A stretch of DNA of 64,000 bases from Geobacteraceae bacterium. Its GTDB lineage: Bacteria; Desulfobacterota; Desulfuromonadia; Geobacterales; Geobacteraceae. The position numbers and the translations under genes were made by a program. Positions 1 through 64,000 of the stretch are shown here, piece by piece. Numbering within the stretch: the stretch's first letter is position 1; each line of letters opens with the position of its first letter. The DNA is taken from assembly GCA_009773645.1 (NCBI GenBank), contig WSYB01000007.1:1-64000 (forward strand). Direction: 5' to 3'. The notes below the pieces were generated by a model. It had not been told where the DNA came from, did not search any database, and worked only from the letters and a program-made list of their open reading frames with translations.

Positions 1-313
1 TGGCACATAATAGCATATTTAATTAATTATTGCTAATAATATGTGGCAATTTTGGCATGATTTTACATGCTAATTGTCTTAAACTAGTGCCATTCGGGTA
101 TGTCTCTTTTTTCAAGAGATTAAAACGACATTACTTCAGTGTGTTACATGAACCGTTCGACCCCGGCCTCCGCACCAAGCAATAATCCAACGTAGTCCGA
201 TGCAGCAAAAAGGCCCTGAGAAATCAGGGCCTTTCTTTTATGTTCATTTGGCCAGGAACCCCCATATGCACGCCTTGAGCATCTTTGCAGCGTGTCAAAC
301 CGGATAGGATTTA
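1..313. other. Gene-free left edge with an AT-rich inverted repeat
   Basis: No convincing gene is visible here. Positions 1-48 form an imperfect AT-rich inverted repeat: TGGCACATA at the left is mirrored by TATGTGGCA at the right, around a TTAATTAA core. A second GTGCCA occurs near 87-92. The repeat could be an operator, an element end or a hairpin, and it is cut by the window edge. The rest of the stretch holds the terminator at 208-236. Confidence 0.4.
208..236 (-). terminator. Bidirectional rho-independent terminator
   Basis: AAAGGCCCTGA and TCAGGGCCTTT form an 11-bp stem around a GAAA loop, with a T-run on either strand. It lies about 80 bases past the stop of the minus-strand SGNH hydrolase, so it probably ends that transcript. 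It could equally stop plus-strand reading from the left. Confidence 0.85.
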
Positions 314-937
314 TTACAGTGCGCCGGAATCGTGCAGCAATTGGGCCACCGACTCGGCAAGGATGCGGTACCCTGCGGCATTGGGATGAATCGGGTCTGA
401 TTTGAGACTGCCGGTTGAGAGTATCTGCTTCAGCGTTTTTCCCTCCAGGGGTACGGCAAAATCCTTGGCAATCTCCCCGTAAAGCTTCGGCACTTCCAGC
501 CCGAAACCGAGCCTGGGAACCGCGATGAGCACGACACCGACTCCCCGCTTCCGGGCAAGACTGATCATGGCCCTCAGGTTCTCGGCAGTCTGGGTCTCGT
601 CCTGATGCTGCAAGAAATCGTTGCCGCCGAGGCAAAGTAGCATCAGTGCCGGACTCTGCTCGTCAAGCATGGCGGCAAGCCGCTCTCTACCCTCTGCCGT
701 CACCTCCCCCGGCACCCCCGCATTCACCACGCGCCTCCCGATGAGCCTCTCCAGGACGCTTGGATAGCTCTCGGCAGGGACGACACCGGTACCAAAGGTA
801 ATGCTGTCGCCAAAGGCCAACACCACCGCGTCTGACGGTAACGTCGCCAACTGGGGCGTTTTGCGGCAGGAGCAGAGAAAAAACTGCCCGAGGATGAGTA
901 CAGACCCGATAAGTGTCATGGTCACAGCGCGGCGCAC
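314..937 (-). CDS. SGNH/GDSL-family esterase, lipoprotein-like
   Basis: A 207-residue SGNH hydrolase of the TesA/arylesterase type, predicted to hydrolyse ester or thioester bonds of lipids or short acyl groups. All four family blocks are present: GDS with the nucleophile Ser45, the block II glycine in NAGVPGE (about 74), GGND with Asn106, and DPIHP with Asp181 and His184. The N-terminus has a hydrophobic stretch ending LCSC (Cys24), an imperfect lipobox, so it is probably exported and may be lipidated. The start is GTG at 937, preceded by AGAGG. It follows the DUF3592 gene by 11 bases, so the two are probably co-transcribed. The true substrate cannot be read from the sequence. Confidence 0.85.
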   Translation of the reverse strand: MRRAVTMTLIGSVLILGQFFLCSCRKTPQLATLPSDAVVLAFGDSITFGTGVVPAESYPSVLERLIGRRVVNAGVPGEVTAEGRERLAAMLDEQSPALMLLCLGGNDFLQHQDETQTAENLRAMISLARKRGVGVVLIAVPRLGFGLEVPKLYGEIAKDFAVPLEGKTLKQILSTGSLKSDPIHPNAAGYRILAESVAQLLHDSGAL

Positions 938-948
938 AGGAATACCTC

Positions 949-1752
949 TCAGAGCTTCTCCTTCACACTCCTTACCTTGTCTTCCATGGTCTGGATACGG
1001 TCCGTGCGGGTGCCCGGCATCTCCTCCACCCGGAGCCGCGAAGTCTTCATGTCGGTGCCGTGGAGCTCGCGGTAGAGACGGACCGCCAGCATCTTCTCCC
1101 CCTGCCGCACCAACCGTTCCACATCCGCATCACTGCCGGTTCCCGGTGGCGGATAGATGCCGGTGCGCCGGGCGCGCGACTGTCGCAAACCGGTCCACCA
1201 GCCGAGCAGGGCCGCCGTGGCGGCCAGGCCGGCCAGAATCGCACCCAGCCAGCCGGCCGGCAATCCTGCCTGCCGGGCCGCAGCCAGCGGCGCGATGATC
1301 ATGGCGAGGCCGAGTCCCGTCAGAAGCAGGCCAGCCAGTCCTCCGCGCCGAACGAGGACCGCCTGAGTCGGATCGTCCTGGTTGTAGCGGGCCATGACGA
1401 CCATCCCCACGGGATACCGTGAAATCGCCTTCTCCGCCTGCCCGCGGGTGCCATACAGCTTGCCGGCAAAGGCCACGTTGCTGCCGGTCGCTTCGCCGCC
1501 ACCGGCGGCGTAGGTGTACTTCACCTCCGGCTGGAACATGAGCTGGGCCTCGAAGCACGTCACTTCCCTCACCTCGCTCACGGCGATACGGGCAGGCACC
1601 TGTGGCCAGTGACGTGAGGAGAACCACCGACGCAGCGTCACGAAGCCGACGGCCGCCGCCAGCAGGCCGGCCAGCGCCATCAGGGTGCCGAAGACCAGTC
1701 CGAATGCAAGGGGAAGGTTATGGAGGGTCACGGAGAGAGAGCTATCCATCAT
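949..1752 (-). CDS. DUF3592 membrane protein
   Basis: About 267 residues. The start was placed at the ATG ATG pair near 1752, because the upstream in-frame extension to 1923 is low-complexity and lacks membrane-protein character. Two hydrophobic segments flank a soluble portion containing the DUF3592 pattern: a PARI...V..E stretch, then KYTYAAGG, a GxA...A...YPVG turn and VxARYNQDDP. A second hydrophobic pair follows, then a charged C-terminal tail. DUF3592 proteins are membrane proteins of unknown function. The gene is directly upstream of the SGNH hydrolase and probably in one transcription unit with it. The ribosome binding site is weak, so the exact start is uncertain. Confidence 0.7.
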   Translation of the reverse strand: MMDSSLSVTLHNLPLAFGLVFGTLMALAGLLAAAVGFVTLRRWFSSRHWPQVPARIAVSEVREVTCFEAQLMFQPEVKYTYAAGGGEATGSNVAFAGKLYGTRGQAEKAISRYPVGMVVMARYNQDDPTQAVLVRRGGLAGLLLTGLGLAMIIAPLAAARQAGLPAGWLGAILAGLAATAALLGWWTGLRQSRARRTGIYPPPGTGSDADVERLVRQGEKMLAVRLYRELHGTDMKTSRLRVEEMPGTRTDRIQTMEDKVRSVKEKL

Positions 1753-2043
1753 GTTGATTCCGAATCCGCTGCATTCAACGTTGCCGAACGGCCGGTTACC
1801 GTATCCGGCGCAGTTCCCGGTTGGTCGGTAGAGGGAGTATAGCACCCCCAATCGGCGGCCGTCAAGGCGACAGCATTTTATCTGTCGGTAGACAGGGAAA
1901 GATGCCCGGAAGACGGAATGCAAGACCGCAAAGCTTTATTTACAGACAAGTTCTTATATGAAGGTGATAAAATGAATCAGAAGGATAGGAAGAATGCGAC
2001 CATCGAGACCAAATGATGGAGGTTCGAAGGGGAGGTAAAAGTC

Positions 2044-2538
2044 ATGTCATTCCTCATGAAAATAATATCGATAGCGGCGATGCTGCTCTCTCTCTCCGCG
2101 TGTACCATGGATGAGTATGTCAGGCGAGATCCTGTTGCCGACCTGCCTTATCGACACAGTGACTTCGATTTCAAAGTTGCCTGGAAGACATATCTGACAG
2201 ACCAGGGGCTTAACATCGAGGGGTTGTTGAAAAACGTCCGTTATGCCCAGGTGGAGAGCGTGACATTGTACGTATCTCTTCTTAACAGCGAAAATAAGGT
2301 TCTGGCGTCAGACAGAACTTTCCCGATCCCGCAGACGATCAAAATGGATTACTATGTGCCATTTGACGTTATCCTGAAGAATGCGGCCCCCCAAAAAGGC
2401 GACAGACTAAAATTTGTGATCGATTATAAGGCTCAGGAAGGAAATGAGGGGGCATCGAGGTGGATCAGCTATTTCACAGTCGATGCATTGACCGGGATCG
2501 GGTTTAAAGAGAGCATTAAGGACACGGGTCAATGGTGA
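2044..2538 (+). CDS. Small predicted lipoprotein, unknown function
   Basis: 164 residues with a typical lipoprotein signal: a short positive start, a hydrophobic run and the lipobox LSAC with Cys20, followed by Thr-Met-Asp. Asp at +3 rather than +2 leaves outer-membrane sorting open. The mature part is a mixed, beta-rich looking sequence with no motif I recognise. A strong GGGGAGG lies 7 bases before the ATG. The gene overlaps the start of lnt by 7 bases, so the two are translationally coupled. That is fitting, since Lnt adds the third acyl chain to lipoproteins such as this one. Confidence 0.75.
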   Translation: MSFLMKIISIAAMLLSLSACTMDEYVRRDPVADLPYRHSDFDFKVAWKTYLTDQGLNIEGLLKNVRYAQVESVTLYVSLLNSENKVLASDRTFPIPQTIKMDYYVPFDVILKNAAPQKGDRLKFVIDYKAQEGNEGASRWISYFTVDALTGIGFKESIKDTGQW

Positions 2539-4175
2539 GGCCGTTAACCAGCCATCCCCTGAAAACAACACTGCCCTGGATTGCCGCGATAACGGGCGGC
2601 ACGCTCGTATTTCTGGGCTTCGCCGGGTTTGACCAGTTCTACCTCGAATGGATCTGTCTCGTGCCGGTTCTGTGGGCGATCAGGGATCAGCGCCCCGGCC
2701 GGGCCTTCTGCATCGGCTGGCTCGCCGGCATCGTCATGAACATCGGCGGCTTCTACTGGGCCATCCAGATGTTCCGGCAGTTTGCGGGGATGGCCTGGCC
2801 GCTTGCCGCCCTCGGTCTTCTGCTGCTGGCCGCGGCCAACGGCTTCGTCGTCGCCGCCTGGGCATGGGCCACACGGCTGATAACCCGCGACACCGGCTGG
2901 AACGTGGTCTGGGTTTCCCCGGTGGTCTGGACGGCGCTGGAGAAGTTCTGGCCCGAAATATTCCCGTACTACCTCGGCGCCAGCCAGTACAAGCTCTCCC
3001 TCGTGACCCAGATTGCGGATCTGACCGGCATCCTCGGGGTCACCTTCATCGTCGTGTACATCAATTCCACGGTCTTTGCCGCACTTGAAGAGTGGTTCGA
3101 GAACCGGCGGATCGCCACCCGCCATCTGCTGGTCTTTGCGGCGGTCGTGGCAACGGTGCTGGTCTACGGCCAGGTCCGCATCCGCGCCGTGGACCGGCAG
3201 GCCGCGGCTGCCGAAAAGCTGACCATCGGGCTGATTCAGACCAACCGCGGTGCCGGCGACAAACGCCGGGACCCGGAAAGCACGCTCCGCGAGCACAAGG
3301 AGATGTCCCGGGCGCTTGCCGCCCGCCAGCCCCTGGACCTGATCGTCTGGCCCGAAGGCATCCTCCACGTCAGGCTGACCTCCCGCGAGGGGAGTATGCC
3401 GTCCGGAGCGCTCGGTGACACGCACATACCCACCCTGTTCGGCGCAATCCTGCACCTCGGGGAGAACGGTTCTGCCCGCACCCATGTCTCCGCCCTGCTC
3501 ACGGACGGTACCGGCCGGATTCTCGGCACCTACGACAAGATGGTCCTGGTCCCCTTCGGTGAGTTCATCCCTTTTGGCGAGACCTTTCCGTCACTGTATT
3601 CGCTGGCGCCCTTCATCGACAGGTTCCGGCCCGGGGAGAGCCGTGAGCCGCTCCCGTTCGGAAAGTACCTGCTCTCGGTGAACATCTGTTACGAGGACAT
3701 CTTTCCCGGGCAGGTCCGCTCCCTGATGCGGGGCGGGCACGACCGGCGCATGCCTGATGCACTGTTCAACCTGACCAATGACTCCTGGTACGGCAAATCG
3801 ACCGAACCGATGGAGCACCTTGCCCTGGCAAGCTTCCGTTCGATCGAGCACCGCCGCGCCCTGGTACGCTCCACCAACACCGGCATTTCCGCCTTCGTGG
3901 ACCCGGTCGGGCGCATCGTCACCCGCAGCGGAATCTGGACCAGGGAAGCGCTGGTTGACCGGGTCCCGATGATGCAGGGCCGCACGGTTTACGCGCTGCT
4001 GGGAGACTGGATCGGCTGGGTCTGTGCGCTGCTCTCCCTTGCCGGCATCGGCCGGGCGCTCCTCGTTTCAGTGCGCCGCGGCGAGCCCCCTCAGCCGCTC
4101 GAAACGACCGTCCCTCAGCGCAAAAAACCGTCCGAGCAGGGCAAAAGCCAGCGGCGCGAGAAGCACCACCGATGA
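2532..4175 (+). CDS. lnt: Apolipoprotein N-acyltransferase
   Basis: A 547-residue inner-membrane enzyme that transfers an acyl chain from phospholipid to the N-terminal cysteine of diacylglyceryl lipoproteins, the last step of lipoprotein maturation. It has several N-terminal membrane segments (about 15-215), a periplasmic nitrilase-like domain, and a final membrane segment near 500. The catalytic triad is visible: Glu275 in VWPEG, Lys336 in YDKMVLVPFGE, and Cys386 in NICYEDIFP. Length is normal for the family. Translation starts at an ATG inside the end of the upstream lipoprotein gene, with AAGGA nine bases before it. Confidence 0.95.
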   Translation: MVRPLTSHPLKTTLPWIAAITGGTLVFLGFAGFDQFYLEWICLVPVLWAIRDQRPGRAFCIGWLAGIVMNIGGFYWAIQMFRQFAGMAWPLAALGLLLLAAANGFVVAAWAWATRLITRDTGWNVVWVSPVVWTALEKFWPEIFPYYLGASQYKLSLVTQIADLTGILGVTFIVVYINSTVFAALEEWFENRRIATRHLLVFAAVVATVLVYGQVRIRAVDRQAAAAEKLTIGLIQTNRGAGDKRRDPESTLREHKEMSRALAARQPLDLIVWPEGILHVRLTSREGSMPSGALGDTHIPTLFGAILHLGENGSARTHVSALLTDGTGRILGTYDKMVLVPFGEFIPFGETFPSLYSLAPFIDRFRPGESREPLPFGKYLLSVNICYEDIFPGQVRSLMRGGHDRRMPDALFNLTNDSWYGKSTEPMEHLALASFRSIEHRRALVRSTNTGISAFVDPVGRIVTRSGIWTREALVDRVPMMQGRTVYALLGDWIGWVCALLSLAGIGRALLVSVRRGEPPQPLETTVPQRKKPSEQGKSQRREKHHR

Positions 4176-4254
4176 AAAAGGAGTACACCGGGCTACTTTA
4201 AAAAAGCTAAAAATATTTTATGTTATCGGACGCTTTCTTCTCTCTAAATGGACA

Positions 4255-4280
4255 GGCTGCGTTTTCCGCGAAACGCAGCC
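4255..4280. other. GC-rich stem-loop between convergent genes
   Basis: GGCTGCGTTT and AAACGCAGCC form a perfect 10-bp stem around a 6-base loop, between the end of lnt on the plus strand and the small membrane-protein gene on the minus strand. There is no clear T-tract on either side. It may serve as a weak or factor-assisted terminator or as an mRNA 3' end stabiliser. Confidence 0.5.
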
Positions 4281-4316
4281 CATGTCCCCTTATTACTGCT
4301 CATGTCTTGTTGTTTG

Positions 4317-4481
4317 TCAGTCTTCTCCTTCGTCACCGGCCATTTCATCCACGTGGGGATAGGTCCTATGCGTAACTCCGTGTGACCCTAACCAGATGTA
4401 CACGAAGAGAATGGCCGATACCAGCGTGATGATAAGCAGGCTCATTCCAGTTCCAAACATTTCCCAACCGTTGCCTGTCAT
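4317..4481 (-). CDS. Small (54-residue) single-pass membrane protein
   Basis: A short gene below usual length cut-offs, but well supported. AAAGGAGG lies about 7 bases before the ATG, and an extended -10 promoter lies 70 bases upstream. The product has one clear membrane helix (about residues 12-32, rich in Leu, Ile, Val and Ala) followed by a short hydrophilic His/Asp/Glu-rich tail ending in GEGED-like acidic residues. This architecture resembles small accessory subunits of respiratory complexes, but I do not recognise the family. Neighbouring minus-strand genes at 4650 and 4884 are also uncharacterised. Function unknown. Confidence 0.7.
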   Translation of the reverse strand: MTGNGWEMFGTGMSLLIITLVSAILFVYIWLGSHGVTHRTYPHVDEMAGDEGED

Positions 4482-4550
4482 GGTGGTAACCTCCTTTCCT
4501 TCTCGGATTCGCTCTCCAGCAGCGTCGAACCATACTTACTTTCTGGTTAA

Positions 4551-4559
4551 ATTATAGCA
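4551..4559 (-). promoter_or_regulatory. Extended -10 promoter for the 54-residue protein
   Basis: Read on the minus strand this is TGC followed by TATAAT, a consensus extended -10 element (TGnTATAAT). It sits about 70 bases before the start codon at 4481. No good -35 is seen, as is usual for extended -10 promoters. Confidence 0.6.
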
Positions 4560-4649
4560 TATCTGAGGATGAGCGGTCCTAAAATTCATGAGGTCCCCGG
4601 CCCCTTCTTCAAGCGGACCAGGGGGCATTTTGTGGACAACTGCGAAATC

Positions 4650-4802
4650 CTATAACGTCTCTCTCTCTTCAGGGAGCTGATCGGGATTCTCTTCGGGCTG
4701 CTTATTGTTTTTATCCAGTTTGCGTTGCAGTTTTTCTTCGTTCTTTTTTTTCTTTTCCAATTCTTTTTGCCGCTTTTGAAATTGAAAATTAGGTTTTGCC
4801 AT
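4650..4802 (-). CDS. Small, highly charged Lys/Glu-rich protein
   Basis: 50 residues. The start was set at the ATG at 4802 because AAAGGGGGTG lies just upstream and the product begins MAKPNFQFQKRQKEL. The middle is almost entirely Lys, Glu, Gln, Arg and Asn, with predicted long helix or coiled-coil character, and the end is acidic. Short proteins of this composition occur widely in proteobacteria without known function. It lies between two unknown genes on the same strand. A nucleic-acid or ribosome association is possible from charge alone but is only a guess. Confidence 0.65.
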   Translation of the reverse strand: MAKPNFQFQKRQKELEKKKKNEEKLQRKLDKNNKQPEENPDQLPEERETL

Positions 4803-4883
4803 CGTGTCACCCCCTTTGAAACTCATATATTCCCATCCGGAAATTCCGATGGCCATTGATTACGTTTCCAATTCGAAAACGAG

Positions 4884-5390
4884 CTACTGTTCCCCCTTCT
4901 CATTCCAAATCGGGTTTTTTTTGTCGTCGGGATGGAGCTTTGCGCGCTCTTCCGGATCCACATGCCAAAAAGACCTGTCGATGGCGCCTTCGGCGTATTC
5001 CTGTTTTTGGTCATGGGCAAAGGGACACCACCAGTTTTCCACTATCTTCACCAGATACGCAGCGTACCTGAAGAGTGCGACACTCAACGGACAGTAGAGC
5101 TTGCAGTTGAATGCCCAAAAGAACCTGTAGCGTGCCGCATGAAGCCGCGATACGTTGATGGTTGGCTGATCTTTATTGATATATCTATGGGAAATCCACG
5201 TGGGGACAAAATCCCCATATGATTTAATCTCCATTCCGCCGACATATTTCAGATGCGTCTTGACCAGAAAAACTCCGATGGCCACAAACGGTATAGTCGT
5301 AATGATCGGTATGTAGATGAGTGGAACACCCAGTATCACTTTCCAGAAGGGTTGCTTTTCATAGTTGCAGCCAATCCTTACCCTATCCAT
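4884..5390 (-). CDS. Conserved-looking membrane-associated protein, unknown
   Basis: 168 residues. A hydrophobic stretch at about 15-43 looks like one long or two short membrane helices. The remainder is soluble and aromatic-rich, with a WWCPFAHDQK segment near 115-125 and a charged C-terminus (DPEERAKLHPDDKK). The Cys and His in the WWCPFAH segment could bind metal or be structural. The ATG at 5390 has AAGG 7 bases upstream. I do not recognise the family. It heads a run of three small minus-strand genes whose shared orientation hints at a common role. Confidence 0.65.
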   Translation of the reverse strand: MDRVRIGCNYEKQPFWKVILGVPLIYIPIITTIPFVAIGVFLVKTHLKYVGGMEIKSYGDFVPTWISHRYINKDQPTINVSRLHAARYRFFWAFNCKLYCPLSVALFRYAAYLVKIVENWWCPFAHDQKQEYAEGAIDRSFWHVDPEERAKLHPDDKKNPIWNEKGEQ

Positions 5391-5689
5391 AAATTGCCTT
5401 TTTCATGTCGAGATCCCTGCACCCACGTTTACTCCCTTATTACCATGCAGTCTGAGCGTCCAGCCATTGCGAAGGATTTCACGGACGGGATTTCACACGG
5501 AAAGGAACCGTACGGACTGTTCCGGCGGGTTTATCAGAGAGGCAGAGGCAAATTGCCCCGTAACCGGAGGAAACAATTACAGGAGGCAGGTCAGCGGTTG
5601 ATCTTACGCTGTTATCAGCTTAATAGATAGTTAATTGTTCAGGGTGCACGCCTTCCGTGTGCACTCTGACGCGTTAATGAAAATAATGC
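5391..5689. other. Gene-free stretch between divergent genes
   Basis: No gene is visible on either strand. It contains an 11-base-arm imperfect hairpin at 5641-5667 (AGGGTGCAC with GTGCACTCT), upstream of the rhlE promoter. The region should also carry the promoter of the minus-strand gene ending at 4884, which I could not place with confidence. Confidence 0.4.
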
Positions 5690-5718
5690 TTGCATTCTGA
5701 TATAAAAATGTCTATGGT
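5690..5718 (+). promoter_or_regulatory. Candidate sigma70-type promoter for rhlE
   Basis: TTGCAT (5690-5695) and TATGGT (5713-5718) are separated by exactly 17 bases. A start point near 5725 would give a 5' leader of about 375 bases before rhlE, unusually long and containing strong stem-loops. Confidence 0.5.
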
Positions 5719-5738
5719 AAGACGTTCAGCTTATCGGC

Positions 5739-5930
5739 CCGGCAGGTACAGGGGAGCAACCGTTCGCCTGCCGGCACTGACTTCTTTTTGTTTCATCGTT
5801 CACTAACCCCCCTGCTTTCAGTTACTTTCCCTGAAATTGCAGTAGCACAAACGGTTGGCGACGATGTATCGATGTCGGTCAACCATTGCTACTGCCGTCC
5901 TTTATCAGCGGGCCATCAGTTTGGCCCCGC
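5739..5930 (+). promoter_or_regulatory. Structured 5' leader of rhlE (three stem-loops)
   Basis: Three hairpins stand out. 5739-5774 pairs CCGGCAGG with CCTGCCGG and is followed by a T-rich run. 5840-5894 is a long hairpin in which an outer stem CAGTAGC/GCTACTG encloses an inner stem GGTTG.CGAC/GTCG..CAACC. 5908-5930 pairs GCGGGCCA with TGGCCCCGC. Long structured leaders are known for cold-shock and helicase genes, where they control mRNA stability and translation. That this one does so is inference. No known riboswitch consensus was recognised. Confidence 0.55.
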
Positions 5931-6099
5931 GGCTTTCGCATGTAAACTCTTGCCCTTGAGCCCCGTGCAAATCATCGTTACACCCAGATTGCCGCGCTGC
6001 GCGCATTGACCTGTTTTTTCCCGTCATTGCCCATATAACCGACGCAGCAATCCACGATAGTGCTGAATTTTTTGCGCGCCTCACAGATAAGGAATCACT

Positions 6100-7467
6100 A
6101 TGTCTTTTGCAGAACTCCAGCTACACCCATCCATCCTCAAGGCCATCGACGCATGCGGCTACACCGAGCCGACCCCGATCCAGGAAAAGGCCATCCCGAT
6201 GGCCATGGCAGGCCATGACCTGATCGCAACCGCCCAGACCGGCACCGGTAAAACGGCGGCCTTTGTTCTGCCGGCACTTCAGCGCCTGAACGTCCCTTCA
6301 ACCGGAACAGGCCGCGGTCCGCGGATGCTGATCCTGACGCCGACCCGTGAACTGGCCAACCAGATAACCGACTCCATCCGCAGCTACGGCAAGTTCATGC
6401 GGGTGAAAAGCTGCGCCATACTGGGGGGTATGCCCTATCGGGAGCAGCTACGTCTCCTGTCACAACCGGTTGATATCGTGATCGCCACGCCGGGCCGACT
6501 GATCGACCACCTGGATAACCGGCGCATCGATCTGCGCCGTCTGGAAATGCTCATTCTCGATGAAGCCGACCGGATGCTGGATATGGGCTTCACGGAGGAT
6601 GTGGACAAGATCGCCGCCGCCGCGCCGTCCAACCGGCAGACCCTGATGTTCACCGCCACCATGGACAACACCATGGCCCAGCTCGCCCAGCGCCTCCTGA
6701 ACAGCCCGGAGCGGATCACCATTGCCGGCAAGAAGGCCACCCTTGAAAATATCGAGCAGCGCCTCCATGTGGCCGATGACCTGCGCCACAAGAACCGCCT
6801 GCTGCAGCATTTCGTATCGGACATCACCGTGACCAAGGCGATCATCTTCTCCGCCACCAAGCGAGATGCCGACGCCCTCGCCCAGGAACTCTACGAGCAG
6901 GGTCACAAGGTGGCGGCGCTCCACGGCGACATGAACCAGGGCGCGCGCAACCGCACCATCACCGACATGCGCCGTGGCAAGGTACGGCTCCTGGTGGCCA
7001 CCGATGTGGCCGCCCGCGGCCTCGACGTGTCCGGTATCAGCCACGTCATCAACTTCGACCTCCCAAAGTTCGCCGAGGACTACGTTCACCGGATCGGCCG
7101 GACCGGCCGTGCCGGAGCTTCCGGCGTTGCCATCTCCTTCGCCTCGCTCAATGACCAGAACTACCTGGACAAGATCGAGCGCTTCATCGGCCAGCCCCTG
7201 CCGCAGCATGTAATCCCGGGGCTGGAGCCGACACGGGGACTGCGCCCCAAAAGCACCACATCCAGGGGCCACAAGCGCGGCGCGCCGACGGCGGGACGGA
7301 AAAGCAACGCTGCCCCTGCATCCCGTTGGAGCGACAACGGTGCCGAAAGCGGCGCAGGGAACGGCAAGTCCCGCATCAAGAAATGGGGGGCGCCGAAGAC
7401 CTCGAAGGCGGTGACCGTGGAATACCGCGGCGCCGGCGCCAATCGGCCGAGCCGACGGGTGATATAA
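6100..7467 (+). CDS. rhlE: DEAD-box ATP-dependent RNA helicase RhlE
   Basis: A 455-residue RNA helicase that unwinds RNA duplexes, typically in ribosome assembly and RNA decay, often at low temperature. Family motifs in order: Q motif PTPIQ (25-29), Walker A AQTGTGKT (45-52), PTRELA (81-86), TPGR (130-133), DEAD (154-157), then FTAT (184-187) in place of the usual SAT. The second RecA domain has ATDVAARGLD and HRIGRTGR. The C-terminal 80 residues are basic and rich in Gly, Ser and Arg, as in RhlE RNA-binding tails. AAGGAA precedes the ATG. It has its own promoter and leader and ends at a strong terminator. Confidence 0.93.
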   Translation: MSFAELQLHPSILKAIDACGYTEPTPIQEKAIPMAMAGHDLIATAQTGTGKTAAFVLPALQRLNVPSTGTGRGPRMLILTPTRELANQITDSIRSYGKFMRVKSCAILGGMPYREQLRLLSQPVDIVIATPGRLIDHLDNRRIDLRRLEMLILDEADRMLDMGFTEDVDKIAAAAPSNRQTLMFTATMDNTMAQLAQRLLNSPERITIAGKKATLENIEQRLHVADDLRHKNRLLQHFVSDITVTKAIIFSATKRDADALAQELYEQGHKVAALHGDMNQGARNRTITDMRRGKVRLLVATDVAARGLDVSGISHVINFDLPKFAEDYVHRIGRTGRAGASGVAISFASLNDQNYLDKIERFIGQPLPQHVIPGLEPTRGLRPKSTTSRGHKRGAPTAGRKSNAAPASRWSDNGAESGAGNGKSRIKKWGAPKTSKAVTVEYRGAGANRPSRRVI

Positions 7468-7483
7468 CTCCCGCACCGGCAAA

Positions 7484-7552
7484 GCACGTGTCCGTAAACG
7501 AAAAGACCCTCTCCCGTGGTGGAAGAGGGTCTTTTCGTTTAGCGCCACGTGC
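7484..7552. terminator. Strong bidirectional terminator between rhlE and the che cluster
   Basis: AACGAAAAGACCCTCT is complementary to AGAGGGTCTTTTCGTT across a short loop, giving a 16-bp stem at 7497-7539 with T-runs on both strands. GCACGTG and CACGTGC extend the symmetry outward. It serves the plus-strand rhlE and the minus-strand chemosensory genes, whose last stop is at 7556. Confidence 0.9.
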
Positions 7553-7555
7553 ACA

Positions 7556-7933
7556 TCAGGCAATATTCAGCAAGGTCCTTGCCACATCCAGAATCCTGTT
7601 CGGCTGTATCGGCTTGGTTATATAGTCGCTGGCCCCGAGAGCCAATGCCCGCTCCCGGTCTTCCTGGGCACCTTCGGTGGTTATCACCACAATCGGTGTA
7701 TCTTTATAATCAGCGTCGTTGCGAATCAGGCTCACCAGTTTTAATCCGTCCATTATCGGCATGTTTATGTCGGTAAAAATCAGGTCGAATTTCTCTGCCG
7801 AAAGCTTTTTCAAACCATCAACACCGTCGTTGGCTTCAGTGATCCGTATCCCGCGCAATCTCTTCAGGGCAAATGATATAAGCTGCCTCATCGTAGGGGA
7901 ATCTTCCACTATCAATACCTGGTATTCCAACAT
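7556..7933 (-). CDS. Single-domain response regulator (CheY-like)
   Basis: A 125-residue receiver with no output domain. Conserved residues: the acidic pair Glu10-Asp11, phospho-acceptor Asp55 in TDINMP, Thr85-Thr86 in VITTEG, and Lys107 in ITKP. It is expected to be phosphorylated by the CheA of this cluster and to act through protein contacts. CGGAGG lies 9 bases before the ATG. It is the last gene of the minus-strand chemosensory cluster, 30 bases after the GAF protein gene. Its specific partner is unknown. Confidence 0.9.
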   Translation of the reverse strand: MLEYQVLIVEDSPTMRQLISFALKRLRGIRITEANDGVDGLKKLSAEKFDLIFTDINMPIMDGLKLVSLIRNDADYKDTPIVVITTEGAQEDRERALALGASDYITKPIQPNRILDVARTLLNIA

Positions 7934-7963
7934 AAGCGTTGTCCTCCGGAAGGGGTTATATGC

Positions 7964-8788
7964 CTACTTGGTCAACAGGTCGAGAAATCCCTGTATGGTA
8001 GAAAGCTTCCGCTCGGAGTCGGAATAGAGTCTGGAACTGAAGACGGCGGTGGCGGCGTGTCCGGCCAGGAGCGTAAAGAGTTCGTAATCCACGGCGGCGA
8101 ACGCGGTTTTTTGCACGAGTAATTTGTAGATCACCAGGACCCCTATCACATGTTCCTTGATCTTCAGGGGAATGCAGACCATGGGTTCCTGCAGATCCCT
8201 GGAATAGGAGGCGACATCTGCGACAAAGAAATTTTCCCCCGTCTCGGCCACTTGACCGATGATACCACTGCCGAAATCTATCCGAGGCATCTCTTCCCGT
8301 CGGACACCTTCGGTGGCAACCGCCTGAAGTTCGTTGGTCTTCTCGTCGAGAAGCATAATGGCGAACTCCTCGGCGCCGATCAGATTGATGATTATTTCCG
8401 TTATTATCTGCAGCACCTCTTTAAAGTCAAGGGTCGAATGGAGTTGGTAGCTGGCAATGTAGAGGTTGGCAAGATTATTGTTCTCGGTCTCGATATCCAC
8501 ATAACGGGCGGCAAAATCCTGGTTCTCCGCCTCCACCTGCCTGATGCGCGAAAGAATTTCCTCCTTTTCCCGTTCCAGTTCTTCGATCCGTTGCAGAAGC
8601 CGGATGTTTTCTTCCGATGGCTCCGCATATTCCCCGGGGACGTGCTGTGACCCCTCCAATTGGAGCACACGGTAACGGAGCCGCTCGTTATCCTTCAATA
8701 GTTCCTGGGTAAACTCCGCCCCCTTTTTAAAAACCTGCAGAAACTCCTCGCCCCTGTTAAAAACGCCTTTATCCTCTTCAATTGACAT
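7964..8788 (-). CDS. Coiled-coil and GAF-domain protein
   Basis: 274 residues. The first 110 are charged and heptad-like (repeated Glu, Leu, Arg and Asn) and predict a coiled coil. The GAF domain follows at about 115-255, beginning near YQLHSTLDFKEVLQ and including FGSGIIGQVAETGENFFVAD and VCIPLKIKEHVIGVLVI. There is no kinase, cyclase or other output domain. GAF domains bind small ligands or mediate dimerisation, and here it may feed a cytoplasmic signal into the chemosensory complex, which has no membrane receptor encoded nearby. It lies between cheB and the final receiver gene. Confidence 0.85.
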   Translation of the reverse strand: MSIEEDKGVFNRGEEFLQVFKKGAEFTQELLKDNERLRYRVLQLEGSQHVPGEYAEPSEENIRLLQRIEELEREKEEILSRIRQVEAENQDFAARYVDIETENNNLANLYIASYQLHSTLDFKEVLQIITEIIINLIGAEEFAIMLLDEKTNELQAVATEGVRREEMPRIDFGSGIIGQVAETGENFFVADVASYSRDLQEPMVCIPLKIKEHVIGVLVIYKLLVQKTAFAAVDYELFTLLAGHAATAVFSSRLYSDSERKLSTIQGFLDLLTK

Positions 8789-8811
8789 GTTCCGCTCCTG
8801 TTTACTGTAAA

Positions 8812-9897
8812 TCAGTCAAAATGTTGGACAATCCCGCAACTTACCATGATCTCGTCGGCCATTCTTTCAACCGGCGCCACCTTGTCTACCAGACTGGTGG
8901 CTATCGCCTCGCGGGGCATCCCGAAGACCACCGCCGATTCTTCCGACTCGGCCAGGATATTTCCGCCCCCCGCCTTAATCGCCCTAACCCCCCGGCTTCC
9001 GTCATTCCCCATCCCGGTTAGAACCACGGCCAGCAGCCTGGGGCCGTAAATCTCCGCCAGAGAGGTAAACATGATGTCAACGGAGGGGGTGTATTTGTCC
9101 TCCGGGGAAGGAGGCACGACCCTGGCGACCACGTGGCCTTTCAAGGATTGGAAAATCATGTTCATGCCGCCGGGAGCGATAAGAGCCCTCCCCGGCCTGA
9201 CCAGGTCCCCGTCTCTGGCCTCCTTTATCTCAAGGGCAGAAGAGCGGTTCAGCCTCTCGGCGAATGCGTGGGTAAAGCCCTGAGGCATATGCTGGGAAAT
9301 CGCCACAAAAAAGGGGGGCGGTTCGGTAAACATGGAACATATCCTCTGCAGCGCCGGCGGCCCCCCTGTTGAAGCGCCTATGGCTACCACATCGACCTTT
9401 GAACCTTCACTCTTTATGAGAACAGGTGAAGCTGTTTTCCTTGCGCTACCGACAGTACCCTCTGCTGCGGGAAGCGCTTCCCGCCTTCTGATGCCGGCCA
9501 TATTAAGGCTGATAACGCTCCTGACCTTATTCTGGAGGTCATCACGAATCTTCAGGAGCTCCTCTGATATGGCGCTGCAAGGTTTGGCGATAAAGTCGAC
9601 CGCCCCCAGCTCCAGCGCCTTGAAGACCCGTTCGTCCTCGCATTGGGAACTTATGACGATAACGGGGGTCGGGCAGGAGTTCATGATGATGCGCAACAAT
9701 GTAAAACCGTCCATTCTGGGCATCTCCAGATCGAGAGTGACCAGATCCGGCTTCAGATCCATGATTCTCCTGATACCCTCCTCACCGTCTCCGGCGTACC
9801 CCACGACTTCCACATTCGGCATACCTTCCAGCATCCGGGTTATGGCACGGCGGTTATAAGCCGAGTCATCCACCACCACCACCCTTATCGTCCTCAT
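8812..9897 (-). CDS. cheB: Chemotaxis response regulator protein-glutamate methylesterase
   Basis: A 361-residue CheB that removes methyl groups from receptor glutamates and deamidates glutamines. The receiver domain (1-120) has Asp10-Asp11 and acceptor Asp56. The linker (130-165) is followed by the methylesterase domain with catalytic Ser176 in GASTGG, His203 in SQHMP and Asp299 in GMGNDG. It overlaps cheR by 4 bases (ATGA), giving coupled translation of the opposing enzymes. The presence of CheB and CheR implies a methyl-accepting receptor elsewhere in the genome, since none is encoded here. Confidence 0.95.
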
Positions 9898-10769
9898 GAT
9901 CCACCTCCGCAGTCGGCAAACGGCTTTTGGTAGACCATGTCATTTTGCAGATGTCTCAGGGCAAAGGCGGTGGAAATGTTCATCAGCGATTCGGAGTGTC
10001 CGAGCAGTAAATAGCCTCCATGGGAGAGCGATTTGTAAAAGTCCTCAATGAGCCTTATCTTGGCGTTCAGATCGAAATAAATAATGACATTGCGGCAAAA
10101 AATCACATCCATCTTGCCGAAGAGGGCAAGGCGGTTTTGATCGACCAGGTTCAGTTGACTGATGGTCACAAGTTCCCTGACCTCGTCTGCTATTCTGTAT
10201 CTATCGTCCTGTTCCTGGAAATAACGTTTGATATAGGACTCGTCGGTGGCCCTGAATGCGGATCTGCCGTAGACGGCTTTTCTGGCTTGCTGCAGCACCC
10301 TGTGACTGATGTCGGTCCCGATTATTTCCACCCGCCAATCTTTAAAACGCCCCGTTTCCAGGAGGAGCATGGCAATGGTGTATGGTTCCTCTCCTGTGGA
10401 ACATCCGGCGCTCCATATTCTGAGCGATCGTTCCTCCTTCTTTTCTTTAAAGGCAATGAGTTCAGGGATTATCTCATCGGTAAAGGCCTTCAGTTGGAAT
10501 GATTCGCGGAAAAAATACGTCTCGTTGGTCGTCAGGAGATCCATGATGTCCGAGAGTTCCTGATCCTTCTCCCTGTCGTATTTCAGAAAATGATAATATT
10601 CTTTGAAACCGGCCAGTTGGTGGAACCTCAAGCGGCGGCTGAGCCGCTTTTCCAGAAGATACATGGAGTCGCTGCCGAAAAACAGGCCGCTATGGTTATA
10701 AATAAGGTCCCGAATAAGGCGGAACTCTTCTTCGGTCATCCGCTCTGCCGGTTCAGTGCAAAACATCAT
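9894..10769 (-). CDS. cheR: Chemotaxis protein methyltransferase
   Basis: A 291-residue SAM-dependent methyltransferase that methylates glutamates of chemoreceptors. An all-alpha N-terminal domain (about 10-85) is followed by the SAM domain with NETYFFRE (about 91), [13 protein letters not shown] (the SAM-binding loop), CRNVIIYFD and a late GHSESL. There are no TPR or pentapeptide-tether additions. It overlaps the HEAT-repeat gene by 4 bases upstream and cheB by 4 bases downstream, so HEAT protein, CheR and CheB are made as one coupled set. Confidence 0.95.
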
Positions 10770-12772
10770 CGCATCCTGCCCATTAATTCGACTAACTGCC
10801 CCTTGACCTGTTCATCGGACTCGGTTTCCAGCGCCGATTGTATATAGGGCAGTGACCTTGTCCCCCATAACGCCGCCATAGCCCTGATAAAACTGCTCCG
10901 AACGTCCCAGTGGGGATGGGTCAGAAGTCTCTCCCGATATTCACCAAGCCAGGTGACATCATGACGGGCAAGAATTTCAATGGCGGCCTTTACCACTTCT
11001 TCGTCAGGGTTCTCCAACGCACTTTTGGCCACTTCACACGATGTATCCCCGCTTATCCCCTCCAGTGCTTCCAATGCGGCGATCATCACAGGACCGTCCG
11101 CCTTGTCAAGGATTGCCATTACCGCCGGCAGCGCCCTTTCACTCCCCAGCTTGCCGAGGCTCTTCAGAGCTGCGCACTCCACCCGGCGATCCTCATCCTT
11201 CAAGGCCAACAGGAGCGGTTCAAGAACATCATCTCCGCCAATATCACCAAGAGCACCGGCGGCGGCACTGCGGACGTCCGACTCCTCATCGGCCAGCGCC
11301 AGAACCAGAGATCCGAGGTATTTACCTGCCTTCAGCTTTGCCAGGGAAAGAACGGCGGTCTTGCGTACCCCCGCATCCTCATCCTTAATGAGAAACGACA
11401 GCTTTTCACCCTCATTCAAGGAAACAAAAAGGATGGCGGCATTGCGCCGTTTTTCAGGGCATTCGTCTGAGGCAAGCCTTAGAGCTGTCTTCAGTACGGG
11501 TTCCCCGGCCCGATCTGCAAGACGGAAAAGGGCTTCAATTGCGCCTTCGCGTACCCCCCGGTCGGTGTCATCGAGAAGTGCGGCTATTTCGTCAAACAGA
11601 GCGGCCAGCCCGACCTTGCCGGCAGACACTACGGAGACCTCGCGCAAAACGGGATCGACATCCCGCATCCCTTCGCGGAGAAGCGAGGCACAATCCTCGA
11701 TCCGGAGTTCGCCGCATACATAGGCGATAAAACGGCGCTCTTCTTCATCGGCAAAGGGAAAGGCGTCTACCAGAGAGGATGCGCACGTTCTTCCCATCTC
11801 CTTAAATGCCAGCAAGCAGCATCTGCGGAGCCGGTCATCACGGCATCCCTTCAACATCTGCCCGGTCGCCCTGTCATCTCCGATAATACCCAATAGTTTG
11901 ACCAGGGACTCTTTTAAACTCTTATCGCATGTATCCAATGACGCCAGGATACCCTCCACGTAGGGGGACCCCTTCAGTTCCCTCAGCCGGGAATCTGCCT
12001 CTCTTTTGGCAACGCCGGCGGGGAGGCGTTCCCTGACCTTTACCAGTGCGCCTGCTGCGGCTTCGCGGGCGCTTTTCACTCTTTCCTTGAGCCCCTCGAC
12101 CAGCAGCGGGACAGCCTCGACATTACCGACGGCGCCGAGGCAATCGAATACACCCTTTTTAAGCAGGTTTTCCCCTGCAAGAGGAGTGACGACCCCTAGC
12201 GGAACCGGCTTCCCGATCCTTACGAGGGCTTCCAGAACAGTATAGCGTAACCAGATGTCGGTTTTTGCCAGGGCCTGTATGAGAAATGGCAGTGCCCGGT
12301 CGTCTCCGATCTTCCCCAGATTTTCGGCAGCAGCGGCGCAAACGTTAGGATCCGGGTCGTCAAGAGCCCTGATCAAAAACGGCACGGATTCAACGGCGCC
12401 TATTTCTCCCAGGATATCTATGACGAACCTGCGGACGTCATGATCGCCGTCATCCACATGGCGGGAAAGGACCGACACAGCCTGCGACCCCAGTCTTGCC
12501 AGGGCTTCAACCGCGGAATTACGGAGCCCCGCATTGTCAGGGGACCTGAGCATCACAACAAGGTCTTCCATGACGTCTGCGGTAACGGAAGAAAGGGTTA
12601 AAAGCGCGTTGACCGCCTCTTTCCGGACCCGCCAGCTCCCATCCCCCAAGGCGAAATAAAGGTTTTCCTTTATTTCCGCCAAAGGATAACCGGTAAGACC
12701 CATCACAGCCAGTCTGCGGATTTCCTCATCCGGGGAACGGAGTTGCCCGCTCAGGGTTTGCATCTTTTCCAC
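10766..12772 (-). CDS. HEAT-repeat (PBS-lyase type) scaffold protein
   Basis: 668 residues built almost wholly of 30-odd-residue alpha-helical repeats, each with the pattern of a D..VR..A...L..I G...A...L...L.D form typical of PBS-lyase HEAT repeats. I count roughly twenty. There is no signal peptide or membrane segment, so it is cytoplasmic. HEAT solenoids are protein-binding platforms. Translational coupling to cheR suggests it organises or regulates the chemosensory complex, which is inference. Large HEAT proteins inside che clusters are seen in deltaproteobacteria but not in enteric che operons. Confidence 0.88.
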   Translation of the reverse strand: MEKMQTLSGQLRSPDEEIRRLAVMGLTGYPLAEIKENLYFALGDGSWRVRKEAVNALLTLSSVTADVMEDLVVMLRSPDNAGLRNSAVEALARLGSQAVSVLSRHVDDGDHDVRRFVIDILGEIGAVESVPFLIRALDDPDPNVCAAAAENLGKIGDDRALPFLIQALAKTDIWLRYTVLEALVRIGKPVPLGVVTPLAGENLLKKGVFDCLGAVGNVEAVPLLVEGLKERVKSAREAAAGALVKVRERLPAGVAKREADSRLRELKGSPYVEGILASLDTCDKSLKESLVKLLGIIGDDRATGQMLKGCRDDRLRRCCLLAFKEMGRTCASSLVDAFPFADEEERRFIAYVCGELRIEDCASLLREGMRDVDPVLREVSVVSAGKVGLAALFDEIAALLDDTDRGVREGAIEALFRLADRAGEPVLKTALRLASDECPEKRRNAAILFVSLNEGEKLSFLIKDEDAGVRKTAVLSLAKLKAGKYLGSLVLALADEESDVRSAAAGALGDIGGDDVLEPLLLALKDEDRRVECAALKSLGKLGSERALPAVMAILDKADGPVMIAALEALEGISGDTSCEVAKSALENPDEEVVKAAIEILARHDVTWLGEYRERLLTHPHWDVRSSFIRAMAALWGTRSLPYIQSALETESDEQVKGQLVELMGRMR

Positions 12773-12798
12773 TACTAACTCCCTTGGTTACGCGACAT

Positions 12799-12817
12799 CG
12801 CAGGGGCGGCCCCTACG
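12799..12817. repeat. TAGGGGC-type palindromic repeat on a stop codon
   Basis: CGTAGGGGC facing GCCCCTGCG forms a short palindrome. On the minus strand its TAG (12813-12815) is the stop codon of the receiver gene that ends here. Related sequence occurs at 29191-29246. Confidence 0.6.
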
Positions 12818-13793
12818 TTCGTTGCAGGCTCAGCTCCCGTTTTTTCTTGGAAATCAGTTCTTCAAAGGCCTCTTTCAGATAGGAGGTGCAACTCCTTATC
12901 TCCTCCGGCACCCGCCGCTCATAGAGGGCTCTCCCTTCGTGGACGTCGTCTGCCAGAAGTCTGTAAAAATTACCGTTTCTTATCCCTTCTTCCACTGTGG
13001 CCTGGTTATAAAGGGCGATATCGGAGACGATGATGCGGGCAAGCCGCCGGGCTTTCACATGGGCCGCAGTGAGTTCCGGCGCTGGAGGAGTGACGGACGA
13101 AAGGATTACAGGTTCTTCATCCCTCTGAAACTCGCGGCGGGTGGATTCCTGATCGGCCGTTTCCCGGGCAGAAAGCCGTGGCGGAACTGCTTCCCCTTCC
13201 TCCTCAATCGGGGGGTTATCTCCGACATGGGAATCAGCCGGTTCCTGGCCGGCAACCAGCCGGTAAATCGTGGCAGCCAGGGAATCGGGTATATGGTGCT
13301 TTTCGATGTAATCGTCGGCGCCGTAGAGTGAGCTCGGCGACCGCTTATACCGTGTCTTGTCGTAGATTGAAGCAATCAGAATCAACTTGACCGACGACAT
13401 GGCCGGGTTTTTCCGGACCGCTTCGCACACTTCAAACCCGTACATGGAAGGGAGAGAAACGTCGAGCAGCACCGTATCCGGCAGTAACCGTTCGATGGCT
13501 GCCAGGGCTTCTTTGCCGTCGTTGCAGGAAAAAACGTCAAACGGCTCAGGCGCCAGCACTTTTTTCACCGCCGAACAAAACGCTGCGCTCTCATGTGCCA
13601 CCACCACCTTGATCCCGGTTCCGCTCCCATGGGCAGGGGGCATGGGTGGTGGCAGGGGAGACGGCTTCAGGCTCTTCCTGACGACTTTGAACAGCGCGCG
13701 GCATTTACCGCAGCGCAGCTTTATTTCGACAGCGCAAACCTTCTGTTCATCAAAACCTAGCCTAGTTTTACAGTTCGGACAGACAATCAGCAT
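12813..13793 (-). CDS. Zinc-ribbon plus receiver-domain protein
   Basis: 326 residues. The N-terminus is a zinc ribbon with Cys5-x2-Cys8 and Cys28-x2-Cys31, in the style of the MJ0042 zinc finger of delta- and alphaproteobacteria. A Pro-rich linker leads to a receiver domain at about 60-180 with Asp111 in LLDVSLP. The usual acidic pair is replaced by His67-Glu68, and the Lys region reads IEKHH, so phosphorylation is doubtful. Residues 180-250 are a low-complexity, acidic linker. The C-terminal helical region (about 250-326) matches nothing I know. The stop codon lies in a short repeat. Confidence 0.8.
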   Translation of the reverse strand: MLIVCPNCKTRLGFDEQKVCAVEIKLRCGKCRALFKVVRKSLKPSPLPPPMPPAHGSGTGIKVVVAHESAAFCSAVKKVLAPEPFDVFSCNDGKEALAAIERLLPDTVLLDVSLPSMYGFEVCEAVRKNPAMSSVKLILIASIYDKTRYKRSPSSLYGADDYIEKHHIPDSLAATIYRLVAGQEPADSHVGDNPPIEEEGEAVPPRLSARETADQESTRREFQRDEEPVILSSVTPPAPELTAAHVKARRLARIIVSDIALYNQATVEEGIRNGNFYRLLADDVHEGRALYERRVPEEIRSCTSYLKEAFEELISKKKRELSLQRT

Positions 13794-13822
13794 GAATACC
13801 CCTTCACGTAAACCACATCACG

Positions 13823-14323
13823 TCAGGCATGCTCTTCCGGTATCAGTTCCTTCCCCGCATCGCCCATGCGGCCGAGTTCACCGGCTTCCTGATCGGTTAA
13901 TATGCGATCGATATTCAACAGCATGATCAAATTATCCTTGGCCAGACAGACGCCGACCAGATATTCGGCGCCCACTCCCCTGGTGACCTGGGGAGGCGCC
14001 TTGATATCCTTGGCCGCCATGGTGATGACCTCGGTAACGTCATCTACGACCAGTCCCAATGCCTGCCGTGCTACCGATACGATCAGGAGTCTGGTGCTCT
14101 GATCGACCGGACGGTACGGCAGATCAAATCTTTTCCGCAGATCCACAATCGGAATAACCGTGCCGCGAAGATTTATCACCCCCTCCACAAAAGGAGGAGC
14201 CTTGGGTAAACTGGCAAGTTTTAGTGGCCGAATTATCTCTTTGATCCGCATGATGTCAACTGCGTACAAATCTTCTCCGAGCCAGAAACAGGCCACTTGA
14301 ATTTCTTGTATTTCCGTATTCAT
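13823..14323 (-). CDS. cheW: Chemotaxis coupling protein CheW (first copy)
   Basis: 166 residues from the ATG at 14323, chosen over the GTG at 14341 because ACGAGG lies just upstream of it. It is a full CheW domain: FWLGEDLYAVDIMRIKEI, then PPFVEGVINLRGTVIPIVDLRKRF, then a second half with LGLVVDDVTEVI. It links a receptor to CheA. The C-terminal 20 residues are a short acidic addition. Two CheW genes lie in this cluster, perhaps for different receptors or arrays. It is preceded by a receiver gene with a 14-base gap. Confidence 0.92.
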   Translation of the reverse strand: MNTEIQEIQVACFWLGEDLYAVDIMRIKEIIRPLKLASLPKAPPFVEGVINLRGTVIPIVDLRKRFDLPYRPVDQSTRLLIVSVARQALGLVVDDVTEVITMAAKDIKAPPQVTRGVGAEYLVGVCLAKDNLIMLLNIDRILTDQEAGELGRMGDAGKELIPEEHA

Positions 14324-14337
14324 TAATGCCTCGTGAT

Positions 14338-14709
14338 TCACGGTTTATTGAGCAGTCCTTCAATGATCTCCATGACCTTGGCCGACTTGAAAGGCTTGGT
14401 TATGTACTCATCGGCGCCGACCTGCCTGCCGCGGGCAAGATCCTGACTGCTTTTCTTGGCCGTGAGCATCACCACTGGGATGTGGCTGGTCTCGGGATTT
14501 TCCTTGATATGCCTGCATACCTCAAAACCGTCCAGTTCAGGGAGCATGATATCGAGTATTATCAGGTCCGGTTTATTTGCCGCAACCTCTTCCAGCGCCG
14601 ACCTGCCGTCCATAACCCCGGTAACGTCGTATCCCTTCGAGGTAAGAAGAATGCTTTCAAGCTTCAACAGGCTTTCTTCATCCTCAACAACGAGAATCCT
14701 GTTTTTCAT
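14338..14709 (-). CDS. Single-domain response regulator
   Basis: A 123-residue receiver only. Acidic residues Glu9-Asp10, phospho-acceptor Asp53 in ILDIMLPELDG, Thr83 in MLTAKK and Lys105 in ITKPFK are all in place. The LDIMLPELDGFEV signature is nearer to PilH or OmpR-type receivers than to flagellar CheY, which fits a role other than flagellar motor control, though this is only suggestive. It lies between the two cheW genes. Confidence 0.88.
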   Translation of the reverse strand: MKNRILVVEDEESLLKLESILLTSKGYDVTGVMDGRSALEEVAANKPDLIILDIMLPELDGFEVCRHIKENPETSHIPVVMLTAKKSSQDLARGRQVGADEYITKPFKSAKVMEIIEGLLNKP

Positions 14710-14768
14710 AGCCGGCCCCTTTGAGTAGCAATAACTGCGGGAGTGGTTGAGCAGTCGAGTAAATATCC

Positions 14769-15494
14769 TTAACGAAGCGCCAGGTCGAGGATGTTTTCCA
14801 GATTGAGCAAAATCAGCATCCCCCCTGGAAATCGCCCTATGCCGTCGACAAAATCACGATCGATGCCGTCAAGAACGGACGGCGGCTGTTCAATGGTTGA
14901 CGCGGCAATTCTTGCAACCTGTATCACCTCATCCACCAGGACTCCGCAAAACTCCTCCCCCTTTTTCACAACAACGATCCGTTCTTTGCCTGACATCCCC
15001 ACAGGGAGCAATTCCAGTCTCTTGCGCAGGTTGAAAACCCAAATGATGATACCGCGCAGGGAAATCACCCCGGAAACGAACTCTGGAACTCTGGGGACCT
15101 CCGTTAATTCACGGGGTTTGATGATCTCCTTGATATCCATGATGTTAATGGCGTATTTTTCAGAAGAAACCCTGAAACAGAGGAATTCCTTGAATTCTTC
15201 GCCGACAGGTTCAGGCGTCGGCGAACTGTCAGGGAGGTCCCCGTTACAGCCGGCCAGTTCGCGCCCGGCCAGCAAAACAGCCAGGGGGTCGAATGCCGGC
15301 AGAATTTGCTCCGCTGCAGGTTGGATTGAAAGTCGAGGCCCGCTATTGCCAAGACCTGCCAAAGGATCAATTGTGGATTCCGCCGGCTCTTTTGGATGCT
15401 CCCCGCTCCACACACCCACTTGTCGGGCGGAAGCAGCATGCGGGGCGCCATCTCTTTCCTTCTGCGCCTTTTTTCTTATATCGGCCAGATTCAT
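14769..15494 (-). CDS. cheW: CheW-domain protein with long N-terminal extension
   Basis: 241 residues. The first 105 are a hydrophilic, Pro/Ala/Gly-rich, probably disordered extension beginning MNLADIRKKAQ. The CheW domain (about 106-241) has FLCFRVSSEKYAINIMDIKEII, PRVPEFVSGVISLRGIIIWVFNLRKRL and GVLVDEVIQVARI. The extension may contact another cluster protein such as the ATPase encoded next to it. AGAGGAACG precedes the ATG. It follows the AAA ATPase gene by 18 bases. Confidence 0.9.
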   Translation of the reverse strand: MNLADIRKKAQKERDGAPHAASARQVGVWSGEHPKEPAESTIDPLAGLGNSGPRLSIQPAAEQILPAFDPLAVLLAGRELAGCNGDLPDSSPTPEPVGEEFKEFLCFRVSSEKYAINIMDIKEIIKPRELTEVPRVPEFVSGVISLRGIIIWVFNLRKRLELLPVGMSGKERIVVVKKGEEFCGVLVDEVIQVARIAASTIEQPPSVLDGIDRDFVDGIGRFPGGMLILLNLENILDLALR

Positions 15495-15512
15495 GACGTT
15501 CCTCTGCGTTTG

Positions 15513-16313
15513 TTAAATGACCAACTCATCAGCCATCCCATCTATAATCGACGCATCAATCATTGCAGCATCTTTGCCGAATCCTTCCAGGAGGGCATTG
15601 GTGGCTATGACATTTATCATTCTCGGCACTCCGCCGGAGAGCTCAAATATCCTCTGAACCGCATCGAGAGAAAACAGCCCGGCGTGACCGCCGGCCATCT
15701 CCATCCTGAAATCGACATATTCCTGGGTTTCCTCCATGTTTAGCGGGTGAAGGTGATAATTGATCGCTATCCTCTGCCTTAAGGGCTCGTAGACGGGACC
15801 GGCCAGGATTTTCCTCAGTTCCGGCTGTCCCATGATAATCACACTCAGGAGATTTCGGTCGTCCATCTGGAAATTGGTAAGGAGCCTGATCTCGTCAAAA
15901 ACCTCCCGGTCCGGAATCAACTGCGCCTCATCGATAATAATTACCGGACAGCGTCCTTCACCATGAAAGCGGTACAGGACATCGGTGATTTCCCTCAACA
16001 ATCCGTCCTTGCTGCCGGAAGGGGCTTCAACCATCAGTTCACCGGCTATCACGCGTAAAAACTCCATGGCCGTCAATCTCGGATTAACGATAAAACAGAA
16101 ACGGTACGCGTCTCCCATGGAATCCATCAGTGCCCGGGAAATTGTCGTCTTGCCACATCCGATTTCGCCTGTCAAAAGGGCAAGCTCACGTTCTTCAATC
16201 ACATATTGAAGTCTCGCCAGAGCCTCCCGGTGACCGTTGCTCAAATAGAGAAAACGCGGGTCCGGGGTTTTGCTGAACGGTTTCTCTCTGAAACCGTAAA
16301 ATTCCTTATACAT
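15513..16313 (-). CDS. ExeA/MshM-type AAA+ ATPase
   Basis: About 266 residues from the ATG at 16313 (an upstream TTG at 16319 is less likely). It belongs to the AAA ATPases related to ExeA/GspA and MshM, which start MYKEFYGFREKPFSKTPDP. Walker A is GEIGCGKTT (about 49-57), Walker B is VIIIDEAQ (about 125-132), with sensor 1 in SVIIMGQPEL and an arginine-finger-like PLRQRIAINYHL. No peptidoglycan-binding or membrane segment is present, so it is a soluble ATPase. Relatives assist secretin or type IV pilus assembly. Its place between cheA and cheW suggests that it ties the chemosensory system to a surface apparatus or array placement, which is inference. Confidence 0.85.
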   Translation of the reverse strand: MYKEFYGFREKPFSKTPDPRFLYLSNGHREALARLQYVIEERELALLTGEIGCGKTTISRALMDSMGDAYRFCFIVNPRLTAMEFLRVIAGELMVEAPSGSKDGLLREITDVLYRFHGEGRCPVIIIDEAQLIPDREVFDEIRLLTNFQMDDRNLLSVIIMGQPELRKILAGPVYEPLRQRIAINYHLHPLNMEETQEYVDFRMEMAGGHAGLFSLDAVQRIFELSGGVPRMINVIATNALLEGFGKDAAMIDASIIDGMADELVI

Positions 16314-16414
16314 ACGCAATGACGCTCAATTCTTGTTATCGGCGTTATAAAAAGCTCCATATGCAAGGCGCGCGAGGCGTTTGCCCAGGAAACGCGGATT
16401 TTTCGCAAGGTATG

Positions 16415-16523
16415 GCCCCCCTCCCTTGACGGGAGGGGGTCAGGGGGTGGGTGAGGCTGCAACCTTGCGTCTTTGTGGCAACTTCCCCCCCACCCTGACC
16501 CTCCCCCGCCAGGGGGGAGGGAA
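16415..16523. repeat. GC-rich interspersed inverted repeat downstream of cheA
   Basis: CCCTCCCTTGACGGGAGGG with TCAGGG and TGGGTG on the left is mirrored by CCACCCTGACCCTCCCCC and GCCAGG on the right, around a central spacer. This fits a palindromic interspersed repeat of the kind scattered in many proteobacterial genomes. It sits in the 244-base gap after the cheA stop. No gene is seen in the gap. Confidence 0.7.
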
Positions 16524-16557
16524 TTAAATTGGGCGTTGTATCAAGTGTTACAAGGTA

Positions 16558-18609
16558 CTAGGCGCTTCCTCTGGTTGCTTCGTTGATGATCCCCCCCACA
16601 TCAAGGACCAGAATGGTACGCTGATCTCCCAGATCAGCAGCGCCTGATATTCCTTTACATCCTTTAAGGGTTTCGCCCATGGACTTAATCACGATGTCCT
16701 GCTGCCCCAGCAGATCGTCCACCACTATGCCGAGGCGTTTTTCCGCCGCCCCTACCACCACTACATAAAAGCTTTCCTGGGCATTCGAACCCTCTCCGAT
16801 TTCAAAGTACTTTCCAAGGCGTAAGAGTGGCAGGGTAGTTTCACGAAGCTGGATGACCTCTTTCCTCTCAACGGTGAGGATATCTTTGCAGTCCACCATA
16901 ATCGTCTCCAGAACCGATGTGATGGGGAGCGCGTAAGTCCGCCCGACTGAGGCTATGATCAAAGCCTTAATTATGGCGAGGGTTATCGGCAGGGTAATTA
17001 TCATCCGGCAGCCGCAGCCGGCGGTGGTCTCAATGTCCACCATCCCGGACACAGCGGCGATATTGTTTTTTACCACATCCATACCGACACCGCGGCCGGA
17101 TATTTCGCTCACCTTTTCACTGGTGGAAAACCCGGGAAGGAAAACCAGTTCCAGGGCGTCTCTGTCGGAAATCGACTCAAGGCTCTGAATAAACCCCTTC
17201 TCCAAGGCCTTCTTCTTCACCCTTTCCAGGTCGATCCCCCTCCCGTCGTCTTCCACCTCTATGACCACATGGTTTCCCTTTTGAAAGGATGACAGCCTGA
17301 TGGTGCCCTTTTCATCCTTCCCGAGCCTCAAGCGCTCTTCGGACGGCTCTATGCCATGGTCAATGGCGTTTCTTACGATATGCATCATGGGGTCCGAAAT
17401 GTCTTCAACGATCAGCTTGTCCAACTCGGTGTCGGCGCCGAACATCTTCAACTCCACCTTTTTCCCCTGTTCCCGGGAAATCTTACGGACAATGCGGGAC
17501 ATCTTCTCATAAAGTTGCCCCACCGGGATCATGCGGATCTCCATAACCCCTTTTTGCAGCTCGTCCAGTTTCCTCCCCAGCCCCTTTGCAGCCTTCCCCA
17601 TCTCCATGGCATGGGTGGAGAGACCTTCGTCTCTCATGCGAAAGGTCAGATCGCTGATTTTCGAGTGGGAAAGTACCAGTTCACCGACTATGTTCATGAG
17701 TTCGTCAAGCTTCCCGATATCGACCCTGACCGTTCGACTCATGCTCTTGGCGGTCAGGGACGAGTCATCGGCAGGGGATGGAGCCGGCGCAATCGCATCC
17801 GGTAAAGACGGAGCGGACGGCGCCACAGGTGCGGCCAAAGCAGGGGCCTGTGCTCCGCCACCGAGCAAACTGACCGTGACGTTCTCCATGCCCACCAAGG
17901 CCGAAATTTCGGCGCTGCCCCTTTCAGAGCCGAACAGGATTTCAAAGTCTATGGTCGATTCCAGATTGCCGCCGACACTCGGCAGCGTACTGATGACCTC
18001 CCCTCCCTTTTTCAAGACGTCGGTCAGTTCTCCCAGTTCCTGATCAAAGGTAGTAAGGCTGAAAGAAGCGAGAATCGAGTAAATACGCCTCCCTTTTTTT
18101 ACATTTTCCAGCAGCCGGTGTTCTTCATACTCGGTCAGAGTATTGAGCACTTTGTCGGGAAGAGCCAGATGGGCCAGAGGCGATTCGGATTCAGCCTTTT
18201 GCGGCGAAGTAAGGCAGGAGTTTATTCGGGCAATCGCCCGGGATAAGTCATTTGTATCCGAAGAGCCTGTGCCTGCGCTTCTTACCAGGGCTCCAAGGAT
18301 ATCCATGGAATCGAAGAGCACATTAAGAGTGGGAGGAGCGAGCGAAACTCTGCCCAGCCGAAGAGAATCGAGAAGGTTTTCCAGGTTGTGCGCCAATTCC
18401 GCAATGCCGGTAAAACCGAACATGCCGGCAAGGCCCTTCAGGGAATGCGCACCGCGGAATATGGAATTGAGCAGATCAGGATTGCACTCCCCGCTGTCTG
18501 CGGAGTCGCTGAGCCCCACCAGATCGAGGCTCAGCTGATCGATGATCTCCTCAGCCTCCGCCAGAAAATCCTTTACCGCTTTACCGATAGTATCGTTTGA
18601 GGTGGTCAT
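16558..18609 (-). CDS. cheA: Chemotaxis sensor histidine kinase CheA
   Basis: A 683-residue cytoplasmic kinase. The Hpt domain (1-110) carries phospho-accepting His55 in RGAHSLKGLAG. A middle region (150-250) lacks obvious P2 similarity. A dimerisation helix pair begins near RTVRVDIGKLDELMNIVGELV. The ATPase domain has HIVRNAIDHGIE (N box), DDGRGID and GFSTS..VSEISGRGVGMDVV (G boxes), and a CheW-like regulatory domain closes the protein. No receiver is fused, so phosphotransfer goes to the separate receivers nearby. It follows the CheY gene across a heptamer repeat array. It is slightly longer than E. coli CheA. Confidence 0.95.
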   Translation of the reverse strand: MTTSNDTIGKAVKDFLAEAEEIIDQLSLDLVGLSDSADSGECNPDLLNSIFRGAHSLKGLAGMFGFTGIAELAHNLENLLDSLRLGRVSLAPPTLNVLFDSMDILGALVRSAGTGSSDTNDLSRAIARINSCLTSPQKAESESPLAHLALPDKVLNTLTEYEEHRLLENVKKGRRIYSILASFSLTTFDQELGELTDVLKKGGEVISTLPSVGGNLESTIDFEILFGSERGSAEISALVGMENVTVSLLGGGAQAPALAAPVAPSAPSLPDAIAPAPSPADDSSLTAKSMSRTVRVDIGKLDELMNIVGELVLSHSKISDLTFRMRDEGLSTHAMEMGKAAKGLGRKLDELQKGVMEIRMIPVGQLYEKMSRIVRKISREQGKKVELKMFGADTELDKLIVEDISDPMMHIVRNAIDHGIEPSEERLRLGKDEKGTIRLSSFQKGNHVVIEVEDDGRGIDLERVKKKALEKGFIQSLESISDRDALELVFLPGFSTSEKVSEISGRGVGMDVVKNNIAAVSGMVDIETTAGCGCRMIITLPITLAIIKALIIASVGRTYALPITSVLETIMVDCKDILTVERKEVIQLRETTLPLLRLGKYFEIGEGSNAQESFYVVVVGAAEKRLGIVVDDLLGQQDIVIKSMGETLKGCKGISGAADLGDQRTILVLDVGGIINEATRGSA

Positions 18610-18637
18610 AGAGTCTCTCTACATGATGCGCGGGCTC

Positions 18638-18709
18638 AAAGGCGAACGGCCAAGGGCGAAGGGGTAAGATCAAAAGCCTTCAGCCTTCAGCCTTCAGCCT
18701 TCAGCCTGC
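18638..18709. repeat. Heptamer array, two arms, after cheY
   Basis: Five tandem copies of AGCCTTC-type units (18675-18709) face a degenerate complementary arm of AAGGCGA-like units (18638-18667), with an AAAAG spacer. The array begins 4 bases past the stop of the minus-strand cheY. Confidence 0.85.
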
Positions 18710-18712
18710 ATT

Positions 18713-19078
18713 CTACCCGATATACTTATGGATAAGCTCCTGCAATCTCACCGGATCAAAGGGTTTCGTCAGGTATTCGTTGGCGCCGAGCGCCAGCCCC
18801 TTTTCCATGTCTTTCTCGCTCCTTTCGGTGGAGATAATAAAGAGCGGTATGTCCCGGTAATTGGGATTGTTCCTGATATAGTTTATCAGCTCCAGCCCGT
18901 TTATGTCCGGCATATTGATGTCGGTGATGATCAGGTCGACCTTTTCCCGCGGCAGATAACGCAGGGCATCATACCCGCTGGCCGCTTCAACAATCTCATA
19001 CCCGTCCAGAGACCCGATTGTAGAAATGAGAAGAGAGCGCATGGTTGAAGAATCTTCAGCAATAAGTATTTTTTTCAC
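18713..19078 (-). CDS. cheY: CheY-like response regulator
   Basis: A 121-residue single receiver domain with Glu8-Asp9, acceptor Asp53 in TDINMP, Ser83-Thr84 in IISTE and Lys105 in LTKPFD. It lies between the DUF4388 protein gene (4-base overlap) and cheA, so it is the most likely direct phosphotransfer partner of this CheA. There is no output domain. Whether it acts on a flagellar motor, a pilus or another target cannot be told from the sequence. Confidence 0.92.
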   Translation of the reverse strand: MKKILIAEDSSTMRSLLISTIGSLDGYEIVEAASGYDALRYLPREKVDLIITDINMPDINGLELINYIRNNPNYRDIPLFIISTERSEKDMEKGLALGANEYLTKPFDPVRLQELIHKYIG

Positions 19079-20772
19079 ATCCCCTCCGGGCCTTTTCCCT
19101 TCAGTTTTCGCTCCAGGAGGAGCTTCTCCATCGCCATCCCCGCCTGGGAAAGGAAAATCTCCAGCGAATCGGTGTCCCCTATCGGCGTCTGCTCCGGAAG
19201 GTTATCACCGTATAACACGGCTACCACTTTCCCCTCGCTGACAATCGGCCCGAGGAAAACCTCATCAGGAGCCCCCCCCAACTGGCCAAAAAGATACCGG
19301 TCCCAGCTGCCGCCATCCGGCTGAATTTTCATAGAGAGCTGGGACTCGATTACTTTGCTGAACAACGACGCCTCTCCCTTCGGAATCCGCAAGTTCCTCA
19401 CCTTGGCGTCGGCAAAACCCTCATTGTCATTGATGCCGAACTGGCCCAGCCCTACTATCTCATCCTTCTTGACAACGAAGATTACCGCACGGTTCATGAA
19501 TTCTGAAGCAAACCGGAGGACCAGCAGAATGATCCCTCCTCCGAGAGCGGGATTGTTGAGCTCATCCAACATTCCCCTGAGGAGTGAAATGCCGGTGCTT
19601 TGCTCCACGGGTTTCATGGCAGACGCAGGCTCTTCACCCATTTCCAGTCGGATTTCGTCCCCGATATTGACCTTATCGCTCCACTCGGCAGGTCGCTCAC
19701 CGGACTCGACCCTTTTCAGTCCCTGTAAAAGTATACCGGTAAATTCCCGGCAGACATCCGGAGCCGAAATTTCAGCCCGGCGGGGCTTTATGACAAAGGC
19801 AACCCCCATCTCCCCCACTTTCCTCTCAGCATCGCTGTTGTGATAATCAGCCATCGCCAAAGTGGGAAGGTCCGGAAAATTACTGTGGGTCAACTCCAAC
19901 AATTCCAGGCCGCCCAGGATGCCGGAACCGTCCATTCTCGGCATGATCAGATCGATCACTATCGTTGGACGCTGGCCGGCGCGGTAAAGGGTGTCGACTT
20001 GTATAAGGGCCTCTTCACTCTTTTCAAACGCGGATACATCGTATCCGCTTGTTTGCAGCAGCGGGACGAGATTCTCAAGGGTGGCGGCGTCATCGTCAAC
20101 CAGCACCATCTTGCGTCTCTCCTGCGTGATAACCGAAGGATGCGGTACGGCTGCAGGGCCGGACGACTGCAGGAGGTCAAAGGCAAGATCAACGCTATCT
20201 TCAGGGGGAGACGCGCTTACAGCCGAGAGCTCCTCCTCATCAAGCGGTTCACCAAAATGGCGTTTTTCATCGATGAGCCTGGACCCCTCCATGGCCAAAA
20301 ACTGGGGATTAAGCCCCTGGTCCAGCATGAACTGCAGCGGGTCCAGCCGTGAATCATCAATAAACTCCATATTGTCCTGGAGTTCGAAGTCAAAGGTCCC
20401 CTCCGCCCAGGCAAAAAGGGAGTAGACCACCTTTTCAATCTGCTCACGGACGACTTCTTCTATGGACGCGGCAGAAATCCCGAAATGATTCGTAAGGATC
20501 ACCCCGAGCCGTTCTTTGAATCCGTCCCTATCCTGGACAAGGAGCGCCTTTTTCAGAGTGGATAAGTCGATAATCCCCTTCTGAATCAGCACTTCTCCCA
20601 GGTTCTGCTGATAAGAGGTGGAGGTGGCCTTCACAACCTGGCCTTGACGGAATACGATGTTTCCTTCGCGCCCCCTGCTGTGGAGGGAAAGCGCCCCTGA
20701 TTTTCGGCTCAGACTGACGATCTGTAATATTTCGCCGAGGCCCAAATCCTCTAAATTGCCGACAAGACTCAT
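19075..20772 (-). CDS. DUF4388 - receiver - GAF-like regulatory protein
   Basis: 565 residues. The N-terminal 165 are a DUF4388 (PatA-like) domain beginning MSLVGNLEDLGLGEILQIVSLSRKSG, with GNIVFRQGQVV and WAEGTFDF. A receiver at about 220-345 has three Asp after VLV, Asp in IVIDLIMPRMDG and Lys in FVIKPRR. The C-terminal 190 residues look like a GAF-type sensor (ILLVLRFASEFMNRAVIFVVKKDEIVGLGQFGI). DUF4388 proteins are common in Geobacter and Myxococcus. It is the first gene of the cluster and overlaps cheY by 4 bases. Likely a signalling adaptor. Confidence 0.87.
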   Translation of the reverse strand: MSLVGNLEDLGLGEILQIVSLSRKSGALSLHSRGREGNIVFRQGQVVKATSTSYQQNLGEVLIQKGIIDLSTLKKALLVQDRDGFKERLGVILTNHFGISAASIEEVVREQIEKVVYSLFAWAEGTFDFELQDNMEFIDDSRLDPLQFMLDQGLNPQFLAMEGSRLIDEKRHFGEPLDEEELSAVSASPPEDSVDLAFDLLQSSGPAAVPHPSVITQERRKMVLVDDDAATLENLVPLLQTSGYDVSAFEKSEEALIQVDTLYRAGQRPTIVIDLIMPRMDGSGILGGLELLELTHSNFPDLPTLAMADYHNSDAERKVGEMGVAFVIKPRRAEISAPDVCREFTGILLQGLKRVESGERPAEWSDKVNIGDEIRLEMGEEPASAMKPVEQSTGISLLRGMLDELNNPALGGGIILLVLRFASEFMNRAVIFVVKKDEIVGLGQFGINDNEGFADAKVRNLRIPKGEASLFSKVIESQLSMKIQPDGGSWDRYLFGQLGGAPDEVFLGPIVSEGKVVAVLYGDNLPEQTPIGDTDSLEIFLSQAGMAMEKLLLERKLKGKGPEGM

Positions 20773-20858
20773 ATCTATAACGCTCTAAGATGGTGAAATA
20801 TCAGGCAAATCGGCGCCAATCATAATCCATCCGACCTTCCAAGTAAAGTTAATGCCCA

Positions 20859-20921
20859 CCTCTAACCTCTAACCTCTAACCTCTAACCTCTAACCTCTAA
20901 CCTCTAGCCTCTAACCTCTAA
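20859..20921. repeat. Nine-copy CCTCTAA heptamer array overlapping the end of der
   Basis: Nine uninterrupted 7-base units, eight CCTCTAA and one CCTCTAG. On the minus strand the first units encode the last two residues and stop codon of der. No complementary second arm is visible, unlike most other arrays in the window. Confidence 0.95.
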
Positions 20922-22191
20922 CGAACCCGAAGGCATCCCGGAGTTTGTTGACCAGATACCGCTCATATGAAAAATGTATCCCCTCCGGACGGTTGGTAAA
21001 AATGACAAACGTCGGAGGTCTTGTCCCCACCTGGGTAGTGTAATAAAATTTTACCCGCCTCCCCTGGAACAGGGGCGCATGGTGAGCGGTAGTGGCCTCC
21101 GAAAAGACCCGGTTCAATTCAGAGGTGGTTACCCTTTTTGCGTACTGGGCCATCACGTTCTCCACTTCCGGGATGATCTTGCCGATGCGCTGGCCGCTCT
21201 TTGCCGATACGAAAAGTATCGGCGCAAATGGAAGATACTTGAATTCCGTTCTGATTTTATCTACGAATCTGCCGATGGAGGAATTGTCCTTGGCGAGGGT
21301 GTCCCATTTGTTGACCACGAAGATGCAGGCGCGCCCAGCCTCGTAGGCATAGCCGGCAATCTTTGTATCCTGCTCCGTCACACCCTCTTCCGCGTCGATG
21401 ACGATAAGGACCACGTCGGCTCGTTCGATGCTGCGCAGGGCGTCCACCACGCTGAACTTTTCAATCTTCTCCGTTGTCTTCCCCTTGCGCCTGATACCGG
21501 CCGTATCAATAAGCATATAGCGCTTTTTTTCGCACGTGAAATAGGTATCGATGGAATCCCTGGTGGTGCCTGGCGTGGGGTTTGCCACCACCCTCTCATA
21601 GCCGAGCAGACGGTTTACCAGCGAAGACTTCCCCACATTGGGACGGCCGACCACCGCTATCCTGGTCACCTCTTCATCGCCCTCGTCTGCCTTCCCTTTC
21701 GGCAGCGCCTTGACAACCTCCTCCATGAGGTCACCGATACCGCGTTTATGTTCGGCGGAGATAGTGAAAAGATTGTCCACTCCAAGCGCATAAAAATCTC
21801 CGATGTTCGCCTCATGGCTCTCGCCGTCAATCTTGTTGATCAGATAAAACACCGGCTTGTCCACCCGGCGAAGCATATCCACCACCTCCCGGTCAGCCGG
21901 GGTCAGTCCGCTGCGTCCATCCATGACGAACAGAACGACATCGGCCTCTTCCATGGCCAGTTGCGACTGCTCCCGCATCTGCTGCTGTAACCGGTCATCC
22001 GTCTCCGGCTCGAAACCACCGGTGTCTATGAGAATAAAGGGGGCATCAAAACGGTCTACATTGTAATAGTTCCGGTCCCTGGTCACTCCCGGCATATCGT
22101 CAACCATCGCCTTACGCCGCCCCACCAGCCTGTTGAAAAGGGTCGACTTCCCCACGTTGGGACGCCCCACTATTGCCACTATCGGTCTCAT
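20911..22191 (-). CDS. der: Ribosome biogenesis GTPase Der, C-terminus cut by a repeat
   Basis: 426 residues from the ATG at 22191, which overlaps the era stop as ATGA. Two GTPase domains: [18 protein letters not shown] and NKID in the first, [18 protein letters not shown] and NKWD in the second, then the KH-like domain. Der matures the 50S subunit. The protein ends AFGFVRG, where family members continue with about a dozen conserved residues (FGFEGTPI.I pattern). The stop lies inside the CCTCTAA array, so the repeat seems to have replaced the natural end. Function may be kept, altered or lost. Confidence 0.92.
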
Positions 22192-23084
22192 TCGTATCCA
22201 AACTCCTTCATCATCTGCGCATTTTCGCTCCAACCCTTTCGCACGCGCACGAAAAGCTCAAGGAAAATCCTGGTCCCCAGCAGCCGTTCTGTCTCCAGAC
22301 GGGCTTCTATCCCTATCTTTTTCAGCATCTCGCCTTTACGGCCGATGATTATACCCTTCTGAGAATCCCTTTCCACGTTAATGGTGGCGGAAATGGAGAT
22401 GAGTCCGCCGTCTTCGCGCTCCTTAAAGCTGTCAACCACCACGGCGACCGAATAGGGGACCTCATCGCGGGTCAGACGGAAGACCTTCTCCCGGACAATC
22501 TCCGCCACAATGAACCGCTCCGGCATGTCCGTCAGGATGTCGTCGGGGAAGTAGAGCGGCCCTTCCGGGAGAAAACTGTAAACTGCGTCCACTAACCGCT
22601 CCACCCCGTCTCCATTGATGGCGGAAATCGGGATGATCTCTTTGAACGGATAGCATGTTGCGTATGCGGCAATGCTCGCCAGGAGGGACTCCTTGGCCAC
22701 TTTGTCGATCTTGTTGATGACCAGGATAACCGGGCACTTGACCCCGGCAAGAATATCAAGTATCTGCGATTCTTCCCTCTTTGCCGGGACATCGGCCTCC
22801 ACCAGAAAGAGAACGGCGTCCACCCCTCGAATGGCTGAAAGTGCGGTTTCCACCATGTATTTGTTGAGCTTCGACTTGGCCGGGTGGATGCCGGGGGTGT
22901 CGATGAAGATGATCTGACCGCCCGGAAGATTGTGTATCCCCTGGATGCGATTCCTTGTGGTCTGTGGTTTGTCCGAGGTGATGACGATCTTCTCTCCCAT
23001 GATACGGTTCAGCAGGGTCGATTTCCCCACATTGGGACGGCCGATGATCGAAACGAATCCCGAACGGAACGGTTTATCGGACAC
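22188..23084 (-). CDS. era: GTPase Era
   Basis: A 298-residue GTPase that binds 16S rRNA near its 3' end and aids 30S maturation. G1 is [13 protein letters not shown]3 is [14 protein letters not shown]4 is NKID, and the KH domain shows [14 protein letters not shown]. Length is normal. It overlaps the radical SAM gene by 11 bases upstream and der by 4 bases downstream. With rnc at the head of the operon, the unit joins rRNA processing and subunit assembly. Confidence 0.96.
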
Positions 23085-24153
23085 GGGAGGTCACCTCCGG
23101 TGTGTAACGTAAGTCGTACAAGATATTTCCTTTCTTTAGTAAATTCCCGGATGCCACCTGCAACTCCAACGGTGAAAGTCGCGGGTCTCCCTCGATCGCC
23201 GCCACCTTCACCCCACGTTTCGCAAAAAGGCGCTGCACATTCACGCGCCGCTGGCCGACGATATCGGAAATCTTTGTCGGAAAGCAGTGCAGCGTAACCG
23301 GGGTCGCATCAGGCACACCCTTGGTCAACAGGAGCAAAAGATCAAAATAGAGCTCTCCCTCCACCAATTGCCGAAAAGCCGGATGATAGGGGCCGGCGAC
23401 GATGGTCCCGTCGCTCTGCAGCTCTTCCGTCGGCTGCAATCCGATGCGGATCACCGGCACGGAAGCCGCGAGGGCACCATGAAGCATGACCTTGCCGAGC
23501 TTAATCGCCTCGGCAAGGGACAGGGGGGTATAGTCCCCTTTTTCGTATAGTTCGGCCAGTTTTGTCCCTGCCAGCACCAGCGCAGGATAGATACGCAGAA
23601 AGTCGGGCTTTAGGGCCAGAGCACGACGCAGCGACGCAAGGGATTTATCGGGGGTATCGCCGGGGAGTCCCGGCATCAACTGGATCCCCACAGATAACCC
23701 GAAAGATTGCAGAACGCGGCAGGCGTTCTCCACATCTGCGGCGGTGTGGCCCCGGCCGGAAAGTTCTAGAACGCCTTCATCCATGGACTGGACGCCCAGC
23801 TCTACGGTCCTGACCCCCATCCCCAGCAGAAATTCTGCAACTCCGGCATCAACAGCGTCGGGCCGCGTGGAGACCCGGATGGAGCCGACCTCACCGGCAG
23901 CAATGAGCGGCTGGAGGGGGAGGAGCAGCCTCTCCAGGACCGGCATGGGAAGGGTAGTGAACGTCCCGCCGAAAAAAGCGACTTCCACCGAATTGCGTCT
24001 GCCGGAATTCCGGCAGGCAGTTATTTTTGCCAGCATTTCGGCAGATGAAGGGAATTCGCCGGCTCCACCGGCAATCTTCAGCTGGTTGCAGAAAACACAG
24101 CGTTGGGGACATCCCTGGTGGGAGATGAAAAAAGGTACTATCAGCGGCTTCAT
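23074..24153 (-). CDS. Elongator-like (ELP3-type) radical SAM protein
   Basis: 359 residues. The radical SAM cluster motif CPQRCVFC is near residue 15-22, followed by [27 protein letters not shown] and LMPGLPGD, as in the ELP3/coproporphyrinogen-oxidase-like branch. The acetyltransferase domain of true Elp3 is absent. Bacterial relatives occur next to rnc and era, but their reaction is unknown. The gene overlaps rnc by 4 bases and era by 11, so it is translated with rRNA-processing genes, which makes an RNA-modifying role possible but unproven. Confidence 0.82.
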
Positions 24154-24875
24154 GAAATCTCGTCAGTAGCGAACAACTTCAGCCGGGCAACCCCGCCTCT
24201 TGCGGCCGCCTGTTCAGCCTCCTTCTTGCTCCTGCCGGACCCGACTCCCATGAATTCATCGCCCACAAAGGCCTCCACGGTAAAAATCCGATCATGGTCA
24301 GGACCAGAAGCCTCCTTCAGGATGTATCTGGGGGTAGTCCCGCGCAAGGCCTGAGCCTGCTCCTGGAATTCCGTCTTAAAATCCCTGCCTGCCGTGGCAG
24401 CGGCCCTGTTCTCCAGAAGTGGAGCAAAATGGTTTCCCACAAGGGCTTGAACCGGCAGAACACCGCCGTCCAGATAAACGGCCGCTAACAGCGCCTCGTA
24501 TGCATCGGCCAGAATGGATCTCTTCTCTCTCCCGCCGCTTCTCTCCTCACCCCGCCCAAGCCTTAAGTACCGGCCTAACCCGATTTTTGCGGCCAGGAAC
24601 GCAAGACTCTCTTCGTCCACCAGCGAAGCCCTGATCCTGGTAAGATCCCCTTCCCGGCTGTCCGGGAAACGCTCCAGCAGGATACTACTCAGGAAAAAAT
24701 CGATCACCGCGTCGCCGAAAAATTCCAGCCGTTCATTATCCCTTGCCGATTTCTCTCCGGTCTCATTGAGGAATGAACGATGGGTCAGCGCCTCTTCAAG
24801 AAGCCGGCGATTATTGAATCTGTAACTGATGGCGGCTTCCAGCTGCGCCAGCTCTTCGTTGTCGTTGGAATCCAT
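24150..24875 (-). CDS. rnc: Ribonuclease III
   Basis: A 241-residue double-strand-specific endoribonuclease processing rRNA precursors and structured mRNAs. The signature ERLEFFGDAVIDFFLS is present (catalytic Glu and Asp), with the second acidic site near ADAYEALLAAVYLDGG. The dsRNA-binding domain at about 160-230 has KTEFQEQAQ and SKKEAEQAAA. It is the first gene of the rnc - radical SAM - era - der operon and sits behind a good promoter. The heptamer inverted arrays elsewhere in this window would form likely RNase III substrates. Confidence 0.96.
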   Translation of the reverse strand: MDSNDNEELAQLEAAISYRFNNRRLLEEALTHRSFLNETGEKSARDNERLEFFGDAVIDFFLSSILLERFPDSREGDLTRIRASLVDEESLAFLAAKIGLGRYLRLGRGEERSGGREKRSILADAYEALLAAVYLDGGVLPVQALVGNHFAPLLENRAAATAGRDFKTEFQEQAQALRGTTPRYILKEASGPDHDRIFTVEAFVGDEFMGVGSGRSKKEAEQAAARGGVARLKLFATDEIS

Positions 24876-24916
24876 AGTCTCTGCGATTGTTACGTCGTTT
24901 TCCCGTGTTTTTTGTA

Positions 24917-24945
24917 ACTATACCCAAACCACCAGATTTTATCAA
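24917..24945 (-). promoter_or_regulatory. Promoter of the rnc-era-der operon
   Basis: On the minus strand TTGATA (24940-24945) and TATAGT (24917-24922) are 17 bases apart. It is placed about 40 bases before the rnc start and faces away from the tmk promoter. Confidence 0.75.
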
Positions 24946-24974
24946 TATATATGCCGTTATTACCGGTTTTTATC

Positions 24975-25003
24975 TTGATTAATTCCTGCCCCTCCCCTAT
25001 AAT
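24975..25003 (+). promoter_or_regulatory. Promoter of the tmk-holB-ricT-metG operon
   Basis: TTGATT (24975-24980) and a perfect TATAAT (24998-25003) are separated by 17 bases. The start point would fall near 25010, giving a short leader to the tmk ATG at 25037 with a GGAG upstream of it. Confidence 0.85.
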
Positions 25004-25036
25004 TTATGTTTTTAATGGATCAATGGAGCGCCATTT

Positions 25037-25681
25037 ATGGGCTTTTTCATAACATTTGAAGGGATCGAAGGGTGCGGAAAATCGACCCAGCTTAAGCTTC
25101 TGGCCCGAAACCTGGCGGAACGCGGCCATGGGGTGACGGTAACCCGTGAACCGGGGGGGTGTCCCATCGCCGACCAGGTGCGCGGCATCCTCCTTGACGC
25201 AGACAACAGCGCCATGACGCCGATGGCGGAACTCCTCCTCTACGCCGCAGCCCGCGCCCAGCACGTGGCCGAAATCGTGGTTCCGGCCCTCAAGACCGGA
25301 AAGATCGTCATCTGCGACCGTTTTACCGACGCCACCGTCGCTTATCAGGGGTATGGCAGACAGCTCGACCTTGCCGTCATCGACCAGCTCAATCAACTGG
25401 CTACCGCCGGGTTGCAGCCCGACCTGACCATCCTTCTTGACTGCCCGGTTGAAATAGGTCTTTCGAGGGCCATCGCCCGGATCAACAGCTCGCAGGGAGC
25501 CAGGGAAGAACGTTTCGAGCTCGAGTCGATGCCGTTTCATCAGAAGGTCCGGGACGGCTACCTGCAATTGGCGTTCAATGAACCGGACAGATTCATAATT
25601 ATCAACGACGAGGGAAAGAGCATCCAGGAAACGGAAGCTGCCGTAACCACGGCAGTCTTCGCCAGACTGACAAAGGATTAA
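25037..25681 (+). CDS. tmk: Thymidylate kinase
   Basis: A 214-residue kinase converting dTMP to dTDP. The P-loop is FEGIEGCGKSTQ at the very start, DRFTDATVAYQGYGRQ supplies the DR(Y/F) motif, and a LID region follows at about 150. Normal length. Downstream holB begins 3 bases after its stop. The tmk-holB-ricT order is the same as seen in Bacillus, an old and widely kept arrangement. Confidence 0.96.
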   Translation: MGFFITFEGIEGCGKSTQLKLLARNLAERGHGVTVTREPGGCPIADQVRGILLDADNSAMTPMAELLLYAAARAQHVAEIVVPALKTGKIVICDRFTDATVAYQGYGRQLDLAVIDQLNQLATAGLQPDLTILLDCPVEIGLSRAIARINSSQGAREERFELESMPFHQKVRDGYLQLAFNEPDRFIIINDEGKSIQETEAAVTTAVFARLTKD

Positions 25682-25684
25682 CCA

Positions 25685-26647
25685 ATGCCTTTTTCCGGCA
25701 TTCTGGGACAGGACGGCAGCATAACGGTGCTCAGGCGCTCCCTGGCGGTGGGCAAGGTTGCCCACGCCTATCTCTTTGACGGCGTTGAAGGGTGCGGCAA
25801 GAAAAAAACCGCCCTCGCCTTTATCGAGGCCGTGTTCTGCGGGAAGGAGGAAGGGTGCGGCAGCTGCCCCTCCTGCCGCAAGATAGCCGCGCTGCAGCAT
25901 CCTGACCTCCACCTGATCGAGCCGGACGGCGCCTTCATCAAAATCGATCAGATCAGGGAACTACAGCGGGAACTGGCTTACCGTCCATTCGAGGCGCCCA
26001 TAAAGGCCTGTATCATTGATGCCGCGGACCGGCTCAATCCAGCCGCCGGCAACGCTTTGCTCAAAACGCTGGAAGAGCCGCCGGGCAGCGCGCTGATGAT
26101 CCTCCTCACGGCCAACACCGGCAGTGTGCTCCCCACCATCCTCTCCCGCTGCCAGAGTCTCCACTTCCCTGCGCTCTCAGAGACGACCATTGAGGAGTAC
26201 CTTCGTAGAAACGGAAGTGAGCCGGAGGCGGCCCGCATAGCCGCTTCCCTGGCCGGCGGAAGCCTCAAGAAGGCCCTTGAGACCGACAACGAAACGGCTC
26301 TGACTGAAAGGAAAACCTTTTTAGCACGACTTTCTTCGTTCTCTCTGCGGGAAATAGCCCCGCTGTTCACGGCTGCCGAAGAGCTGGCCGCGGACAAGGA
26401 AAAAGCCTTGGAGATGCTGGAGCTCGTGACCGCCTTCATGCGCGATATCCTGCTGCTGCAGAGAGGCAGCCGGGAAGTTGTCAATAGTGACCTCCTCCCC
26501 CTTCTCGAACGAGAGGCCGTACGTTGTTCACCGGAACGGGTGATGGAGAGGATACAGCAAGTTTTCGCGGCCCGCCAGGCCCTGTTGCGCAATGTTAACC
26601 CGCGGCTCGCACTGGAGGTCCTTTTTATGAGACTGGCGGAACAATAA
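25685..26647 (+). CDS. holB: DNA polymerase III delta' subunit
   Basis: A 320-residue clamp-loader subunit. It has a P-loop-like GVEGCGKKKT in which the usual Ser/Thr after GK is Lys, consistent with a subunit that does not hydrolyse ATP. A Cys-rich zinc module (CGSCPSC), HPDLH, NALLKTLEEPP and the SRC motif in ILSRCQ are in the expected order. The C-terminal helical domain is complete. A heptamer array begins 2 bases after the stop. Confidence 0.93.
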   Translation: MPFSGILGQDGSITVLRRSLAVGKVAHAYLFDGVEGCGKKKTALAFIEAVFCGKEEGCGSCPSCRKIAALQHPDLHLIEPDGAFIKIDQIRELQRELAYRPFEAPIKACIIDAADRLNPAAGNALLKTLEEPPGSALMILLTANTGSVLPTILSRCQSLHFPALSETTIEEYLRRNGSEPEAARIAASLAGGSLKKALETDNETALTERKTFLARLSSFSLREIAPLFTAAEELAADKEKALEMLELVTAFMRDILLLQRGSREVVNSDLLPLLEREAVRCSPERVMERIQQVFAARQALLRNVNPRLALEVLFMRLAEQ

Positions 26648-26648
26648 T

Positions 26649-26706
26649 CGTTCAACGTTCAACGTTCAATGTTAAAACCTAGAACCTAGAACCTAGAACC
26701 TTTTAA
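26649..26706. repeat. Heptamer array, two arms, after holB
   Basis: Three CGTTCAA units, TGTTAAAA as spacer, then three CCTAGAA units ending CCTTTTAA. The two arms are partly complementary (GTTC with GAAC). It fills most of the holB-ricT gap and stops just before the ricT ribosome binding site. Confidence 0.9.
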
Positions 26707-26721
26707 CCCCTGGAGGCAGTT

Positions 26722-27663
26722 TTGGTAAAAATAGTCAAGGTGCAGTTCCACCCCGCCGGGAAATTGTATGATTTTAACTCCGGTGATCTCCTTTTCAGCC
26801 AGGGCGACAGGGTAATCGTCGAAACTGAACGGGGGAAAAGCATCGCTACCGTCGTAGTCGGACCGCAGGAGTTTGCTGAAACGGATATCCCGGAAGGGTT
26901 GAAAGGCATCATGAGAAAGGCGCTGCCGGAAGATCTGGAGGCTGCGGCCAGAAACATTGCCCGTGAAAAGGAGGCTTTCGCGTTCTGCCTCGCCAAGATC
27001 AAGGAGCGGGGAATGGAAATGAAGCTGATCCGGGTCGAATATCTCTTTGACGGGAGCAAGGCGATCTTCTACTTCACCGCCGACGGCCGGGTCGATTTCC
27101 GCGAGCTGGTCAAGGATCTGGCCCATACATTTCATATCCGGATAGAAATGCGGCAGATCGGTGTCCGTGACGAAGCAAAGATGGTTGGAGGAATCGGTAT
27201 TTGCGGCAGGGAGCTTTGCTGCTCATCGTTCCTCCGCGAATTCGAACCGGTATCAGTCAAGATGGCAAAGGAGCAGAATCTGGCCCTTAATCCCACCAAG
27301 ATTTCCGGCCAGTGCGGCAGGCTCCTCTGCTGCCTGGGTTATGAATTTGAAACGTATTGCTCCCTGAGAAAATGTCTCCCCAAGTGCGGCAAGCGTGTTC
27401 AGTGCGGCGATATCGCCGGAGAAGTGGCAAAAATGAACGTACTGGAAGGCACCGTCACCATCAGGACCGACGATGACCGGACGGTGGTGCTCAAAGGTGA
27501 GGACATCAAACCTGAAAACATCACGGACCGTCAGAAAAAGCCGCAAAAGGAAAGCGAAAAGGAACCGGCGGGCGACCATCGCCGGGAACCGAGGGAGACG
27601 GGAAAGGAGCGCAGAGAGCGCCGCGCCGAAACAAAGGACAAGGATAAAAAGGAGAAACAATGA
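26722..27663 (+). CDS. ricT: PSP1-domain protein RicT (YaaT family)
   Basis: 313 residues starting at TTG (26722), supported by CTGGAGG 7 bases before. The PSP1 domain has the Cys-rich signature GGIGICGRELCC, QCGRLLCC and KCLPKCGKRVQCG. In Bacillus RicT these cysteines bind iron-sulfur clusters and the protein joins RNase Y control. What it does here is inference. The C-terminal 55 residues are a very charged Lys/Glu/Arg tail. It overlaps metG by 4 bases. Confidence 0.9.
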   Translation: MVKIVKVQFHPAGKLYDFNSGDLLFSQGDRVIVETERGKSIATVVVGPQEFAETDIPEGLKGIMRKALPEDLEAAARNIAREKEAFAFCLAKIKERGMEMKLIRVEYLFDGSKAIFYFTADGRVDFRELVKDLAHTFHIRIEMRQIGVRDEAKMVGGIGICGRELCCSSFLREFEPVSVKMAKEQNLALNPTKISGQCGRLLCCLGYEFETYCSLRKCLPKCGKRVQCGDIAGEVAKMNVLEGTVTIRTDDDRTVVLKGEDIKPENITDRQKKPQKESEKEPAGDHRREPRETGKERRERRAETKDKDKKEKQ

Positions 27664-29192
27664 GCCGCACCTTTTATATCACCACACCCATCTACTATGT
27701 CAACGATGTCCCGCACATAGGCCATGCCTACACCACCCTGGCAGCCGACGTAATGTCCCGTTACAAGAAGCTCAAGGGTTATGAGGTCTTCTTTCTCACC
27801 GGCAGCGACGAGCACGGACAAAAAGTGGAAAAGGCCGCTCTGGCAGCGGGTGAGACCCCGCTGGAACTGGCCGACCGGGTGGTGAAGCGCTTCCAGGCCC
27901 TCTGGGACAAGCTGGGAATATCATATACCGATTTCATCCGCACAACCCAAGAGCGGCACAAAAAGGGGGTTTCTCACCTGTTTGAGAAAGTGCTGGCGAA
28001 AGGCGACATCTATCTGGGGGAATACGAAGACTGGTACTGCACCCCCTGCGAGACCTTCTGGACAGAAACCCAGCTCATCGACTACAAGTGCCCGGACTGC
28101 AACCGTCCGACAGAAAAACTGAAAGAAGAGTCCTACTTCTTCAGGATGAGCAAATACCAGGAACAGCTTCTCGCCCACATCGAAGCCAATCCCGACTTCA
28201 TCCAGCCCAAATCGCGGCGCAATGAGATACTCTCCTTTGTCAAGGAAGGACTGAGGGACCTCTCCGTCTCCCGCACCTCCTTTACCTGGGGGATCCCGGT
28301 GCCGGGAAACGACAAACACATCATCTACGTCTGGTTCGACGCACTGACCAACTACATCACTGCCCTCGGTTACCCGGATGACGGGGGGAACTTCGGCAAA
28401 TTCTGGCCGGTGGACGTCCATCTCATCGGCAAGGACATCCTTCGCTTCCATACCGTCTACTGGCCGACTTTCCTGCTGGCGGCGGGGCTGCCGCTCCCCA
28501 ACAAGGTCTTTGCCCATGGCTGGTGGACCGTGGAGGGGCAGAAGATGAGCAAAAGCCTGCAAAACGTGGTTGAGCCCAATATGTTGATCGATAAATACGG
28601 GGTGGACGCAGTCCGCTATTTCCTGCTGCGCGAGGTCCCCTTCGGCCTGGATGGCGACTTCTCTCACGCCGCGCTGGTGCATCGGATAAACTCCGATCTG
28701 GCCAACGACCTGGGAAACCTCCTCAGCCGCTCAACAGCCATGGTCAACAAATACTTCGGCGGAACTGTTCAGGCACCAGGCGCGCTTGCCGAAATCGACC
28801 TTGCCTATAAGGCAAAAACCGAAGCAATGGTTGAGCAGGTAGATGTGAACCTGGACGAACTCGCCTTTAGCCGCGCTCTCCAGTCCATATGGGAGGTCAT
28901 CTCGGCCGGCAATAAATATATCGACGAAACCGCTCCCTGGACCCTGGCCAAGGACCCCTCCCAACAGGAACGTCTTGCTACAGTCATGTACTGTGTTCTG
29001 GAGTCCCAGCGGATCATTTATTTTCTGCTATCTCCCTTCATGCCGAAGACGGCGGCCAAAGGGCTCTACTATCTAGGCTGGCAAGGAACGCCGGATGAGG
29101 CGGGTCTTGGGTGGGGAGGGCTTGAGACGGGAACCGGAATTGTCAAGGCTGAGCCGTTGTTTCCCAGGATCGAGGATAAAACAGATCTGTAG
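27660..29192 (+). CDS. metG: Methionyl-tRNA synthetase
   Basis: A 510-residue class I synthetase charging tRNA-Met. HIGH motif in PHIGHAYT, KMSKS in GQKMSKSLQ, and a four-cysteine zinc knuckle (CTPC...CPDC). It lacks the C-terminal EMAP-like tRNA-binding domain found in many bacterial enzymes. The stop TAG is the first three bases of the TAGGGGC repeat at 29191. Confidence 0.95.
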   Translation: MSRTFYITTPIYYVNDVPHIGHAYTTLAADVMSRYKKLKGYEVFFLTGSDEHGQKVEKAALAAGETPLELADRVVKRFQALWDKLGISYTDFIRTTQERHKKGVSHLFEKVLAKGDIYLGEYEDWYCTPCETFWTETQLIDYKCPDCNRPTEKLKEESYFFRMSKYQEQLLAHIEANPDFIQPKSRRNEILSFVKEGLRDLSVSRTSFTWGIPVPGNDKHIIYVWFDALTNYITALGYPDDGGNFGKFWPVDVHLIGKDILRFHTVYWPTFLLAAGLPLPNKVFAHGWWTVEGQKMSKSLQNVVEPNMLIDKYGVDAVRYFLLREVPFGLDGDFSHAALVHRINSDLANDLGNLLSRSTAMVNKYFGGTVQAPGALAEIDLAYKAKTEAMVEQVDVNLDELAFSRALQSIWEVISAGNKYIDETAPWTLAKDPSQQERLATVMYCVLESQRIIYFLLSPFMPKTAAKGLYYLGWQGTPDEAGLGWGGLETGTGIVKAEPLFPRIEDKTDL

Positions 29193-29246
29193 GGGCAAAA
29201 CTTGTGTTTGCCCTTGCCATGGGCGATCACAAGGGTCGCCCCTGCG
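29191..29246. repeat. TAGGGGC-type inverted repeat joining metG and DUF218 ends
   Basis: TAGGGGCAAAACTTGTG with TTTGCCC on the left is mirrored by GGGCGATCACAAGGG with TCGCCCCTGCG on the right. The left arm supplies the metG stop. On the other strand the right arm encodes the last residues (SQGRPL) and TGA stop of the DUF218 protein. It may act as a bidirectional 3'-end hairpin between the convergent genes. Confidence 0.8.
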
Positions 29247-29847
29247 ATGAACCAACGGTCACCGGGCGCAGCTCTCCCGGCGCGAAAAGAAAGAATAACC
29301 TGAACAGGCAGTACTTGTAGAACTCGCTGAAAAGGAGGCGGAAGCTCCCGCCATGGCTCCACCACTCATCCTTCAGGTTCCTGGTGTCCACCGGATGGGA
29401 ATATATGACGATACCTTTCGGTAATACGCTGCGAAAAACAAGGGTGGCGCGCTTCATGTGATAACGTGAGGTGATCAGCGTAACGGAGCTGATATCCTTC
29501 TTCGCGATCATATCCCTGGCATAGAGGGCGTTTTCCAAGGTATTGCGGGAAACCTTTTCCAGAATGACCCTATCACCGAACTTTTCTCCCTGCCGTTCCC
29601 TGAATAGGTCGCTCTTGCGAACAGATGGATCAACGCCGATCAAGAAGAGCCACCGCGCCTCCCTGTCCCTGTAGAGCCTCACCCCCTCTTCAATCCGCCC
29701 CCTTCCCCCGGCCAGCACCACAACGGCATCGGGTTTTACATCCCGCTGGCGCAGCGAAAAGGTCTTATAGGCGAAATCGACTAAGAGAACCGCCAGTACA
29801 ATCAGAAATATTATCAGCAGGGAAAAGAGTCCCTTAACAATCGACAT
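29227..29847 (-). CDS. DUF218 (YdcF/SanA-type) membrane-anchored protein
   Basis: 206 residues with an N-terminal membrane anchor (about 5-28) and a DUF218 domain. Landmarks: AVVVLAGGRGRIEEGVRLY, a RNTLENALYARD segment, LITSRYHMKRA and the late HGGSFRLLFSE. Relatives (YdcF, SanA, ElyC) lie in the inner membrane and affect envelope integrity, with no settled reaction. Its final residues come from the TAGGGGC repeat. Confidence 0.82.
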   Translation of the reverse strand: MSIVKGLFSLLIIFLIVLAVLLVDFAYKTFSLRQRDVKPDAVVVLAGGRGRIEEGVRLYRDREARWLFLIGVDPSVRKSDLFRERQGEKFGDRVILEKVSRNTLENALYARDMIAKKDISSVTLITSRYHMKRATLVFRSVLPKGIVIYSHPVDTRNLKDEWWSHGGSFRLLFSEFYKYCLFRLFFLFAPGELRPVTVGSSQGRPL

Positions 29848-29898
29848 GGTTCAAATTATCCTTATGCAGGGGTAGGTTTAAAAAACCGCAAAATTTTT

Positions 29899-29927
29899 CT
29901 TGCACTTCGCGCCGCCATCTGCTATAA
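29899..29927 (+). promoter_or_regulatory. Promoter of rpmB
   Basis: TTGCAC (29899-29904) and TATAAA (29922-29927) are 17 bases apart, about 35 bases before the rpmB ATG. GGGAGGG gives the ribosome binding site. Confidence 0.8.
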
Positions 29928-29962
29928 ATTGACGCTTCAGTTCATACGGGAGGGTAGAGCAC

Positions 29963-30154
29963 ATGTCAAAAATATGCGAAATATGTGGTAAGGGTCCCAG
30001 CTTCGGGAATAACGTGAGCCACGCCAATAACAAAACGCGCAGGGTCTGGTATCCCAACCTGCAGAAGATAAAGGCCGTCAGCAACGGCTCTGTCAGGAGC
30101 ATCAAGGTCTGTACCCGCTGTATCCGTTCCGGTCACGTCACCAAGGCGCTCTAA
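29963..30154 (+). CDS. rpmB: 50S ribosomal protein L28
   Basis: 63 residues, the usual bacterial L28 size. It begins [16 protein letters not shown] and has [10 protein letters not shown] and a second Cys pair (CTRC), so this is a zinc-binding four-cysteine (C+) form. It is a single-gene transcript with its own promoter and terminator. A heptamer arm begins a few bases after the stop. Confidence 0.97.
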
Positions 30155-30159
30155 TACCC

Positions 30160-30190
30160 AGGTTCGAGGAGCGAGGTTCGGGGAAAAAGG
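30160..30190 (+). repeat. Heptamer arm after rpmB
   Basis: AGGTTCG AGGAGCG AGGTTCG GGGAAAA units begin 6 bases past the rpmB stop. The related arm at 30279-30322 faces it across the terminator. Confidence 0.8.
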
Positions 30191-30237
30191 ATTATTCGCT
30201 GGTCCGCGGTACCCGGACATCGGCTCTAATCAGGAAA

Positions 30238-30273
30238 CAAAACCGCAGAGCAAGAGTGCTCAGCGGTTTTTTT
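30238..30273 (+). terminator. rpmB terminator (bidirectional)
   Basis: AAACCGC.GAGCA pairs with TGCTC.GCGGTTT and is followed by seven Ts on the plus strand. The minus strand also has a short T-run, so it can end ridA transcripts too. Confidence 0.9.
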
Positions 30274-30278
30274 CGTCC

Positions 30279-30322
30279 TTGTCCCTTGAACCTCGCTCCC
30301 AGTTCCTCGAACCTCGAACCTA
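30279..30322 (-). repeat. Heptamer arm at the ridA stop
   Basis: On the minus strand TAGGTTCG AGGTTCG AGGAACT GGGAGCG AGGTTCA AGGGACA. The first TAG is the stop codon of ridA. It uses the same word as the arm after rpmB, so together they form one inverted pair. Confidence 0.8.
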
Positions 30323-30703
30323 GCGCGCCAGCGCGAGCACCTCAATCTCGACCAGCGCTCCCTTCGGCAAGCCCTTCACTTCCACGGTGGAGCGGGCCGG
30401 CGGGTTGTCCGGGAATCTCCTGCCGTAAACTTCATTGACGGTGGCAAAATCGGTCAGATTGACCAGAAAAATGGTACTTTTCACCACGTCAGAAAAGGTC
30501 AACCCTGCCGCCGCCAGAACAGCTCCGATATTCTCCATCACCTGCTCGGTCTGCGCAGCAATATCCCTTCCGCACAAATCTCCTGTCATGGGGTCAAGGG
30601 GTATCTGCCCGGAAAAGAAAACGAACCCTCCTGCCCTGACCCCCTGGCTGTACGGCCCGATGGCCTGTGGTGCCCTGTTTGTTGAAATTACCTCTTTTGT
30701 CAT
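30320..30703 (-). CDS. ridA: RidA family enamine/imine deaminase
   Basis: 127 residues, normal for the family. It hydrolyses reactive enamine/imine intermediates of amino-acid metabolism. Landmarks: APQAIGPYSQGV, FFSGQIPLDP, and PARSTVEVKGLPKGALVEIEVLA with the Arg that binds the substrate carboxylate. GGAGGG precedes the ATG. It lies downstream of the relA/spoT gene on the same strand. Confidence 0.95.
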   Translation of the reverse strand: MTKEVISTNRAPQAIGPYSQGVRAGGFVFFSGQIPLDPMTGDLCGRDIAAQTEQVMENIGAVLAAAGLTFSDVVKSTIFLVNLTDFATVNEVYGRRFPDNPPARSTVEVKGLPKGALVEIEVLALAR

Positions 30704-30721
30704 AAATCCCTCCTGAAAAAC

Positions 30722-30791
30722 AGTTCTATGTTCTATGTTCTAAGTTCTATGTTATTTTTTCTTGCAACATAGAACATAGAACGTTGAACGC
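30722..30791. repeat. Heptamer array, two arms, after relA/spoT
   Basis: GTTCTAT x2, GTTCTAA and GTTCTAT (plus strand) are followed by a TTATTTTTTC spacer and the complementary arm of CATAGAA units. It would fold into a long 7-base-periodic hairpin in the transcript that runs from relA/spoT into ridA. Confidence 0.92.
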
Positions 30792-30812
30792 TCAAAAGCG
30801 TCAGCTTTTGAG
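30791..30812 (-). other. Stem-loop over the relA/spoT stop codon
   Basis: CTCAAAAGC and GCTTTTGAG form a 9-bp stem with a 4-base loop. The TGA stop lies in the loop and its first arm encodes the last residues. No T-tract follows directly. Confidence 0.6.
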
Positions 30813-32951
30813 TCTCTCGACCCTGATGACCCCCTTCAACTTCATGATGTTGTTGATAACCCTGTTAAGGTGGGCCAGATCGGTCACATCAACCTCAAAC
30901 GTATTGATGCCGCGCTTGTCGACGGTACTTTGAATGGAGGCGCTGACGATATTGGCCTCGCAGTTGGTAATCGTCGTGGTAATGTTGGCCAGCATTCCCT
31001 TTTCATCATGGCAGGCAACCCTGATCTTGACCGGCAGCGCCGTTTTTCTGTCCCTGTTCCAGGTCACATCGATGCGTCGCTCCGGGTCACTCTCAATGGC
31101 AACCGGGCAGTCGGCGGTGTGAATGGTAACCCCCCGGCCACGGGTAATAAATCCCAGGATATCGTCTCCCGGAAGTGGATTGCAGCATTTGCCGAAACGC
31201 ACCAGTACGTCTTCCACACCGCTTATCTGGATGGCGCCGGACGACTTCCCCTTTAGCTTCTCGATGATTTTGCCGACCCGGCTTTCCTTGCGCTCCAGAT
31301 GCTCTTCAAGTTTTTCCTCAGGAATAAGCTTCCCGATAACCTGACTGCTTGAGACCTTCCCGTAGCCGACCGCAGCCATCAAGTCATCTTCCCCGACAAA
31401 GCCGAATCCGACGGCCACCCTCTTCATCTCCCCGATTTTCTGCAACTTGTTGTAATTTAAGGAATAGCGGCGGAAATCCTTGTCAAGAATCTCCCGCCCC
31501 AGAGTAATGCTCCTTTTTCGCTCTTCGGTCTTGATCCAGGCTCTTATCTTGTTTTTGGCCCTGGAACTCTTGACAATCTTCAGCCAGTCTTTGCTGGGGG
31601 CGTGGTGGGGAGAGGTAACAACTTCCACGATATCGCCGGTCTTCAATTCATGCTTGAGGGGAACCAGCTTGCCGTTTACCTTGGCTCCCACGCAGCGGTG
31701 ACCGATATCGGTATGGACGCTGTATGCAAAATCAATGGGAGTCGATCCCTTGGGAAATGCCTTCACATCCCCTTTGGGGGTGAAGACGTAAACCTCTTCC
31801 GGGAAAAGCTCCACCTTTACGCTGTCCATGAATTCCCTGGAATCCTGCAGTTCCTGCTGCCATTCAAGGAGTTGCCTTAACCAGGCAAACCGTTTTACCT
31901 CCTTTTCATCATAACCCTTTCCCTCTTTATACTTCCAGTGGGCGGCAATACCGGCCTCTGCAACCCGATGCATCTCGCCAGTTCTGATCTGCACTTCCAT
32001 CCGTTCGCCGGTTGGTCCTATCACGGTAGTATGGAGAGACTGATACATGTTCCCCTTGGGCATTGCGACGTAATCCTTGAAACGGCCGGGAATGGGCTTC
32101 CAGGTGGAATGAATGATCCCCAGCACCCCATAACATTCGCGGATATCATCCACAGTTACCCGAATGGCAATCAGGTCATAGATCTGATCGATATCGACGT
32201 TACGACTCTCCATTTTCCGGTAAATGGAGTAGAGATGCTTGCTTCTGCCGGAAACCTCCCCTTTGATTCCGTGCTCGGCGAGCTTCTGTGCGATGATCGT
32301 CTTGACCACTTCCACATCGGATTCGCGTTCCTTTTTTTTCTTTGTGACCTTGGACGCGAGATCATAGTAGAGCTGCGGGTCGAGGTAGCGGAAGGAAAGG
32401 TCTTCCAGCTCGGACTTGATCCAGGAAATACCCAGACGATTGGCGATTGGAGCATAGATATCAAGGGTTTCCTTGGCGATACTCCGCTGTTTGGGCTCCG
32501 GCTGGTACTGCAGGGTCCGCATGTTGTGAAGGCGGTCCGCCAGTTTGACAAGGATAACCCGAATATCATCGGACATGGCCAGCAGCATCTTGCGGAAGTT
32601 TTCCGCCTGGCTCTCTTCTTTGGTCTTGAAGTGAATCTTGCCGATCTTGGTAACGCCATCTACCAGATTGGCTATCTCAGCGCCGAAGACACCCTCCAAC
32701 TCATCATGGGTGGTCAACGTATCCTCAACCGTATCGTGCAAAAGCCCGGTGACGACCGTCGGAACGTCAAGCCTGAGGTCCGCCAGGATCCCTGCCACCT
32801 CCATGGGATGGACGAGATACGGCTCCCCGGACAGACGTGTCTGTCCCTGATGCACCTTGGCGCAAAAGACGTAAGCCTTTCTGATCAAATCCAGGTCGGC
32901 AATGGAATTATAGGAAGAAACCTTTTCCAGTATGTCGTTTAATCTGATCAT
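30801..32951 (-). CDS. relA/spoT: Bifunctional (p)ppGpp synthetase/hydrolase (Rel/SpoT)
   Basis: 716 residues. The hydrolase HD domain has His48 and the HD pair at 72-73 in LLHDTVEDT. The synthetase domain has GRFKDYVAMPK, the RxKD form found in enzymes that both make and degrade ppGpp, and YQSLHTTV. TGS (VYVFTPKGDV...) and a C-terminal ACT domain follow. It governs the stringent response. It is fourth in the yicC-gmk-rpoZ-spoT order known from many proteobacteria, although a terminator separates it from rpoZ. Confidence 0.96.
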   Translation of the reverse strand: MIRLNDILEKVSSYNSIADLDLIRKAYVFCAKVHQGQTRLSGEPYLVHPMEVAGILADLRLDVPTVVTGLLHDTVEDTLTTHDELEGVFGAEIANLVDGVTKIGKIHFKTKEESQAENFRKMLLAMSDDIRVILVKLADRLHNMRTLQYQPEPKQRSIAKETLDIYAPIANRLGISWIKSELEDLSFRYLDPQLYYDLASKVTKKKKERESDVEVVKTIIAQKLAEHGIKGEVSGRSKHLYSIYRKMESRNVDIDQIYDLIAIRVTVDDIRECYGVLGIIHSTWKPIPGRFKDYVAMPKGNMYQSLHTTVIGPTGERMEVQIRTGEMHRVAEAGIAAHWKYKEGKGYDEKEVKRFAWLRQLLEWQQELQDSREFMDSVKVELFPEEVYVFTPKGDVKAFPKGSTPIDFAYSVHTDIGHRCVGAKVNGKLVPLKHELKTGDIVEVVTSPHHAPSKDWLKIVKSSRAKNKIRAWIKTEERKRSITLGREILDKDFRRYSLNYNKLQKIGEMKRVAVGFGFVGEDDLMAAVGYGKVSSSQVIGKLIPEEKLEEHLERKESRVGKIIEKLKGKSSGAIQISGVEDVLVRFGKCCNPLPGDDILGFITRGRGVTIHTADCPVAIESDPERRIDVTWNRDRKTALPVKIRVACHDEKGMLANITTTITNCEANIVSASIQSTVDKRGINTFEVDVTDLAHLNRVINNIMKLKGVIRVERLKS

Positions 32952-32972
32952 AAGCGTATAAACTGATTAAAC

Positions 32973-33037
32973 AAAAGGCTAAGGGCAAAAGGTTTTAAAT
33001 CGTTTCCTTAAGCCTTTAGCCTTTAGCCCTTCGCCTT
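32973..33037. repeat. Heptamer array, two arms, between rpoZ and relA/spoT
   Basis: AAGGCTA AGGGCAA AAGGTTT on the left, a TTTTAAA spacer, then AGCCTTT-type units (complementary to AAGGCTA) on the right. It lies just past the rpoZ terminator. Confidence 0.88.
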
Positions 33038-33047
33038 GAAAAAATGA

Positions 33048-33081
33048 TAAAAAAAGGGCGGAAGCACACAGGCTTCAGCCC
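33048..33081 (-). terminator. Intrinsic terminator after rpoZ
   Basis: On the minus strand GGGC.GAAGC pairs with GCTTC.GCCC across a 6-base loop and is followed by seven Ts. It lies 16 bases after the rpoZ stop and should reduce read-through into relA/spoT. Confidence 0.9.
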
Positions 33082-33096
33082 TCGATAAGGCTTAAA

Positions 33097-33306
33097 TTAA
33101 CGGCCTTTTCGTGAAGTCAGCTCAAAGCCGACTTTGCCGGCAGCGATTTCCCGCAGCGAAACCACAACATTCTTGTTGGCTGCCTTGTTCTCAATGAGCG
33201 GCTTAGCACCCTTATAAAGCTGCTTGACCCTTTTCGCCGCCAGCATGACCAGCAAAAACCTGTTGTCCACTTTCTCCAGGCAATCTTCAACGGTAACCCT
33301 AGCCAT
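33097..33306 (-). CDS. rpoZ: RNA polymerase omega subunit
   Basis: 69 residues: [29 protein letters not shown] and [12 protein letters not shown] are the conserved stretches. It helps assemble RNA polymerase and forms part of a ppGpp site. Located between gmk and relA/spoT as in many proteobacteria. GGAGC precedes the ATG. Confidence 0.96.
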
Positions 33307-33324
33307 ATATGCTCCTTTCAGTCG

Positions 33325-33396
33325 CGTGAGGGGTAAGGTGTGAGGTGTGAGGTGTTAAAACAGCCACTCCTAACGTCTTACGCCTCACTCCTCACG
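33325..33396. repeat. Heptamer array, two arms, on the gmk stop
   Basis: GTGAGGG GTAAGGT GTGAGGT GTGAGGT on the left and the complementary CTCACTC-type units on the right, with TTAAAA between. On the minus strand the first unit (GTGAGGA) contains the TGA stop of gmk. Confidence 0.92.
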
Positions 33397-34003
33397 TTAT
33401 GTCAAACATTTCCGCCACCGCATCGAGAACCCTGCGGGTACGGCATCTTTCGGCAATCAGCACCGACTTGAGTTCCTCCACAGCCTTGCTGAACACATCA
33501 TTAACAATTATGTAATCGTACCAGCGCGATTCCTTTATTTCAGCAGCGGCACACTCGATGCGACGCTCGATAACCTCGACACTGTCCGAGTTACGATTAT
33601 CGAGCCTGCGGCGCAGTTCCTTAAAACTGGGAGGAAGTATAAAGATGAAAACCCCTCCCTGATAGCGCTCTTTCAGCTGATGCGCCCCCTGGCAATCGAT
33701 GTCGAGGATTACGTCAACACCGCTTTTGCGATACTCTTCAAGAGTCTTTACGGCCGTACCGTAAAGATTGCCGTGGACCTCCGCCCATTCGGCAAACTCC
33801 CCTGCCGCAGTCATCCGCTGAAACTCATCCGGGGAAACAAAAAAATAGTCCCGACCATGCACCTCGCCGGGCCGGGCCTGACGGGTGGTATAGCTCACAG
33901 AATGCCGCAAGTTCCGGAAAATGTCAATGACTTCCTTGCAGAGTGTGGTTTTGCCAGCCCCTGACGGAGCGGAGATGATAAAGATTATCCCTTCCCGTTT
34001 CAT
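33392..34003 (-). CDS. gmk: Guanylate kinase
   Basis: 203 residues, GMP to GDP. The P-loop is SAPSGAGKTTL, with SVSYTTRQARPGEVHGRDYFFV as the GMP-binding segment. Normal length apart from the last residues, which lie against the heptamer array carrying its stop. Same order as in enteric and other genomes: yicC, gmk, rpoZ, spoT. Confidence 0.96.
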   Translation of the reverse strand: MKREGIIFIISAPSGAGKTTLCKEVIDIFRNLRHSVSYTTRQARPGEVHGRDYFFVSPDEFQRMTAAGEFAEWAEVHGNLYGTAVKTLEEYRKSGVDVILDIDCQGAHQLKERYQGGVFIFILPPSFKELRRRLDNRNSDSVEVIERRIECAAAEIKESRWYDYIIVNDVFSKAVEELKSVLIAERCRTRRVLDAVAEMFDIT

Positions 34004-34022
34004 GTACGTTTCCCTTGGAAAC

Positions 34023-34103
34023 GGTGAGGGGTAAGGGGTGAAGGGTGAGGGGTAAAAGCCTTTAAGCCCGTGCTCCTCACGCCTAACACCTCACACCTCA
34101 CAG
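34023..34103. repeat. Heptamer array, two arms, after yicC
   Basis: GGTGAGG GGTAAGG GGTGAAG GGTGAGG on the left, a TTTAAG spacer region, then complementary CCTCAC/CCTAAC units on the right, beginning right after the yicC stop. It uses nearly the same word as the gmk array. Confidence 0.92.
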
Positions 34104-34104
34104 T

Positions 34105-34983
34105 TTATTCAATATTCTGCACCTGTTCCCGGATTTTTTCAAGCTCGGCCTTCAACTCAACCACAATTGAAGCAATTTCCGCATCGTTTGCCTTTGAACC
34201 GATGGTGTTCACCTCGCGGTTCAACTCCTGCATCAGGAAGTCGAGCTTGCGACCGACCGGCTCATCATGCCGGAGGGTTTCGTCAAACTGTTGCAGATGG
34301 CTTCCAAAACGGACCAGTTCTTCGGTTATGTCGCAGCGGTCGGCCAGGACGGCGATCTCCTGGACCATACGTCCCTCATCCACTCCGCTCTCCCCAGCCA
34401 GCAGTCCCACCCGTTCCTTCAGCCGGGTAAAACTGTCGGCTACTGCCAGCGGGGCACGTTTTGCCACCGAGTTGATCAAGGAAGAGAGCGCATTGCGCCT
34501 TTTTCGCAGATCATCCATAAGCGTCGTCCCCTCCCGCAGCCGCATGGCGTCAAGACTATCGACGGCTTCTTTCACCGCAGCAATGAGTTCGGACTTGAGA
34601 GAGTCACTTATGGACTCACCTTCCCCTGCAACCAGCACATCCTTCTGGGAGGCAATCAACTGAAGAGACACCGGCTCCTCCAGTCCCAGCGCCTCCTTAA
34701 TCCCGTTAAACACCTCATAATAGGCCTTGGCAAGCGGGATATTCAGCATAGGCATGGCGCCTGAGCCGCCCCCCCCTTCCTGCTGGATGAATACTTCGAT
34801 CTTCCCCCTTTTCAGCCGTTCGGCAACACATTTCCGGACATCATTCTCAAACTGCATGAACGTCCTCGGCAGTTTTACGAAGACCTCACCATAACGGTGA
34901 TTAACCGACCTGATCTCCACGAGTATCCGTCCCACGCCGGAAGCAATCTCCGCCTTGCCGTAACCGGTCATGCTTTTTATCAT
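34105..34983 (-). CDS. yicC: YicC family endoribonuclease/adaptor
   Basis: 292 residues, full length. It starts MIKSMTGYGKAE and has VEIRSVNHRY, RGKIEVFI and the C-terminal FLMQELNREVNTIGSKAND. YicC proteins act as RNases or RNase adaptors in stress and small-RNA turnover. First gene of the yicC-gmk-rpoZ group. Confidence 0.93.
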   Translation of the reverse strand: MIKSMTGYGKAEIASGVGRILVEIRSVNHRYGEVFVKLPRTFMQFENDVRKCVAERLKRGKIEVFIQQEGGGGSGAMPMLNIPLAKAYYEVFNGIKEALGLEEPVSLQLIASQKDVLVAGEGESISDSLKSELIAAVKEAVDSLDAMRLREGTTLMDDLRKRRNALSSLINSVAKRAPLAVADSFTRLKERVGLLAGESGVDEGRMVQEIAVLADRCDITEELVRFGSHLQQFDETLRHDEPVGRKLDFLMQELNREVNTIGSKANDAEIASIVVELKAELEKIREQVQNIE

Positions 34984-34993
34984 ATAACCCCCG

Positions 34994-35086
34994 TGATTCG
35001 GGACTCGGGATCGGGGATCGGTAGAATCGGAAAAGCCTTTACTGATCCCGCTTCCCGCTTCCCGGTCCCCAGCCCCCAGCCCCTAG
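34994..35086. repeat. Heptamer array, two arms, on the stop of the Wzi-like gene
   Basis: GATTCGG GACTCGG GATCGGG units on the left and complementary CCCGCTT CCCGCTT and CAGCCCC units on the right, with an AAAAGCCTTT centre. On the minus strand TAGGGGC TGGGGGC begins with the TAG stop of the Wzi-like gene. Confidence 0.85.
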
Positions 35087-36741
35087 TACCTATAACTCAC
35101 ATCCACCTTGAAAATCTGATTGGTCTGATCTGCTCCGCCCACGAGATTGAAGTTGTTGATCCGCTCCCAGCCGTACATCATTTCCATATTGACATCGCCA
35201 TATACTGGCAGGTTCCAGAAGGCGCGCCAGGAGTTTTTCCGCTCCACTGCCTGTTTTACCCCATTCTGATCAAACTGTCCTGAACCGCTGATGGTTACTC
35301 TCCCCAGATTTCCTCGTTCGGTGTGGAAATACTCCAGGGCCAGGCGGTTCCGTGGGGAAAGCCAGTGACTGTAACGGAGAAAAAAGTCCTCGGTCGCCCC
35401 CCCCTGCGAATGGCCGATCGGCATGCCGCGATACAGGTACCCTTCGGGGAAGGTGCCGTTGGTATAAAGGATATTGTTCCCAAGAAAGTACTCGAACCGG
35501 AGATCATCCTTGCCGAGGTCAGTCAGACGCGGAATATAGAAACCGGCAACGTAACTCTCCACGATGGGCCAGAAGGAGGCAGTATCCTCGCCGGAAAACT
35601 CGCCGTAAATTTCTGCATTACGCAGAACAGGCATCCTATAGCGCAGCTCCAGACCTGCCAGACTGTTGCTGTTATCCGCATTAGTTCCGCCGATCACTCC
35701 TCTGAGCATGTCGCCTATGCCGTTGTCAACCCCGGGCCCGCCCACTTGTCTGCCGAGGTTTACTCCGAACTCCAAATCCGCAACCGGCTTGACGGATAGT
35801 TTAGCCCCGACGAAGTAAGGCTGACGTTCCTGTCCATTGGGAACGGTATTATCAAAACGGGAGAAAATGAAGGCGTACTTGATATCGCCAATATACTTCA
35901 AACTTATTGGTTCCGGGCTGGAGAGCTTGATGATGTCAAAGTTCCTGGCGTTGCTGGTAAGGGTTACAGTGCCTCGATAACCAAGACCGAGCCAATTGGC
36001 ATCACGCCCGGCCTCCAGTTCGAGCCCGCCTCCCCCCGCTTTGACATATCCCTTGTTCATAAGCAGCCGCGTACTCCCGCTCTGCTCGGAAGAGATGAGC
36101 AGAGGCTCGATCAGGGCAGTCGCATACCTGCCGGCATAGGCCTCGCTGCTGAAACGGAATTCATAGTTACTACCCCGCTCATAACGGATCCCCTCGATAT
36201 TTTCCAGAAGCGGGGTCCCTTCGGTGCCGTGCTGCTGCACGGGAGATGGATAAGGGTTATCCGGCCGCAGCCCGGCGCCGATGCCGAAAACTCCATCGCC
36301 ACCGGGGTCGTGAACCGGACGCTCATAACTTCTGGGTATACCGTCCACATAGAGATACCTGGCTTTGAAGTTGTTGAGAGGGTTAACATCAAACCAGGGA
36401 GCTCGTACCGGCTTCTTGTATAAAGATATCTCTCTGGCAAGCGTCTGGCGCAGCTCGGAAATAATGGTATTCACGAATCCGGTATCGGATACGGCTCTAC
36501 TTTTATCAAGGTTTTCCTCGGCTTCCAGAACCAGCCTTGCCGCTTCGGCTTTGGAAAAGGGCCTGATACCTCTGAAATCGGTAGTAACCAGCCCGAAGGC
36601 CGCCAGTTTTTCCAGATAGAAATAGACCGGGCTGTCCAGTGGGATATTGTTGGATGCAAGGGGCCAGGCCGTATCAGAAAGGCCCAACAATGAAGCCATT
36701 ATAACAATGATCGGAAGGATTTTTCGGGAGAAGAATTTCAT
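35083..36741 (-). CDS. Wzi-like outer-membrane capsule assembly protein
   Basis: About 552 residues from the ATG at 36741. The GTG at 36771 lies in a repeat and lacks a ribosome binding site. A clear signal peptide (KKILPII-like start, hydrophobic core, cleavage near AWPLAS) precedes a conserved N-terminal helix pair (SPVYFYLEKLAAFGLV) and then alternating aromatic strands typical of a beta-barrel of the capsule-assembly Wzi family. Wzi binds surface polysaccharide to the outer membrane. It sits at the edge of the polysaccharide locus, next to galE. The last residue pattern (VSYRY) is a normal barrel end. Confidence 0.82.
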   Translation of the reverse strand: MKFFSRKILPIIVIMASLLGLSDTAWPLASNNIPLDSPVYFYLEKLAAFGLVTTDFRGIRPFSKAEAARLVLEAEENLDKSRAVSDTGFVNTIISELRQTLAREISLYKKPVRAPWFDVNPLNNFKARYLYVDGIPRSYERPVHDPGGDGVFGIGAGLRPDNPYPSPVQQHGTEGTPLLENIEGIRYERGSNYEFRFSSEAYAGRYATALIEPLLISSEQSGSTRLLMNKGYVKAGGGGLELEAGRDANWLGLGYRGTVTLTSNARNFDIIKLSSPEPISLKYIGDIKYAFIFSRFDNTVPNGQERQPYFVGAKLSVKPVADLEFGVNLGRQVGGPGVDNGIGDMLRGVIGGTNADNSNSLAGLELRYRMPVLRNAEIYGEFSGEDTASFWPIVESYVAGFYIPRLTDLGKDDLRFEYFLGNNILYTNGTFPEGYLYRGMPIGHSQGGATEDFFLRYSHWLSPRNRLALEYFHTERGNLGRVTISGSGQFDQNGVKQAVERKNSWRAFWNLPVYGDVNMEMMYGWERINNFNLVGGADQTNQIFKVDVSYRY

Positions 36742-36756
36742 CCTAATAAAAGTGCA

Positions 36757-36782
36757 CCATTCACTTTTCACTATTCACTGCT
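36757..36782. repeat. Short heptamer arm after galE
   Basis: CATTCAC TTTTCAC TATTCAC, three units read from the plus strand. It begins about 8 bases past the galE stop. No complementary arm is seen. Confidence 0.65.
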
Positions 36783-36787
36783 TCCCG

Positions 36788-37768
36788 TCACGGTTTATTC
36801 AGTTTTTGTTCCCAGCGCCAGGCGTCCGCAATGATCTGTTGCAGGTCGTTGTAGCGCGGCTCCCACTCAAGCACCTGTCGGATTCGTTCGGCCCTGGCCA
36901 CCAGCATGGCGGGATCACCCGGGCGGCGCGGCGCCTCATTAACCGGAAACTTCACGCCCGACACCCTTTGCACCACGTCGATTACTTCCCGGACGCTCGC
37001 CCCCCGGCCGTAGCCTACGTTCAGAGTGACGGACTTGCCACCCTTTTCCAGATAGCGCAGGGCAGCCAGATGAGCAGCGGCCAGGTCCTCAATGTGGATG
37101 TAGTCGCGGATTCCGGTGCCGTCGGGGGTCGAGTAATCGGTGCCGAAGATGGAGACCGCATCACGCATTCCGAGCGCGGCTTGGCAGGACACCTTGATCA
37201 GGTGGGTCGCCTCCGGGGTCCGCTGCCCCATCCGCGCCGCGGGGTCCGCCCCTGCCACGTTGAAGTAGCGGAGCGCCGCATAGCGCAGGCCGTAGGCTGC
37301 CGCCACATCCCGAAGCATCCATTCACTCATGAGCTTCGAAGTGCCGTAGGGATTGATGGGTGCAGGGGGGTTCTCCTCCGCGGCGACACCCCCTTCCGGC
37401 ATTCCGTAGACCGCGGCGGTGCTGGAAAAAACAAAGTGCTCCACCCCGAATTTGACGCAGGCTTTGAGCAGGTTGTGGGTATTGCAGGTATTGTTGCCAT
37501 AGTATTTAAGAGGGTTGGTGACCGATTCCGGGGCGACGATTGCTGCGGCGAAGTGCAGGACGGTCCTGCAGTCGTATTCCCTGAAAACTGCCTCCAGACT
37601 TTCGGTATCGGCCAACTCCCCCACCACCAGTCTTTCCCCGTGGATCAGGGCGGAGGCTGTGCCGGTGGAGAGGTTGTCATATACAATGACCTCTTTGCCT
37701 GCCTCGGAAAGTTGCCGCACCACATGGCTCCCTATATAACCCGCGCCGCCGGTAACCAGTATTGACAT
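36788..37768 (-). CDS. galE: UDP-glucose 4-epimerase
   Basis: 326 residues. NAD-binding GGAGYIGSH at the start, catalytic Ser in SSTAAVYG and YxxxK as YGTSK, then RYFNVAGADP and GTGIRDYIH. It interconverts UDP-Glc/UDP-Gal (or the N-acetyl forms) and supplies sugar donors for the polysaccharide genes beyond it. Confidence 0.94.
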   Translation of the reverse strand: MSILVTGGAGYIGSHVVRQLSEAGKEVIVYDNLSTGTASALIHGERLVVGELADTESLEAVFREYDCRTVLHFAAAIVAPESVTNPLKYYGNNTCNTHNLLKACVKFGVEHFVFSSTAAVYGMPEGGVAAEENPPAPINPYGTSKLMSEWMLRDVAAAYGLRYAALRYFNVAGADPAARMGQRTPEATHLIKVSCQAALGMRDAVSIFGTDYSTPDGTGIRDYIHIEDLAAAHLAALRYLEKGGKSVTLNVGYGRGASVREVIDVVQRVSGVKFPVNEAPRRPGDPAMLVARAERIRQVLEWEPRYNDLQQIIADAWRWEQKLNKP

Positions 37769-37822
37769 GAAGAAATATCCCCACAGTGTTTATAAATGCC
37801 ATTTTAGAAATAATGAGCACTT

Positions 37823-39757
37823 TTACTTCTTTAACGGCAGTACCTTATGCAATGAATATGAGCCCTTTACCGAGAAAATATCGGGACGAACCCTTTGAAA
37901 GCTGGCCGGCGGAGGACCGTTAAATCTGTAGCTTGGCTTGAACTCGGGTACCAGATTGATCAGCGTGTTCATGAGACCCTCGATATCCGAGACATCGGCC
38001 TTTTCATAGAGGTCGTCCAGAACAGCTGAAACGGACTCCAGATTTGAAGGGACAGCAGCGGCAATTTTTATTTTTTCGTGGCTCGTCGGCTTGATCCCCT
38101 CCCCTTGAATGAGGAGTTCTTCGAACAGCTTTTCACCGGGACGCAAACCGCTGAAAACGATGTCGATGTCCTCATAGGGGACCAGCCCGGAAAGCCGTAT
38201 CAACTCCTCGGCCAGGTCCACGATGCGCATGGGCTCACCCATATCCAGCACGAAAATCTCCCCGCCGTTGCCGATACACCCCGCCTGCAGAACCAGCTGG
38301 ACAGCTTCGGGAATGGTCATGAAATACCGCATGATGTGGGGGTCAGTGACCGTCACCGGCCCTCCATGGCTTATCTGCTCCTTGAATATGGGGATAACGC
38401 TCCCGTTACTCCCCAGAACATTGCCGAACCTGACCGTGGTGAACTTTGTTGCGCTTTTCTGGGCAAGGGCCTGCACATAGATCTCCGCCGCCCGCTTGCT
38501 GGCCCCCATTACATTGGTAGGATTGACCGCCTTGTCGGTGGAAATCATCACGAAGTTTCTCACCCCGAAGCGGTGCGCGGCATCGGCCAGTGTCCTGGTA
38601 CCGCCAATATTGTTGGCAACGGCCTCCACCGGGTTATATTCCATCATGGGCACATGCTTGTAGGCTGCGGCGTGGAATACAACCTCGGGCATGAATTGAT
38701 CAAACACCATCTCCACCCTGGCGCTGTTTCTTATATCGCCGATCACCGGGATGAGAGGCAATTCCGGATATTTATCCACCAGTTCCTTTTCCACGTAAAA
38801 GAGCGGGGTTTCCGCACTGTCAAAGAGTATTATCTTGGCCGGATTGAACCGTGCCACCTGACGACAGATTTCACTGCCGATGCTTCCGGCGGCCCCGGTG
38901 ATCAGAATTTTCTTGCCGGTCAGATACCTGCTGATCCCCTTTTCGTCGAGAACAACGGCTTCTCTCCCCAACAGGTCCTCGATATCCACATCCTTGATCT
39001 GTGACACGGAGATCTTGCCGTCAATGATGTCACTGATGCAGGGAAGGGTTTTCACGTGCACCTTGGCCTTCTCGCAGCAACCGATTATCCGGCGCAGCAT
39101 CTTCCCCTGGGCGGAGGGAATGGCGACTATTATCTCCTCGATCCTGTATTTCCGGACCAATCCCTTAAGATGCCCCACATCGCCCAGAACCGGAATTCTG
39201 TGCAGGCGCATTCCCTGTTTTTCCCTGTCATCATCGACAAAACCTACCACGTTGTATTCATTGCCGCGCTGCTTGCGCATTTCCTTGAGGAGCATGCTCC
39301 CCGCCTCACCGGCGCCGACTATCAGGGTCCGCCTCCCCTTGCCGACCAGAGCTAGCGGTAAAAAATACTTTTCCCGATAAATCCGCCAGAGGAGGCGGCT
39401 GGATGAGACCATTGAAAAGAGGAGAAAGCCGTCGAGAACGAAGATGGAACGGGGAAAAGAGTCGAAATACCGCACATACATGACGGTGAAAACGGCCATT
39501 ACGGAAGAAATAACAATAACCTTGAAGATTTCGATGGCGTCTTGCAGCGAAGCGTAGCGCCAGAGGTTCCGGTATAATCCCGAAATCATGAATACTAGAG
39601 GTTTGATGCCCAGCACAATCCAAAGGCCGTGGATGAAAATATGCCCCTCATCAGGGGGAATATCGAAATCGAAACGAAGAAGAAACGCAAGCGTATACGC
39701 AGCGGCGATCAATCCTATATCAACGAGAAAAACCATCAGGCGTTTCTTGTTAAACAT
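37823..39757 (-). CDS. CapD/WbpM-type nucleoside-diphosphate sugar dehydratase
   Basis: About 644 residues from the ATG at 39757, with AGGGAGGG just upstream. An upstream in-frame extension to 39850 lacks any such signal. Four N-terminal membrane helices lead to a CoA-binding-like domain, then the extended SDR domain with GAAGSIGSEICRQ and the STDKAVNPTNVMGASKR active-site segment, in which the usual Tyr is Met, as in WbpM and FlaA1 relatives. It acts as a UDP-GlcNAc 4,6-dehydratase, the first step to QuiNAc, FucNAc and similar sugars. It works with the sugar transferase at 41260 and the epimerase at 42999. Confidence 0.92.
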   Translation of the reverse strand: MFNKKRLMVFLVDIGLIAAAYTLAFLLRFDFDIPPDEGHIFIHGLWIVLGIKPLVFMISGLYRNLWRYASLQDAIEIFKVIVISSVMAVFTVMYVRYFDSFPRSIFVLDGFLLFSMVSSSRLLWRIYREKYFLPLALVGKGRRTLIVGAGEAGSMLLKEMRKQRGNEYNVVGFVDDDREKQGMRLHRIPVLGDVGHLKGLVRKYRIEEIIVAIPSAQGKMLRRIIGCCEKAKVHVKTLPCISDIIDGKISVSQIKDVDIEDLLGREAVVLDEKGISRYLTGKKILITGAAGSIGSEICRQVARFNPAKIILFDSAETPLFYVEKELVDKYPELPLIPVIGDIRNSARVEMVFDQFMPEVVFHAAAYKHVPMMEYNPVEAVANNIGGTRTLADAAHRFGVRNFVMISTDKAVNPTNVMGASKRAAEIYVQALAQKSATKFTTVRFGNVLGSNGSVIPIFKEQISHGGPVTVTDPHIMRYFMTIPEAVQLVLQAGCIGNGGEIFVLDMGEPMRIVDLAEELIRLSGLVPYEDIDIVFSGLRPGEKLFEELLIQGEGIKPTSHEKIKIAAAVPSNLESVSAVLDDLYEKADVSDIEGLMNTLINLVPEFKPSYRFNGPPPASFQRVRPDIFSVKGSYSLHKVLPLKK

Positions 39758-39825
39758 AAACCCTCCCTGGTCCGGACAGCCGGAGTCGAACAACACATTT
39801 ACATCATTCAAACCGAAATCGTCAT

Positions 39826-39912
39826 CTCGCGCCAAGACGCAAAGTCGCAAAGAGAATCAACAGAAAGTAAGATTTTAAGCTTTTCTTCGCGCCTTTGCGG
39901 CTTTGCGTGAGC
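39826..39912. repeat. CGCAAAG octamer inverted repeat after the GxxExxY gene
   Basis: Left arm ACGCAAAG TCGCAAAG (39837-39852) and right arm, read on the minus strand, ACGCAAAG CCGCAAAG GCGCGAAG (39884-39910). The centre is AT-rich with TTTTAA. It lies 14 bases past the GxxExxY stop. Confidence 0.85.
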
Positions 39913-39925
39913 AAGGTTAGATTTT

Positions 39926-40366
39926 TTATAACCCGTTTACGACTCTTACAATCCCATCTTTGATTAAATTCGAGCCGAAGTTGACCAATAGTCCAAGTTT
40001 TATATCCGAAACGCGGAGATACGTCAGCAACTGCTTCTTGTGGACAGGCGCCAGTGTCTCAACGGATTTCAGTTCAACAATCACCTTCCCATCAACGACC
40101 ATATCAGCCCTGAACCCCACGTCCAGCTTTACAGATTCGTAAATAACCGGCAACGGATGCTGGCATGCGATCCTGAACCCCCGTTTTTCCAATTCAAATG
40201 CCAGCACCGCCTCATAAACCGATTCCAGCAAACCCGGCCCTAATGTTTTGTGAATCTTGTAAGCTGCGTCAACTATTTCTTTTGCTATATCGTTCTCAGG
40301 CAAGATTGCCTTTCTTAGCGCCTCTGCGGCTTTGCGTGAGATAACGCCTTTTTTGGATTTAAGCAT
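39926..40366 (-). CDS. GxxExxY family protein (PD-(D/E)xK nuclease-like)
   Basis: 146 residues from the ATG at 40366. The family motif is GLLESVY (about 45-51), followed by CQHPLPVIY, VGFRADMVVDGKVIVELKSVE with the D...ExK nuclease-like core, and LKLGLLVNFGS-type end. No biochemical role is settled. Residues about 10-22 (ISRKAAEALRKAI) are encoded by a copy of the CGCAAAG octamer repeat, so the usual short N-terminus has been extended through repeat DNA. The start overlaps the end of the HepT-like gene by 8 bases. Confidence 0.88.
   Translation of the reverse strand: MLKSKKGVISRKAAEALRKAILPENDIAKEIVDAAYKIHKTLGPGLLESVYEAVLAFELEKRGFRIACQHPLPVIYESVKLDVGFRADMVVDGKVIVELKSVETLAPVHKKQLLTYLRVSDIKLGLLVNFGSNLIKDGIVRVVNGL
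40311..40340 (-). repeat. CGCAAAG octamer repeat inside the GxxExxY coding start
   Basis: On the minus strand CTCACGCAAAG CCGCAGAG GCGCTAAG, nearly identical to the copies at 39884-39912 and 41221-41254. It is translated as part of the GxxExxY N-terminus and lies 19 bases past the HepT-like stop. Confidence 0.85.
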
Positions 40367-40850
40367 CAAGCATGTCGATCAATTCTTGCAAATTGCCAAT
40401 AAACCGGCCATGGGCTGACTTGAATACATCCAAGGCCTTGGGGGTTCGTGAATCGACCAGCTTGAGTTTTTCCACATCCAGCTCGCTTTGGTAGATATGC
40501 CTGAAAACATGCCTGAATGCACGTAACTCATCAATCAACGGCACATCTTTGCTCTGTAGCAGCGCAGGGCGAATTCCATCAATTTCCAATGCCATTCTTT
40601 TTATCAAATCCTTGTGCCAGTTCAGGGTATCAACATTGTACTCAAAATACTTGGCAATACGCAGACAATAATTCTCCATGAGATTGTACAAATTGACAAT
40701 TGTGTATGCCAATCCCACATAATCAAACTCATCGGGATCGATGCCTGCAAGCTTGGCATGAATCAGTCGGTATTTCCCCTCCAGTTCTTCAAGCACCTGC
40801 ATATCCGCCAGCAACTCAGCCTTCAAGGTTCTCATTCTTTCACTTTTCAT
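40359..40850 (-). CDS. HepT-like HEPN toxin/ribonuclease
   Basis: 163 helical residues. The HEPN active motif Rx4HxY is present as Arg113, His118 and Tyr120 in RHVFRHIY. In HepT-MntA systems the enzyme cleaves tRNA ends and is silenced when MntA adds AMP to that tyrosine. The gene overlaps the nucleotidyltransferase gene by 11 bases, the usual pairing. The first 25 residues are extra compared with short HepT proteins. Function by family; not shown here. Confidence 0.83.
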   Translation of the reverse strand: MKSERMRTLKAELLADMQVLEELEGKYRLIHAKLAGIDPDEFDYVGLAYTIVNLYNLMENYCLRIAKYFEYNVDTLNWHKDLIKRMALEIDGIRPALLQSKDVPLIDELRAFRHVFRHIYQSELDVEKLKLVDSRTPKALDVFKSAHGRFIGNLQELIDMLDA

Positions 40851-41211
40851 AGAGCACTACCCCATCCCGAGCTACGGCGGATTTTATCCTGCTGTCAGCA
40901 GTGGAAAGCTCCACCAGATCCACCTTAAAAGGGCTGTCCAGAGCAAGGGCGACCAGCGCCAGAAAATGTTCGCCGGAACAGGATACGGCCAAGTCAATGT
41001 CAAAATCCAGCGACGAAACGTCATTGCGCGCCAGTGAACCGAAAAGAATTATCTTGGTTATGCCCGGATCAATCAAAAGGAATTCCCTGACAAGTGTCTG
41101 CACCTCCTCATGGGCCTGGGCCTTGCGGATCGCCAGGGCATCTGCCTTTTGCCGCTGGAAGCGTTGTTGATAATCAGCCATGCGTGACAATTTATCAGAT
41201 GATAAAGGCAT
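40840..41211 (-). CDS. MntA-like nucleotidyltransferase antitoxin
   Basis: 123 residues. A minimal nucleotidyltransferase core: FGS at 57-59, then 11 residues, then Asp71-x-Asp73 (DIDLAV), with a third acidic residue likely in VDLVEL. The spacing is one residue longer than the common GSx10DxD. N-terminal 40 residues are helical. It is expected to AMPylate the adjacent HepT-like protein. The ATG at 41211 lacks a strong ribosome binding site; another at 41181 is possible. Confidence 0.82.
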   Translation of the reverse strand: MPLSSDKLSRMADYQQRFQRQKADALAIRKAQAHEEVQTLVREFLLIDPGITKIILFGSLARNDVSSLDFDIDLAVSCSGEHFLALVALALDSPFKVDLVELSTADSRIKSAVARDGVVLYEK

Positions 41212-41220
41212 ACCCCAGCC

Positions 41221-41254
41221 TTTCTTTGCGCCTCTGCGGCTTTGCGTGAGAAAG
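41221..41254 (-). repeat. CGCAAAG octamer repeat after the sugar transferase gene
   Basis: On the minus strand CTCACGCAAAG CCGCAGAG GCGCAAAG AAAGG, beginning 6 bases past the stop of the sugar transferase. With the copy at 39826-39912 it brackets the GxxExxY/HepT/MntA block. Confidence 0.85.
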
Positions 41255-41259
41255 CTTTA

Positions 41260-41826
41260 TCAGTGCTTAACCCCTTCCCTGCGCAGGACCTTAACGAATG
41301 TCATTAAGATAATTTTAATATCGAAAAGGACGGAGCGATTATACAGATAATATTCGTCAAAGGCAACCTTTTCGGGGATGGGTAGTTCATCCCTGCCGTT
41401 AACCTGCGCCCAGCCGGTAAGACCGGGGACAAGAACATGGACACCTTTTTGAGTTCTTAATGCTACGAGATCATCCTGATTGAACAAGGCGGGGCGAGGC
41501 CCGACGAAGCTCATGTCCCCCTTCAGAATGCTAAAAAGCTGGGGAAGCTCGTCAAGACTAGACTTACGCAAAAATTTTCCAATCGGAGTAAGAAATTGAT
41601 CAGAGTTCTTCAGCAAGTGAGTCGCAACTGGCGGTGTATCGATCTTCATGGTACGAAACTTGGGCATGCGAAAGATGACATTGTCTTTGCCAACGCGAGC
41701 CGACCAATAGAGAGCAGGTCCGTTGGAGGTCAACCTGATCATCAGAGCAATACAAGACATAGGTATGCATAAGAATATAAGCATTACCAATGCAATCATT
41801 ATGTTAAATATCCTCTTTATAATCAT
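41260..41826 (-). CDS. Initiating sugar phosphate transferase (PglC/WcaJ type)
   Basis: 188 residues: a short form with one N-terminal hydrophobic hairpin (about 8-30) and the catalytic domain with KFRTM, the Asp-Glu dyad in SLDELPQ, FVGPRP and PGLTGWAQVNGRD. It moves a phosphosugar from a UDP-sugar to undecaprenyl phosphate to begin the repeat unit at the inner membrane. It lacks the long N-terminal domain of WbaP. Confidence 0.92.
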   Translation of the reverse strand: MIIKRIFNIMIALVMLIFLCIPMSCIALMIRLTSNGPALYWSARVGKDNVIFRMPKFRTMKIDTPPVATHLLKNSDQFLTPIGKFLRKSSLDELPQLFSILKGDMSFVGPRPALFNQDDLVALRTQKGVHVLVPGLTGWAQVNGRDELPIPEKVAFDEYYLYNRSVLFDIKIILMTFVKVLRREGVKH

Positions 41827-41839
41827 TTTTGTGTAATAG

Positions 41840-42835
41840 TCATGTATGTTTCAAACTCATATTTCTAATATTATATAAATAACGTATTAATATTGATAAT
41901 TTAAAAAACACAAGTATTTTAAAAAATGTCTTTTTTAGATATCGTGCACATTTCAGCCATAAAGAATTTGATATTGACATATTATTTAATATTATTGATC
42001 TGTTGTCATCACCAGTAATAACTTTAACCGATTGATTCACTAATTGTCTTGAAACAAATAGATTTAATTCATTCATAGATATGCTAAATAATTTAGTGGT
42101 TTTATTAGATTTATCAATATTAATACAGTTTTTTCTTTCAGCTTTGATAACCTTCTCGGCTTCAGCTATATATCTTTCTAGAAACATTAATGATTTCTGC
42201 CTGCCGTGTACGCGAAAACCAGCCAACAAATCGTCAATTTTATACAATTCTGCTAAACGATAAAACCGATTCCAGAGTTCCAGATCTCCAGCAAACTCCA
42301 GATCACCTCTAAGGTAACCACCAGCCCTTTCCCACAGAGAGCGGCGCCAAAAAGTACTCTCCTGCTGAATCGCTACTCCTAAATATTCCTTTTTAAGATG
42401 ACTTTCTCGACAATAATCTGGTAACGTTCCACGAAACACTCTTGCCAAATTACCAGATTTATCCCAACAAGTCGGGCGACCCGTCAGCCATTCAACGTCG
42501 GGGTTTATGCTAAAGATATACGCAACTTTTATCAGAGCGTTATTATGGTATTTGTCATCAGAATTCAACCACGCCAAGATCTCACCCGATGACCTCCTAA
42601 AACCTTCTCCTATTGCAGCATATTGACCACCATCACGCTTGCTCTGCCAATAAGTAAGGTATTTCTGGTATTTCTTGATTATCTCAATAGAATTATCCTC
42701 ACTTCCTCCATCCATTATGATGTATTCAAGGTTAGGATAATGTTGGCACAACACAGAATCAATACATTCTTCTAAAAATTCGCCTTGATTAAGTGATGGA
42801 GTTACTACTGTAATGCGCGGAAATATTTTTATCAT
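41840..42835 (-). CDS. Family 2 glycosyltransferase
   Basis: 331 residues. GT-A fold: ITVVTPSLNQGEFLEECIDS, the DGGSEDNS segment and the DxD-like LNSDDKY near 90. The C-terminus is basic and AT-rich in codon use. Its donor and acceptor are unknown. It lies directly upstream of the sugar transferase in the same direction. The 163 bases before it (42836-42998) hold no gene. Confidence 0.87.
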   Translation of the reverse strand: MIKIFPRITVVTPSLNQGEFLEECIDSVLCQHYPNLEYIIMDGGSEDNSIEIIKKYQKYLTYWQSKRDGGQYAAIGEGFRRSSGEILAWLNSDDKYHNNALIKVAYIFSINPDVEWLTGRPTCWDKSGNLARVFRGTLPDYCRESHLKKEYLGVAIQQESTFWRRSLWERAGGYLRGDLEFAGDLELWNRFYRLAELYKIDDLLAGFRVHGRQKSLMFLERYIAEAEKVIKAERKNCINIDKSNKTTKLFSISMNELNLFVSRQLVNQSVKVITGDDNRSIILNNMSISNSLWLKCARYLKKTFFKILVFFKLSILIRYLYNIRNMSLKHT

Positions 42836-42998
42836 AATTTTAATTATTGCCGGTTGTTATTCAATTGGTATTCATCGATTTACAGCGCCACCCAGAAAAA
42901 AATTACCGCCACTCCTTGGAAAGAAAATGCAGCAGAAGTCTCCTTACGCACGGAAGTCAACATAATGAGATGATTACACAAAAAGTCAGTTTCTTTAG

Positions 42999-43961
42999 TT
43001 AAATCCTGTATTTCTTTAAAAACCACTCTGCAGTCGACTGTAATCCTTCCTGCATAGTAAACGGCGGTTTCCACCCAAGCTCTTTTTGAATCTTCGAGTT
43101 GTCTACCTGGAGTGAACCTACCAACCGTTCCACCGCTGAAGACTTGCCAAGCATTCTTCCTGCTAAGCGCATCAAATCAGTTGGAAATGGAATGAGTCGC
43201 GCAGGCCTCCCCAAAGCAGACGCCACACGGCGGATCAACTCCGGGGTAGAAACATCTTCTCTATCACTCACCAAGTACGTCTGCCCGGCGGCAGCCGGAT
43301 TGGTTGCACAACAGGCCAAAGCATCGGCCAGATTTTCGGCGTACAGAAAGCTTTTTCGATTGTTGATGGAAGCTAAAGGCAGAGGGATTCCTTTAGCGAT
43401 GATACAAAGGAGGGAAAGAAAATTTCCAGGATTACCAGGACCGTAAACGAGAGGAGCTCTGATAATCACCACTTCCATCCCAGTTTTTTCACTTATCTCT
43501 CTTAAGCCGATCTCTGCTTCAAGTTTGGAAACTGAATAGGGATTATGCGGTGCTGGCTTATCATCCTCGGTATAAGCTCTGCACCCAGATGTGTTGCCAT
43601 TTACTCCAATTGTGCTCATGAAAACGAACCGCTTCACCCCGGCAGCCGCGGCTTGCTTCGCCAGCTGCAAAGTACCCTCAGTGTTGGTCTTACGGAATTC
43701 ACTTAACGGGTTAGAGGCGACCTCCTTCATTACATGCACCCTGGCAGCAAGATGAATTACTGTATCAATGCCCATAACGGCATGACTCCAAGATGCATTA
43801 GTTCCAAGCAATTCTACAACAACAGGCTCCACACCTGATATGAGAGCAATCGGAAGCTCTTCTGGTAGCAATGTTCCCCGCACCTGCCATCCTTCAGCGA
43901 GAGCCTTTAATGATAAAGTACGGCCCACAAACCCTGATGCCCCTGTAACAAGAACTCTCAT
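42999..43961 (-). CDS. NAD-dependent sugar epimerase/4-keto-reductase
   Basis: 320 residues from the ATG at 43961, which overlaps the upstream glycosyltransferase stop as ATGA. GASGFVGRTL binds NAD(P) and PYSVSK carries the catalytic Tyr and Lys. The form resembles WbpV-like reductases that act on the product of a WbpM-type dehydratase, and a CapD/WbpM gene and initiating transferase lie nearby. That pairing is inference. Confidence 0.85.
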   Translation of the reverse strand: MRVLVTGASGFVGRTLSLKALAEGWQVRGTLLPEELPIALISGVEPVVVELLGTNASWSHAVMGIDTVIHLAARVHVMKEVASNPLSEFRKTNTEGTLQLAKQAAAAGVKRFVFMSTIGVNGNTSGCRAYTEDDKPAPHNPYSVSKLEAEIGLREISEKTGMEVVIIRAPLVYGPGNPGNFLSLLCIIAKGIPLPLASINNRKSFLYAENLADALACCATNPAAAGQTYLVSDREDVSTPELIRRVASALGRPARLIPFPTDLMRLAGRMLGKSSAVERLVGSLQVDNSKIQKELGWKPPFTMQEGLQSTAEWFLKKYRI

Positions 43962-44734
43962 TGTGGCCGTAGAATGAACTGCAAAAAACGCGACCATGTC
44001 TTATGTGCAATAAAAGCAAATAACGAAGATGACATGTTGTGACTCCTCAAGGCACGGCGGATTTCCAGATTCTGAAGCAGTATGTTTTTTAAGTTACGAT
44101 TGGTGGTGCCCCCGAGGCGCATTTTTACCATAATATGTGGTATGTAAGCTGTTCGTATATGGTGGGTCTCAAACAATCGCAACAGTAGCTCAAAGTCTGC
44201 GGCTATGCGGTAACTTAAGTCGAACCCGCCATATTTCTTATAAATTTCTCTCCGAACGTACAAGGTGGGGTGCGGTGGCACCCATCCTATCTTGAAAAGA
44301 TCCTGCTGGTAAGGTTTGGATCGCCAATAACGAACAATCTTCGTGAGGTCATCGCACTTTACGTAGCACAAGTCACCATAACAGGCATCGATCCCAGGGT
44401 TGGCAGAAAAAAAGTCTGACACTCTATGCAGAACTTGATTGTCTGCATAGACATCATCTGAATTGATCAGACCAATAACATCTCCTGAAGCCAAGTTGAT
44501 CCCCTTATTCATAGCATCATAAAGGCCCTGATCAGGTTCGGAAATTACATTGATAGCAGGCCATCGATGCTCCTGAATCGCCTCCAGCGTTCTGTCAGTC
44601 GAATTTCCATCAATAATAATATATTCAAAAGGTTGTATTGTCTGGTTCAATACTGAAGCCATGCAGTGGGCTATGGTTGCCTCACCGTTACGTACAACCG
44701 TAATGAGAGATATACGGGGTTTGTTATTTAACAA
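43958..44734 (-). CDS. Family 2 glycosyltransferase (WcaE-like)
   Basis: 258 residues. ISLITVVRNGEATIAHCMASVLNQT, DGNSTDRTLE and the LINSDDVY metal-binding loop mark a GT2. IAADFELLLRLFE is the usual acceptor-side motif. It overlaps the epimerase downstream by 4 bases and the next glycosyltransferase by 11. Confidence 0.88.
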   Translation of the reverse strand: MLNNKPRISLITVVRNGEATIAHCMASVLNQTIQPFEYIIIDGNSTDRTLEAIQEHRWPAINVISEPDQGLYDAMNKGINLASGDVIGLINSDDVYADNQVLHRVSDFFSANPGIDACYGDLCYVKCDDLTKIVRYWRSKPYQQDLFKIGWVPPHPTLYVRREIYKKYGGFDLSYRIAADFELLLRLFETHHIRTAYIPHIMVKMRLGGTTNRNLKNILLQNLEIRRALRSHNMSSSLFAFIAHKTWSRFLQFILRPQ

Positions 44735-45446
44735 TTAAGTGCCTTTTCGCAAGTGCAGAAAGCAGTTTAAATCTGAATTTAATCTTATCCAAAGCTTTAT
44801 AACAACTGTTCCCACCGGTAGGAGATGCATTTGATGAATGCCTCCTGTAATGTACTAATTTCTCTTTGCAGAAATAAGTTCTGCCATATATTTCTGCTAT
44901 CATACCCAACCACATGTCGTGCATCGGTACATCGGGAGGAAAGGGTAACGACTTTTCAAGAATATTTCTATTAAAAGCCATACAACAACCAAGGTAGGTG
45001 TTTTTGTAAATATTTTTTACAAAACCAGGACCTGAATTTCTCAATTTAAAAAAAGAACTTTCGATAACAGAATCATCAGCATCGATCAATGATGCATCAC
45101 TTACAACAAGATCATAATGCTTCAAACATTCCTTCATGACTCTGACCTTATTAGGCATCCAAATATCATCTTGATCCGATAGAAAAATAACTTCTCCTGA
45201 TGCATGTATAAGTGCATTCTCGAAATTGAATATCGGGCTATGGAATTTGTTATTTTCCAGTAACTTAATCCTGGCATCATTATATAACCTGATTATATCG
45301 ACTGTTCTGTCTGTTGAAGAATCATCTGATATGATAATCTCAGCCACTGGCAATTCCTGGGACAAGATTGATTCCAATTGCCTAGCAATGTATTTTTCTC
45401 CATTGCATGATGCAATGCACACGGAAATATCAAGCAAGTTTCTCAT
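44724..45446 (-). CDS. Family 2 glycosyltransferase
   Basis: 240 residues: VCIASCNGEKYIARQLESILSQ, SDDSSTDRT and FLSDQDDIW give the GT-A core. The DQDDIW form is typical of rhamnosyltransferase-like enzymes. Overlaps Wzy downstream of the start by 17 bases. Confidence 0.87.
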   Translation of the reverse strand: MRNLLDISVCIASCNGEKYIARQLESILSQELPVAEIIISDDSSTDRTVDIIRLYNDARIKLLENNKFHSPIFNFENALIHASGEVIFLSDQDDIWMPNKVRVMKECLKHYDLVVSDASLIDADDSVIESSFFKLRNSGPGFVKNIYKNTYLGCCMAFNRNILEKSLPFPPDVPMHDMWLGMIAEIYGRTYFCKEKLVHYRRHSSNASPTGGNSCYKALDKIKFRFKLLSALAKRHLIVK

Positions 45447-46593
45447 CGCCTAGAACCCTCAAGACAGAAAGAGTTATCAGAATCATTGACATTCCAATAG
45501 GGTTGTTAAGATACGGATTAGTAACTGTTTGGATGTAGATCAATACGGTTGAAAGCACAAATGGAAGCGCAATATCCCTGCACTCTTTTTTACGAATTCT
45601 GGAATATGACCATATAATCATTAGAAAGATTAGAAACCAGAAAGACAAACCGACAACTCCCTGCTTGTGGAATATTTCCAGGAAAGAAGCTTCCATGTGC
45701 TCACTACGCTCCGCCACACCGATTCCAAGCCCGTGTCCCACAAAAAAACTGAAGGGATTCAATGATTCCGTGACCTGTTCATATGTAACAATGCGTGTGA
45801 GGTTTGATTCGGATTTATCACCCAATTGAGCCACGAACCATGGCGTAAATAACACCAATGATGCAGCAAGCAGGAATATTTTTATGAGCGTTTTAACGTT
45901 TCGCCGGGCATAAAAGATAGTATAGGCGATAAGAGTAGCCGCCGTAGATAACAAAAAACCTCTTGTAAAGGTCAATACTATTGAGAGGAACAGCAAAGCC
46001 GCTATCAATTTGTTTGACTTTTTATCACTAAATAAAAAAAACAAAAAGCCAACACATAAATACAAAAAACCTTTATAAAAGAAGCCAACAGGCCTAAAAA
46101 AAACCTCGCCCGTCGCAGTCATACGCTCATAGAATAAACTGAAAGGAATAAGCTTGAAATAGAGGCCTGTCAGTATTGCAAAATAAATTACCATCAGAAT
46201 AACCGAACATGACTTGACAGCCTTTACAACAAGCATAACCCTCTGATGATTATCAATGACAACGCTGAAGAAAAGAACCATTATGAAATATGAAAGTGGC
46301 TTAATATCACCAAGCACCAAGTCCAACTCTGCACCATTTAGCAATCCTATGGACGCAGAAAGTAACAGAGATGATATAAAATACAAAAAAAGAGTAATTG
46401 CCTGACTATTAATTTTTTGCTTAAACAATATTGCAATTGTATATACTTGCGCTATAAAGAACAGAACCATACGCAAGCTCAATGGGCCTATTTCAACAAG
46501 TCTACCTCCTCCTAGTAAAAACAATTCTGTAATTACTATTAGTAATATCGTATTACTAATAGTATATGTATTGAATGATAGACTATATTTCAA
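45430..46593 (-). CDS. wzy: O-antigen/polysaccharide polymerase (Wzy-like)
   Basis: 387 residues with about ten hydrophobic helices spread over the full length and a large periplasmic loop near 255-305 containing HGLGIGVAERSEH, a typical Wzy_C-like region. It joins lipid-linked repeat units in the periplasm. Families of Wzy share little sequence, so topology and neighbours carry the call. Confidence 0.8.
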   Translation of the reverse strand: MKYSLSFNTYTISNTILLIVITELFLLGGGRLVEIGPLSLRMVLFFIAQVYTIAILFKQKINSQAITLFLYFISSLLLSASIGLLNGAELDLVLGDIKPLSYFIMVLFFSVVIDNHQRVMLVVKAVKSCSVILMVIYFAILTGLYFKLIPFSLFYERMTATGEVFFRPVGFFYKGFLYLCVGFLFFLFSDKKSNKLIAALLFLSIVLTFTRGFLLSTAATLIAYTIFYARRNVKTLIKIFLLAASLVLFTPWFVAQLGDKSESNLTRIVTYEQVTESLNPFSFFVGHGLGIGVAERSEHMEASFLEIFHKQGVVGLSFWFLIFLMIIWSYSRIRKKECRDIALPFVLSTVLIYIQTVTNPYLNNPIGMSMILITLSVLRVLGDEKLA

Positions 46594-47468
46594 GGTAATA
46601 TGCCTTGGCCCTGACCACCAAGTAAAATACTCTTGAGTGTTCGGAACGTTGATTTGAAAAACCTCAATTTACTGCGTTCAAACAATTGAACTATCATTCG
46701 CTTTAAAAGTCGTATCATATAAGAGTATTTTTCGTATTTTGGCCTGCACACATTAAGAAACAGCAATTCAGTCTTTAAAATGTTCTCATATCTTTCCAGA
46801 TTCATCCATCTGTCGTAGTCCATTACCGACAATTCATGATCAACAACACTTTCAGAGATAAATACTCTTTTGCTGTTAGAGTAAATAGTACTAAATATCC
46901 AATGATCCAGATAATCTAACCAAAACAAGGTGTTGAAACCGCCAACCGACTGCATGAATGATGTACGAAGCATTGTTCCAGAATTTATTGAGGTCACTGG
47001 GCGGTGACAGACCCCCCTGGCTCTACCGTCTACAGGGCGAAAACAACCGCCGAATTTTATGATTGATGGCGATACCGTTTTCCCTAGGCACTCCACCCTT
47101 GGGACAATAGCAACCACGCTTTCATCGGAACTGATCACTTCAGTCGTTTTTATTAGGTTGGCAGTAAAATTATCCGGTAGACTTGTGTCCTGGTCCAGCA
47201 GCAGGAGCCATTCGAAACCATTTGACACTGCAGCATCAAGCGCATGATTATATGCTTTTGCCAAACCAGTATTAGTCGGATCGTGTACATATGTAATTGA
47301 AACGGGGATAGACCAGTTTATCTTCTGAGGTGTAGGGCTGTTATCATAAATTATGAAGCCCATAACGTCATCACAGTCGTGTTTCGCTAGGGCACCCATC
47401 AACGACTGAAAGGTCCTTGACTGCGATATATCCTGGTTATAGACAACCATAATGACCAATATCTTCAT
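46590..47468 (-). CDS. Family 2 glycosyltransferase (rhamnosyltransferase-like)
   Basis: 292 residues. VVYNQDISQSRTFQSL, IIYDNSPTPQ, NTGLAKAYNHALD and LLLDQDTSLP are the typical strands of the RfbF/WbbL-type GT2. It overlaps Wzy by 4 bases and the GT4 gene by 4, so it is translated with both. Confidence 0.87.
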   Translation of the reverse strand: MKILVIMVVYNQDISQSRTFQSLMGALAKHDCDDVMGFIIYDNSPTPQKINWSIPVSITYVHDPTNTGLAKAYNHALDAAVSNGFEWLLLLDQDTSLPDNFTANLIKTTEVISSDESVVAIVPRVECLGKTVSPSIIKFGGCFRPVDGRARGVCHRPVTSINSGTMLRTSFMQSVGGFNTLFWLDYLDHWIFSTIYSNSKRVFISESVVDHELSVMDYDRWMNLERYENILKTELLFLNVCRPKYEKYSYMIRLLKRMIVQLFERSKLRFFKSTFRTLKSILLGGQGQGILP

Positions 47469-48676
47469 ATCGCCTTATTTTGCTTACAACTACGATTATT
47501 GATCAGTTCTTCACTAAGACGTCTAACTGCGTCTCCATTACGTTCCGGAGTAAGAGTTGAGGTGTACTGCCTGCCTGCCGCTCCCATTTTTGTCATAAGC
47601 TCAGGGTGTTTAAAAAGATGCAGAATCTTTTCAGCAAGTGCATCTTCGTCTGTTCCGTCAACAATATAGCCGGTTTTCCCATCCAAAATAGCATCGGCTA
47701 CACCACCTGCATTTCCACCAATTACTGGTTTACTGTGGGCGCCTGCTTCAAGAAAAACTGTAGGACATCCTTCTGTATCCATCGTAGACACGATAAGACG
47801 GTGTGGCATAATAAATATATCGCAAATTTCATACAAATTCCCGAGTTCTTTATCATCAAGCCTTCCGGTGAAAGTTACATGACTATCCAAAAGCATTTCT
47901 GAAACCAGTTTTTTGAGAACGTTCTCTTGAGGTCCCGATCCTACTATAACGTAATGGGTTGTGGGATATGATTGAATAATAGAAGGTAACGCTTTGATCA
48001 AGACATCGTGCCCTTTTCTTTCAACGAGGCGCCCTACAGTAAGCAGCACCTTTTTTCCATTCAATCCAAATTTACCTCGTGTCAATTCAAGCTCTTCCGA
48101 TGAGGAGTTGGTGATCTTCTGGTGGCCTACCGCAGGCAGTATCTTATGGATCCTCGCCGGGTCAGCACCTCGCGCCGTTAGAAGATCACGAGTATATTCG
48201 GAAACAGTGATAACTGCTTCAGCATTTTTCAAGACCGCAAGAAACAGTTTATTGTGCAGTGGTCTTGTGCCTAGATATGTTATTTCTTCAGCGTAGGTAT
48301 AAAGCACATATGGGATTTTGAATAGTTTGTATGCAGCCAAGGCAGCTAAACCAGAAATATTGTATTCACCTATATGAATTACATCAGGTCGATTCATAAG
48401 CACTGAAATCATACATGAAGCAGGCCATAACAGATACTCTCTAAGTCTATCAAGTTTACTGGCCTTAAATCCATCGACTACGTGTATTATATAGCTATGA
48501 CGAATTATATTTTGTGGGAAACTGCGATCAAATTCCAGTGCAAAGTCCGGTTCAGCGTTACCTGTATGCACCTCCACACTTTCTGGAGGCAGATTTGAAA
48601 TAATGTTGAAAATATATTCGACCGAACCACCAGCGGCAGGAGGTGGAAAGCTTGCGGTGAAAAATAAAACCTTCAT
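47465..48676 (-). CDS. Family 4 glycosyltransferase
   Basis: 403 residues with a GT-B fold. The N-terminal domain begins KVLFFTASFPPPAAGGSVEYIF. The C-terminal donor domain has VGRLVERKGHDVLIKALP, GSGPQ and the EX7E-type FLEAGAHSKPVIGGNAGGVADAI. Retaining enzyme with a nucleotide sugar donor; specificity unknown. Confidence 0.9.
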   Translation of the reverse strand: MKVLFFTASFPPPAAGGSVEYIFNIISNLPPESVEVHTGNAEPDFALEFDRSFPQNIIRHSYIIHVVDGFKASKLDRLREYLLWPASCMISVLMNRPDVIHIGEYNISGLAALAAYKLFKIPYVLYTYAEEITYLGTRPLHNKLFLAVLKNAEAVITVSEYTRDLLTARGADPARIHKILPAVGHQKITNSSSEELELTRGKFGLNGKKVLLTVGRLVERKGHDVLIKALPSIIQSYPTTHYVIVGSGPQENVLKKLVSEMLLDSHVTFTGRLDDKELGNLYEICDIFIMPHRLIVSTMDTEGCPTVFLEAGAHSKPVIGGNAGGVADAILDGKTGYIVDGTDEDALAEKILHLFKHPELMTKMGAAGRQYTSTLTPERNGDAVRRLSEELINNRSCKQNKAI

Positions 48677-48690
48677 TGGTGAAATGGTCC

Positions 48691-49611
48691 TTATCCTTGA
48701 GATAACCAGCTAATTGTATTTATCAGGCCATCTGTGAGGGATATTTGAGGAGTAAACCCGATTCGATTTATTTTAGATGTATCAGCGTACCATTTAGGAA
48801 CATCGCCAGGAAATGACTTACCAGTAGGGATAATCTTAATATCAGGGAAACCCATCAAGGTTGCTATGTGACGTGCCAGATCGATCATCTTTACAGCAAC
48901 ACCACTCGCAAGATTATAATCCTCACCTGCCTCGCCCTTGAGCGCTATCATCACGAGACCACGAACGGTGTCTTTAATATTCAGGTAATCTCGAATTTGG
49001 TTGCCATCACCCAAAATACTCAGCTCATGACTATTCTGTTGTATCTTCTTTATTAAATCATGTATGGCAAACCTGTTCATCCCAATACCATATACACTAA
49101 ACATTCTGGCAATTTTTATATCAAGTCCATAAGATCGATGGTAAGCGGCACAGTATGCTTCACCGGCAGCCTTAGCGGCTGCATATGGAGAAGTTGGTTT
49201 AACATAAGCCTTTTCGCTCAGGGGCAGTGTATTTGATGAATCAAAAATGGATGCCGTCGAAGGGAATATCAGTTGTGAACCGGCCTTGCGAATTGATTCG
49301 AGCACCTCAAAATGGCCGCATAAGGTACTTTCGAAATCACCTCTTGGATCGCTGACTGACTCAGCGACATTCGCCCTTGCTGCTAAATGAAATACAACGG
49401 TATTGTCATCAATAAGTTTGTCCAGCACGCCTTTCGTCGAAATATCCGCTGCAACATACTCACAATCTTGATCTTCAATCGCAAGCCTATCCACGGCAAT
49501 TACATGTGTCCCGCTTTCGACTAGGTATTTTACGAGTGCTTTACCAATGAAACCACCAGCACCGGTGACGACCGCTTTTGCAATATTAAAATGATCAGTA
49601 ATAATATTCAT
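48691..49611 (-). CDS. NAD-dependent epimerase/dehydratase
   Basis: 306 residues. GAGGFIGKALVKYL, FHLAARANVAES, FPSTASIFD and the catalytic YAAAK are the extended-SDR signs. Likely makes a nucleotide sugar for this locus. Fifteen bases separate it from the GT4 gene. Substrate unknown. Confidence 0.87.
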   Translation of the reverse strand: MNIITDHFNIAKAVVTGAGGFIGKALVKYLVESGTHVIAVDRLAIEDQDCEYVAADISTKGVLDKLIDDNTVVFHLAARANVAESVSDPRGDFESTLCGHFEVLESIRKAGSQLIFPSTASIFDSSNTLPLSEKAYVKPTSPYAAAKAAGEAYCAAYHRSYGLDIKIARMFSVYGIGMNRFAIHDLIKKIQQNSHELSILGDGNQIRDYLNIKDTVRGLVMIALKGEAGEDYNLASGVAVKMIDLARHIATLMGFPDIKIIPTGKSFPGDVPKWYADTSKINRIGFTPQISLTDGLINTISWLSQG

Positions 49612-49685
49612 AATTAAGGCTCTTTATAATATATTGATACGAGAATTTATAAAGTTTGAACAAATACTAAATCATGATCAGCTTA

Positions 49686-50447
49686 TTATTTGTGATTTTT
49701 TCCCAGTACAAAAATAAATTCATTACTACCCTTTACATTATCCGTAAAAGCCCTTATTGCAAAAGGAAGTTTCTTTTGTGCGTAATTAAGCATCTGCAAA
49801 AAATTACTTGAGGTGAAGGTATGATAATGTATTGAATAGTTACTTTCCATTAACTGCTTGGCATGATTATCTATTTGCAAAGGTGAGGCTTCCTTGATCA
49901 CAAGTTCCGTATACTCTCTGTAATGCTCGTAATCATTTGTCAATAGCTGTTCTATCGACAATTCGTCATCATTACACAGATGTTCCACTGTTGTTATAGG
50001 ACGGTCCTTGTCAAAAGTGACCCTCATATCTGGAATGGCCATAAAAATGATTCCACAAGGTCTTAACTTTGTAAGCCAAGTTCTTATAGTCCCTATAGGG
50101 TTTCTGGAATGTTCTATCATATGGTTTGCAATGATAAAATCAAGTGAAGCATCGTGAAAAGTGGTCAGCTTTTCTCCATCGTCTATCACGTCAGGTGAAA
50201 CAAGAAAGCGATATTTTAGTTCCGGGTACCGCTCACGCAAGTCGGTACTACTCATTCTGTCTACGTAGCGGATGCTGGAAATAGGCAATCCTGAAATATC
50301 CAACGGTTCATGCAATGCACCAATTTCAATGCCATCACCTGAAAGATGAAGCTTAAGAGCGTTACGCATCGTATTCGATGGCGACTTCTTGAGGTGTCTG
50401 AAAACTGCTCTGAGGTTCTTATTTAGTTGATGTATTATGAATTGCAT
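49686..50447 (-). CDS. SAM-dependent methyltransferase
   Basis: 253 residues. GDGIEIGALHEPLDI supplies a motif I-like glycine stretch, FIIANHMIEHSRNPIGTIRTWLTKLRPCGIIFMAIPD the later class I motifs. Probably methylates a sugar or works on a nucleotide-linked intermediate of the polysaccharide. Substrate unknown. Confidence 0.75.
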   Translation of the reverse strand: MQFIIHQLNKNLRAVFRHLKKSPSNTMRNALKLHLSGDGIEIGALHEPLDISGLPISSIRYVDRMSSTDLRERYPELKYRFLVSPDVIDDGEKLTTFHDASLDFIIANHMIEHSRNPIGTIRTWLTKLRPCGIIFMAIPDMRVTFDKDRPITTVEHLCNDDELSIEQLLTNDYEHYREYTELVIKEASPLQIDNHAKQLMESNYSIHYHTFTSSNFLQMLNYAQKKLPFAIRAFTDNVKGSNEFIFVLGKNHK

Positions 50448-50499
50448 TTTTGCCCCTAATAATACCTGCTATCGAAATAGAATGAGAATATGTGATGAA

Positions 50500-51417
50500 T
50501 CAATTGATAGCCTTAATATCCTTAATCTTTATTATGCTCTGTGTCTCAATATTATAAATTTCAAGATCCTCTATCATTCTCAATCTTGTAGCAAAATCAT
50601 CGTAGGTAAGCTCGCCGCTCTCGTTGTGATATTCCCTGAACTGCGCCTGCCTGTATGCTGCTTCAGGAGTGTGGACCTTGAGTGTACCGAGAAGGTCATT
50701 TCTCACAAAAAAAACGTTATTGCCAGCCGTGTTTGCTCCGACAAGTGAATACCCCTTTTGCTTGGCAAGGTGGTCCAGAGCAGTGATGGATGAGCCATAA
50801 TAGACTTTTGAAAAATGGGCAAGGTCCCGTACAAAGGCAGGGTCATATGGAGTAGTTACTTTTGCGATCGGCCCAAACAAGCTGTTATATTCGGAAATTA
50901 CAATGCGCGGACTGATGCAGTCAATCGCCTCCCATACCCAGTAGTCATTGCCATCTATATCCACCGACAGCAGACCAATATCCCCACGTATTCCGTTACG
51001 CATTATAAGATCATTGATGTTGTCCTTCGTTATGAATGCATGTTCTGCCTTGAGATTATACCCCCAGTAGACGGTATCCTTTTTTATGTATGCAATATTC
51101 TCTTCGCTGCCATCCAAAACCAGGCCAGACCAATAGTTATTGGTGAGGAGGAATCTTGTATTTGACTCTGTATAATTCTCAACCCCAAACTCTATGAACA
51201 GTTTTCGCTCTATGGGAACGTGATTGATTAGATATTGAATGATGCCATCTTCCCCCCACTGTGAGAATACTCTGAACTCGGCGTCATTTATGCCGACACC
51301 GTACTGGGTAATTTGTCGCTGCTCAATGCGGCCCAAGGCTTCCTGAATTCTGTTGATTTTGTGTGTAAGCGAAGACATCCGCTTCAGAAATCTAAACAGT
51401 TTTTTAAATATTTTCAT
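50500..51417 (-). CDS. FkbM-like methyltransferase-related protein
   Basis: 305 residues. A coiled start is followed by FRVFSQWGEDGIIQYLI, LFIEFGVENYTESNTRFLL and LLSVDIDGNDYWVWEAI, a layout like FkbM methyltransferases but with an E.G in place of a clean GxGxG. The family occurs widely in O-antigen loci and its chemistry is not well known. It may be a methyltransferase or a sugar-binding relative. Confidence 0.65.
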   Translation of the reverse strand: MKIFKKLFRFLKRMSSLTHKINRIQEALGRIEQRQITQYGVGINDAEFRVFSQWGEDGIIQYLINHVPIERKLFIEFGVENYTESNTRFLLTNNYWSGLVLDGSEENIAYIKKDTVYWGYNLKAEHAFITKDNINDLIMRNGIRGDIGLLSVDIDGNDYWVWEAIDCISPRIVISEYNSLFGPIAKVTTPYDPAFVRDLAHFSKVYYGSSITALDHLAKQKGYSLVGANTAGNNVFFVRNDLLGTLKVHTPEAAYRQAQFREYHNESGELTYDDFATRLRMIEDLEIYNIETQSIIKIKDIKAIN

Positions 51418-51427
51418 AGCAACGCCT

Positions 51428-51994
51428 TCATTTTAACTGTTTTATTATTTTTGCAGGAATTCCTGCCGCAACAACATAATCGGGCACATCTTTTGTCACC
51501 ACGGAGTTGGCGGCAACCACAGCGTTCTTGCCAATAGTAACACCAGGCAAAACGACAACTCCGATGCCCAGCCAGCATCCTTCCTTCAATCTGACCGGCC
51601 CTTTAAAAAGATCCCCCTGCAGACGTATAGGAACCTCGATGTTTTCGTAGTTATGATCGGCATCGCTAATAAACACCCGGTCGGCGAGAAGGACGTTTTC
51701 TTCAATTGCCACCTGCTGCCACGCATTTATATGCACGAACCTGCCAATGTAGGTCCCATCGCCAATCGAGAGAGTTGGTTTTCCGTCACCACGATCATCC
51801 TTTGCGTTAAGCCAGGCATGCTCACAAATAGTAACTTTGCTCCCGATTCGAATCAGGTTAGGGGCCATCAGTTTTGCAGAAGGCTCAAGCACTGAATCTG
51901 CCCCCCAAGCGGCAAACAGATTGCGTACAACGAATGTATATGCCTTGACACGTAATTTATTGTAAGCAAACCAAGTAAAAGAAAATATCTTCAT
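51428..51994 (-). CDS. Hexapeptide-repeat acyltransferase (WcaF-like)
   Basis: 188 residues with left-handed beta-helix hexapeptide repeats (LIRIGSKVTICEHAWLNAKDD..., then WLGIGVVVLPGVTIGKNAVVAANSVVTKDVP). The end VAAGIPAKIIK is the standard close of the fold. It transfers an acetyl group to a sugar hydroxyl or amine from acetyl-CoA. Confidence 0.92.
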   Translation of the reverse strand: MKIFSFTWFAYNKLRVKAYTFVVRNLFAAWGADSVLEPSAKLMAPNLIRIGSKVTICEHAWLNAKDDRGDGKPTLSIGDGTYIGRFVHINAWQQVAIEENVLLADRVFISDADHNYENIEVPIRLQGDLFKGPVRLKEGCWLGIGVVVLPGVTIGKNAVVAANSVVTKDVPDYVVAAGIPAKIIKQLK

Positions 51995-51998
51995 ATCA

Positions 51999-53549
51999 TT
52001 ATTTGTGATTTGTCTCTAGGTTGTGAGTATTGGTAATATGGTTAAGTAGCGCTATAGGTATGTTGTCCTGAATTGAACGTATCATAAATTGAACTGATTT
52101 ATGCTCGTAAAGTTCTTGAAGGCTATAACTACTCCAATCACTGTAACCTTCGGGATTAAATGGTGAAAAAACCCAGTTACAGCACTGGGTCAGGTAATAA
52201 CAGCACATTGCGTCATCCTTCATTTCAGGAGTTACAGTATAATTTTGCGCAACTGAGTTGGATATATGCCTGAAATATGTTTCCTTGCTATCCGCATTCC
52301 AGACAAATCCGAGCGCTGAATAATAGCTAGTTGAAGGTGTTATGACAACTTTCCCAAATGTGGCCGCCTCAACCCCTATCGTGGAAGTATAGACGATCAC
52401 TGTAGAAACTTGATTCAGCAGATCATAGGTATTTACAGGGGCATCCGCGGCAATGAAATGAAGCCGATCAGTGACACCAAAGTTATCAGTTAGTAATTTG
52501 TGATAGTCATCACTCGTGCGGGCAATCTGGAGCCGCTCCGCCGGGTGTTGGCGGATGATTACAGGTGCATCTGTGTTGTCGAGAAGCCAGCGCGTTGTTT
52601 CAACGATCCATTGCGTGCTGTCCTCAAAAACAACGTGAAGCCCTAATGCGGCTGAATCCCATGACGAGTTCAAGGCGATCAATACAGCATCGTTAATGTG
52701 CAGCTTTTGATTGGTTTTTGAAATCATCTGGGAAGCGAATTTGTCCGTACCCGCCCGCCGTCGCTGCATCTCTGCATGAGCTAATTCAAAAACAATTCGT
52801 TTTTCCTGTTCAAAATGAGGGCGAGCCTTCAACATTGCAAAGGCGCGTGGAATGTCTTGAAGTTGCGACGCAATGCCATCAGCGGTCAGCATGAGCGTAC
52901 CATACCCACCCGAATCAAAACTTGCCACCCGTATCCCTGCAGTAAGGGCGCATTCCTTCCAAATGCCACTAGAGCCGTAGACACCACCAGGGATGAAGAT
53001 TACATCGAATACCTTCGACTCAATTAAAGATCTGATCGCCCTGTAACTTGTCGAAAGTTGCTTTAAAATAAGTTCGATATAATGTTGGCGCCCTTTTGAA
53101 CTCATTTCTCCTTTCAACGCCCATACAGCGTTAAATTGAGCCAACCTGTAGACGTAACGTGATTGTTCCGCCGAAAGGGCATCAGTCGTCAGGTAATTAC
53201 TTAAGCTAATTACCGTATGCTTCTGGGAAATCACTTTCAGCACCTGTCGGAGGCACTTTATAATAAAAACAAAAACCACCGGTTTATTACCGAAAGGGAG
53301 ATCATCAAGAATGAAGATGACATTATTTCCTCGTCGCGCCAAGAAAAGACCGGTCACAATCGAAAACCATGGCACATCGGTAGAGAGCCAAGGGAGCACT
53401 AGCACTGCAAACCGTTTCGAGTTATTATTGTCACTCCCTTCGTAGATGCTCCAGCTATTAACTAGATCCATCACTCGTCTGGTTTTACTCAACCATATTA
53501 TGGGGTTCAATGTGATAACTGACCAGATTATTCCCCTGATGAAATTCAT
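51999..53549 (-). CDS. Large capsule-biosynthesis-like protein, unknown activity
   Basis: 516 residues, no signal peptide. The C-terminal half resembles the donor domain of KpsC/capsule-type GT-B proteins: DAPVIIRQHPAE, RLHFIAADAPVNTYDLLNQVSTVIVYTSTIGVEAATFGKVVI with the Ser/Thr-rich turn and an absolutely family-like GxEAA. The N-terminal half (about 1-260) is less clear. Probably a glycosyltransferase adding a sugar at the cytoplasmic face. It pairs with the next gene, which has the same kind of C-terminus. Confidence 0.65.
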   Translation of the reverse strand: MNFIRGIIWSVITLNPIIWLSKTRRVMDLVNSWSIYEGSDNNNSKRFAVLVLPWLSTDVPWFSIVTGLFLARRGNNVIFILDDLPFGNKPVVFVFIIKCLRQVLKVISQKHTVISLSNYLTTDALSAEQSRYVYRLAQFNAVWALKGEMSSKGRQHYIELILKQLSTSYRAIRSLIESKVFDVIFIPGGVYGSSGIWKECALTAGIRVASFDSGGYGTLMLTADGIASQLQDIPRAFAMLKARPHFEQEKRIVFELAHAEMQRRRAGTDKFASQMISKTNQKLHINDAVLIALNSSWDSAALGLHVVFEDSTQWIVETTRWLLDNTDAPVIIRQHPAERLQIARTSDDYHKLLTDNFGVTDRLHFIAADAPVNTYDLLNQVSTVIVYTSTIGVEAATFGKVVITPSTSYYSALGFVWNADSKETYFRHISNSVAQNYTVTPEMKDDAMCCYYLTQCCNWVFSPFNPEGYSDWSSYSLQELYEHKSVQFMIRSIQDNIPIALLNHITNTHNLETNHK

Positions 53550-53622
53550 ACTTGCGCCTTGGTAGCATTAAAAAGGTAGTGACACGGTGTGACGAAATCA
53601 CTTGTAATGCATTATTTATGTA

Positions 53623-55392
53623 TCATAGATGGAATGATTTTAAGTCGATAATCCCATCGCATATAACATCTATTTTCTCATTCTTACCAGGCAACAAATC
53701 TCCCAGTGACTCAAGATTTATACGTTTTTCGTAACCATTCTTTCCCGAAACATCTGTTGTAAACGGAAGGTCAAGCATTCTTCGGAAATAAAAGTAATTG
53801 GCGTAACGGATCGCACGCTCAAAGCCTTCATTCGTAGGTGGATTATATTTATGTATTCCGACTAAGAGTTCTTCATACTGTTCTCGCGAGATAATATCTA
53901 GGCCATAACCTTTGTTACGGCTAAACGTTTCGCCACACACAATAAGCGGTATTTTCATTAACGCTAATTCCAAGCCCATTTTAGTACCATAGATAATCGC
54001 GGCGCGACTTAACTCACCCAAAGTATATGAGCTAATGTCGCTTTCTGGTGATATAATTCGGATATTACTTGGAAGATTGGGGAAATGCTTACGGATCTCG
54101 GGTTCCATCGGTTGACGCGTTGGCAATGCACCTTTCTTCTCAGCAGGATGGATGCGAATAACTCCCCAGACGTTTTCATTCTTACCTAGAAACTCTATCG
54201 TTGTAAATAACCAGTCAAAGATGTCTTTAAAGGCGTTACCTTCATAAAAAATCTGAGCGTCCCAGATAACATTTGTATATACACTCACAATCTCACGTGA
54301 CCGATCGATCTGAAGATCATTTAAAAGTTGCTCCGAATCTTCCATCGGATTAGGATGGTAATTTAGATAATCGGCTCCACCGCCTGCACATCGTTTCTTC
54401 TTGGTGTAGGACATAACTTTATTGCGATCAGCCGTTGAGATCTCATCGTTTTCCCACAGACTATTTGGCTCCTTGATTAGCTGGTGATGATAGGTTTCTC
54501 CATGGCACATAACTACTGTATCCTTGCGTATGCCGCCTCCACCAATTATCACAACGGGTATGCCAAGCTTTGTTGCAACTTTTGCTGATATTCCGTGCGT
54601 AAGATATACCCCGTGAATCATTGCAACCCTGTCCGGCTTAAGGAGTCGGTATGCATTTTCCGCAGCTTTAGCCATAAGGATTCCAGAATAGAGATATCGG
54701 GTTACAAGCAATCGGTTTTCTTTAGTATCCTCGACAGTCCCCTTAAAAGTCACTCTAAGTATGGAGGCAAAAACTTCTTCACCTACCGCGATATCGTTGT
54801 GGATACACTTTCGAAACTCATTGAACGGGACTTGAGCGGCGAGTTCTCTAGCGTCTCGGTAATCTTCGGCTGAAAGGTATTCCCCATATCCATGGAGCTC
54901 CAATGGAAATAACTCGTACACTGATCGAATATTATTTGTACATTTTTTACAGCAGTAATGTATGGCATCGTCCGTAATCCCTCCTAAAAAATTCTTAGGC
55001 ATCGGTGGTTCATTATTCCCAACCATGTTAAACTCACATGCGGGGAGGCTTCCGCTGCAATAAACCGACGATATTCTGCAGCCATGTGCTTTCAGCGCCA
55101 TCATAATAATCGGCTCGATTGTGAGGAAATGTGAGCCAAGCCCATATCCGGTTAGGAATAACACATGCTTTCCGGTAACCGCATTTTCGAGTTCAACAAG
55201 CAAATCCCGGCTGGCATTCATGATATCCAGCCATTGCTTACGGAGGTTTTCAACTTCCCCACGCAATCTGTCTTCAGCATGATTTACAAAAAACTGATAG
55301 CGAATTTCCCGAGCTAACAGAATAAGCGGGCTTGGTAATGATTCACGGATGGTTGATAAAAATGGACTTCGTAGTATCGACGACAAAACCAC
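53623..55392 (-). CDS. Large capsule-biosynthesis-like protein with Cys cluster
   Basis: 589 residues from a GTG at 55392 (ATGAGG sits just ahead, so the start may be a few codons later). The N-terminal half has VLFLTGYGLGSHFLTIEPI, a Cys pattern CSGSLPAC then CCKKC, and IHGVYLTHG with GIPVVIIGGGG. The C-terminal half shows IRIHPAEKKG and SYTLGELSRAAIIYGTKMGLELALMKIPLIVCGE, as in capsule GT-B proteins. Activity unknown; likely a glycosyltransferase or sugar-lipid assembly protein. Confidence 0.65.
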   Translation of the reverse strand: MVLSSILRSPFLSTIRESLPSPLILLAREIRYQFFVNHAEDRLRGEVENLRKQWLDIMNASRDLLVELENAVTGKHVLFLTGYGLGSHFLTIEPIIMMALKAHGCRISSVYCSGSLPACEFNMVGNNEPPMPKNFLGGITDDAIHYCCKKCTNNIRSVYELFPLELHGYGEYLSAEDYRDARELAAQVPFNEFRKCIHNDIAVGEEVFASILRVTFKGTVEDTKENRLLVTRYLYSGILMAKAAENAYRLLKPDRVAMIHGVYLTHGISAKVATKLGIPVVIIGGGGIRKDTVVMCHGETYHHQLIKEPNSLWENDEISTADRNKVMSYTKKKRCAGGGADYLNYHPNPMEDSEQLLNDLQIDRSREIVSVYTNVIWDAQIFYEGNAFKDIFDWLFTTIEFLGKNENVWGVIRIHPAEKKGALPTRQPMEPEIRKHFPNLPSNIRIISPESDISSYTLGELSRAAIIYGTKMGLELALMKIPLIVCGETFSRNKGYGLDIISREQYEELLVGIHKYNPPTNEGFERAIRYANYFYFRRMLDLPFTTDVSGKNGYEKRINLESLGDLLPGKNEKIDVICDGIIDLKSFHL

Positions 55393-55515
55393 CTCATATT
55401 TTCATGTTACTATGTCTACTAATTCCGGCTCTATGATCAATATCAGATTGGGAAAAAGACCTATTGGTGTCCCAAGCATAGTTGATGATTATGTAGCTTA
55501 TCCACCAATGCGGGC

Positions 55516-56406
55516 TTAATCGCGACTTGCTTCGACGTATAAATAATCGCAAATTAATTTTTGTTCCAAATCAGACTTCCACACTGAATTCATAACAGGC
55601 GAAACAAATTCAGAAACACAATCACCTTTAGGCTTTCCATCTTTTAACCACATCAAAAAGTTTGACAATCCAAAACGTTGATAGGGAATAATCTTTATCT
55701 TATTGTATCCTGCTATTTCCAACAACTTCGAAAGGGACGCCGGAGTAAAATACCAGAGGTGAGCTTTTCTATAATAAAAACTGGGATATATATCAGGAAG
55801 AGCCTTTAACATAAAGTCGTCAGCGTTTGGCGTACTGAGATATAATTTCCCTTCAGATGATAAAAGTCGATGTATCTGTTTTAAAGTCATCAACGGATCA
55901 TCAAGATGCTCAATTACGCTAAAAGTAACTGCTATATCCACATTGTTTTCATATTTGCTAAGAGCATCAATTACATAAGGAAATGTTACGTATCCATTGT
56001 TTACCAGATGTTCTCTAAATTTTATAGACGGCTCAATCGCAATTGCTTTTTTTGCCAAACCACGAATGTTGTCTAAAAAAGAACCTCCGCCACAACCTAT
56101 GTCCGCAACAACTTTATCTCTATATATAGAGGAACCAGTAATTGAAAGATTTCGTATTTGCTCCGAATCATGTGTCTTAAAATAATCTCTTACTTCAGCC
56201 CCGTCATCTACCTCATTCCTGTAAGATTCGCTCTCATAATAGGAAGACAAATCCTGTGTTGGGGACGGCAGGGCAATGGCGCCGCAGGAATTACATTTTT
56301 TCAGAACATAATTCTCGCTGGAAGTATTGCCAAATTTACCGAGTCGGATTGCACCTTCGTAAGCTATGCTATATCCAGAGCTGCCACATATTTTGCACAA
56401 AAGCAT
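55516..56406 (-). CDS. Zinc-ribbon class I methyltransferase
   Basis: About 296 residues from the ATG at 56406; a GTG 15 bases earlier is possible. An N-terminal CKIC...CNSCG zinc knuckle precedes the SAM domain (VADIGCGGGSFLDNI, then FSVIEHLDDP and LYLSTPNADDF). This layout is shared with C-methyltransferases acting on nucleotide sugars. It starts within a few bases of the cytidylyltransferase stop. Confidence 0.85.
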   Translation of the reverse strand: MLLCKICGSSGYSIAYEGAIRLGKFGNTSSENYVLKKCNSCGAIALPSPTQDLSSYYESESYRNEVDDGAEVRDYFKTHDSEQIRNLSITGSSIYRDKVVADIGCGGGSFLDNIRGLAKKAIAIEPSIKFREHLVNNGYVTFPYVIDALSKYENNVDIAVTFSVIEHLDDPLMTLKQIHRLLSSEGKLYLSTPNADDFMLKALPDIYPSFYYRKAHLWYFTPASLSKLLEIAGYNKIKIIPYQRFGLSNFLMWLKDGKPKGDCVSEFVSPVMNSVWKSDLEQKLICDYLYVEASRD

Positions 56407-56410
56407 AATT

Positions 56411-57124
56411 TCACAAACCACCCTTCGGCTTATTAATCAAGAACTCGACTAATTCAAAGTCCAAATAAGTATCAATACTGACCATCGGTTCCTCAACTAC
56501 AACCGCGCCAGCTTTTTTCCCCATTATAGTTTTTTGCTCCAGAAGACATTCTCTGGTCATGGCATAGGCAACACCATTGCGGTGGTAAAGAGTCTTCAAC
56601 TGCTGCCGGGCGATTATTTCTTTCCCGGAAATATCGTAATAACCAAGACCATCATCTGATATTGTCAATTGTTTTAACGGATGGTGTTTCGAGTCTGTTT
56701 CCGAAACCGTCCAGACAGAATCCAGGTTATCATTGACAAGTTTTCCAATTGTACTAATGACGTGTTCAGGTTTTCGTAAGGGAGAAGTAGGTTGAAGCAT
56801 TACTATGATGTCATATTGCTGTCCGTCGATTCTTTCAACTTCCAAAAGAGCTTGAGTCAGGACATCCAGGTCGCTAATCCTGTCCCCTGACAATTCAGGA
56901 GGTCTCATAAACGGAGCGTCAAGACCTGATTCTTGCGCAACTCTTGCGATCTCTTGGTGATCGGTTGAAACTACCGCTCTGTCAATAATGGGCACCTGCT
57001 TGACAATCTTACCTACTAAAGCAACTAAAGGAACTCCGCATACTGGCTGCAAGTTTTTTAATTTTACCCCCTTGCTTCCGCCTCTAGCGGGGACAATAGC
57101 CAAAACATTTTTACCTTTATACAT
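56411..57124 (-). CDS. neuA: CMP-nonulosonate (acylneuraminate) cytidylyltransferase
   Basis: 237 residues from the ATG at 57124, which has AAAGAGGA ahead of it. VLAIVPARGGSKGVKLKNL is the CTP-binding signature, with VVSTDHQEIA and LQPTSPLR. It activates a nonulosonic acid with CMP. It works after the NeuB-type synthase at 58824. Which acid is made (sialic, legionaminic, pseudaminic-like) cannot be fixed from sequence alone. Confidence 0.9.
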   Translation of the reverse strand: MYKGKNVLAIVPARGGSKGVKLKNLQPVCGVPLVALVGKIVKQVPIIDRAVVSTDHQEIARVAQESGLDAPFMRPPELSGDRISDLDVLTQALLEVERIDGQQYDIIVMLQPTSPLRKPEHVISTIGKLVNDNLDSVWTVSETDSKHHPLKQLTISDDGLGYYDISGKEIIARQQLKTLYHRNGVAYAMTRECLLEQKTIMGKKAGAVVVEEPMVSIDTYLDFELVEFLINKPKGGL

Positions 57125-57253
57125 ATCGTCCTCTTTACTTTGACATAATCCTAAGGATGAGCGATATTCGCAGAAATGCACGTCCATGAATTATCAATTA
57201 TTAGGAGCCATCCTTGAAAAAGGAGGTATGCCTGAGAAAATGAAAAACGCTCT

Positions 57254-58099
57254 TTATTTTGCCAGACTTTTTATAACTAAAGCACTACCAGCATAATCGT
57301 TTAATGGAATAGGCACGATGCAGTGTTTTATAAAGAATTCATCTGTAGCCTTTTTAACGCCCAAATATTTTGGGTTATTATAATCATGAATTAGTACGAT
57401 GCCACCATGCACTAATTGAGGCCACATTAATTCCAATGCTTCTCTGGTTGGCTCATATAAATCAAAGTCTAAGTTTATAAATCTCCATGGAATGTTAGCT
57501 AAACCTTCAAATGTTTTTGGAAAATACCCTTTTAGCATAATCAATCGATTACTTTCTTGTCCTACCCCTAAAATATTTCGGACGGCAATTTCTACAGATG
57601 TATCTGATAAATGACCGACAGCAGCTTGTGTTCCCAATGTTGTTTTTTCTATATCAACATCAAATTCACTAAAGCCTTCAAATGAATCAAAGCAATATAA
57701 CTTTGCGTTACTGTTCATATTATTCCAAATTAATTTTGCGCAATGTCCCCTATGGGTCCCGAGTTCTGCATAATGGCCTGAATCAAAACTTTCAACTAAT
57801 TTTAATAGTAACCTTATGGTTAGAACTCTATTTGTATCTCTAACGTTTTTTTTTCCTTCTAAGGTATTATAAGATTCGATATCACGTTCTAAGTTGTTTA
57901 TTTTATCGATAATTCCATATGGCATCATTTGAACATAAAAACCATTTGGCAATAACATAGTACATAGGTTCAATAAAATATCAGACATTGTTTTTCTATA
58001 AGAGCTAATTGTAGTTTTATAAGTATTGTGCAACTTTACGATCATTGGAAACCGGCTTTTTATAATGTCCTTAGTGACTGACAAAATATTTGCATTCAT
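57254..58099 (-). CDS. TylF/MycF-family methyltransferase
   Basis: 281 residues. The TylF core is clear: GHYAELGTHRGHCAKLI as SAM motif, LYCFDSFEGFSEFD, KGYFPKTFEGL, and RFINLDFDLYEPTREALELMWPQLVHGGIVLIHDYNNPKYLGVKKA with metal-binding acids. These enzymes O-methylate sugar hydroxyls. It has its own possible promoter at 58124-58153. Confidence 0.88.
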   Translation of the reverse strand: MNANILSVTKDIIKSRFPMIVKLHNTYKTTISSYRKTMSDILLNLCTMLLPNGFYVQMMPYGIIDKINNLERDIESYNTLEGKKNVRDTNRVLTIRLLLKLVESFDSGHYAELGTHRGHCAKLIWNNMNSNAKLYCFDSFEGFSEFDVDIEKTTLGTQAAVGHLSDTSVEIAVRNILGVGQESNRLIMLKGYFPKTFEGLANIPWRFINLDFDLYEPTREALELMWPQLVHGGIVLIHDYNNPKYLGVKKATDEFFIKHCIVPIPLNDYAGSALVIKSLAK

Positions 58100-58123
58100 A
58101 AGCGTATTCCTTCTGGCAATATA

Positions 58124-58153
58124 TTAATATTTTAAAATAACAATACATGTCAA
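58124..58153 (-). promoter_or_regulatory. Possible internal promoter before the TylF-like gene
   Basis: On the minus strand TTGACA (58148-58153), an 18-base spacer and TATTAA (58124-58129). The -35 overlaps the end of the HAD gene. The region is AT-rich, so chance occurrence is possible. Confidence 0.45.
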
Positions 58154-58812
58154 ATTAGCATGTTGAATATTATTGATTTCGCCTCCGTCATATTTATTGC
58201 CGAATAATTTGGCTCAAATGCAAAACAAGATGAAGCATTGTTTATGCCGATAAAATAACAACCTATGGTTTCTGCTGTTTGTCGGTCTACTTCATTGTCA
58301 CCGATAAAGATTATTTCACTGGGCTCTGATTTGGTAACATCCATAATTATTTGCATGTTCTCTATCTTGCTGTTTGGCCTGCCATAGACCCCAGCAAAAT
58401 ACTTGTCAAATAGTCTCAGCATTAATATTTTTTTTAAAGGATTTAACGGAGTCGCAGAATTAATAAATAAAGAAATCCCTTTGATCAAGAGGCTATTGAG
58501 AAGTTCGGTTGTACCAGAAACTTCTTCACAACTGACTATCATCTCCTCACTTGACTTTGCATAGTTTGATATAAGGGAGAAAGCTAATTCATCGCTACTT
58601 ACATTTTCCACAAGATTACCAGTTGCAATAAGTCGACTGGCTATCTCAGTCAGAATAACATAGCGATCAGCTTCAGCTTTCTCCCTTAACACTGACTCAA
58701 CAATAAAATCATAATCACCGTAAGGCTGAATAACTTTAAAAAAAAGTTCGCGCTTAATCTCGTTAGACTTTACCAGTGTTCCATCAAAATCAAAAACAAT
58801 GCACTTTATCAT
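58150..58812 (-). CDS. HAD-superfamily phosphatase
   Basis: 220 residues. DFDGTLVKS is motif I, INSATPLNPLKK motif II, Lys near GRPNSKIEN motif III and IGDNEVDRQTA motif IV, with a helical cap between. In NeuB loci such enzymes remove the 9-phosphate of the nonulosonic acid. That role fits its position between NeuB and NeuA but is inference. Confidence 0.85.
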   Translation of the reverse strand: MIKCIVFDFDGTLVKSNEIKRELFFKVIQPYGDYDFIVESVLREKAEADRYVILTEIASRLIATGNLVENVSSDELAFSLISNYAKSSEEMIVSCEEVSGTTELLNSLLIKGISLFINSATPLNPLKKILMLRLFDKYFAGVYGRPNSKIENMQIIMDVTKSEPSEIIFIGDNEVDRQTAETIGCYFIGINNASSCFAFEPNYSAINMTEAKSIIFNMLI

Positions 58813-58823
58813 CGATTTGCCGT

Positions 58824-60356
58824 TTATTCATTTGATACCAATTGAAAGCGTCCCCAATGATCAACCGAGGTCTTACGTTCATGTCTTGCCATTTTATTGA
58901 TGCTTTTATCCTGATACACTGAATCATCATTGAAGTGGGTTGTCGATATTTCCTCGAACACAACGCCAGTTTCCGTACGGAAATTATGCCAAACACCCGG
59001 CAGAACAACGAGCGTCTCTCCCGGATACATAATGCGGTTGTGGCCATCAATTTCAACTAGCAATATGCCATATAGAACCTGAAATGTTTCTTCCTTGCGC
59101 TTGTGGAAATGCGATGGATGCTTTTGATTGGGCAATTGCACGATTACTTTCTTGCAATAGCTTCTGTTTATGCAGTCGATGAGAACAGCACCTGTTTCTC
59201 TAAAATTTTCCATGCCGTAATGATGTGAATACTCAATCGTGAACTCGCTATTAAGCGGCACTTTCGCTTCATTCAGAAGCGCCTTTACCTCATGAATCGC
59301 TTGCTGAATAACCAATCTCGCGGGGGGAAGCGGGCATTCAATTGCCGACAACAATATGGCAGCATCGGCTTCAATAGTCTCTTTTGCGGTAATTCCATCT
59401 TGCCAATGGCCACTGATCAACTGACCTTCTGCATATGGCATAGCAAAATAAACCAGATCCCTGCTGATCGGCGTTCCCGCTTTTATTCGTTTTTTGGCGT
59501 ATACGCCTCTATTTAAAGAATTAATGGATTCAATTTCCTGCGCAGTAGACTCAGGCCTCTGCAGACTCCCACATAAGGTTTTTGCTTTTTTGTAGGCGCT
59601 GATCCAGCTATCCAATTGTTCAGGGGTTGCAGAATAAGCATTTAATGTTATTTTGTCCGTGTTAATACCTACGTGCCGCTCGAAAAGCTTAGCTCCCTTT
59701 GCCACAGCTATCTGAACTGCTGACATTTCATTCGGATCTTCATGGGTTGACCAACCAATGCAACGGGAAGGATATCGATTCCTCAACAAGTCGATTTGAT
59801 TGAGATGAAATAAATCGTCTGGAATTGGATAGATAGAAACGCAGTGCATTATTGCATAATCTACCCCCCTGTGATCAAAGAAACTGACCAAATTATCAAT
59901 ATCCTTCAAAAGCAGGCCGCCTGTTGAAAAGATAACCGGCTTACCTGTTTCAGCAACTTTTTCCAACAAAGGCCAATCCTTTGCGGAGCAACTGGCAATT
60001 TTAATAACGTCTATACCCATATCAATGATTAAATCAACGGATTCCTCGTCGAATGGAGTACACATTGAGATGAGAAAACTTTTCTTTACCTCAGCAGTTA
60101 GCGTCTCAAACTCTTTTCTCGAAAGCTTGGTCGAAAGGAATCTGGGGATATGTTTATTATCGCTCCCAGTCTTATGCCCTGGATGAATAAATGAATCCAG
60201 CTGCCTGAACTGGAATTTTATGGCGCCTCTTACAGCATGCTTAGCAACTACATCACCAACCTCCCTGATGATACGTAAGCCATGCTTAACATCTCCCTGA
60301 TGATTGTTTGCAAGATCGAAAATGAACAAATCTTTAAAATCAAAACCATTCCCCAT
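58824..60356 (-). CDS. neuB: NeuB-like nonulosonate synthase fused to a cupin
   Basis: 510 residues. The aldolase-like TIM barrel starts FIFDLANNHQGDVKHGL and includes KFQFRQ, CTPFDEESVDLI, KIASCSAKDWPLL, STGGLL and WSTHEDPNE. A SAF-like domain follows (RGVYAKKRIKAGTPISRD). Residues about 385-500 form a cupin (HPSHFHKRKEETFQV, YPGETLVVLPGVWHNF with the His/Glu metal set). Plain NeuB is about 350 residues. It condenses phosphoenolpyruvate with a hexose derivative; the cupin could bind or isomerise the sugar. Confidence 0.9.
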   Translation of the reverse strand: MGNGFDFKDLFIFDLANNHQGDVKHGLRIIREVGDVVAKHAVRGAIKFQFRQLDSFIHPGHKTGSDNKHIPRFLSTKLSRKEFETLTAEVKKSFLISMCTPFDEESVDLIIDMGIDVIKIASCSAKDWPLLEKVAETGKPVIFSTGGLLLKDIDNLVSFFDHRGVDYAIMHCVSIYPIPDDLFHLNQIDLLRNRYPSRCIGWSTHEDPNEMSAVQIAVAKGAKLFERHVGINTDKITLNAYSATPEQLDSWISAYKKAKTLCGSLQRPESTAQEIESINSLNRGVYAKKRIKAGTPISRDLVYFAMPYAEGQLISGHWQDGITAKETIEADAAILLSAIECPLPPARLVIQQAIHEVKALLNEAKVPLNSEFTIEYSHHYGMENFRETGAVLIDCINRSYCKKVIVQLPNQKHPSHFHKRKEETFQVLYGILLVEIDGHNRIMYPGETLVVLPGVWHNFRTETGVVFEEISTTHFNDDSVYQDKSINKMARHERKTSVDHWGRFQLVSNE

Positions 60357-60368
60357 TGTAATCTCCTT

Positions 60369-61469
60369 TTATATTAATTTAAGTGCTTCTGCGACATAAC
60401 CTCTTGAATAATCAATAGCTACACTTCTGCGTTCCTTCGCGGACAGGTGAGCCGCAGCCAGCACCAACATTGTATCCAACCCCCGTTCCAGAGAAATTCC
60501 AGATGAAACAACAACGTTCCCATCAATAAGATTTTTTAGATGCGTTAATTCGATGATGAAATCATCAGGCCGAGTCTTTTCAAAGCTGTACTCGGACAAG
60601 TTATTGCTATTATCACGGAAAGATACGGTATCCACGCCTGGCTTGTGGCCGAACTGCCATTCCACTGAACTGCCAACTGACTGGATTCGTCCCCATTTTC
60701 TGGGAGGTATTGTGACTACGTCTTGCACCACCCGCCCGACTAGACCTGATTCCGTTTTTAAATTTAGTGCGCAAAGCTTATCATAATCAACCCCATTCTT
60801 AGTCACATATTCAAGCATTGCGCTCACTTTTAGTACACGACCTGCTCCAACTGCATGAGCGACATGTTGCCATAAATTAAGCGCATGGGAATGCTCACCG
60901 CTTGCACCACCGCCCCTTTTCCAAAAGCCAAGATATGTATCCTGCGGACCTGAAAGCCATGCGTGAGCATTAAAAATTCCTTGCCAATGTTCCCTGAACT
61001 CCACGTCAATAGTTTCTACCTGCTCCAGGGATCCTCTTTTAATTATTTGTTCAACTTCCTGGGTAGCTTTTCCCAAAACATGATCGTATCCCACACATAT
61101 TTTAGTATTTGATTTGTTCGTCAGTTCATATAGCAGCTGAGCTTTATCGAGATCTGGCTTACATAGAGGCTTTTCTATGAGAATTAGTTTGGGGGTTTCC
61201 TGCAAGGATTTAATTGCGATATCCAGATGATATTCAGGAGGAGTGCCTATTATTATGAGATCATAGCCATTTACCGGTACATCATTTACGTTATAAAGCC
61301 TTATCGAATCGTCCCATTTACCATATCTGCCGGGGTATATCTGCGTCCTTGTCCTCTCCAGGGCAGCGTCGTCAACATCGCAGATATCCACTGCCCATCC
61401 CATACGACGTGACGCATTAGCCAGATGATTGCCGATTGAGCCAGCACCGTAAATCTTAACTTTAAACAT
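60369..61469 (-). CDS. Gfo/Idh/MocA-family oxidoreductase
   Basis: 366 residues. A Rossmann start (VKIYGAGSIGNHLANASRRMGW), IIGTPPEYHLD and the EKP motif in LIEKPLCKP are typical. The C-terminal domain has GGGASGEHSHALNLW. It oxidises or reduces a sugar, probably in making the NeuB substrate or product. It follows closely on the NeuB gene (12-base gap). Confidence 0.85.
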   Translation of the reverse strand: MFKVKIYGAGSIGNHLANASRRMGWAVDICDVDDAALERTRTQIYPGRYGKWDDSIRLYNVNDVPVNGYDLIIIGTPPEYHLDIAIKSLQETPKLILIEKPLCKPDLDKAQLLYELTNKSNTKICVGYDHVLGKATQEVEQIIKRGSLEQVETIDVEFREHWQGIFNAHAWLSGPQDTYLGFWKRGGGASGEHSHALNLWQHVAHAVGAGRVLKVSAMLEYVTKNGVDYDKLCALNLKTESGLVGRVVQDVVTIPPRKWGRIQSVGSSVEWQFGHKPGVDTVSFRDNSNNLSEYSFEKTRPDDFIIELTHLKNLIDGNVVVSSGISLERGLDTMLVLAAAHLSAKERRSVAIDYSRGYVAEALKLI

Positions 61470-61531
61470 GTTACCCTCCGATTATTATTGTCATTACTAC
61501 TCTGAATCTCTTAGAAGAATAAGTTTGTTCC

Positions 61532-63001
61532 TTACTTTGAAAACGCGTGCTCCCGAAATAAACGCATAACCGACAACCGCCCTATTACTACTATCAAACA
61601 AGACACAGCGAACGCAACCAGCAAGAGTCCTTTGGTCGCGATGTTAAAAAATAAATTATCAAATTCTATCCTGGAGGAAACTCCGACCCCGCCAGCAATC
61701 AGCACTAAAAGCATAGCCAGTTTGTGCCAAGGAACAGGAATTGGATAATATTTTTGCGACAGAATTACATGCACCAATAAAAGTGTGCTGACGCTTACAT
61801 AGCGGCTGATGACAACTCCTGACAGTTGGAACGATGGGATCAATAATAATCCGCCAGCAATAACAACCAACAATTGAATAACAGATGGTATCCACATTTT
61901 GTCGGTTCTTTTGGCAAGAAAAAGGCCTGGAGCCAGATAAACTGTAAAGGATGATATCAAGACTGTCCCAATTAACCATGGAACCCACTGAATCACAACA
62001 AAATATTCCATTCTGTTTACAAAATGAACAAAATCTTTGATAAAAATTGCAATTGCCATGCTAAATACGAATATTGGAAGAAGATAGAATAATCGCATAC
62101 GCGCCAGATTGTTGGCACCTTCAGCATTTTTCTCTTCAACGGCCTTGACCATGTATGGTACAAATGAAAGCTTAAGGGCATTGTGTAAGGCTAGCACTAG
62201 ATTTGTAAACTTGAGGCATATTGAGTATATTCCCAATACATTCAATGTAGCAAACTGTTGCAAAAGAAAACGATCCGTTATTGATGTCACACCAGCTATC
62301 ATACTTGCTGGAATGTTATGCAAAGAAAATTTGATGGCGCTGTGCAAACCTTCAAGTTTAAAACATGGTACGGCAAACCTCAACATCACAATACTACCAA
62401 TACCGCCGGTAATTGCTGCACCGATAATGTTGGAGATGAAATACCCTTGGACTCCCTTAGCAAGAAACAGAACAAAATAAATATTCAATGACAACTGTAT
62501 AGCAAAACAGGCAATGCTATATACAAAATAAAGACGCGGCTGATGTGCTATCCTGATGGTTGCGTATGGTATCACGCTGAAGTTGTTCAGAATTGTGGCA
62601 ATCAAACCCAACAGAATATATGGGTAAAAATCAACTGCTGGAAACAGATAGTTACTTACTAGAGAAAGAACAAGAATTGCTAACATACCAATTAAAACAG
62701 AGCTGGTCAAACTTAACATCCATAACGAGCCTACACGCTGCTTGCGTAGTTCCTCAGGCCATTCGTAATAGAATCTTGTAATTGCAAGATCTAAAGACAG
62801 CCCAACGAAGAACGCTAAAAAAGAAGCAATAATTTCAGAGACAGAAAGAATGCCATAATCTGATACCGAAAGTTTCTTCCAGAAAAGTGGCACAATCAGA
62901 AAGCTGCCCAATTGCGTTATAAACGTTGACAGAGTATAAATATAGGCCGATTTGGCTTCTTTAAGAAGATGAAACTTGAATTTTATGGACCTACCATTCA
63001 T
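61532..63001 (-). CDS. wzx: Polysaccharide flippase (Wzx-like)
   Basis: 489 residues, about 12-14 hydrophobic helices. The start KSAYIYTLSTFITQLGSFLIVPLFWKKLSVSDYGILSV is the usual Wzx/MATE-like first helix and loop. It moves lipid-linked repeat units across the inner membrane. It is first of the polysaccharide genes transcribed left from 63 kb. The 152 bases before it (63002-63153) are AT-rich with no gene and probably hold the promoter. Confidence 0.9.
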   Translation of the reverse strand: MNGRSIKFKFHLLKEAKSAYIYTLSTFITQLGSFLIVPLFWKKLSVSDYGILSVSEIIASFLAFFVGLSLDLAITRFYYEWPEELRKQRVGSLWMLSLTSSVLIGMLAILVLSLVSNYLFPAVDFYPYILLGLIATILNNFSVIPYATIRIAHQPRLYFVYSIACFAIQLSLNIYFVLFLAKGVQGYFISNIIGAAITGGIGSIVMLRFAVPCFKLEGLHSAIKFSLHNIPASMIAGVTSITDRFLLQQFATLNVLGIYSICLKFTNLVLALHNALKLSFVPYMVKAVEEKNAEGANNLARMRLFYLLPIFVFSMAIAIFIKDFVHFVNRMEYFVVIQWVPWLIGTVLISSFTVYLAPGLFLAKRTDKMWIPSVIQLLVVIAGGLLLIPSFQLSGVVISRYVSVSTLLLVHVILSQKYYPIPVPWHKLAMLLVLIAGGVGVSSRIEFDNLFFNIATKGLLLVAFAVSCLIVVIGRLSVMRLFREHAFSK

Positions 63002-63153
63002 AAGTACATCTTCTATAAAATTTTCTATAATTTTTACATAGATTTATCAAACAAAGTACAAAATAGGGCAAATTGCGGGCCATCGGAGTTGATAGGTATG
63101 CTGCCCTTTAGGCCGCTTTATTCACATCTCAGCGGAAGCCCCCGAATCCATAG

Positions 63154-63795
63154 CTACACTTTAGAAAGAAAGCTCTGGATGATCTGTAATCCTGCCTTGC
63201 CACTTTTCTCCGGGTGAAATTGGCAACCATACATATTGTTGTTTCTAATAGCTGCAGAAATCAGAGCTCCATTGTACAAACAGTCTGCCAGACGATGGTG
63301 CTGGTATTCTGGAACGGCTGAGAATGAATGCACGAAATAAAAAGGAGTCCTATCGAGAGTGTCATGCAGGATTGTGTTACCCCAGGAAGTACATTCAGGC
63401 GCAGTGATTTCATTCCAACCGATGTGAGGAATCTTGTGCGGAGTCCCGTCGCTACCAGTTGAAGGAATCGCAACAACCTTACCAGGAATAAGTCCTAATC
63501 CATCGTTTGCACCGAATTCCTCACTTTCGTCCAACATCATCTGCATTCCAAGACAAATGCCGAGAAACGGGCGCTCTTTATCTGCAAAGGCTTTTATCGA
63601 ATCAATAAGCCCACGTTCCGCGAGCCCGGCCATTCCGTCAGCAAATGCTCCAACTCCAGGTAATACAAGATAATCAGCTTCCTCGACCTTCCTGGGATCA
63701 TCAGTCAGTTCAATACTTGCGCCGCAATGCTCAAAGGCACGGGCAACGCTCATGAGGTTTCCGATACCGTAATCAATGACAGTTACTGTTGGCAT
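63154..63795 (-). CDS. hisH: HisH-type glutamine amidotransferase, probably polysaccharide-linked
   Basis: 213 residues from the ATG at 63795, which lies inside the hisF-like end. VTVIDYGIGNLMSVARAFEHCGA, LGICLGMQ with the nucleophile Cys, and QFHPEKSGKAG with His and Glu make the triad. It releases ammonia from glutamine for the partner HisF. Beside a flippase and NeuB genes it is more likely a surface-sugar amidation enzyme (WbuY-type) than histidine biosynthesis. Confidence 0.9.
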   Translation of the reverse strand: MPTVTVIDYGIGNLMSVARAFEHCGASIELTDDPRKVEEADYLVLPGVGAFADGMAGLAERGLIDSIKAFADKERPFLGICLGMQMMLDESEEFGANDGLGLIPGKVVAIPSTGSDGTPHKIPHIGWNEITAPECTSWGNTILHDTLDRTPFYFVHSFSAVPEYQHHRLADCLYNGALISAAIRNNNMYGCQFHPEKSGKAGLQIIQSFLSKV

Positions 63796-64000
63796 GGGAC
63801 CTCTTTTCTGACATGTATCCCACGTCGAAGGGCTTCGTTGCGAATATCCCACACGTTAAGTTTCTTGTAGTGTAGCGCTCCCGCAACCGCCACAGCATCG
63901 GCCTGACCGACTTTCACAACCTGCTCGAAATCATCAACTGTGCCAAGACCACCGCTGGCGATGACTGGAATCGGGACTAACCGCGAGACTGCCGACGTCA
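63783..64000 (-). CDS. hisF: HisF-like cyclase subunit, partial (cut by window end)
   Basis: Only the C-terminal 72 residues are in view; the rest lies beyond 64000. PVIASGGLGTVDDFEQVV and ADAVAVAGALHYKK are the HisF phosphate-binding and end segments, of the WbuZ/HisF2 type. It overlaps hisH by 13 bases, so the two are coupled. Together they would feed ammonia to an N-acetyl sugar amidotransferase, expected next. Confidence 0.82.
   Translation of the reverse strand, partial: TSAVSRLVPIPVIASGGLGTVDDFEQVVKVGQADAVAVAGALHYKKLNVWDIRNEALRRGIHVRKEVPCQQ

Follow-up and report, generated by a model that had tools for sequence, protein, structure and literature searches.

The leader of rhlE in the 64,000-nt stretch of Geobacteraceae DNA analysed here (the window) contains a conserved, structured RNA on the plus strand (5739–5933), delimited by comparison and without a match in Rfam, in which one strand can pair with either of two others. 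Its layout and its gene association point to a new cis-regulatory RNA family, the peculiarities of which would be the shared-strand layout and the helicase and RRM targets. We give about an even chance to the proposal that the rhlE leader is a conserved two-state cis-regulatory RNA which controls its own gene and is set by temperature or the amount of helicase.

The rhlE gene (6100–7467, plus strand) encodes a DEAD-box RNA helicase of 455 amino acids (Pfam DEAD, 1.5e-52; Helicase_C, 3.9e-34) and is preceded by a Shine-Dalgarno sequence, AAGGA (6089–6093, plus strand), recognised in the sequence. The promoter on the same strand (5690–5718), TTGCAT (5690–5695) and TATGGT (5713–5718) separated by 17 bp, was assigned from its sequence and from a place and spacing as in homologues; it matches 7 of 12 consensus bases and is absent from the output of the promoter scan. 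A promoter match of at least 9/12 was present in the 200 nt preceding the element in 61 of 152 non-redundant leaders, versus 4.3% of shuffles. Judged by these comparisons, the rhlE promoter is weak by consensus yet conserved. Transcription would start near 5725, so that the leader would be approximately 375 nt long. The only listed open reading frame of at least 60 amino acids inside it (5788–6009, plus strand, TTG start, 73 amino acids) has no Pfam match. A preliminary description of this DNA had claimed a 17-bp-spaced promoter followed by about 375 bases without a gene, and both parts of this claim were borne out, the promoter with support from the homologues. As 58 of the 61 promoter matches end 35–80 nt before the element, the conserved block is probably transcribed, which argues against the explanation that it is not a regulatory RNA at all (a conserved DNA site, a coding remnant or chance). 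The block could in principle be bound as DNA, but no conserved open reading frame was found and pairs in P3–P6 and P4 show compensatory changes (see below), and we consider this explanation highly improbable.

Other features of the locus were recorded alongside. Two divergent open reading frames lie upstream of rhlE on the minus strand (4884–5390, 168 amino acids; 4650–4856, 68 amino acids), neither with a Pfam match. After rhlE, a perfect 17-bp inverted repeat with an 11-nt loop (7496–7540) ends in TTTTCGTTT and is likely a (bidirectional) terminator, its loop exceeding the size handled by the terminator scan. The approximately 150 nt between the core element and the Shine-Dalgarno sequence (5940–6085) can be aligned in L001–L005, are absent from the shortest leaders and contain the common, unexplained blocks CTCTTGCC, TTGAGCC and GCTGAATTTTTTGCG.

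The leader of the window was predicted to fold at −118.5 kcal/mol, compared with −104.4 ± 5.8 kcal/mol for shuffled sequences (z −2.44), and 3 of 100 shuffles were equally stable; its predicted stability is thus moderately beyond that of shuffles, not extreme. The minimum free energy fold contains stable hairpins at approximately 5739–5774, 5840–5894 and 5910–5927, and all three hairpins that had been proposed in the preliminary description were therefore recovered. For the second of these, which had been described as carrying nested stems, the outer stem (5840–5847/5887–5894) was confirmed, whereas the inner GGTTG/CAACC pairing is confined to the window and its nearest relatives; what is conserved inside this stem is the pairing of GGTTGGC (5853–5859) with GTCGGTC (5874–5880). 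When the leaders of relatives were folded (93 leaders, 47 of which were shuffled), 39 of the 47 were more stable than their own shuffles. This stability, together with the lower expression of Caulobacter rhlE fusions after removal of the 5' UTR (PMC5472812), would fit a folded leader that mainly protects the mRNA or yields a small RNA and does not switch. Such a platform would leave both the covariation of two exclusive helices and the invariant strands unexplained, and seems quite improbable to us.

The covariance model R1 delimits the element at 5788–5936 of the plus strand (141.4 bits), and the following parts, all on this strand, were distinguished. The 5' hairpin P0 (5739–5774, stem 5739–5746/5767–5774) is taken from the predicted fold; by eye, its arms vary among relatives and remain complementary (CCGGCAGG, GGCGGC, GGGGA and GACGG types). 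P1a joins CAUCG (5794–5798) to CGAUG (5862–5866), a partner placed by the alignments in the loop of P4, and would be a pseudoknot if P4 is formed. Strand A (CUAACC, 5803–5808) pairs with strand B to give P1b, as judged from pairing counts against shuffles. The P2 hairpin (5812–5842, CUGCUUUCAG/CUGAAAUUGCAG), the GCAG of which overlaps P3, has arms of the types CUGC/GCAG, CUGU/ACAG and CUGCAU/AUGCAG in relatives (by eye). P3 (5840–5894) rests on the predicted fold and on covariation. Strand B (GGUUGGC, 5853–5859), with GG--GGC near-invariant in alignment A4, is common to P1b and P4, and its other partner, strand C (GUCGGUC, 5874–5880), forms P4 with it, a helix assigned by covariation. P5 (5895–5898/5929–5932), likewise assigned by covariation, surrounds P6 (5910–5915/5922–5927), the two spanning 5895–5932. 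P0, P2 and P6 are variable hairpins, and the most conserved strands are CAUCGNUCNCURACC in the A region and GGUUGGCGACGAUG in the B region.

The preliminary description would have been refuted by a leader that is not conserved, and conservation was examined. By DNA similarity alone, the leader was found in 23 of 97 genomes (that of the window included), in all 23 directly upstream of rhlE. A whole-genome search with R1, which models the core and was run blind to genes, gave one match each in 81 of the 97 relatives, covering 24 of 28 genera, and all 81 matches were located on the same strand just before an RhlE-like open reading frame. The leader is thus conserved. Thirteen of the 16 genomes without an R1 match possess an rhlE orthologue (59–73% identity); a direct search of these 13 leaders revealed the element in six (27.9–39.2 bits), the L282 leader looks degenerate by eye, and six others have a different leader. 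In the remaining three of the 16, the best match at E 1e-80 had 45% (G070) or 42% (G078) identity or was missing (G072). Among the paralogous DEAD-box loci examined, 0 of 17 carried the element (best score, 9.5 bits). CAUCG lies 145–345 nt before the start codon in 190 leaders, a non-independent set, since some genomes entered it through two collections. The layout found is thus that of a cis-regulatory RNA: a conserved structure that shares the strand of a single gene family and immediately precedes its members.

The six same-order rhlE orthologues without the element (L273–L276, L279 and L281; 300 nt before rhlE inspected) have another leader in common, with a 5' hairpin like TGCCCTGGCGGGCAG, a block CGCCTTTCTC and CCGCC nearby. 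In L015, this alternative 5' hairpin and the main element occur together.

The element extends well beyond these relatives. In 395 genomes of the phylum, R1 gave 29 matches, 24 of them before rhlE (including L137, which is without strand B and was excluded from later alignments), and R2 gave 24 matches, 23 of them before rhlE; because strict filters were used in both phylum searches, these counts are lower bounds. An exact two-part pattern searched in 84,980 species was present on 63 contigs from three phyla, among which we presume, partly from tree labels, Desulfobacterota and Pseudomonadota, and 59 of the 63 occurrences were before rhlE on the same strand. The taxa with the pattern were Geobacter relatives, Syntrophobacteraceae, Nitrospirae, Gammaproteobacteria, Sulfuricaulis, Muproteobacteria, Plasticicumulans, Methylophilaceae and Gallionellaceae. 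Of the four other contigs, L154 and L183 end past the element, the L154 place having been recovered a second time as L213, where rhlE follows, and the remaining two are L182 and L200 (see below). When R2 was run on 369 genomes of the Plasticicumulans class, it gave five matches, three of them before rhlE. The rhlE locus of E. coli contains no element (4.5 kb searched with filters off; best score, 4.4 bits). Nine entries that score 22–34 bits and are not before rhlE or an RRM gene (L131–L135, L214, L215, L229 and L272, the last being the L134 place) were read as false positives. L182 has the element with only a C-terminal RhlE remnant behind it, and the stretch of L200 has the element and no rhlE (insertion or loss).

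A tree was built from 65 proteins, RhlE and paralogues (short proteins L005, L139, L185 and L216 dropped, rows cut at 420 amino acids). All 40 rows with the element fell into one supported clade (98/100), which also holds seven orthologues without the element; the paralogues and E. coli RhlE lie outside it. The element label required 3 changes on this tree, compared with 20.2 in shuffles. The root serves for drawing only, and E. coli RhlE and L123 are placed with uncertainty. Two Nitrospirota proteins, L157 and L189 (set against L142), were placed inside a Pseudomonadota group; here the gene may have been transferred between phyla along with its leader, or the binning of the metagenome-assembled genomes may be at fault. 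The RNA element that the preliminary description had suspected in the rhlE leader is thus real in the sense of being conserved, structured and specific to one rhlE clade. The restriction to one RhlE clade and the absence from paralogues would also be expected of a binding site through which RhlE or a partner represses or destabilises its own mRNA in the manner of ribosomal proteins and without thermosensing, and the higher activity of an rhlE-lacZ fusion in a Caulobacter rhlE mutant, reported in PMC5472812, agrees with such autoregulation. The conserved strands matched E. coli 16S and 23S rRNA, sense and antisense, no better than shuffled strands did (lowest p 0.13), so that rRNA mimicry was rejected within this comparison. 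With no mimicry found, and with the copies before RRM genes (see below) requiring RhlE to act in trans, we regard a protein-binding autoregulatory site as unlikely.

A second target gene was found in the phylum of L189, a Nitrospiria bacterium, where R2 gave 25 matches in 16 of 245 genomes: 14 before rhlE, 10 before a gene for a short glycine-rich protein with a single RRM, and one that was read as false. The RRM assignment is based on Pfam for the one protein scanned (RRM_1, 1.5e-26) and on tblastn for all ten. The ten copies are distributed over nine genomes, eight of which also have an rhlE copy, and CAUCG lies 169–207 nt before the start codons of the ten RRM genes. The element is therefore more than an invariable attachment to rhlE, having been re-used for another RNA-binding gene, with RRM copies known from one Nitrospirota group only. 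In the genome of the window, which has two RRM genes, the R2 search found nothing else above 15.8 bits, and L239, the one of its two RRM leaders that was read (the other being L240), contains no element. Approximately 65–40 nt before the RRM start, L239 has a terminator-like hairpin, CCCAGGGA...TCCCTGGG, followed by a T-rich run, a possible attenuator judging from its sequence.

The same two unlinked targets, the pseudoknot-like layout and the length of the conserved stretches, which exceeds what pairing needs, would be compatible with a riboswitch, in which a small molecule or ion signalling cold, stringency or the energy state is bound in a pocket made by the invariant strands (CAUCGNUCNCURACC and GGUUGGCGACGAUG). 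The targets found are an RNA helicase and an RRM protein only, with no transporter or biosynthesis gene among them, and nearly every element-bearing genome outside Nitrospirota has a single match; both observations speak against a riboswitch, which we consider unlikely.

The preliminary description had named covariation among rhlE leaders as a check on the structure. This analysis was run, and two-sided changes beyond those of shuffles, counted by cell, were obtained in both P3–P6 and P4. For P3–P6 together (22 rows), 24 two-sided cells were counted versus 9.0 in shuffles, none of 500 of which was as high, and 87.9% of cells were paired compared with 26–53% for slid versions; the number of pairs with two-sided change was 6, not beyond shuffles (4.4; 106 of 500 as high). 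In P3, 80.1% of cells were paired and pairs 63/116 and 65/114 varied on both sides, the stem being absent from L019; P5 (95.5% paired) and P6 (82.5% paired) both displayed two-sided changes in the 22 rows. Alignment A1 omits L008, a near copy of L007. For P4, alignment A7 (64 of 65 sources, L082 being unmatched), which was fitted to P4, had 93.8% of cells paired compared with 22–48% for slid versions, and 14 two-sided cells versus 3.5 (0 of 500 shuffles as high); two pairs showed two-sided change versus 1.1, again not beyond shuffles (64 of 500). In alignment A5, consisting of 38 GGUU-type rows from the 58 rows of A4 (GGCAGG and GGCUGG rows and rows without a clear strand C removed), standard pairs made up 98.1% of the cells in P1 and 94.0% of those in P4; here variation was one-sided, fitting both P1 and P4, with no two-sided change. 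P1a was paired in 97.9% of the A5 cells and is nearly invariant with no two-sided change, so that it has no covariation support.

Since strand B is shared, its pairing with each partner was assessed by strand class in 161 rows, near copies included, and by shuffling B in 67 non-redundant rows of these. Strand B was GGUUGG in 128 of the 161 rows, GGCAGG in 22, GGCUGG in 4 and of other types in 7. Full A–B pairing (P1b) was possible in 57 of the 67 leaders, compared with a mean of 47.1 and a maximum of 53 for shuffled B (0 of 1000 as high). A 6-bp P4 was possible in 44 of 67 rows (shuffled-B maximum 43, 0 of 1000 as high), and a 5-bp P4, possible in 51 of 67, was not better than shuffled B (48 of 1000 as high). 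Among the 134 rows whose B has a central UU, the A strands paired fully with GGUUGG in 133 cases and with GGCAGG or GGCUGG in none; those of the 22 GGCAGG rows paired fully with GGCAGG in 14 cases, with GGUUGG in four (through G-U) and with GGCUGG in none, which leaves 8 of the 22 without a full P1b; and those of the four GGCUGG rows were divided between GGCUGG (two) and GGUUGG (two). The same test discriminates poorly for strand C, with 112 of the 134 rows pairing with their own class versus 91 and 101 with the others; in the GGCAGG rows, 19 of 22 C strands paired with their own class. Independent changes of B are few, comprising one large clade and two small lineages (L065/L075 and L059/L106), and the B strand of L106 pairs at only 4 of 6 positions with its A. 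Some genera retain P4 but not a full P1b.

As P1b and P4 use the same nucleotides of B, their full forms are mutually exclusive, an arrangement that would suit a switch. As far as the alignments go, both options are kept in most lineages and covariation supports both, with few independent changes, and a shared strand with two covarying partners is most simply read as the mark of a two-state switch.

Rfam 15 gave no match in the whole window, and a search of 5400–6200 up to E 10 gave only five minus-strand matches that fell well short of the gathering threshold, four of them to eukaryotic families. An intrinsic terminator between the element and the gene was not conserved, being predicted in 9 of 99 leaders versus 23 of 495 shuffles, and the terminator scan found none on the plus strand of 5000–7800. 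An upstream open reading frame starting in the GACGATG (CGAUG) loop, of which only the ATG was considered as a start, was absent from 38 of 99 leaders and 1–80 codons long in the other 61, and was rejected as an attenuator, the reading frame not being conserved. The Shine-Dalgarno sequence was not clearly masked, its predicted accessibility being 0.18 versus 0.21 in shuffles (p 0.056), and that of the start codon was 0.44 versus 0.43; a simple RNA thermometer thus gains no clear support from the folding. Folding at two temperatures, with a model that excludes pseudoknots, was carried out for 93 of the 99 leaders (six have no recognised strand B). Between 37°C and 10°C the predicted pairing of P1b rose in 27 and fell in 7 of the 93, and that of P4 fell in 22 and rose in 9; in any RNA, a long-range helix may gain on a local hairpin in the cold, so this trend may be a general one.

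On the two-state reading, strands A and B would pair first during transcription, forming P1b, and once strand C emerges, P4 together with P3 could displace this helix. The balance between P1b and P4 would be set by the ease of helix opening, and hence by temperature and the amount of RNA helicase or chaperone. Output of rhlE would in this way track the cell's need for RNA unfolding, and RhlE would likely feed back on it. The output step would be translation initiation or mRNA stability, not an intrinsic terminator, a guess by exclusion. By analogy, cold or helicase level as the trigger would fit the two target genes and the Caulobacter data. For Caulobacter crescentus, PMC5472812 reports that a 186-nt rhlE 5' UTR raises expression, that the cold induction of RhlE is mainly post-transcriptional and that an rhlE mutant shows higher expression of rhlE fusions. 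In Synechocystis, cold adaptability depends on Rbp1, a glycine-rich RRM protein (PMC9333190).

Several described systems resemble the element in part. The Caulobacter crescentus 5' UTR is also a structured leader of an rhlE gene, but no conserved motif is described in the portion of PMC5472812 consulted, and the two were compared by description only. The E. coli cspA thermosensor, at the 5' end of an mRNA for an RNA chaperone, likewise has two conformers and acts in the cold (PMC9947658); it belongs to an unrelated gene, whereas the present leader precedes a helicase gene and its competing strands show covariation across phyla. The Synechocystis RNA helicase CrhR controls its own expression in a temperature-dependent manner, for which the abstract of PMC3485376 names transcript and protein half-life and no conserved leader RNA. 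The orphan riboswitch candidates of Geobacter (yjbM and nifV motifs) are likewise rare structured leaders in the same genus, but they precede other genes, and 'rhlE' and 'DEAD' are absent from the main text of PMC11109978 as available. No description of the element was found in the largely open-access literature searched or in the main texts of two motif surveys, one of which covers Geobacter.

Little is understood of the ways in which bacteria monitor RNA folding and set the levels of their DEAD-box helicases, and the conserved leader offers a concrete RNA for in vitro tests of helicase feedback or cold sensing. The element would also single out, among the several DEAD-box paralogues of a genome, the one that is regulated. 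A wider and more tentative possibility, which we consider less likely than not, is a new class of RNA that reads RNA-unfolding capacity, in which RhlE, an RRM chaperone or cold would move strand B between its helices in at least three phyla. If the element is such a sensor, genes for RNA helicases and chaperones would be set by the very activity they encode.
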